Of a DNA stretch of 64,000 nt, positions 1 through 64,000 are shown piece by piece. Each line of letters opens with the position of its first letter. Position 1 is the first letter of the stretch. Origin of the DNA: Lutjanus erythropterus. Lineage: Eukaryota > Chordata > Actinopteri > Lutjaniformes > Lutjanidae. Made by a program: the position numbers and the translations under genes. Under the pieces are notes generated by a model, which was not told the DNA's origin, made no database searches, and saw only the letters and a list, made by a program, of their open reading frames with translations. Location of the stretch: NCBI GenBank assembly GCA_020091685.1, contig CM034591.1, forward strand, positions 23,155,312-23,219,311, in the 5' to 3' direction.

Positions 1-127
1 CCAAGCCATGACTGCCAGATTGTCTAACAGCTTCTTTTCCCAGGGAGCCAGGCTCCTCAACACCTTCCAGCGCTCACTGGAACCAAAACTCAGTTTAATT
101 TACTTGATACAGTTTGCCCTTCCATAC
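1..127 (-). other. mical2: mical2 intron, partial (coding exon 7 donor to left edge)
   Basis: The donor GTATGG follows GDSLLE at 127-126. The next MICAL2 exon, expected to begin with PFWPMGTG, is not present, so this stretch is intron. Confidence 0.8.
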
Positions 128-385
128 CTCTAAGAGACTGTCGCCAACCAGTGCCACCAGCAGCTGGTGTCCGAATCTCTCCCTGACCAGAGCAGCGTTC
201 TCAGAGGCGTGCATGCTTGTGAAGTCGAACATTGCCACATCTGGCTGCCCGCAGTGGTTCATGGCAAAATCCAGTGTGGGAAGCTGATAGTTGGTGCCAA
301 AGTCAGCAGCCTCTCGGGCGTAGCACAGAAGAGCTTCCTGGTTGACGTTTTCGCTGCTCAGCAGCATCTGGGTGTCTATGTAATC
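128..385 (-). CDS. mical2: mical2 coding exon 7
   Basis: 86 codons (residues 317-402), DYIDTQMLL to GDSLLE, phase 0 at both ends. Acceptor CAACAG, donor GTATGG. Holds the conserved [10 protein letters not shown] and [10 protein letters not shown] blocks and the GD motif that contacts the FAD ribityl chain. Confidence 0.96.
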
Positions 386-3300
386 CTGTTGAACAGAAGC
401 ATGACCGTCACGAGAAGTTCACATAGAATCAGTCTGAGCTTAGCAGTTCTAAAAAACAAGATACATTTCTTTATGATCTGTTCCCCTAGAGAGTTTCTTT
501 TAGTAATGCTGTACACAGCTGGACAGTATCTCAAAAAGCGTAAAACAACAACAAAAAAATAGCACAGACTGTGAACATCATATACTGACATGTTTACAAC
601 TAGCCTGGTTCTAGACCTCTGAAGTGTTGCCAACATTTCCACAATCTTAGCGATGCAAACAGAATTACTGAGTGAAGCAAAATGGCACTTCACTCTGATT
701 ATCAGGCTATTATGTAATCTAACCTAATGCAATTACTGTCTGCCATGCAATAGCAGCACAAAATAGTAACAGAAATTATTCTAATTATTTCAACACCTCT
801 CTGACACAGTTCTAACAAAAACAAGGAAAAGCTCTAAAGAATTTGTATTTGTTGAGGGCATTTGACTGCATTAAAATACATTATTCCCTTCATCAACATC
901 AACAGATGATGCTGCTGAGGAAATGACATGTATGTCAGTTAGTTTTTACTGTGGGAAAGAAAAGTGTCCCTACCATAAAACAACCTGCTTTCGGCCTACT
1001 TTTTCACCACTGCCTTCCTCCAAGTTGTAATTAGATCTGTGCTCCTGCATTATGGATCACAATGGATCCCTGAATAGTTGACCCACACATGTTCTGCTTA
1101 CATTAATGACGACTCCCTTGTCCAGCAGGCTCTGTTTCTTGGCAGTCATGACAAAGTAATGCGTGTTGTCCCTGTAGTACACAATGTTCTCCAGGTCGAT
1201 ACCTGCAACAAATGATGCGGTTTGAGAATCTATAAATTTAAAAAAGCACCAACGGGGCATCAAATTGTTGCACAGGACATTTGAAGTGATTGACTAAAAC
1301 CCATCTATGTGTATCAATTACAACCAGAGTAAGCGGAAAAAAATTCAACATTTCTTTTAGATCATGCCAGTGAACACCACAGTCTGTGCTTCTCTCCCAC
1401 CTGTCTCCTCTTTGAGGTCGAGAAAGAACTTCTGGTTGAAGATGAACGCCACGCCACTGATCTCCTCTACTTTGGCCTCTGCAGTGGTGTTCCTGTTGAT
1501 AAAGTTGGCTGTGATGGCGATTGCCAGCTTCCCCCTGAACTCCTTCCTTTTGAAACCTGAGAGAGAAAAAAGACAGATAAAATAACAGAGAAACTAAAGA
1601 GATGTTGATCTTTCCAAGAATACCAGGCCTATCGGCTTGTCTGGTAAAACCAAAGGAAACCTAGCACTGAACCATAATTACAAGGCAGTTATTTTCAGTT
1701 AAGAGGCAGCTTACCAAGGTGAGCCTTTATATGGCCAAGGGAACAAAAGCCATGGATTGTAAGAAGCACCAGGAATTAAACAGAAGGATCAAAGTTGCTT
1801 AATTAATCTTCAGAACTGCAAGTGTAGCAGTGAAGAGCCACTTGTAAATCCCTAATACCATACAACAGTATTTCATTTTATTAACAACAAAGTAAAGATT
1901 TTGTTTTATACTTGTGTTCAAGGAATCTGATTCAATGAATCCTATGCTAATAGTGAAATGGAAAAATAGTTACTTTCACACCTTTTCATTTCAGATATTT
2001 TTAATCACAGGAAACACAATTCAAAGATTCTCTCAATGTTAATTTTCTATATCCCGACCAAAGCTCAAAACTCCAAGCACACATCATCCATTCATCCATT
2101 CACACTTTTATTTAAGCCTTTAAAATTACTGAGGCTCCCTCATTTGCAGTGATGCGGAGATACAGAGAAATATGCAATTAAAAAAATCAAGAAGACAACA
2201 CAATATAAAAACAACTGCACTCGGAGGTAAAGTGGTTTAAGAACATCATCTTGAACTGTGCAGAAGTAGTGGAGAGCATCGATTTTTAGAATGTGTTGTA
2301 GATTAGTCCATGTGTTTGGTGCACAAAAACTAAAGGCAGATTTCCCAAACTCAAAATAAACCCACAGGACTTGAAGCATGAGACAGTTAGTAGAAAAAGT
2401 CTGGTAGGGGCCTGTGGCCTAGTCCAATATAAATGTTATTTAGGGTGGTGAATATCCAGTTAGTGATTTATCAATGAAACACTGCAAGTGTTTATCACAC
2501 CTCTGAGCCAGAGGAGATGTACCAACTTTGTTATATAGAATGCAATAGTGAGTGTCAAAAGGATCTCTAGGGTTTTGGGAGTGGAAGCAACTGCATAACC
2601 GTCTCTATACTTTTCCTGCAATTCAAAGAGAAGCTGAGTCTGTTTGAGTCTGAGTTTTTTCTGTGGTTTGGTGATAAGCTTTTCAATATGATGTTTAAAT
2701 ATAAATTATTCACCATGCCAAATACCAGGCTATTTATACTCTGTGGCTCTCAATATTGCTACCATTCAGTGTGGATTGGTGTAGTCTGATAAAATCAATA
2801 TCTTTTGCTATAGAAAAAAGCATGAAATTTGTTTTGCTTGAACTGAGTACTAGTTTAAGGTTGCATCTTGAAAAGCAGTAAAAGAAAGTTGTAGGTTTTC
2901 AACAGCAAGTTGTACAGAGCCAGCAAAACAAAACAGAATAGTGTCAACATTTCACTGGTGGATTTTCAAATTACAAAGTTAATTTATTTGTCACTTGACA
3001 ACACAGTGCAAATGCACATTGTAGTACCTTTATGCTACACAATGAAAAGGTTTTCTTATGGTGGATTGAGGATGATGGGTTGAGGAGTTTTACAGTGTTA
3101 GGAAAGAAGCTGCTCTGTAGTCTGGTAGTACGGCAACAGATCCCTCTGTATCTCTTACCAGATGGCAACAGGATGAAGAGGCTGTTAATGGTATGGCATT
3201 GTCTTCTGTCTTTTTATCTTTTCAAACCAGCAAGAATCACTAAAAATGTCACTATCTCTACAGATGTAACTATGGGAAAGAAAAGAAAATGGATGTATGA

Positions 3301-6300
3301 AACAGTGACATTATTTTCTGGGGGTAAAAGTAAAGCATCTGAACTTGTGTCACCCCTCTTCCACACTGTGACTGTTAAAATTCATGGAGGACCTTTTCCC
3401 CTCTACAGATCTCATTGTATTTGACTATGTTTTACCGTAGCTAGGCCACAAAATTAGCTCAAAAGTAGTCTGACTGCAGGGGAAATTTATTTCCCCCAGG
3501 CTTGTTCATAATTGAAGAATGAGCTAAACATCTTGTTCTGCTCACAAATTCCCTTTTTAGGAATAAGCATCTGATGTGAATTGGTTGTTAGATGACAGCA
3601 TTTTTAGGAAAGAGACCGAAACAGTGAGACAGACAGAGAGATGGAGAGAGTCCAGCATGCATGCATCAGCTGCCGTACCGAGTTGCGGCTCTGCACTATT
3701 TCTGTACGGTGTTTCAGTTTGATCCTTTCCCACTGGGAGAGATCAATGGCTTCATATGAGCCTGAGTTTACAGAAGGTGAGTTTCATTTATAGCATCCCA
3801 ACAGAAATAATGCAGTACAAGTTATTCAAAGTGAGAGTCCAGAAGCAGTCCTGTTGGATGTCTTGGACTATTCAATAAACAGAGGGTGTGCTGGGTTTTA
3901 TCAGAGTTAAGTTAACACACTTAAACATGACTTTTTGTTCTCCATGATACTTCAGAGATTTTCACAATAATGCAAATGTATAAACTTCACAGTAAACTTT
4001 GGAAACAAAGTGTTTAGTAAACATGTTACTTATCTGTGACAGACACTTAAAAAATGTATTCGGCAGAAAAATACAAGCTGCTGCATGAGCTATTTTCTTA
4101 CTGCAGAAATGAAGAGATCCACGAAGAGATACACATAAAAACAAAAAGAGGCCAGTATATAAACAACATTACAAATTACAAATACATTCACACTTACTGT
4201 ACAACTTGAGTGCTGAAATGAAATATTTGCATTTTGCATTTGCCTATGTTTATTAAAAATCACTGGAGAAAACAGAAAATATTAAAGGAGAAATATGTAG
4301 GACCCTGGCATTCCAAATGAGTACTGCAGTCCAAATAGTGAGACAAGACAAAAACAGACATTCTGGCCTGTAATAAAAATTTCAAAGGAGAATGTGTAGT
4401 GTTGTTGTTGGAGAAGCCAGTATTTCAACTCAGAATGTTTTCTCTGATGACCTATCCAGGTCATTTTATGATTTAGTACATAAATATATTACATATTTCT
4501 CCTTTAACTAATGCAGAATTATTGAGTATTGTCATGTATTGTTGCAAATTATGCGCATTTTCCCATATGCCAGTGCCAAAGTCGTACAATAATCTGATTA
4601 GCCTATTGTTAACATTTGGCTTATGGATTGTTCCTTCCTTGATCAGAAACAGTAAGTAACTTTATATCGTACTTAGTGGGCAAAGTAAAGTACATCCTTG
4701 CCGCATCATCTATGCTGTTCATTCCTTCTGTTTGCTGGCTTCTCACCTTCTAGAGTATTCCTGCGTCCGTCAGCCCCGACCACGACATCAAACTCAAAGT
4801 TAGCCACAGGGTGATCAGCAGGTCGGATTGCAGCCCTCCACCCAAGCCCTGAGAAATGGAAACAAAGACACAGATAGAGTAAGAGGGGGAAAAAAACAGT
4901 TTATATAAATCCTGGAAATATTCCCTTTGTGCTGTTTTGTTGCTACAAGCCAGTAAAATAAGGAAAAATTTGGCTTTTCATGTCATGTTTCAAAAAGAAT
5001 GCTTAATGAGGAACAAGCTAAAGAAATAAGGTCCATTGAATGTGGCTTGCAAACTTGACCAAAAGGCACTGTTTGAGATTTAACATCAGCCATTGTAAAT
5101 ATGCAGTGTGGGTGCTGCAGGAGTGTGAGACCAGCACAGTAACAGCTTGGCAGTCTGTTGTGTAACATCGCCATGTGGAAAATGCATTCCATGATGTCAA
5201 GGGCACGGCTAAGTCTGTCACAGCAGAACAGGAGGGATAAGTCTGTGTCTAAATTTAGGCGAGGCTCTTGTTGTTATCAGCGTATTGATATTGCAGCTGA
5301 AGACGCGACACCTGACAACAGCGTGCAAGTTATTTTCTTCCTGAGAGTTAATAGTCCAACGTGGGATGAGAAGGTCATCTACACTGCAGTGTGCATGCTA
5401 TGAAACATTGATGAGAGACACGCGAGTGAAAAATTCTACATTTTGGAAACTATGTTCATCCACTTGCATTAATGTGATAAGTAGGTGCCATACAGAACAG
5501 GCATATATTTGAGCACTAACAGGGAAGTCAGGCAATATACTTGAACTCTGCTAACCTCATCTAAATATGATGATAAACTAGATCAGTGCCAATGTTTGTC
5601 TCCTGTTTATTGGTGGCTGTCAAGGAAATTAAATACTGCAGGATGAGAAGTCACTTGCTGCCTGACCAGCATTGAAGAAGAGTGCCAAACTACAGAGTGG
5701 GAGAGTAAATACAGATCTTCAAGGCAGTATCTGTATAATAAACTGGCAGATACAGTTGAGCTTTACACATTATTAAACTTCTCAGCCTCATCCTACTTCA
5801 TTTCCCAGTAGAAGTGTTTCCAGCTGCTTCATTCTCCTCTTCTTCCAAAAGCTTGCAGGTCATAAAACAACTGTCAAGTGGGTGAATATAAAAGCACTAT
5901 TAATCTATTGTTTGACGTGTAATTGAAGGGAATGTGTGGACGGATACCTTCATTTTCCTGATCCTCTGGAGGTTCCAGCAGCCTGACAAACTCCACATTG
6001 ATGTGAAACTCTACTGCAACAATCAGGGCGACTTTCAGTAGGATCAGCTGCAGCTGCTGAATGCCTATTAAACACAAACACACACACATTAGTGTTAGCG
6101 AACAGATGTTAAACACTGCCAAACTTTGTGTTTTGTGTTATGTTGTCTTGACACTGCTGAGAGCGAGGCCTGAATTTCATTACTCTCTCGTACCTTTGTT
6201 TTTCCTCTTGTTGTTATATTGGAAAGATTTAAAAGAATCAATGTTCAAGTAATATTTAAAAACAGATTAATTAAATTATATTTAATAAAGGATTATATCA

Positions 6301-9300
6301 TTATTTTTTTATTATGTCCTTTATAGGTTTTAAACCTAAGTCATTTTCCGGATATATGTATAAATTTCTTTCTACATCTATTCTTTTTGAAATGGTTTTG
6401 GAATCAGTCACTCAGCTCCATTTATAATCCACTGTACAAGACAACTGTACAGAAAAACAGAAGTAGTAAGGTTCACTTATGGGTTAAAGAAAGGAAATAC
6501 ATATTGTTGTACTGTACTGACAAGTTTTCTCAAAATGTTAAGCTATTTACTGGAAAACTGTAGCATTTAAAGGCATAATATGCAACTTTTTCCCTCTCAA
6601 TCATCACTTATGGCCCATTAGAAGTGTTGGGTGGTGTCTGTATTTGCAGAGACTCTGCCCTCTGCCTGTATTTTCTTATTTTCTCATCATGTTTCTGTGC
6701 TCAGGACATTCAGAAATAACCCAAAATGTCTGCATATGACAAAATGTTTGTATTTGACTTATCTGAACAGTTTGGAAAAATCCTACTGATTATACCTTAA
6801 GGAAAAAATGGATAGATGCAAAATTCAAAAGAGACAATACACTGTTAAGCAGCCAAATCCCACAAAACACGAAAAAAACAAAGATAAATGTATGACCAAG
6901 ACACAATAAAAAGCCAAATAATATGTAATAACAAATGGAATTAAGTAAAAAATAGGATAAGAACTGAGAATAGATCTTATAAATCAAAGGTTTTCAAAAT
7001 GGGAGACTCCCCTGAGGGGCTCCAAACAGTTTCAGGCAGTGAATGGAAGTAAAAACTATCACATCAGTTATCAAAAGGAGATCACATAGAATAGTCTAAA
7101 TGTATGTGATTTGCTTTAAGAGATACAGTAGTTTGGGGGAATTTCACTGTTTTCCAAGATTCAGAAACTAATAAATGCCTTAGGACAGACTTTTTTTATG
7201 TGTTTGGTGTAGTGTGATGTTATGTTAAGCAATACACCAATAACAGGCTATTATGGCTCAAATGCTGAGTGTCTAAGGGATCAAATAACATAATCATAAT
7301 CCCATAGATATCCAGGAATTGAGCAAAATGCGCAAGTAAACTCATGTAGGTGATGAGGCGCCTTTTTCCAAGCTTTGTCCGAGAGGAGCCCCACAGTCGC
7401 AGACTCTGCAAACCCCTGCTATAAATATTTATCTCTACTATATACTTAATATAGACTGTACAATTTAAGCATCCAATAAAACATTGTAGATTTAAGAGGA
7501 AGATCTGAGTTCAGACAGACTAATAATATGTGATTCGAGGTCAATGAAAATCAAAAGCTTGCATCATGTTTTGTTACTGTAAAGTCAGATACTCACTGAT
7601 GTGGTCTATGGCCCCGGCACAGAATTTGCCATAAAACTTTTTGGCCCCAAGGCCCCGCAAGTCATGAATGGTGTATGGCCAAAGGTGCAGCACATTGTTC
7701 CTCGAGAAGGAGTCTCTCTTCTCGATGACCACCACTTTGGCACCCAACAAAGCGAGCTCAATGGCTGTCCGCAAGCCACAGGGGCCTCCTCCGATGATGA
7801 GGCACTAAAATAAGAGAAGATGACAAATCGCTCTCATTATTACCCACGAGGCACAGAGAAATGATATCTATAATCGCAGAAGGCTGAGACTTTTCCCGCA
7901 GAGAGGCTGAAATGAATCCTACTTGTTTATTAAAATATAAGGGAGCATTAGCACATCTACATGGATCTTGAAAGAGAGCAGCACTTTACTGCACCACTGT
8001 AGTATTTAGAGGTTTCTGGAGTGTCTCACTCAAGGACACTTCAGCAGGATAGAGACACTAACTCTGAGGATCATTTTAGTCTTGAGATGCCTTCTCCAGG
8101 CACCCTTGTGTGTGTGTGAGGATTGTTAGTAAAACATACGAGTTTTCAAGTGCCTGAAAATGGGTTGTTTTCCATCAATCTAAACCATTATTACAACCTT
8201 TACATATCTAAGGTGTTATTCATGCATCAACCTCACCCAAAAAATGCATGAAGTCAGTTCATTGAGGTTACAGCGTCTGTCTGAGAATGTGTGGCTCAAA
8301 CATGACATCATTCTCTTGAAAGATAGATGAAAGAAGTGACGCATGTGTGCTGGCAAACGGTATCTTCTTTCCTTCTAAACATGTTAAGAGGCACTCTAGA
8401 GAATTGCATAGAGAGGAGATGTGACACTGAGTCCAGAACCACCAAACCACTTCTGAGGGATGATCCCGCTGTGCTCAACGAAGTGGACAGTCTCCTGTCT
8501 CGATAGCCTCAGCAAATTAGTGCTGAAAATATCCTTTCTTTTACCTCTCCAGGAAAGTCTTCTGTTCATCCGACAACACAAAGAGCTGAACCCACTCTAA
8601 ACCCCAACTCTAAATCCCACCAGTGTGCAGACAGGGGTTTGTCACATATTTGAACAGGAGGACTCACTTCCTGCAGTCCTGTGTGTCCACCAACTCGATG
8701 ACACAAAGTGAGGATGGGTGGGGGGTACCACTCATCTATATCAGTTCTGTGTGAGACAATCAGACTGGGTTCTGTTTATAGAGTACCCAGTGCCAGCCGA
8801 CAAAAAACCCCAAATCATACCCTAAAAGGCTCTCTGCTCCTGCACCAAAAACAAGATGATTGTTGCTTTAGTCATTCCATATTCTCCCTCCGGCTGAACT
8901 CTGGGGTGGCTTCACAGGGGGACGTGGGTGATGAGGAACACAATGTGTCATCATGTGTTGCCTGAGGTTATCAGGATGAGGTAATCTCAGGTGTGAAGCA
9001 CACATGCAGGTGGTTGAACTGCTGCCTGGACAAGTCTGCCTGCTGGCCTCATTTTTTTCTCCTAACAAAGGGTGAACAAGTGTATCGGCTATTTGCACAG
9101 CCAGGGACAGAGATGGCAGGACGCTGTTAAATGTGCAGAGGATTAACTCAGTTTGCTCAGATGTATGCTCACCATGTGCAACTTTCTATCTAATCTCATG
9201 CAACTGTTTTCATCTGTCTATCAGTCGTTAGCAGTAACAGGCTGTTTGTTCTAGCCTGTTTCCATTCGCTGATATGTTATTCTAGATATGAGGCTTTTCC

Positions 9301-12300
9301 TGACTGCTTGGTCCACATCTGTTGAGTCAGGACACACACGCTTCCTTTCAGCTTCCCACCTGTGACCTCGCTCTCAGTTCGTTCAGCTCCACCTCTCCCT
9401 GGTCACATTTCAGGGTTCAACATTAACCATAGCCCTATTGGCCACAACAAATGACTCTGTGACCACCAAATATTCCATGTAGGCTGCCAAATGTGGCCAC
9501 CACATTCCCATACTGTGAGCCTTCGCCAACACAATGTTACAGTTCCACAAACATTGTGATTCTTCTGTCACTTTAAGTTCAACATGCATCGCTGGCTAGC
9601 TACCGATATGTCAGGAGTACTTAAGTACGGGTTTACTTTGCTCAAACAGCTATTATGATCCTTACAGAAGAACTAGAAACACAATGGCAGTCTATGAAAA
9701 AACAAAATGGCAATGAAAATTTAGTGAATGAAAGCGAAAAGTGGCTATAATATGACAAATCCAAAGATGTGATGCATTATATGTGCCACCAGTTTTCTCA
9801 ACTAGCCAAGAAATCTAGTTTGTTTTTTACTGGAAAAAATGCCTTCAGGAAACACCACATCATGATTCATGGGAAAAGTCAAGTGTGACAGTTATGGAAG
9901 CCTGTGCTAAGCTGCATTAAATTCCCTTTTCTCTATTGCTTTTATGTAAGTTTACATTTGGGCCACCAAAAATGTACTTTGGCCACCAAATTTAGGAGCC
10001 TGATGGCCCAGGGAGCCAGTGCTTAAGAATATTAGCATCTATTTCTGCATCCTTCACCTGATTAATGAACCCTATCTGTCGGAGTATTTGTAAACTCAGC
10101 AGACAGTGTGACAGTATCTTTCAATAATAGCATCTGTTCAACTAATTGACCAACTGACCTGATTGGTAAAGTGTTGCAGAGCTTTTCCAGTGAGCCGACA
10201 TGCACAATAGCAGCACCCTGACTCCGTCTGACTTTAATGAAATGCTACTTTAATTAGTATCATTGGTAACACCTATGTTTACCCTACTATTTAGGTTATG
10301 GGTTCCAAGTTTGTTTATGTTCTGTAGTTGTTAGAGCATGCGGAGGCTGTTTGGTCTAAACACGGATTCAATGGGGATGAAGTTGTTGTTGATTCACAAC
10401 TTCATATTATGGATTATAAAAAAAGATCAATTTGCAATTATTTGGTGCACAGTAAAACTTTATGAGGAAGAAACTGACTGTGGTTACATGTCAGTGTCAT
10501 AGCAGCCAGCTGTGTCAGGCCCATAAAACACAGATGACATCACATCCTTTAAAGATTGCTGCTACAGCGGGAAAATGAAGACGAGGTGCTGAGTGATTTC
10601 ACATCTGTCACTGTTTAAAGAGCTGAGTCGTCATAAAAACATGACTCGTCACCTTGTGGTTCTCCCATGGAGAGGAGAAATAAGTAATCAAGTAAAAGCA
10701 GATTGTGGTTCCTGTCAGTCATTAAAGCCGGCTCCATATTGCTCTTAAGCATTTTATTAAAACTTTGGTTTACTACTTTGGTACACAGTTTTATTCTTAT
10801 TTTACCTTACATTACATTTTATTTACATTTTATTTTAGAACACAACCCTATGGATTGTCAGAATTACGAGATCTGAGCTAAAACATTTGGCCCAGAAGTT
10901 TCACACTTTCATCTTTCCTATTTTGGTGTTGCCTTAAATCAGACAGAAACTGTTAAACTGAGCCAACACTGAAGCATTTAAAAAAACTTTAATAACAACC
11001 TGGGTCTGGCTCCAACCTTTGAGGAAGAGCCTATAAAGAGCCGCACACACCCTCAGTATAACTGGGGCCAAATATTCATAGCTGCTGAGTGATGCTGTCT
11101 GTTTCTCTGTGCAATAAAAACACTCTTTCAAGCTGAGGACAGCTGATGCCTGGAAGGTGATCACACTCCTCCAGGTTTTCCTACTTTCCCTCATCACCTT
11201 TACTGCCAAGCACCCCCCATCCCCTCCACCACAGACCCTAACATGATTCCTTTGTCTCTATTGCAGCCATCTCTTCATATTTCAACTCAATAATGGCTCT
11301 CCTATAGCTCTCTTCTTACTCGTGTTTATGGAATTTGTTCTTTGTCTGTAATTTGCTCTCTGAATGTGATTGGCTGTTTTTGTGTTATTTGGCCGCAGGG
11401 TGAGTTAGATGAAGCAGTGCATAGCTGTCAGGTTGTTTTTCTTCTGTGTGTTTATGAAATTGTCGTGTTTCATATGATTATGTGCACATCTGTTGCTTGT
11501 TGTGTTTAATGTACACTGCTTATGTGTCTTGGATGCCATTTTATAACATTTTTGTCTCTATGTCTAGATACATTTACACATGATGGACACACTGATGGTT
11601 CAGCAGTGCTACATAATGTATTTCTGTACAGCTTTTTCATCTAACACCTGTCTGAGAGACAAAGAGTCAGTGCATAGCATATATATCTCTTTAATTTCCT
11701 GTCCTGTGTGTTGGGAGGTGTTGCAGTGAAAGAGTAAGTGTTTCTGGAGTTGATGGGTTGTGTCTTGGCAGGTGGAAGTTATAGTAATAACCATGACACT
11801 GCCTTAGCAATGGTATGCCATAGTATACGTTACCAGTCCAGAGGAGGAACAAAGTACAGACTGTTTCAAAAAAAAAGGAAGCACATGATTAAGGCACAAA
11901 AACATTTCCTAAATCATAAAACATTAACTTATGTGTATTTTTAGATATATTACATGTAATGCTATTCATATCCATAATTTGTTTTCATGGAAAAAAGTAC
12001 AAATTTGGCTTTCAAAGCTACCCATAAGTAACTAATGAAGTAAATAAGGTCACTGTGAAGAGATGACATGTATTTTGCTGTTTTTTGTTTTTAAATGGGT
12101 TGTGGCTGTGGCTGTTGACTGGGATGGTGGATGATCCTGGAATACACCAACAAATAGGCTTTTTAAAATAAGTATGTTATCACACCAAGGCTCGAAATTA
12201 ACATTTTACCTCAGTGTCCCATAACTGTCTTTCAGTTATCCCAGATTTAATGACCACTGTTCCATATTGAGCTTCTTTTTACATTTTACACAATAAATTT

Positions 12301-13314
12301 AGTTTATTAACTTTGTGTCAGTAACCCGCATCACTCACTTTGTTCTGCCATGGATGTTTTGATGTTTGTCCCCTGCGTTTTTACATCTAGCTGAATACAA
12401 GATTGAAATCACCACAGGTGTTTGGACAAAAACAGTTTTCATTATCCTTTTATAATTGATTGAGTTATTGTGTCTTGTTCAATCAATAAATGCATCACTG
12501 CAAACTGCAGTGCAAATGCAACCCTTTGTTTGAATGGTATGCAATGATACCAATCTATGTACATACAGTTTGAATGGATCTCAGAGTCAACAATTTTATT
12601 TTAAATACCGTGTGTGTAAGCATACATACTGTAGCATGGAGCTTGTGCTGGTGCCAACTCATATTTTTCGACTTTGAACACCTACCAATTAAAATGATAT
12701 ACTGTATATTCCATGATGCATGAATGGAATAATTGAATTTAATGATAGGTTTCTCTTCTGTTCCAGAATCATCCCAGACTGTACCTTTGTGTCCCAGGTG
12801 CTTTTTTTTAAGTGTTGTAAAACAAAACATTACTTAACTCATACCTTACTGAAAATGACTGTCATGATAAACTGGAATAAACAATAGCAGTTGGAAAATA
12901 GGAAATCCATCTAAAGTTGTGTAGTTTACATTAGAAAAAACGCTGTCATTGACAGAAAAATAACTTCCAGTTCACTGACCCAAGATTAGTACATTATTAG
13001 TATTTTTGTGGCATAAAGTATAGCTGTACAAAACATGTTAATAAATTTACCTTGGTGCCCACACATGCTTGGCCTTTCTTGTACTCCTTATGGGACATCC
13101 TCTTGTCTAGCTTACTCCATAGTGCTTTGGCCTTCCAGGTGGTGACCTTCGCCTTCAGACTGCTGTAGAAGGTGCTGCTGTCCGCAGGGTCGAGGTCCAG
13201 TTGTCTGCAGAGGACGTTGAAGGCCTGAAGGGTCCCCTTACAGGTCGAGGCCTGGACGAAACTTTCAAACAGCTTCCCCACATTATTGTCCCTCTCCTCC
13301 TCTGTCTCTCCCAT
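128..13314 (-). CDS. mical2: mical2, 5' coding part (7 exons, residues 1-402; gene continues past the left edge)
   Basis: MICAL proteins are cytoplasmic and nuclear flavin monooxygenases that use NADPH to oxidise actin methionines and disassemble filaments. Seven exons (13314-13051, 7804-7597, 6064-5948, 4848-4747, 1556-1401, 1202-1102, 385-128) join in one frame with GT-AG introns to give 402 residues. Visible FAD elements: GGGPCG at residues 93-98, the ribose-binding acid E117 in [15 protein letters not shown] at 221-229, and the GD pair of LVGDSLLE at 397-398. The N-terminal block [13 protein letters not shown] is typical of MICAL2. The calponin-homology, LIM and C-terminal regions lie outside the window. 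The start is the first ATG in good context (GGGAAGATGG). Linkage to dkk3 and usp47 supports MICAL2 over MICAL1 or MICAL3. Teleosts can carry mical2a and mical2b; I cannot tell which this is. Confidence 0.95.
386..1101 (-). other. mical2: mical2 intron 6 (716 bp)
   Basis: AT-rich intron. Open frames across it have no recognisable homology. I see no repeat or RNA. Confidence 0.6.
1102..1202 (-). CDS. mical2: mical2 coding exon 6
   Basis: Residues 283-316, IDLENIVYY to [13 protein letters not shown]. Acceptor TTGCAG, donor GTAAGC. A 198-bp intron separates it from exon 5. Confidence 0.96.
1401..1556 (-). CDS. mical2: mical2 coding exon 5
   Basis: Residues 231-283, [19 protein letters not shown] to FFLDLKEET. 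Acceptor CTCTCAG, donor GTGGGA. The frame is shared exactly with exons 4 and 6. Confidence 0.96.
2140..2379 (-). mobile_element. LINE (L2/CR1-like) ORF2 C-terminal remnant
   Basis: A 79-codon open frame reads [18 protein letters not shown] and then a hydrophobic tail. The pattern FGK-AFSF-AP--WN-LQ is the usual end of L2/Maui/CR1-type fish LINE reverse-transcriptase proteins just after the RT domain. No RT domain is recognisable upstream, so this is a 5'-truncated or decayed copy, in sense orientation to mical2. The family name is inference. Confidence 0.5.
3000..3200 (+). repeat. dispersed-repeat fragment
   Basis: The + strand reads [19 protein letters not shown] then [12 protein letters not shown]. 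Stretches of this form, a run of 'gaagctgctctgtagtctgg' followed by 'accagatggcaacaggatg', recur widely in teleost genomes. Class unknown. Confidence 0.35.
4282..4507. mobile_element. TTAA-flanked MITE (piggyBac-like), 226 bp
   Basis: The left end reads TTAAAGGAGAAATATGTA and the right end is its exact inverted complement, ending CTCCTTTAA at 4507. The TTAA at each end is the target-duplication hallmark of piggyBac-type elements. The interior has no coding capacity. Confidence 0.75.
4747..4848 (-). CDS. mical2: mical2 coding exon 4
   Basis: Residues 197-231, [20 protein letters not shown] to NTLE. Acceptor TTTCTCAG, donor GTGAGA. Carries GADGRRNTL, the conserved DG motif of FAD monooxygenases. 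Confidence 0.96.
4849..5947 (-). other. mical2: mical2 intron 3 (1.1 kb)
   Basis: Several short open frames overlap on both strands here (around 4983-5403) without recognisable homology. Nothing else seen. Confidence 0.55.
5948..6064 (-). CDS. mical2: mical2 coding exon 3
   Basis: Residues 158-197, [13 protein letters not shown] to [11 protein letters not shown]. Acceptor TTTAATAG, donor GTATCC. Confidence 0.95.
6567..6800. mobile_element. TTAA-flanked MITE, about 230 bp
   Basis: The left end TTAAAGGCATAATATGC pairs with the right end, whose inverted complement reads TTAAGGTATAATC. TTAA flanks both ends. The 'aaaggcataatatgcaactt' opening is common in teleosts. Non-coding; lies in mical2 intron 2. 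Confidence 0.6.
6985..7418. mobile_element. hAT-type MITE, 434 bp, with 8-bp target duplication
   Basis: Left end CAAAGGTTTTCAAAATGGG, right end inverted CAGGGGTTTGCAGAGTCTG; both continue into GGGGCTCC. Flanks are TTATAAAT (6977-6984) and CTATAAAT (7419-7426), 7 of 8 identical, as expected for a hAT insertion. Non-coding; lies in mical2 intron 2. Confidence 0.75.
7597..7804 (-). CDS. mical2: mical2 coding exon 2
   Basis: Residues 89-158, [17 protein letters not shown] to [12 protein letters not shown]. Acceptor TTTTAG, donor GTGAGT. Encodes the Rossmann GxGxxG nucleotide-binding loop and the EKRD segment of the monooxygenase. Confidence 0.97.
7805..13050 (-). other. mical2: mical2 intron 1 (5.2 kb)
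   Basis: Contains the hAT-like fossil at 9411-10035. A second hAT-like terminus, CAAGGCTCGAAATTAAC, starts near 12186 without a clear right end. The rest is AT-rich with no gene recognised. Confidence 0.65.
9411..10035 (+). mobile_element. decayed hAT-like transposon with TTF-type zinc-finger transposase remnant
   Basis: Begins CAGGGTTCAACATTAACC, a hAT-type terminus. Both ends carry 'ggccaccaaa' words seen in related copies. Around 9728-9900 the + strand reads [20 protein letters not shown] and later [16 protein letters not shown], with in-frame stops after EKWL and after GKSQV. This matches the TTF-type zinc-finger opening of fish hAT transposases (pattern KW--YD---DVM-C--C--F--LA). The first cysteine of the CxxC pair is lost. 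The hAT core is absent. The right end is degraded. Confidence 0.6.
13051..13314 (-). CDS. mical2: mical2 coding exon 1 (start codon)
   Basis: 88 codons from ATG at 13314, [19 protein letters not shown] to [10 protein letters not shown], ending in phase 0 at donor GTAAAT. The long conserved N-terminus makes this start secure. An acceptor-like CTGCAG lies 9 nt upstream, so at least one noncoding exon probably precedes it. Confidence 0.96.
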
Positions 13315-13322
13315 CTTCCCCG

Positions 13323-16300
13323 GCTGCAGTAGATGATTTGGTGTGCTGAGGCTCCTGCTTACTACAGCACTCTCTGCCAGATGTGGCTACACCCTCAGCT
13401 TGGCTCGCACCGTCATGCCCAGTCTGAGGAGGCAAGACACATATGAGTCTGATGTCATCTCATGGCAGAGAGTCTTTCACAGATGGCTTCAGGCAACTGG
13501 TTTTTCGATACTCTATTATTAGCCTGGACATGTTTCGTAATTTCAGTTAATTCAAATGGTTTATAGATCAGAATGTTAAAGTACTTTACATTAAATTGAC
13601 AACACAACTGTATTTTACCTGTGCTATGACTCCAGCTTACATTATCAAGAGTGCACACAGTACTCACCTTCATTAATCACTGAAACACAATTAGCTCACA
13701 ACCACATTGACAAGACAGCATTCCAAGTAGAGACAAGGCTATGAGATGAATACTAGAGAGTAAAAATAAAATGAGCCAGTCTGTCGTCACACAGCCGTCA
13801 AGCATATTTATTGCTTGTGCTTTACTGAAGCATAACCATGTGAGCCTATAAAAGGAGCTGTTTGTGGTTCTACGTTGGAATTATTGGTTCAGCAAACTTT
13901 AAAACAACTTCAAGGTTCAGTGATAGTTTTATACAGAACAAAACTGTTCAACTTCAACATGAGGTACCCACCATGAACAAATAATCAAAACTATACTGTA
14001 TTGTTACAAGACATCAGGGCCCATATTACAGAAATTTGCAGATCCTATCTTAACTGTTTGGTAACCATGGTAACTAGGGTTAGGACCTGATTTGGATCCT
14101 ACCATAAGATGGAAAATGTTTACTACACCAAAATTCTAACTTTCCAAAATCTTAGATTACTGTTCTTTAGTATAACTATTTAACTGTCCTATCTTTTACT
14201 TTTACACAAGGTAGTGTTAGCTAACTTGTTTAATCTGTATGGCTGCTCTTATGGCTTTTATAGAATGGATGCTGCATATAGTCAAGTCTGCTATCAGATC
14301 ACCTCTGACTCATCTGTTTTGACGTTAAGAGCCCATCACTGTTTTTGCTTTGTTGTATGTTTCAGTATTTGTCAATGAGAATAAACAAATAACCCTATTT
14401 TGGAAAAAATCTTTAATTCTTACTATTTTATCTTCAGACAAAGAAAGAAAGAAAGTTTCTCTAATACGACCCCAGTTGTATATTTTTTCCTAGAATCATG
14501 AATTGTTGGCAATATATTTTTTCTAGCATGAAGTCTTCCATTTTGAAGTATAAACCTTTTTAATATCTATGAGGGCTAAGAAAATGGCTCTTATGAATCA
14601 ATAATACACTTGCTACATTTGCTACACGATACTAAGATTGTCAAAAGTATCAATACTTCAGTACTTTTCAAGACTGCATGTTTAAAATGTTACAGTATTC
14701 ATTAATTACAGTATCAGCAATACCAAAGTTCTAAAAAGTTTTCTAAGTGCTAATTCAAGACCTCAGTTCATTTCAGTCTTTTCAGTCAGTCGAACTCTGG
14801 CGTCTTTTTGTATACCAGCACTGTGCACAGCTTGTGTTTGTGTGTCTAGGACATTTTTTTTTCTTTTGCTGTGATATCAAAAGCGGTATCGAGTATCCTA
14901 TTTTTTTACTAGTGTTGTATTGCTGGCAGTTGCACCTATATAAATACATTTTCTACTATATAAACCATCTTCAACGAGGTAAAAAGTGGTTTCCCTATAC
15001 TTGCAGCTCAAAAACCACAGTTTGTTTCTGTTAAGCACCTTTCATTCCTGGAGTGCAGAACTGACCATGGATGAGTAGACCGGAAAACTATTTGTCTTGT
15101 GGTATTTTGCATTCCAGCGGAAAATCAGACAATGCTTTCAGCAGTAAGAAAAGAGGTCTTTGAAACTAGTTGTAATGCAACCCCACACCAACACTGATTG
15201 ATTGGCTTGGATTGGGCATGCATACTTAATAGTCCACCCTCTACTCAAGTATGTGCATTCAGTATGCTTACATATGTGCCTGTGTGTGAAAGGCACTGTT
15301 AGTTAAACGCACGCTCCCTGTCAGAATAGAGCTGAACTGACAGAATTAAATACAAAGTAGTTTTCTCTTTCCTCCAATCAACCATCAAGCATTTTGAAAA
15401 TCATGCCAGAAAATCTGTGCCAAGACTCAACATCAAAGCAAAATGTGGAAATTTTCTGCATTAAGCATGTGAGTGCTCACTTGGGTGGAGACCACAGCTT
15501 CTGTGAGTTTTGGGTGAAGTCTGCCTTTGATATTCTAATGTCCCATGGAGCAGGATGGGCAGAGTTACAGAAGAGGTCAGGTTATAGCTGCACAAGACTC
15601 AATCACACCCCCACACCAATCCACTATCAGTAGAGTAAGTAAGCCTGTTGTTTCACCTCACTTACAGTTCAGATGTTATTTTAGGTTCTATCTGTAATGT
15701 TGACATCTAATCAGCTTTCACTTTCCCACCACATTTTGGCTACTGATTGATTGAGTGAGATCATTTTTTATCTCAGCTACCACGTCCCCGAGACCTGACT
15801 GAACTAATGACATCATCTGTGAGCTACAATAACAGACACCCGCCCTGGAGCATCAGGTGGCTATGTGACTGTGCCACGAAACTGTCCATAGCGAGCTTTA
15901 GCGAGGGACAATACATCAGTGCATGCAAAAGTTAGACACTGTATCTAGTGACCATTCAGTCTTGGTTCACAACCATGTTTTTTGATTGTGATTTGAATGT
16001 GGTGAGATTTTGAATGGTGCTCCTGAAGCACCAGCATTTGCTCTGCTAAAATTAGCATATTAATTTGCACAAGATCCTGTTTGGCTGTGCGTTTGCATCC
16101 TGTTTTGATGCTGCTGCTGTTGTTGTTTTACATTTCAGAGAAAGATTCAGGCAGAGAAAGGAACACCAACCAGCCATTCCAGATACTGTGCAGCTAGGGA
16201 AGGGTATCTGTGCTTGATATCTTTAAGGTATTTTTTTTTATTGAGGGCTAGGGTCACTGGATTTATCTCCGAAAAAATAACACTAGTTGCACAAGCAGTG

Positions 16301-19300
16301 TGGCGAAAAGCTCATGCTATTATTGTGTCTTGTATTAAAATACAAAAAAAAAAGACAGAAAAAATTATGGCTTTCAGACAGGAGCCAGCTCCCATCATTC
16401 ACTGAAATGGGTAGCTGAGTGCTTAATGTTCAGGTGTTTCAACAACAGGGAACAGGCTACAGTGCTGAGCACAGTGCTGATTGCTGTGTTCGGCACCCAG
16501 CACCCGTGGGCTAAGTCACAGCTTACCAGCTACTGGCAGTTTGTGATTAGTTAACTTACTTTAGCAACAAATAAAGCTATCTTTCCCTCAGGAAACTCCA
16601 CAAACAACCTCAATATGATATGTATTCTCTGTTGATCAGAGGCTGTGTTACCAAGTGAACGGTCATGCTCACTGGGAGACAGCTGAGCCTGGCTTTGTCG
16701 CACGCTGAAGGCAGCTAACAGCTAACAGCTAACAAGTACACTATATGTCTATCAGGAAAGCTCTGTAATTAAGCAAACAAGAGTTGAAGCTGAGCAGCCG
16801 AAGACTATCAGAGAAGAGACCAATAAATAAACTATGATCCATTTTCACCCAATTCAGTGAATAAAGTTCTACTTTTGTACTGAGACCCAGCCTTCAGAAA
16901 CACATATAGCACAATACATGTGTGATCAAAACACTTTAACGTCAATTTTCATTTCATGGGAACTTTAAAGGTACCAGCTCTTTGAGCCGATTTGTAATAG
17001 GTATCAGTATCACTTTATGGGTATTGGTATTAATATTGTAATTTTTTAAGTGATACCAAGCTCTACTGTGCACTCAGGTGACCCTCAGCCTGCTTTCTAC
17101 ACCTTTGTTGCTTCAAAAGGCCCCTGTCTGTCTTGTTGGTAGATTCTGTGGACCCCTGAGGCCACTCATAGCAGACATTCAGCTTCAAACTCAGTGAGCT
17201 GACATTCCTTTGCCACGTGGCCAGAAGAGCTCTGAACTGCTCCATCAGCATGAGTCCACTACTCAGCTAGCCCTCTGACTGGCTCCACCAGCCAAGTGGT
17301 GACAGGACCACCTCCATCATTTTTTAGTGAATTACTGTCTGACTGTGAAGGAGTGACAAGCGATGACTGAGACAGTCATGATATATGATGCAGGTGCTTT
17401 AATCTTTCATGCATGGCAGCAGACTGTGATGGGAAAATTGCTGTGTATTCTACCATGTGCTAAGTGGAGTATTTAGGGCCTACATAATGTCTTCTATAAA
17501 GCCTCTCTGGAGTTATTTCTTTTGACAATTGAGTTTAAATTAAGATTGTTTGAGGTATAGAGACGTCAATTTTTGCTAAACATGGACAAACTGGATAACT
17601 ACATTACAGAGACAAACTTTAATTTTCATTACTGCTGCTTGTGGCTATCTTTTCACAAGAAGAGCTAATAATAATTTAATGTTGACATAATTTTATTCTT
17701 AAATTTGGCCAGTGTTCACTAATCTCTCGTGCCTTTGCTGGAAAAGTTCACATATGGACATGTTGACTGTACTTATGCTTTCACATTTCAGTCCAAGTAA
17801 AGCAGTAAAAAAGGCAACAATTATTGGAACCATCTGTTGTATGAGTCTGCGAGGGCTAATGAAAAGGTACCACTTACTGTCTTCATGGCCAAGTCAACGC
17901 TCAGCACTCAAACTACATTGTCTCAGACAGAGTCCCATGACTTCACCATCTCAGTCTGACAGAATGGAAAGTCACTTTTGGGCAGACAGAACAAACCCAC
18001 AGAACGGCTGTAAAAATACAACTAATGACAGACGAAGCGGAAAGAATACACACACACACAGCATACATCACAGCCGAGCCATATAATGCTAACATACAGT
18101 ATAAAGCTTAAGAGGATCAGAGTTTAATGGCGAGCACGTTTTAAGTCTCCTCCGGTCTGTTTAGAAAATGATCTTATTGAGTGAAACCGACGGCAGCTAA
18201 TTGAGAATGTGAGCAGCAAGGATATATTTATTTGTACAGTGAGGAATTTATACAGTGATATCTGTGGTTTGCTATTGCTTACTCAAGCACTTCAATCTCC
18301 TGATACTTCATGTATCATTTTACCATGATTTGTGACATTACTTTACTGTACACTGACACACCGCCTAAAAAGAAAAGTGTCCATAGGATGGATGTGCAAT
18401 TGAATGTGCATATATTAAAGCACCGCTGTGTGTCTGAGAGACATAACAAGCTATGTGTTTCCAGTATGGTAGAGAAGGAATGTTAGGAATGTGAAATATG
18501 TACCTGTTACACCTGGATTGAAGAAAGAAAAATCAAAACCTGTATGCTTTTACACACATACATAGCAGCCACATTCCCATTAAACATACACACATTTTCT
18601 TAAACGTTTCCTAACACAGTTTCATGTTTATTCAGTAATACTCTACATTTACTGGTTCACTAATCTGGCAATTACGTTAACAATGAATTAATTGATCGTT
18701 CAGTCTATAAAATCTCAAAAATTTCCCAGGGTCCACATTACATCTTTAGTTTGGTCCTTTGGTCCTAGTTTGCATTTACTATCATCAGTGACAATGAAAA
18801 GCAGCAAATCCTTTGAACATCTAAATTAATTTTCAGGCAGGACAAAGCTGTATTTATTATACAGTTCTCATATTGGCAACAAATCTCATACAAAACCAAC
18901 CATGTGTTACTTTCCAACTTCCCAAGCCTGTCTGTAACACTCTGCCCCAAACCACATCCTTTCTACTGAAGACTGAAATCTTTAAAAATGGCTCAGAAGC
19001 TAAATCATTTCCTAAAACAGCTGGGTACTGTAGTTTTTAGGAAGAGTTACTCAAACAAAAGTAAACAGTGCATTTGTTGGGGACTATTTTTAGCAGCAGA
19101 ATAATACATATTTGGTGCTCTTGGGAGTATTTATAACAGAGGACGGTCACAGTGTATGAGACATTGACTCAAAATAATACACTACAGTGTGGCTGCCTCC
19201 TAATAGTCGACCATGCGCCTTGCTGTAAAGCCTAGGACAAAAGTATCAAGAGACTGTTGCAACACGGACCTTTTCTCTTGTAACATTGTAGTCTCAGGCA

Positions 19301-22300
19301 CACTGCTGCTAACTGTTAGCTGCTTAGCTCAGTTATCATGCCTCTTAGTTGACTCAACCCAGACTGGGACACAGCCTCTGGGACTGATAAAGGCCAGTTT
19401 GAGGACCGGGAATGCAGTACTGAGGTGATTTTAAGCTGTTCCAACTAGGACTCTGACTCTGTGGACAATGAAGACACGCTGGCTTCAGGGACAAGAGAGG
19501 CATGACATGGTTGAACTGCGAATTTGTAGCAAATTAATTTGTTAGTGTGATACTAGATCATCCAATGTGTTTATAAAGCTGCAAGTATTTGTTTTTGTGT
19601 AGTTATTTATTCCTGTGTTTTAAACAAGACTTGATTGTTACATTGTTACACTGTGTTGAAATAAGTCTCATTGCTGGTTTTTCCAACACATTCAGAATCA
19701 AACTTCTCAAAAATACATATTTAAATAATTCAATTAATATCATAAACATGCAGCAACCACTGCTAGTCGACTAATGGCTTGAACTAATGAGTAATAGTTG
19801 ACAAGGAAAATCTGAAGTCACCAGCAGCCCAGCTTTGGCCACACAGGCAATACTTTTCATTGGATTAGTTGACGATAAATACCTATAGAGTATTGCCACC
19901 CGAAATAATTAATTTAATACATTTAAATGTACAGGTTATGACAATCCAATAGATACTGAAGTAAGAGTCCAACCAGTGACTCACTATCTTCATTTGTTTC
20001 TGCAGAACGCATAGCTTCAGGCTATCTGAATACAATAGGAAGCTGACAACACAAGGAAAACATTGGGAGTGCTGGGAAATGCACATACTGTAGTGCAGCC
20101 AGCCAGTAACAGTAATTACAGACGGGACTGAAGAAACCCAGGAAGGAACCCTCTGTAGGCCTGATAAGCAGGCAGTGTGCCTCAGAAAACAGTGCACTCA
20201 TGTGGACTTCAGCCTGTCGACTCTGCCCTTCACCAGGCCCCAGAGCTCCACAGTATTATCTCAGCTCTCTGAAATCTGGCTGCGTGTTCGGACAGCGGTG
20301 CCAAAACAAAAGAAGAGCTGTCATGAGCAAGGTAGAGACACTGGCAGTAAGCAATAAATGTCAGTCACATTCAGAGGAGAAAACTGTGGATTTACACAAA
20401 CAGGAGCAGACTTGTGAAGCTCCTGGGTGCTGTCTGGGGGCCCGTCTGGCCCACGAGGTGTGTTCACCACATGGCTCCTTTAGAGAATGATTTATCTGGA
20501 CATGCTGAGCACAGAGTCATGCCTGCCCAGCTACTGACACAAACAATTCACTTGAACAATTATTCTGACTCTGACTACATATTCTCATGCGTTGCAATAC
20601 ATTATTCTGCTGGATTTGTTATCATTACAGTGAATGAGTCCAAAGCTCAAAAATAAAGAAAAATGTCCAAAACTGACAAAATTGAGTCGCATCGCCATCA
20701 GACCACTACAGTTAATGAAAATGGATCCTCTTAAACACGTTTGGGGAAAGACAGTTGATTGCTGAGTCTTATTCCCAAGTCGTCAAACACTGACGTTGGG
20801 AATGACAACTCAACAATCAACCATCTTGTGACTGGCCAAAAGCTCCCATCACAGGTAGCGCTGGGTATTGAGAACATGTTCTAAATTAAAATGGGTTCAA
20901 AAACTACAATGTCAAAGAAATCTTTAAGAAATGTATATTTATATTTTGCTTATTGGGTCACATTTCACTCGCACTAGTTTGCGCTAGCACTTTAAAATTA
21001 AACTGTGTACTACAAAGGATTAATCTGCTAATTATTTTCTCCATTAATCAAGTGATTGTCTGTTTCATTAAAACTCTGACAAAAAAGTGGGAAATGCAAT
21101 CACAATGATCCGCAGTCCAAAGCGACACCTTTACAATGTTTGTTTGTCCAACCAGTAGTATAAACCTCAGAAATATCAAAAATAATTTTTTTAAAAATCA
21201 AGGAGAAGTAGCAAATTGGTCCAAATCAAACCAGAATCATTAAAATCCAAATGATACCCAACCCTAATCTCAGGCTAGATTTTCTGTCTGAAAACAGACA
21301 GGAGGAGCAGGAATCTAGCTTTCTCTCAGACAACTTGAATGGCATGACGCTCAAAGGTTATTATGGATCTTTTGCCCGGTGACACCAGAAATAAACTGCC
21401 AATTCAAGCTTTAAGTGTCAAAAATGAAGTAAATATAAACCACAAGACAAAGAAAGTGCCTTTCATTTTATCCACATCACAGCAGGGGAAAGTCAAAGTT
21501 TAGGTGGCAGCATTACTGTCGGGCAAATTCTGTAGGCCAACAATCACTAAAGCCAAACTCAAAATAGACAAGTTTCATGTTGCAGAAGAAAACAGCACAT
21601 GACTTGAAAAGATATCAACAGGTCTAGAACATGTAAACAAGAGGCCCTGTAAACAAGACTACCTCAGATAAAACAGAAATGAACAAAAGGTCAACTTAAT
21701 AGCAGTTAAGCATCCTGGCTTCACCTGTGTTTAACTGCAGCAGGGCCAGGTAGCAGCACAGACTAAGGTCTATCATAAAACAAAATATTAAAAAAGACAG
21801 TTAGGACCTACTGCAACACCAGGAGCGGTTTGGTAGTTAAACAGAATCATGGTGATCCACTGAGAAAGACATATGATGCCTTATTTTACATTTCAAAAAG
21901 CTCTGGGTGCTAAAACACAGTGCGTGAGCTCCATGAGACGCCCCCCTCCAAACTCTTCCTGTGGTGTGTGTCTGGTTTCCTGTCCAGATCAAAGCTCAGA
22001 GGAGCGCTGCCTGCCTCTGTAAAATTCCACCTCTGTGATTCTAAAGCATGACCAAGATATGTTTGAAACCCATTTCACTGTGTTCCTGTCTCCTCCCTGC
22101 CAGATGGAAAGTGTTAATGATATCCTGGGGTGACTTTACCACAGCAAAGTCTTTTTGTACCTTCTTCAGTGGGTCCATCTTTAAGTGTGCCATGTGATAT
22201 GTCAACACATATACTGCAATGTAGCAACAACAGAAATTATGTTGTTTTCTGATGCAGCGGCAAACGTTTTGTTTAATTACAGACTAGCAAGCTACACCTA

Positions 22301-25300
22301 TCACTGAAAGTTCCTCTCCCTTTCTGTGTGCCTGCTGATGCCTGGACACATGTGTCCGTTTTTTATGCTGTGGAACAAGGAAGGAAACATATTGCAGAGA
22401 GGAAGGGGAAAGTTTACGACACCTCCCTAGCAATAATGAGAACAATATTCCATTCACATCCAGTTTATTGGGCTGCATGTAACACATTTACTTTGTTTTC
22501 TTCCACAGCACGACGTCCTCACATACCGTTATTATTCTGATTTATTTACTGATTGATTCAGTCATTCACTAGGACATTGATTTATTTGATCTATGTACTT
22601 CTCTTAACTACAGTGCTTGTTTCTAAAACTTTCTAATAAGTATTTAAATAATGTTTCACGTTTTAGTATTAATTATATCTTTACCTGTATGCAAAAAAAC
22701 ATAACCTATGACTAATAATATGACAGTAAGACACTGAAGCAATCATTTCAGCTCTGTGTCAATCTGAGCTGTGAAAGACTGTTGTAACAGCGTTGATGGG
22801 TAACGCCAAATGGAGCTCAGACTGCTTTAGTGTATGGCAAGCCTTTTTAACATTTAATCAGAGGGGCAGACAAATAGTGATTTACTTTTCATGACTATCT
22901 GTAAAACAATATTTATTTTCACATTTCATACATTTTCAAAGTCAAAACTAATTTACAGATACCTTTAATTTAATTATTCATATCAGTAATTCCTTTTTCA
23001 CACGTAAGAATAACAGCTGCAGAAATCTACAACTGAATTTCCACATGCAGAAAAAGGGCTGTGCCCAGTGGAAATTACCTATCAACAATTATATTTCCAA
23101 TTTGTCGTATATAACAAACCATTTTGATTAATTTGGCCTAATTAGCATGTTCATTTTGAATATGTCACCTTTATCATCATATTAATTTCTGATATGCGCA
23201 CTGAAGATAAGTACATATCTGATATGTCAAAGGCAAGGTTGTTCACATCGTTTTTAGCATCGTGATAATGTAGGCCTCCGTTTGGCTGCATGATTGAAGG
23301 GACCTGTGCAGCTTTCTGTACTGCTATTTTTATCTCCACACACTGTTGTTAAGTTGAACTCCAGTAAAGCTGGTAATTACAAACTAAAAATGAAACACTG
23401 GCACAAGAATTCGCAATTGTAAGTGACTGCAGCAGTGTTGACGCCTGTCATGCTCAGAGGGGGGTTTTTTTTGCCAACAGTCACAGGACAGTTTGAAAAA
23501 TGTGGAAGTTTGTATGTAAATGTCAGCTGAACTGGTTAGCTGCAGCAGGTTTGTTTCTCTGGGTTCTCACTGTGTTACAGTGAAGTCAGGGACATTACTT
23601 GCATTTGTTCATTCAGCTCTAATATACAACCTTGTGATCTTGTGATGTTTGTATATTCTCTTAGCTCTAAGGTGACTGTGTTTCTTGAGAGAAGAAAATG
23701 ATTCACAGTTAAACCTGTGATCACTGAGCATGTTCAAAACATAAGCTTTTCAGTTATTCAGGGAAAAAATAAGACTTGCATTCGCAAGACAACGACTCAT
23801 CTTATTGATCAATACGTGGTTTACCCAATCTTTCCATATATTTTATATCACAGCACATAAATGACTCAAAAAAGGCTTACTGAGAGTGAAATTCCAGCAA
23901 GAAGAGAATAACATGGTTTTAGTTGAATGTTTATGCATGAAGAGGTTGTGAATCTCCATGAGCATAAATCACACAGACCATCAGCGTCTCAGCCAGAGAC
24001 CAGATACTATACGTATGAATACTGTTTAGATGTTAGCACGTTCACTGGCAGAGTCACTCTGTAATAAATTCTGGATCTTACAGTTTGATGGAGAAGGGTA
24101 CGGCGCTGTGTCTTCAACAGTTGTAAAGTACACAGGAAATGATTGCTCATACAGCAGTGGGAAGGAGAAATACCACTGTTTGTATGACCCTCCTTAAAAA
24201 TGTTGCTGAACAAATCATGCATCATCTTGCAAGACAGATGAATCATCCCAGACGGAGGGCTCAGGAGGTATGTTGAAACGTGGAAGAAGAAGAAGAAGCA
24301 GATTAGCCCTACTAAAGAAGTTATAAAGCCTCACAAATCAATCATTCAAATATTTCCTTTATGATAGATATTTTTACCCTCATTGGTCCTAGGTCATCTT
24401 TTTGTGTTTCATTGCTGTTTATCAAAGGTTCAGCCGTGTATTTGATCAGTAGCTGCACATTAACCCAACTAAAAAACATTTACAGGCCGTTTCTGTCACT
24501 CACTGAAATTCATTCAGTAACCTGACAGTACAGCCTGCCAACACCACACCTTACTTTATTATGCAGTTTGTGTCACTACAACCCCAAAGGCAGGATCGAG
24601 GGCTATTTACAGTCTGGAAGCTGTTAAGCAGGTGGAGTCAGTCAGCCTTAAGAAAGGCTGAAAAGAATTAAAAACACTGCACATAGTTCATTAACTTGTG
24701 CTGACAGGACCTCTGTGTGAGGGGTGATTCTAACCTATATTTACCCATTAACTTTCTTCACTTTATACTTGTCTTTGAACTTTTAGAAAATCTCTAAATC
24801 TAGTTTGAATACACTGAGGCATGTTTGACAGGCAGGGACACAGACATTCAAGTGATTTATGGTGTAAATATCAGCAGCAACAAAAATGCAGGTTGCTAAA
24901 GTCAAGCGGAGAAAACATTTTTTTATCAGGGAGCAGAGACAAGCCCAGGTGTCTGACTCCTCTCAGACAAAGTTCGTTCACCGCCTTCACAATAAAACAA
25001 GAGATTTAACACGTGTTCACACAGAAACCAGTACACTATGCTTATATCTAACTAATCATGATCTTAATATCAACTTCCTTAGTGATACTAATGTAATAAC
25101 CAGTGTTGGTTTCTGAGTCAGAGTGAGTTCATTCAGAGATATGTAGGCTTGATGAAAACCTATTTGTCCATTTCCTGCCCTATAACTTTTAACATAACCT
25201 CGTCTGGTCGTCATACTAGAGACATTGTTAAACCTGCTACTGGAATACATGAAAACAGAAGTTCTGTCAGGTGTCTCAGTCTCACAACCACCCACTTGTT

Positions 25301-25334
25301 CAGCAAAGACAAAAAACTACAAGGTGTAACTTAC
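13323..25334 (-). other. mical2: probable mical2 5'-UTR intron (12 kb)
   Basis: No coding exon is recognised. It holds a 411-bp inverted-repeat element (20856-21266). Fragments of 'ggtatcagtatc' type appear near 14640-14900 and 16960-17060. Other items: a triple GCTAACA run at 16709-16729, an (AC)n run near 18046-18060, a 'gattaatt' type MITE fragment near 18660-18720, and a (GAA)n run near 24283-24297. Open frames on both strands are short and unrecognised. Confidence 0.5.
20856..21266. mobile_element. 411-bp MITE with GGGTATC-type termini
   Basis: The left end TAGCGCTGGGTATTGAGAA and the inverted right end TTAGGGTTGGGTATCATT are related. The interior (about 21020-21170) resembles the 'attaatc...gtccaaccag' MITE family common in teleosts. 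Non-coding. Confidence 0.5.
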
Positions 25335-25497
25335 TCTTATCACTTCTTGACCCAGTCCAAACACTTCTTCCCTCCAGTGTCTTCGGTCAAACAAGGTCCT
25401 GAACTGTTATGTGAGTTGTGTGTCGGTCTTCAGTCAGCCTGACAGGCAGCAGTTACATTCTCTGTCTGTGCAGCTGAGAGTCCAGTGTTTGGGGGCG
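25335..25497 (-). promoter_or_regulatory. mical2: candidate noncoding first exon and GC box of mical2
   Basis: On the - strand a CCGCCCCC GC box (25490-25497) is followed by about 150 nt ending in a strong donor (AAGA then GTAAGT, 25334-25329). That donor could join the CTGCAG acceptor at 13324 just before the mical2 ATG. Position and orientation suit a mical2 promoter. This is inference; no transcript evidence is available. Confidence 0.35.
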
Positions 25498-27160
25498 GTG
25501 CTCTGTAGTCGGACACATCCCTGAGCAGCTACTGTGGCTGCTGTTTAATCCAGAGGATCCAGACTTTCTCATGCTAAAGTCAGAGTACACTACTTAAACC
25601 GACCACCCACCGTCCTCTGATGGCCGGCTAGTTGCCCCACACGAAGAAGTTACAAATTAGCCTCGCGATAAACTAACTTTTATGACGCTGAATTAAATCT
25701 GGGTGGATTAGAAATCTAAAGAAATTTATAGAAATAAAAGCTAAGTAATTACATGCTTAAACCGTGAGGCGTGGGCATGAGGTTGAACTAAAATTTTGTG
25801 AATACATGGTTTCCTAAAAAATCCGCCAATAATAAAGCAAATACAAAGAGCTAGACTTCGTTCTAATACAATACACTGGCTTTTCAGGTGCAACTAATTC
25901 CTTTCGCATGAGACCACCTGGTACCACACGGCCCCAGACCCCAGCTAATCAAGTCATTATACAGTTTACAAAGGGTCAGCAGAAAGGGTAGTCTACCCTG
26001 CACAGCACATGGACAAAAGCATTGAACAAACACCGCAAACGTGGGCGCACACAGCAGAGTCTGCGGTCCGGAAAGAAGCGATTTACCATGAAAGCTAATG
26101 GCGCCATCTTGTGGCTATACTCCGGTACTACATGTATATGGTGTCTGGTTTAAAGGATCGGTTCACCCAAATTATGAAAAATAATTTCTCACTTACCTAA
26201 AGTGGCCACAGTGTTTGAAAGTAATTAAGAACATTTACTAAAGTGCTGTACTTAAGTACAATTTTGACATGCTTATTAGTTTCATGCTACTTAATACTTC
26301 TACTCCACTACATTTCAGAGGTAAATATTGTACTTTTTACTCCACTACTTTATTTTACACTTGTGTACTGTTACTATTTACATAGCAAAACATATGATAT
26401 GCTTATTTCATGTGATGCAGTACTTTATTACCCATCTACACAATAGTATACAAAGCATCTAAATTAGGCATAGGATTGACAAACTACAACATTAAAATGC
26501 TCTTACATGTATTTGTTTTTTGATAAAAACAAAATAATTTAATATTCTATAATAATATAACACTAAGGAAGGTGGCATTCTGTATAGTGACTACTTTTAC
26601 TTTGATACTTTCTGAATACATATTGCTTTCAATACTTATATACTTTTACCTAACTACACTTTAATACACGCTTTTTTATGCGGACTAGCTAATTATTGGC
26701 CTGAGAGTTGTTTCAGTGAAAACGTTTGACTATAATGTTATATTACCTAGATATTCTCAATATTTAGCTTCTTAGGCAGTTAGTGACAGTACAGATATGT
26801 GACTATAAAGCAGATTTTTAATTCTGTCTAAAACTTATAAAGTTAGTGTAACTGATAATGTAAAAAAATTGTCTTGACAATTAAGTTGCTTTATGTTAGC
26901 TAACATTAGCTACATCAGGACATCTTTAAGTTCAATATTGCAGTCTCACCTTGGACCCTTAACTACTAACGTTACATAAAGAATGGCAGGGTTTGTTCTG
27001 TGTCGCCATCATTTTTAAGTTTGACTTTTAATGCCAGTTAGTTCGTAATTAGTCAATCGCCATGTTAAGCGTCATCAGTTAGGTAGCGTTACCGGAGAGC
27101 TCACGAAGCCAAAGTACTGTTGCTATAGTTACAGACAGTTTACCTTACGGAGTAATTTAT
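25498..27160. other. mical2-dkk3 head-to-head intergenic interval
   Basis: No coding exon seen. Contains a CTCF/YY1-like site (26100-26113), a partial TTAA-type MITE end (about 26149-26215, 'ttaaaggatcggttcaccc') and GTTAGCTAAC words near 26898-26907. Otherwise AT-rich. Confidence 0.6.
26100..26113 (-). promoter_or_regulatory. CTCF/YY1-like site
   Basis: The - strand reads CCACAAGATGGCGC. It fits the CTCF core CCASYAGRKGGCGC with one mismatch and contains the YY1 core AAGATGGC. It lies between the two divergent promoters. Prediction only. Confidence 0.4.
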
Positions 27161-27188
27161 CTAGAAGGGAACCCCAGACCGCGAAAGA

Positions 27189-27198
27189 TCTCGCGAGA
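27189..27198. promoter_or_regulatory. TCTCGCGAGA (CGCG box, BANP-type) site 1
   Basis: Perfect 10-bp palindrome in the left arm of the 27161-27377 element. TCTCGCGAGA is a known core-promoter motif bound by BANP when unmethylated. Confidence 0.6.
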
Positions 27199-27339
27199 AT
27201 AAGTATTTTAACCTAGGCTATGATCTTTCCCTGCTCCTAACCAGGTGTTTTTACAAAATTACCTAAAACTTAATGTTGTCACATTAAACAACATTATAAG
27301 TTTATACAAATTGCACAATTTAGAGTCAACGTGTAGAAG

Positions 27340-27349
27340 TCTCGCGAGA
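27340..27349. promoter_or_regulatory. TCTCGCGAGA (CGCG box, BANP-type) site 2
   Basis: Perfect palindrome in the right arm of the same element, 354 bp upstream of the dkk3 start codon. Two CGCG boxes 151 bp apart lie within the likely dkk3 promoter. Confidence 0.6.
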
Positions 27350-27628
27350 GGTTCGCAAATCTTGCGTTCCCTTCTAGTCATGACCGGTAAACGTAGTCCG
27401 AAAGGCATAATGATGGAGTTAATTTAATATCAGAGAGTTGTGTTTTATGTTATGTTCTATATCTATGCATGTGTTCACGCTGAAACCAGCTAATACGTTT
27501 TTTTTCCGCTTGTTTTTTTTTTGTTTTGGTTTGGTTTTTTTTTACCTGTCTGGATGTTACAGTATGAGGTGATGACCCCCTCACAGTGACGGAGACGTAT
27601 CAGCTGTGGTGACGCTGTTTGTTTCTCA

Positions 27629-27702
27629 GCAGCATCCGCGCCACACCCTCCTCAGAGTGCAGCAGCAGCAGCAGGACCAGCAGCAGGACCAGCAGCAGCA
27701 GC
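27629..27702 (+). repeat. CAG-rich compound repeat abutting the dkk3 start codon
   Basis: Interrupted CAG units, including tandem AGCAGCAGGACC units, end directly at ATGATG. The frame stays open upstream to at least 27619 (Ser/Arg-rich) but has no ATG. Confidence 0.7.
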
Positions 27703-27900
27703 ATGATGCGAGTCGCTCTGCTAGTTTTGGCTCTCACAGCAGTCTGCCATGGCATCCTCCCTGAGATAGTGGACTCGGGCATCACTCACATCCTGGAGGA
27801 TAATTCCGACCAGACACAAACGGAACTGGACCGTATGTTTGTGGAAGTGGAGCAACTGCCAGAGGATCCGCAGCAAAAGCCTGAGGATGCGTTTCACCAA
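27703..27900 (+). CDS. dkk3: dkk3 coding exon 1 (start, signal peptide)
   Basis: 66 codons from ATG 27703 (a second ATG follows at 27706). Signal peptide, then a segment ending ELDRMFVEVEQLPEDPQQK that matches the conserved DKK3 FREVEELMEDTQHK region. Donor GTAGGC. Confidence 0.93.
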
Positions 27901-30900
27901 GTAGGCAGCCAGTTGCACCTCTCACTCAGTCTCCATCCAGCTTTTGACATGACAGAGCATTATTTCACTACTCACTGCTGATTAAGGCATAAATTATTGT
28001 GAGAATCTTTTAAAACACTTGCATCTAAGGACAGAAGTATATAAAGCTAGAGGCAGTGGCAGCAGTGGAAAGAGCTAGAATATGGGAGTGACTTTTTTTA
28101 ATGCATCTGTAATCTGTCTCTGATAATCTCTCCTGTCCTTTTAGAAGAACAACGACAGCATCAGTCCTCATCCCAGTAGCCTTCCTCCAAGCCATCATAA
28201 TGAAACTGATGATAAAGTGATTGACAGTGAATCTGTCCACACTTCAGCAGACCAGGTAGCCTTATAAACAGTACATGAAGCTGACATAGTGCCATAATGC
28301 TCGTTTCCCTTTGCTAATGAACTTACCTGATGTCCCACCTTCACACAGGAGACAAACAACATCACCACAGCAGTCGATTTCAGTGACCTGGGGAATAATA
28401 TTGATCATGTAAGTTTATTCTGTTTACCTACACTTTTAAATAATAGACAACAATAGACATAAATCAAGTGTTTGTGAAATTCATGTCTTCACTCTGCTCT
28501 AATCACTTTCAAGTTTGTCTTGTATACAGTGTATACACTGAAGTTGAAAAAATGCTGATCTGCAGCTCAAGTGCATTTATCAAAACAATCACTGTGCAAA
28601 ATTGTTCATAAATAAGTGATGGCGCTTATGCTGCATGTCACAGGAATTCACTTTCAGGATTAAAGCTTCTAACAGAGGGGTTCTTATGCAACAATACAGA
28701 TTCACAAACATGGTTATTCTAAATAATAAATAAATTTCAACTTTCTTATAAGCAGTCGAGGTTGGAAGCCAAAATGCTTAAGAAGATACCTCCTCTTTAT
28801 GAATAAAACTGTCAGGCTTCAAAGTGTCAAGACGAAGCAGTGATACAGAAATAATTTACATAGGAGTGTATGTTTACAAGTTATGATGCGTTACAATGAG
28901 ATCCAAGCGCTGTTTTACATATTTGCTAATTAGAGACCTTTTCATCAGTAGGGCTGCATTTGTTGATTATTTCTCGATAAGTTGTTTGGTCTTTAAAATG
29001 TTAGAAAATGGTAACAAATGGCAAGTCAAAGAAATCAAAGATGATGTCATAAAGGAGTGAAAAAAGATAAATATTCACATTTCAGATGCTGGAATCAGAG
29101 AATATTGATTTTTCAAATATTTTTCTTTAAAAAATTGCTCAAACCAGTTAATTGATTTAATTTAATAATTGATTAATCATTGCAGCTCTGCCTTAAAGTA
29201 TCTTTTTATAATATGAGTGGATGTCTGAGGAAGACTTGAAGAAATCTGAAAGCACTAGGTAAGTCATGAGTTAGGCGTACATATTTATACATCATCACAA
29301 AGACAGATATGTTCACATTAAAAACTGATTCAAAATCATGAGAACTCTTGTCATCTTGCTACTTCACTTTCTATACTGGCAGAAGGGAGTCCATCGAATG
29401 ATGTGCTGTTTGACACACTGTAGAGAGGCAGGAGAGGTAAATACTGTAGCTGTTTACTTAGTAACTCTGGGACAAGAGTCTGTCCTAGTTACAAGAGATA
29501 AAAATAAAACTAGAGGAGGTGCCTCTTTCTTTATAAATATATTGCAGATTTTCTCCCTGCCTAATTAGCTGCAAAAAAAAACATGAAAGGTTCATTTAAG
29601 TTTAAGTTTCTTTAGTTCTTCCTTTTGACCTGAATGCGTATTAAATCCAGAGTTTCTCTACCTTTGGGTTTGAATCCCATGTAGGGTCACATCATGTGCA
29701 GATGGGTGGCCAGAGATCTCTAAGACTGATACATTGATCTATTTTGTCTTTTACAGAATACAATTACATTTCTATATTTAAGTAGAGCCTAAGGAGGTAA
29801 CTCATGTTCTTGAAAATGTAAATAATACCATTCTTACTTCACATGATAACTGGACAGCTCTGTGATTGCTGGTTCGGACCAAACCATGGAGTTATAAAAG
29901 ATTAAGAGACCATGATGTAAGGCTTCCTCTCTTTTATCTTTAGGGGTGTATGACTGATGAGGACTGTGGGAAGGGAAGGTATTGCCTTTATGACACGCAC
30001 AACTCCAAGTGTCTGCCTTGCAAAGCAATTGATGTGGTGAGTGAACCTTGGTTACTTTTATATGAGCACCTGCACTTTTCAGTTTTCTCTAAAATGCACT
30101 ATTTCCCAGGCTCTGTCACTTTCAAACACGTGCACACGCAGTCACTTCCGGACAGCTGGGGTTTTACTTGGACTGCATTGCAGCATGTCCACAAGTGTAA
30201 TTGGAGTGTGATGTTTGATCCCTCTGTCCTATGAGCTTCACATGAAAGGACAGCATGTGTCAAGGTTAAATAAGAGCTCATCTTATCCCTCTGCTCTGTA
30301 GAACAAAAAGAATATTAGCGAGTCATATTTATAGTAATATTAATGAGAGCCTTCTCTGTAGAGACTCACCGGTTGGTTTTATTTAAGACTCAGTTATTTC
30401 TGCTGATTCTGTAGTGTCATCATTGGTTGGTGTAGCAGGGTTGAAAGCAAGGCAAAGGGATAAACATACTGGCAGTCTGCCACAGAAAGGCACAGTGTAC
30501 AGGGATAATAAATACACAGAGGACAGGATCTGTGTCTTGTCAAAAGTGCTGCACTGAAAAACTCTGTGTGGGAATAACCAGCCACATCAACAATTCATAT
30601 AGGAAGAGGGACTTGTCTCATTGCTATCAGAGACCAGTTGACCCACTGATCTCATTTATATTTAACCAAAAAAAAAGCATCAGCAGCCCTCATGCTTAGA
30701 GAATCATTATTGTCATTAATGCTCCACTGAGTTTTAGCTTTGTTGAAGTGAAGGGTGCATTATATGTTTTAATTTTTGTGACTTTTAAAGGGACACTTCA
30801 CCCCCAAATCAAATCTTCTCCAATACACTAGACCTAAATGGCTCTCATAGCACCAAAAAAAATACATTTGAAAAACTCAACTGCGACGTTTCTTTCCAGA

Positions 30901-32753
30901 AATCATGACTTGGTTTCTCAAGATACTCCACAATCCTTGTTGTGAGCAGTTTCATCTAGGAGCCACTTTCTTTCCACCTAACTACATCCACCAATCATAT
31001 AATTGTGCTGTCTAGCTTAGCTCAGCAGCGCTAAGTCACAGTTCAGCAGAGGATGATGCCATTAATGTTTACATCTCAGACTTCAATGGTGGAATAAACA
31101 AGCTCTGCCACGAGCCCCAACCCTCTACAAAAGCAGACACTTATCAATATCAGTTACAAACCATTTGTTTATTCAAGTATTTATTTATGTTTATGTGTTA
31201 CCCAGTTATTAATCTTTTCTCAATACATGTATTATTATTGTTATTGTGATATTATTATAATTTTAACAGATCTCCCCTAAAATAGTAGTTTAAATTGCAT
31301 TATTATAAATATTATGACTATGCCACCCTCAGATTCTGTACATTACCTGTTTGCTTTTTGTTGTTTTTTTTAGCTTGTAAGTTTTTTGTTTTTTCTCTCT
31401 TTTTCTCTGTTTGTTTGTCCTTGTGTATTTTGTCTCTGTTTCACCATTGTAAATTAAAAAAAAACTTCCTTTATATTTAAGAGAAGACAGACATCTCTAT
31501 AAGAAAAAATATAAATAATATAATAAGATGCAGCTTTGATTTTGGAGTGAACTGGCTCTTTGAGTCATCAACGTTGTAAAAAGAATTTGCATTGGATGAA
31601 AGATGTTTGTGTAAATATTTTTAATTGGAGGTTAGGAAAATAAAGCCACTTTTCTGTTCTTTCAGCCGTGTACTAAAGATGTGGAGTGCTGTGGTGAACA
31701 GCTGTGTGTGTGGGGTCAGTGCAGTCAGAATGCAACCAAAGGAGAAGCTGGCAGCACTTGTCAGTACCAGACTGACTGCAGCCCAGACCTCTGCTGTGCT
31801 TTCCATAAAGGTACGGTACATTCAGAGCGCAGTATATGCTGCTCAGTGATTGTCTGCGAGTATGTATGAATGTATCTGTGTGTTTTCTTTGTGTTCAGCC
31901 CTGCTGTTCCCTGTCTGCTCGGCCAAGCCCATCGAGCGCGAGCGCTGCTTTGGTGCCTCCAACCATCTAGTAGAGTTGTTGTCCTGGGACATCCAGGACG
32001 ACGGACCCAGGAAGCACTGCCCCTGCGCAGGAGATCTCCACTGTCAGCACCTGGGGTGAGTGCACTACATTTAATGACACAGAATGTCTTCAAATACCAG
32101 TGTGTAACATTTACAGGGATTTATTGGCAGATATTGTGGATAATCACCTGAAAATAAGAATCGATGTGTTGAGCCAGAAGGAGCTGGTTATATCCACAGA
32201 GGGCACAGGCCGTCTTCCACACGTTTCTACAGTAGTCCAGAACAGACAAATTTACAGCAGTTGACAGCTTTCAGCAGTTAAAAATAGCATTGAAATCAGA
32301 AATGCTGTATTAATCAAACTAACATTTGCATTATTTATTGACTTCATTATAGTATAATTATTCATGTATTATATCTTTTAATTTTACAAAAAAAAATACA
32401 AAAACATTTTACAAAAATCTCACATGCCCCCTGCAGTACTCTAAAGTATCCCAAGGGGTACTAGTACCCTCCTTTGAGAAACACTGTTCAACACATTTGG
32501 AAGGAAAGGTGAGGGTGATGGCATTCAGCTGGCTGCAATCTAAAACCTCACCGATGCCACTAAATCCCACACACTGGTCCTTTATATCTTGTATTTCTTG
32601 TTGACTGAATGATTCTGTCCTAATAAATGTAAGATATTAAAGCTTTACTTGCATGTTTTTGACAGGCGGGGGTCCATGTGCCTTAAAGGAGAGGACTCAA
32701 GTGAAGAGGACCTGACAGACACTCTATATTCAGAGATAGACTATATCATCTAG
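27703..32753 (+). CDS. dkk3: dkk3, complete coding region (7 exons, 283 residues)
   Basis: Secreted dickkopf-family glycoprotein; unlike DKK1, 2 and 4, DKK3 does not robustly block Wnt through LRP6. Exons 27703-27900, 28145-28255, 28349-28408, 29944-30036, 31666-31810, 31899-32055 and 32666-32753 join in frame with GT-AG introns to a TAG stop. Residues 1-17 form a signal peptide (MMRVALLVLALTAVCHG). The first cysteine-rich domain has ten Cys (125-173), including ECCGEQLCVWGQC. The second, colipase-like, has ten Cys (186-260), including LCCAF and LLFPVC. Predicted N-glycosylation sites: N85, N107, N176; the LPPS-HNET block is shared with human DKK3. The tail after C260 is only 23 residues and acidic, so the protein is shorter than human DKK3 (350). 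The dkk3a/dkk3b assignment is open. Confidence 0.95.
28145..28255 (+). CDS. dkk3: dkk3 coding exon 2
   Basis: Residues 67-103, KNNDSISPHP to HTSADQ, including LPPSHHNET with an N-glycosylation sequon. Acceptor CCTTTTAG, donor GTAGCC, phase 0. Confidence 0.93.
28349..28408 (+). CDS. dkk3: dkk3 coding exon 3 (20 codons)
   Basis: Residues 104-123, ETNNITTAVDF to NNIDH, linker before the first cysteine domain. Acceptor TTCACACAG, donor GTAAGT. Short but in frame and with strong splice sites. Confidence 0.88.
28409..29943 (+). other. dkk3: dkk3 intron 3 (1.5 kb)
   Basis: Contains the MITE at 28949-29190. An open frame at 29338-29568 has a CCLTHC-like stretch but no dickkopf pattern and no paired splice sites. 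The rest is AT-rich. Confidence 0.65.
28949..29190. mobile_element. AGGGCTGCA-type MITE, about 240 bp
   Basis: Left end TAGGGCTGCATTTGTTGATT; the inverted right end CAGAGCTGCAATGATTAATC is related. The interior has the 'attgatttaatttaataatt' and 'ttagaaaatgg' words of a very common teleost hAT-type MITE. No clear target duplication. Confidence 0.6.
29944..30036 (+). CDS. dkk3: dkk3 coding exon 4 (first half of Cys domain 1)
   Basis: Residues 124-154, GCMTDEDCGKGRYCLYD to CLPCKAIDV. Five cysteines; matches human DKK3 ECIIDEDCGPSMYC. Acceptor CTTTAG, donor GTGAGT. Confidence 0.96.
30037..31665 (+). other. dkk3: dkk3 intron 4 (1.6 kb)
   Basis: Nearly half is a 771-bp MITE (30789-31559) ending about 106 bp before exon 5. 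The first half has nothing recognised. Confidence 0.65.
30789..31559. mobile_element. TTAA-type MITE, 771 bp
   Basis: Left end AGGGACACTTCACCCCCAAA preceded by TTAA (30785-30788). The inverted right end AGAGCCAGTTCACTCCAAAA is flanked by TTGA. The AGGGACAGTTCACCCC terminus is widespread in teleosts. No transposase frame; the right part is very AT-rich. Confidence 0.65.
31666..31810 (+). CDS. dkk3: dkk3 coding exon 5
   Basis: Residues 155-203. PCTKDVECCGEQLCVWGQC completes Cys domain 1; STCQYQTDCSPDLCCAFHK starts the colipase-like domain. Acceptor CTTTCAG, donor GTACGG, phase 1. N176 is in an NAT sequon. Confidence 0.97.
31899..32055 (+). CDS. dkk3: dkk3 coding exon 6
   Basis: Residues 203-255, ALLFPVCSAKPIERERC to KHCPCAGDLHCQHLG. 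Acceptor GTGTTCAG, donor GTGAGT, phase 2. The preceding intron is only 88 bp. Confidence 0.97.
32096..32580. mobile_element. ACCAGTGTGT-type MITE, about 485 bp, in dkk3 intron 6
   Basis: Left end ACCAGTGTGTAACATTTA; inverted right end ACCAGTGTGTGGGATTTAG. The internal 'cgtttctacagtagtccaga' and 'ggtgagg' words match a teleost MITE family. It starts 40 bp after the exon 6 donor. Confidence 0.65.
32666..32753 (+). CDS. dkk3: dkk3 coding exon 7 (stop)
   Basis: Residues 255-283, GRGSMCLKGEDSSEEDLTD to EIDYII, then TAG. C260 is the tenth cysteine of domain 2. Acceptor TTGACAG. The short acidic tail replaces the longer coiled human C-terminus. Confidence 0.92.
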
Positions 32754-35700
32754 ACTGACTCACATTGCCTTGTGAACACACAAACCAGAGTTTCCTCTGA
32801 CTCCACAGCTTTGTTGCAAAGAGTTATAGCACTTTCTGTTTGCCAGCTTAATTTAAAGTGGCAAAAGCATGGAAAATGGATGAAAATATATTTATTTTAT
32901 AAGCTTTAACTGAGACCTGAGGTTTACGATCCTTTTAGGTTTCTGAAAATGTAGAAATAAGTCACTAACAGACAACAGGAAACACTATATTTGCAAAGTC
33001 CTGTGATGTACTAAATGCTGGTTTCTTGACTATTTGCTCTAACTCTAACCCTTATCTAATGCTAAACTTTATCTAAACCAACGGTACCACACTGAATACA
33101 ACTCTAGACACTGATTATCCGTAGACTACACACCTCACGGTTTGAAATTGTGAGACGAAAATAGACAACAGTTAGCTTTGAGCTGCCCAGTTTGCAGTCT
33201 CATTGCATTTACTTTGAACAAGAGGAAGAAACCGGATATAATCGTGCTTCATGTACTGCATGACTAATGAAATAGTATCACAGAAACAGGCAATAATTGT
33301 ATTTGAGCTTCCAAGAATCACTCCTCTCAGCATTACACTTATTCGCCTACAGGACGCCAGCACTACCATGAGATGTTAGCAGAACGTGTGTGGTTTCTGA
33401 TAACAAGTCAATAGCTGCGACCAATGACTAAAACAGTTGGTTATACCGTCATCTAGGGAGCTAATGTGCATCCCAATACAAAGTTTAAGTTTAATCCAAA
33501 GTTGAAGACTAAATCCAATTCCAGCTGCTTCAATGTCCTTAAGTTGTTATGACAGAGCTTTTTGTTTCCTCTGGACTTTCCCTTCTTGTTGCAGCGAAAA
33601 TGTTGTTGGCAAACCTTGCTGTATGATCCTGGCAATATCTGCTCAGCTGCCAAGATCCTCACGTTGCTTTGTTCCACAGAGGCACAGTTTGTTTTTGCCA
33701 AAGACCGAGACCTCAACATTTTTATGGCTCGGAGATGACATGTTATTACGCTCATGACAAAAGGAAATACTGTCAAACACGCCATGTTGTGGTTTATTCT
33801 GTCTATATTGTTTGTATGTATTTTTTCTTTTATATATGCACTTCAAATTGATTGTCAATAACTTCAGCATGTATTGATTAGTCTGAGAGTTGAGTGTTGG
33901 CTGTCAGTATAAGGTACACATGAGATGTTGGTAAAAGTTTGTCTCAGGGTCAGTTATAGGACCGTAATTACTGGCTATTGAGACAAGTCTAGTTGACATT
34001 CTGCTGAGAGTTTAACAGCCAAACAGGGTATCCTGAAATTGTTACTCCTTATACTGTTTGGTTCAAGCTTTAATTGTAATAATGCTCTATGTTTTGGTCC
34101 ACTGAGCTGAATACTCCACAAAAGATGGACGTGCAACAATGGGGAAAAAAAGGATTTCCCAGGTTTAGAAGCATTAATTAAGAAAGTATTAGGTACACCT
34201 TCACAACCAAATGTAGTCAGTCAAATAGTCATGTAAAGAATGTGGTCTGAATGAGTTCAGTCTAATTTTATTGCTGAATTTGTACTGGATGGCACTGCTG
34301 AATATTTAGAGCTGTTTCTATTATTCTGTCCCAAAATGAACCATTTTAAGCAGCATAAGGATAGGATTGGTTGCAAAGTTGTGTCTAGAAGGGAATGCCA
34401 AACCCATGAAAGATCTCATGATAATTTTTAACCCAAACCATGATCTTTCCCTAACCTTAACAAAGTGTTTTCTGTTCATAAACCTAAGCAGATTTGAATC
34501 ACAACATTGTCACATTATGAAAAATAATAATAAGCTGCACAATGAAGAAATGTGTACAAGTTTTATGACTTTTGGCTTTCCTTCTATACACAACCTGGTT
34601 GAAAACCCACTGGATTGCATTAGACTGTACAGGTGTACCTAATAAACTGGAAACTAAAAATTTAAAGTAAGTAAAAATACCAAATCAGTCCAGTGGCCAT
34701 TCCCTATGTTTTGCTTGTATTTTTCCCCCATACCCTACAAATGTCCTCCTATGATTTTTAAATCATAAAATCATAGCATGTGGACACCCATACCAAACAT
34801 TTTAAGGCCTTGGACACACACAGGTGCTGGCAATTACCCTGGCTAATAAGTCCTCTGGGCAGGTGAAGCTACAATGGTTACATGATGTCATCAACCTGTA
34901 TGTACTAACAACAATGATGATGTGCAACTTCTCCCAAAAGACTAACAGCGGAGTGTCAGGGAGATGGCATTTCTAATGAAGGATATTTTAGCATGTCACA
35001 GGTGAATTAATGATGAATTCCATTTAGCTGCTTCGGTTTCAGAGTCCTGGCATTGTGCATGCTGCTAACTGAGGCACTTGAATAGGAAAGCGGCGTTGTG
35101 CTTTTCCTACAACGAGTCAAAATAACTGCTATGGAAAAGGCCTATGAAGAAGTTTGAACGTGCCCACGCGTTCCTGAAAAGAGGTCCACTCAGGCAACAT
35201 GAGTGAAAACACCTGTGCAAATGGAGCATGGTTATTCATTTTTCAACAAAATGTAGCTCATTTGAGCTAAACTTTAAATTCTGTGTAGTTTATACACCCT
35301 CATTGGACCTCGTTTGAATTAAACAAAAACTGTACCAGCATCTATAGCTGTATACCATTTACAGCTGTAATATAACCGTTAATGTTACTGTTAACACTGA
35401 ATGAAATATTTTCCCATTATTAAATTGATAGATTGCAGCCTTGTCACTAGATTTCAGCTCGCAGCTATAATCATTCGATGTTTTAGTTTCAGCTGTTGTC
35501 CGCAGCTGCATCTTGAGCTCATGCTGGACACTTCTGTAGTCCAAAAGATTACTTTTAAAGACAAATACATTAGTACCCGACACCTCATGTTACTTCAGGA
35601 CACTTTTAAAACAGTTATACTGCCTGTATCACTGCATGGTCATGTTAAACCTTAAAACAAAAAATAAATAAATAAATAACGGCCATGTTTCATCAAGCTT

Positions 35701-36900
35701 TCCACAGAGCTGATTCAACTCTCTGACGAAGGGTTGATACCAGAGTTTGTTTTGAGGTCTAACGTGACCATGCCGTGACAATAAAGGCACTTTAACTGTA
35801 AAGGAGAGTAACTTCTGCATGCGCATGTATCCTTATAAAAGGAGTACCTCAAACAAACTCGAGTCTCACTGAGATTTTAGGTTTTGTCAAGCCAGCTCAC
35901 GCAAAGAAAGCCTGGCTAAGTTGAGCCTGCTTTGTAGTACAGCCCACCAGAGGCACTCCTATCCAAATATTTTCTGACCTTATGTTGATTGTTTGTGCTC
36001 TGTGACTTTCATGTACAACAATGTGACCATTTAAACATCCAGGCTGGAAGGTGCAATACTAACATACACTTCCATTGTCAAATATAACCTCTGCACTGTT
36101 CTTAAGCACTTAAACACTGACATGCAGCTTGTACAACTCCTGCCTTTTGAAAAATAAAAGTTTTTTTTAACACCAAGCCTCTTAAAGAGTGAATATAATT
36201 TCTGAGTTAAATTGAGCTGTTTTAATTTACAGTGACAGAAAACTGCAGTTATGAAAAAAAGCATTTTAATTAATTTCTAAAATCATCTTAAACTATTTTC
36301 ACACAGGATTTAAATCTCAAAGAAATAAACATCAACAACAACAAAAAAAAAGAGATTTTTCTTCAGATATTGGCATTTCTACAGTGAATAGCTGGTGGCA
36401 GCATCAGGAGCCCAGAGGGGGGCTGGGGGGATGCTGAACTTCAGTCCTCAGACCAGTCGCTGCCCCCCCTCCCCTGCCCCCCCAGAGCAGACAGAGGAGT
36501 CCAGCAGGCTCTCTACACCCCTCTGATGCCAGTCTATCAAGCAGCAGCAGGTAGAAGCGCCAAAAAAACAAAACAAAACAAAAAAAAAACAACCTTACAC
36601 TCTCTGCCAAAAACCCAGAGAGCGCTCCCTCCTCCCAGTACAATACTCCGCACACGCACACACAGAGTCACACACACGCACATACGTGGATGACACTAAA
36701 GATGTACACCCAATTCACATGGTGCAAAAAGAAAAAAGACAAAGAAATTCACTTTCTAAATTAAAGGTTAATACAGACAACAGATGTGTGCCTGGCGCCT
36801 CACGAGACCTCGTCTAATGATTAAGTCTGGAGTGAAATAATAATTTACAACAAACAAAAACAAAACAAGGAGATTCTTAACATAGTCTACTTGGTTTTGT
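32754..36900. other. dkk3-usp47 convergent intergenic interval
   Basis: Begins with the dkk3 3' UTR; I found no AATAAA close to the stop, so its end is unknown. Contains overlapping unassigned open frames at 33453-33870, the second CGCG-MITE copy (34385-34587) and an (AAAT)n run near 35660-35680. The rest is AT-rich. Confidence 0.55.
34385..34587. mobile_element. 203-bp inverted-repeat element, CpG-decayed copy 2 of the 27161-27377 element
   Basis: Aligns end to end with copy 1: shared CTAGAAGGGAA, GAAAGATCTC, ATGATCTTTCCCT, TTGTCACATTA and CTTCTA. Where copy 1 has GCGA and TCTCGCGAGA, this copy has ATGA and TCTCATGATA (34414-34423), as expected if both CpGs deaminated. The right-arm site is also lost. 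Confidence 0.75.
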
Positions 36901-36906
36901 TTTATT
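36901..36906 (-). terminator. usp47: candidate usp47 poly(A) signal
   Basis: AATAAA on the - strand, about 820 nt past the usp47 stop. First good match I noticed; the cleavage site is unproven. Confidence 0.4.
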
Positions 36907-37726
36907 GTACTTTTGTATTAAAGGACCCACAGCCTATGTATCACTAGATCTAGTGGAAGTGACGTAGCAGAGGTAAAGCTCCTATAAAGCACGAAGAGCA
37001 GCAGTAACGACACATTACTCTGGCATTATAGGAGCGTCAGAGGAGCAGAAACAACCTCCAGTTAACAAATTATTATAGTAATTGTTGCTTTTTTCAATTC
37101 ATCAAATCTTGTGAATGAATGACGTCTCAACTTGTCAAAGAAGTCACTGAGAGTGAGGTGTGCCTCCCCACAAGAAGCGAGACCGAGGAAGGCTGGACAA
37201 GTAGTTCTTGGTTGTGTGTGCTGTTGTTTTTTTTAAAAGGAAGGCGAGCAATGTTAAAGATATAACGATGATTTCTCAAAAGGTGTGAGCATTATGGACT
37301 TACAAGATGATCACAGATGAATCAGAATCAACACTGGAAGAGAAACACTCAGTGAAAGAGACTGATGTGAGAGGAGACGGGAGACTTAAATAGACAAGAT
37401 GGACGCCCTCCAGCCCAGTTTCACAGTCCTATCATCTCTGCATCCATCGCGTTTGATTGATTTGTCTATACAGTATTTGATTCTTTTTTTTCTGTATTGA
37501 ATAGCTTTCGTACTTCCCTTTAAACTTTACAGTACAATACACTATAGTGCACAATAGGGGTTCTGAGCCAGTCCAGGGGCTCAGGGTGGAGGGTGAGAGC
37601 ATGTCAGCCTCACCACGCTGCTTGATGTTCAAGTATCTATCGGGCCCGACACTCAGAGTCCCGCAGCCTGGCCGCTCTGCTGCTGCGGCCAGACAATCCA
37701 AATAACCTGGAGCGGGGTTCTGTGCC
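36907..37726 (-). other. usp47: probable usp47 3' UTR
   Basis: Transcribed region downstream of the TGA at 37729-37727, up to the candidate poly(A) signal. No coding signal recognised; open frames here are chance. Confidence 0.5.
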
Positions 37727-62229
<24,503 letters not shown>

Positions 62230-62560
62230 TTGTGCGACAGTTTAGACAAGCATTTATCCGGACAAGGATGTCAGCGAAAAAACTTTGCAGCGGTAAACAC
62301 AAACATTGTTTGTGTCCTGTTTGTTGTAAGTTTGGATGCTTGGATAACTAAGTTAAACTTGACAAAACTTGTAGGCTTATCAAAGTGATCGCAACACTTT
62401 CGGTTGCACTAGCCAAGCACAAAGTGTCCTGCTATAAATGGAGAAAAATGGCCGGTGTTTTACTCCGCGAGACTTCACTCAGGAGCTCTGGCGTCACATT
62501 CCATCCAGACAAGCGTGCGTGATGTGTGCGGACACGATGACGTCGGTGTGTGTGTGTGTG
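62230..62560 (-). promoter_or_regulatory. usp47: usp47 promoter region
   Basis: CpG-rich relative to surroundings, directly upstream of exon 1. On the + strand I see a YY1-like AAAATGGCCG (62445-62454), CCGCGAGA (62465-62472) and a CRE-like TGACGTCG (62538-62545), followed by a (GT)n run (62546-62560). A TATAAA at 62433 is in the wrong orientation. The start site is not determined. Confidence 0.5.
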
Positions 62561-62929
62561 CATTTTTAAAAGGACAGCGATGAAAGGAACACAAAAACAC
62601 GGCATTGCTGGTCTAACCTGTGTGAGAGAGTGATGTAGGTCAGTTAGGCAATGCTTTCAATTTGATCAATGCACTGTTTTCAATCCGATCACCTCAATTA
62701 TGACAGATTAAACTGAGTGAAGCGCACCGCATGGTTTCATAATGAACATTAACTGTTCCCATTGAACTGAACAGAAATATTAGAAGTACTTCACAAATTC
62801 ATAACTTTGCTCATAATTTCTATTTATGAATGTGAATTATGCACAGGGTCGTATTGGTCATTTGCACCACCGGGCCAGTCTTTGCACATATGCACTACAG
62901 ACTAGGAAAGTGCGCTCAGTAGAGTGCAG

Positions 62930-63270
62930 ATCTCCACCAGGCAAAGCAAAAATATTTGGATGTAAGCCTTTTGTAATCACCAACTTTTTTTTCAGAAACA
63001 GTAACAGATTGCAATTTTATTTATTTTGTAATATTATATGTTATAATGAAGTAGTTCCTCTGTGTTTCAAAGATATTCCCTCCTATGTTCACAAGAATGG
63101 GACAGACATGAGGTCACTTTTGACCACCAACATCTAATCAGCTTGTTCTCGAGTCCAAACCGCTCTTTGTGCCAAGTTTGAAGACATTGCCCTAAGGTGC
63201 TTTGAGATAGGATGACCCAAAACATAATGCTTCAGGTCAGGTCTGTCGCCAGCAAGGAACCATAATAAAG
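62930..63270 (+). repeat. dispersed repeat fragment (SINE/LINE-tail type)
   Basis: Contains 'cacaagaatgggacagac', 'gtgccaagtttgaagac', 'cataatgcttcaggtcag' and 'tctgtcgcc'. These words occur together in a common teleost repeat that ends in 'cataatgcctccggcc'. Family name not assigned. Confidence 0.4.
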
Positions 63271-63831
63271 GATTCTCAAGACTTCTGAATCACAGAGGTC
63301 CTTCAGCATACAGCCATAAATGTGCACCAAAAAAACACCCATACCTAAGAGTGGACTACTAACCAAGCCAAGTGGACAACCAGGGCCCCCCAGACCCTCA
63401 GTATCACTGTGTGGCAGTTGATTGATTTTTTTTTTATTAATCTTTTGAGTCAATTCAATAGATTCACTGTTGAGAATATTAATTCTTGATTAATCAACAT
63501 GTCACTTGTTTATGAAGTCTCCCATGAGCAGTAGCTGACAATGAGTGGCTGTTAAGATCGTTAAAATTAGGGTACAAGGTGAGATGCACAGCAATACTTT
63601 TTATATTATTGTACATTTTGTACAACTTAACACTGCAGTGTAGCAGCATCACTTAAAAGCAAACAGTTAGAAACACGTATTTCACATTGTCACCTCACAG
63701 CAAGAATGGTCACAGTTTGATAACTCTCTCTCTGCATGTTTGCATGTTCTTTCAATGTTTGTTCAGGTTTATTTTTGGTGATCCGGATTTCCTTCCCCAT
63801 TCCAGGAACAAGTCAGGTGGATTGACTCTAG

Positions 63832-64000
63832 ACCAGGGATACTCCGCTTGCTTTGCCTGGGGCCACTTTTGCAAAATAACAGGAGCTGACAGTTAATACA
63901 CAAACATAAATAATATTTATCAGATAAAAAAATTAAGAGCCAGTAAACTTGTCTTTTTTTAATGAATTGTTTTCAAGTTAATTGACATTAATTTAATTTA
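63832..64000 (+). mobile_element. hAT-like terminus, cut by the right edge
   Basis: CAGGGATACTCCGCTTGC followed by 'tgcctggggccact' matches the CAGGGGTACTC...GGGGCCA opening of teleost hAT-type elements. No partner end inside the window. Confidence 0.4.

Follow-up and report, generated by a model that had tools for sequence, protein, structure and literature searches.

The window analysed in this study, a stretch of 64 kb, contains a small inverted-repeat element upstream of the first coding exon of dkk3, and this element is a copy of a MITE family (copy 1; Table 1). The neighbouring gene is a dickkopf gene, as evidenced through a Dickkopf_N domain (E 2e-8) encoded by an exon further downstream, at 29944, and USP47 and a MICAL-like flavoprotein (by eye, mical2) lie on the strand opposite dkk3. 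Each arm of copy 1 carries the palindrome TCTCGCGAGA, the exact 10-mer of BANP/CGCG-box promoters, and the positions of these boxes given in the initial annotation, 354 and 505 bp before the dkk3 ATG, are correct. Copy 1 lies within 27001-27400, the most CpG-rich stretch of 400 bp in the dkk3 region (o/e 1.25), and CpG-rich DNA reaches 160 bp past both ends of the element (o/e 1.29 and 1.39). Crude splice-site scores for a 5' intron before dkk3 gave no clear call. The window has one other large region with retained CpGs, 61001-62900, located at the presumed usp47 promoter and without TCTCGCGAGA. A small CpG-rich stretch at 25501-25900 (o/e 0.73) includes the window's third TCGCGA, at 25663, and could be a distal promoter for the MICAL-like gene on the minus strand.

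Table 1. Features of the window, with position, strand and supporting evidence.
Feature	Position	Strand	Evidence
MITE copy 1, upstream of dkk3	27153..27385	+	family profile 181.6 bits at 27158-27384, extrapolated to model ends (profile includes copy 1); inverted repeat
Left terminal inverted repeat, inner part CTAGAAGGGAAC	27161..27172	+	inverted-repeat comparison; consensus
Right terminal inverted repeat, inner part	27366..27377	-	inverted-repeat comparison
Left CGCG/BANP box TCTCGCGAGA	27189..27198	.	motif scan; aligns with left box of consensus
Right CGCG/BANP box TCTCGCGAGA	27340..27349	.	motif scan; aligns with right box of consensus
CpG-retaining promoter-like region around copy 1	27001..27600	.	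o/e 0.83-1.40 (200-bp windows) vs 0.32 for the whole window
dkk3 first coding exon, ATG 27703, donor at 27901 inferred	27703..27900	+	ORF 27613-27978; Dickkopf_N domain in downstream exon
Family copy 2, left box decayed to TCTCATGATA, right box decayed or partly deleted	34377..34595	+	blastn; family profile; alignments
Copy 2 target site duplication, left TGGTTGCAA	34368..34376	+	8/9 match to right duplicate
Copy 2 target site duplication, right TGGTTGAAA	34596..34604	+	flank comparison

The arms of copy 1 (27161-27198 and 27340-27377) are inverted copies of each other with 74% identity overall. They had been described as mirror copies, which holds for the outer 12 nt and the inner 10 nt (TCTCGCGAGA), both identical between the arms, but not for the 16-nt spacer between them, which differs; the equal offset of TCTCGCGAGA in the two arms is borne out by the arm comparison. 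The boundaries first proposed, 27161-27377, do enclose the inverted arms, but the terminal repeat of the family reaches 8 nt further out (GGTCGTGT in the family consensus), which places copy 1 at approximately 27153-27385. The left outer 8 nt of copy 1 are diverged, and no target duplication was recognisable at this copy in the flank comparison (2/9 match). Both boxes are intact although the copy is 22% diverged. A second CGCG (CCCGCGAAAG) is found in the left arm, 12 bp outside the box, at consensus position 28-34 and window position 27179-27184.

Allowing up to one mismatch, TCTCGCGAGA has only two matches in the 64-kb window, both of them perfect, compared with 0.31 expected, and at least two such matches were seen in 6 of 100 shuffled windows. 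The window has a single 12-nt inverted repeat that is followed, at equal offset and without overlap, by a second match of 10 nt. None of 200 Markov-simulated windows contained such an arrangement, which rules out a chance palindrome as the origin of the arms.

A second copy of the family lies ~7 kb from copy 1 (copy 2; blastn match at 34385-34561, E 7e-13), and scores 143.1 bits at 34378-34594 with the family profile, which includes this copy. It contains no CpG (34385-34588), compared with nine in copy 1; at the positions of these nine, copy 2 has CpA or TpG at five, a gap at two and other states at two. The alignment of its right box is compatible with either decay or partial deletion. Copy 1 has kept 8/13 of the consensus CpGs and copy 2 0/10, yet copy 1 is not simply the younger of the two, as its divergence from the consensus at non-CpG sites is not lower (0.217, against 0.152 for copy 2). 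Copy 2 is enclosed by a larger inverted repeat (34187-34644) that starts with TATTAGGTACACCT and presumably resembles a common fish Tc1-like repeat.

Perfect boxes and perfect pairs were counted across the window's own assembly (937.6 Mb, 444 contigs). Perfect TCTCGCGAGA occurs 2938 times in this genome, compared with 438 for the reversed control, and perfect pairs with 130-160 bases between the boxes occur 570 times, compared with 0 for the reversed control. Two samples, both drawn through intact boxes and from contigs 1 and 2, were inspected. The first, comprising the first 50 boxes of contig 1 (0 to 15.4 Mb, 31 loci), placed 44/50 boxes in the family: 14 perfect pairs account for 28 of these, near-full copies with one perfect box for another 11, and short, internally deleted variants, which reach only 14-21 bits with the profile but have visible terminal repeats, for 5. 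Of the remaining 6, a different repeat contains 5, and 1 lies outside both. The second, the next 20 listed pairs beyond the first sample with the window's own pair left out, had the family at 20/20 loci; since it was chosen for two intact boxes, it tests family membership and not retention. If all 570 pairs belong to the family, perfect pairs alone account for 1140 of the 2938 boxes (39%). A random 200 kb of contig 1 held one short variant and one family fragment, with no perfect box or full-length copy.

These counts bear out two points of the initial annotation. Copy 1 is a member of a mobile family with multiple copies, as evidenced through the second copy in the window, the excess of pairs, the family membership of the sampled boxes and pairs, and a 9-bp target duplication; the further genomic copies that the annotation had asked to be looked for are present, and its claim of a mobile family is therefore not refuted. 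The boxes do belong to the element, given that they are paired genome-wide and that most of the sampled ones lie within the family.

Several observations accompany this census. The different repeat, which has a perfect box too, reads TCTCGCGAGATCATCTCGCG...ATTTCACGTGATC or a closely similar sequence in one orientation or the other, and was found at L009, L010, L011, L012 and L021, around position 501. Three near-identical short MITE variants (L006, L007 and L021, at 2410-2530) share their flanks, which suggests that they belong to a repeat unit that is larger and younger. At G000:C2:28102789-28103175, two complete box pairs adjoin with 66 bp between them, apparently two neighbouring copies of the family. 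Pattern scans of viral contigs and of genome contigs found no element; one match in the viral contigs (L001), in a phage-like record, is read as a chance match because no matching inverted arm lies nearby.

The consensus of 27 copies is 245 bp long, too short for a transposase, with terminal inverted repeats GGTCGTGTCTAGAAGGGAACCC / GGGTTCCCTTCTAGACACGACC and one box per arm, and its interior of ~150 bp contains four CpGs. A target duplication of CTAG or TA, guessed from two copies, was replaced by one of 9 bp once more copies were compared. Duplicates of this length match at 8/9 positions or better in 5/27 copies, and at 7/9 or better in 10/47 copies compared with 0.13 expected, with lengths of 7, 8, 10 and 11 found in 2, 1, 1 and 0 copies at two mismatches. 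The family is thus a MITE family, being short, with terminal inverted repeats, a 9-bp target duplication and multiple dispersed copies. Vertebrate MITEs (Tourist/Stowaway-like elements, zebrafish Angel) are short, with inverted terminal repeats and many copies, which this family shares with them in general. The 9-bp target duplication points to a possible place among the Mutator-like elements. It is shared with maize Mu, but the terminal repeat of the latter is ~215 bp long, compared with ~22 nt in this family (PMC2774946).

At sites outside CpGs and boxes, the 48 near-full copies diverge from the consensus by a median of 0.182 (0.122-0.242); other alignments gave medians of 0.214 and 0.227, such that copies of the family are ~18-23% diverged. 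Pairwise divergence over the same 48 copies has a median of 0.310, and the mean of observed over expected is 0.953 of that for a star, with nearest neighbours a median of 0.25 apart. These near-star relations imply that most of the divergence arose after insertion. The family is an old burst whose copies have decayed mostly independently, with the exception of the near-identical short variants L006, L007 and L021.

Copies with intact boxes lie in CpG-rich surroundings. The flanks in the first sample have a median CpG o/e of 0.84 (21/25 above 0.6) and those in the second a median of 0.69 (15/21 above 0.6), compared with 0.39 for random 500-bp pieces from 200 kb of contig 1 (11.5% of 400 above 0.6). 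The flank values, used here as a proxy for an unmethylated CpG-island setting, are means of two sides of up to 250-290 bp each, and carry more noise than the control pieces of 500 bp.

The retention of the boxes was assessed in the 25 near-full copies of the first sample, in which the left box is intact in 22 and the right in 17, by asking, given one intact box, whether the other is perfect; since sampling was via an intact box, it should be noted that this partner-box test corrects for the sampling in part only. The partner box is perfect in 14/22 copies with an intact left box and in 14/17 with an intact right box. The 198 other 10-base windows of the element average 2.13 of 22 and 1.38 of 17, and those with two CpGs reach 0-2 of 22 and 0-3 of 17. 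The best other window reaches 10/22 and 8/17, against which the binomial tails for the boxes are 0.067 and 0.003, such that this window alone does not firmly set the 14/22 apart. Windows at the ends of the terminal repeats are perfect in 1/22 and 1/17 (left end) and in 3/22 and 1/17 (right end). Control CGCGs within the same copies, with the left-arm CCCGCGAAAG (6/24) as an internal control, are intact in 6/24 and 5/21, compared with 19/22 and 17/17 for the partner-box cores. At non-CpG positions, retention in the partner boxes is 0.92-0.96, compared with 0.80 in the interior; the inner terminal repeat is kept at 0.87. Five short variants (L006, L007, L021, L023 and L024) were left out of the test, of which L006, L007 and L021, being near-identical with common flanks, are not independent. 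A perfect partner box is present in 0/5 of these variants, and counting them in gives 14/23 and 14/21.

That the boxes are letter-perfect in many copies of which the rest has decayed suggests that some were taken over as promoters, and selection for promoter or enhancer use is the simplest account of their retention. It is probable, in our judgement, that an ancient MITE burst dispersed paired BANP/CGCG boxes, some of which have been kept by selection as promoters. The boxes may, however, have survived without any selection, if the MITE landed in unmethylated islands where CpGs do not decay. The flanks of intact copies are indeed CpG-rich, copy 2, which lies in CpG-poor DNA, is without any CpG, and the shielding of mammalian CpG promoters has been proposed to reach nearby transposon-derived DNA (PMC2777200). 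This is nevertheless unlikely, as most control CGCGs of these copies are gone whilst most partner-box cores are intact, and the non-CpG letters of the partner boxes are also kept better than the interior. Because the boxes outlast both kinds of site in the same copies, an unmethylated setting, though needed, is insufficient alone. The numbers point the same way: at 0.80-0.82 per site, 20 bases stay intact with a probability of ~0.012-0.019, such that 570 neutral pairs would need ~30,000-50,000 copies, or 8-14 in 264 kb, but the random 200 kb and the window together, copy 1 excluded, hold 1 full-length copy (copy 2), one short variant and one fragment.

It is more doubtful still that the box owes its conservation to transposition itself, as a subterminal site serving the transposase or some helper from the host, a site that was conserved in active source copies and not by the host later. 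A box equidistant from both ends with a differing spacer, as well as the better conservation of the inner terminal repeat, would fit such a signal, and the box may well have begun in this role; the candidates for its original function are a transposition signal and the promoter of a lost autonomous relative. The outer terminal repeat, however, which would be expected to be needed for transposition, is perfect in only 1-3/22 and 1/17 of the copies with kept boxes, and the near-star relations, the distance between nearest neighbours and the decayed target duplications indicate that divergence is mostly post-insertional. Least probable is that insertion preference alone is responsible, with the boxes incidental to an element that inserts at open promoters. 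The 9-bp duplication and CpG-rich flanks agree with this, and maize Mu has been reported to insert at open chromatin (PMC2774946), but a preference accounts for the location of copies and not for the selective retention of their boxes. It is compatible with dispersal followed by selection on the boxes, as a first step.

The CGCG box has been reported to drive bidirectional initiation 20-70 nt away, with its activity abolished by methylation (PMC6192621); accessibility is lost at the CGCG motif in zebrafish banp mutants (PMC9363121); and full-length BANP is described as mainly a tetramer that selects unmethylated CGCG (PMC11472053). Kaiso/ZBTB33 (PMC3663758) and DYRK1A (PMC10813206) have also been reported at this motif. 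We infer that methylation shaped the loss of boxes, with selection as the cause of their retention, BANP as their probable reader and promoter activity as their likely function. Under dispersal and selection, a non-autonomous DNA transposon with the palindrome TCTCGCGAGA in each subterminal region would have undergone a burst of transposition that set box pairs ~150-165 bp apart across the genome. Copies landing in methylated DNA would lose their CpGs, as copy 2 may have done, whilst at copies in unmethylated promoter-like regions, or helping to create them, oligomeric BANP would bind both boxes and keep the DNA open, with transcription starting outward in either direction, ~20-70 nt from each box. 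Where a copy proved useful, purifying selection would hold the boxes as the terminal repeats, interior and target duplications decayed.

The family resembles the CGCG/BANP promoters of vertebrate CpG islands (PMC6192621; PMC9363121) in having the identical 10-mer and a CpG-rich setting, and several boxes per promoter are reported there. Unlike in those promoters, where the box is described as a host promoter element, the perfect boxes sampled here lie mainly in one transposon family, and are often paired at a fixed offset from its ends. Transposable elements carrying the CGCG motif have been described in human, where THE1B/THE1C LTRs have BANP/ZBTB33 motifs; these showed activity in a reporter screen, and methylation repressed them (PMC10474299). 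Those elements are retroviral LTRs, however, whilst the family here is a small DNA transposon with a box per arm and boxes retained against decay. Among the titles and abstract openings listed in a literature search, no other MITE family with promoter boxes in its arms appeared. For strings from the terminal repeat and core, 13 papers contain the short one, and judging by their titles none of them concerns a transposon.

At dkk3 itself, dispersal and selection would predict plus-strand starts at ~27370-27419 and minus-strand starts at ~27119-27169, and BANP may bind the boxes of copy 1 and affect dkk3. A reading confined to this locus, in which the element is a passenger in a pre-existing promoter island and dkk3 starts elsewhere without it, is a serious possibility, though somewhat short of an even one. 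The continuation of CpG richness for 160 bp outside both ends of the element is in its favour, as is the distance of the boxes from the ATG, which exceeds the reported 20-70 nt between box and start unless the transcript has a long leader or the gene a 5' intron. Against it, the richest CpG window of the region contains the element, and both boxes are intact despite the divergence of the copy.

For the genome as a whole, we consider it an evenly balanced question whether one extinct MITE burst was the source of most of its perfect CGCG/BANP boxes, in the form of two-box, nucleosome-spaced divergent promoter modules, of which several hundred would now serve as promoters under purifying selection. 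One transposon would then have supplied the larger part of a housekeeping-type regulatory network. Transposons are already recognised as carriers of binding sites. What this family has spread is a core-promoter palindrome, in pairs at fixed spacing, to which BANP, its reported reader, binds only in the unmethylated state, and control CGCGs within individual copies provide a yardstick for its retention. Every insertion can be viewed as a natural experiment that asks if a BANP box is able to establish or maintain an unmethylated promoter; with hundreds of such replicates of known sequence, the question of how CpG islands originate can be put to the test.
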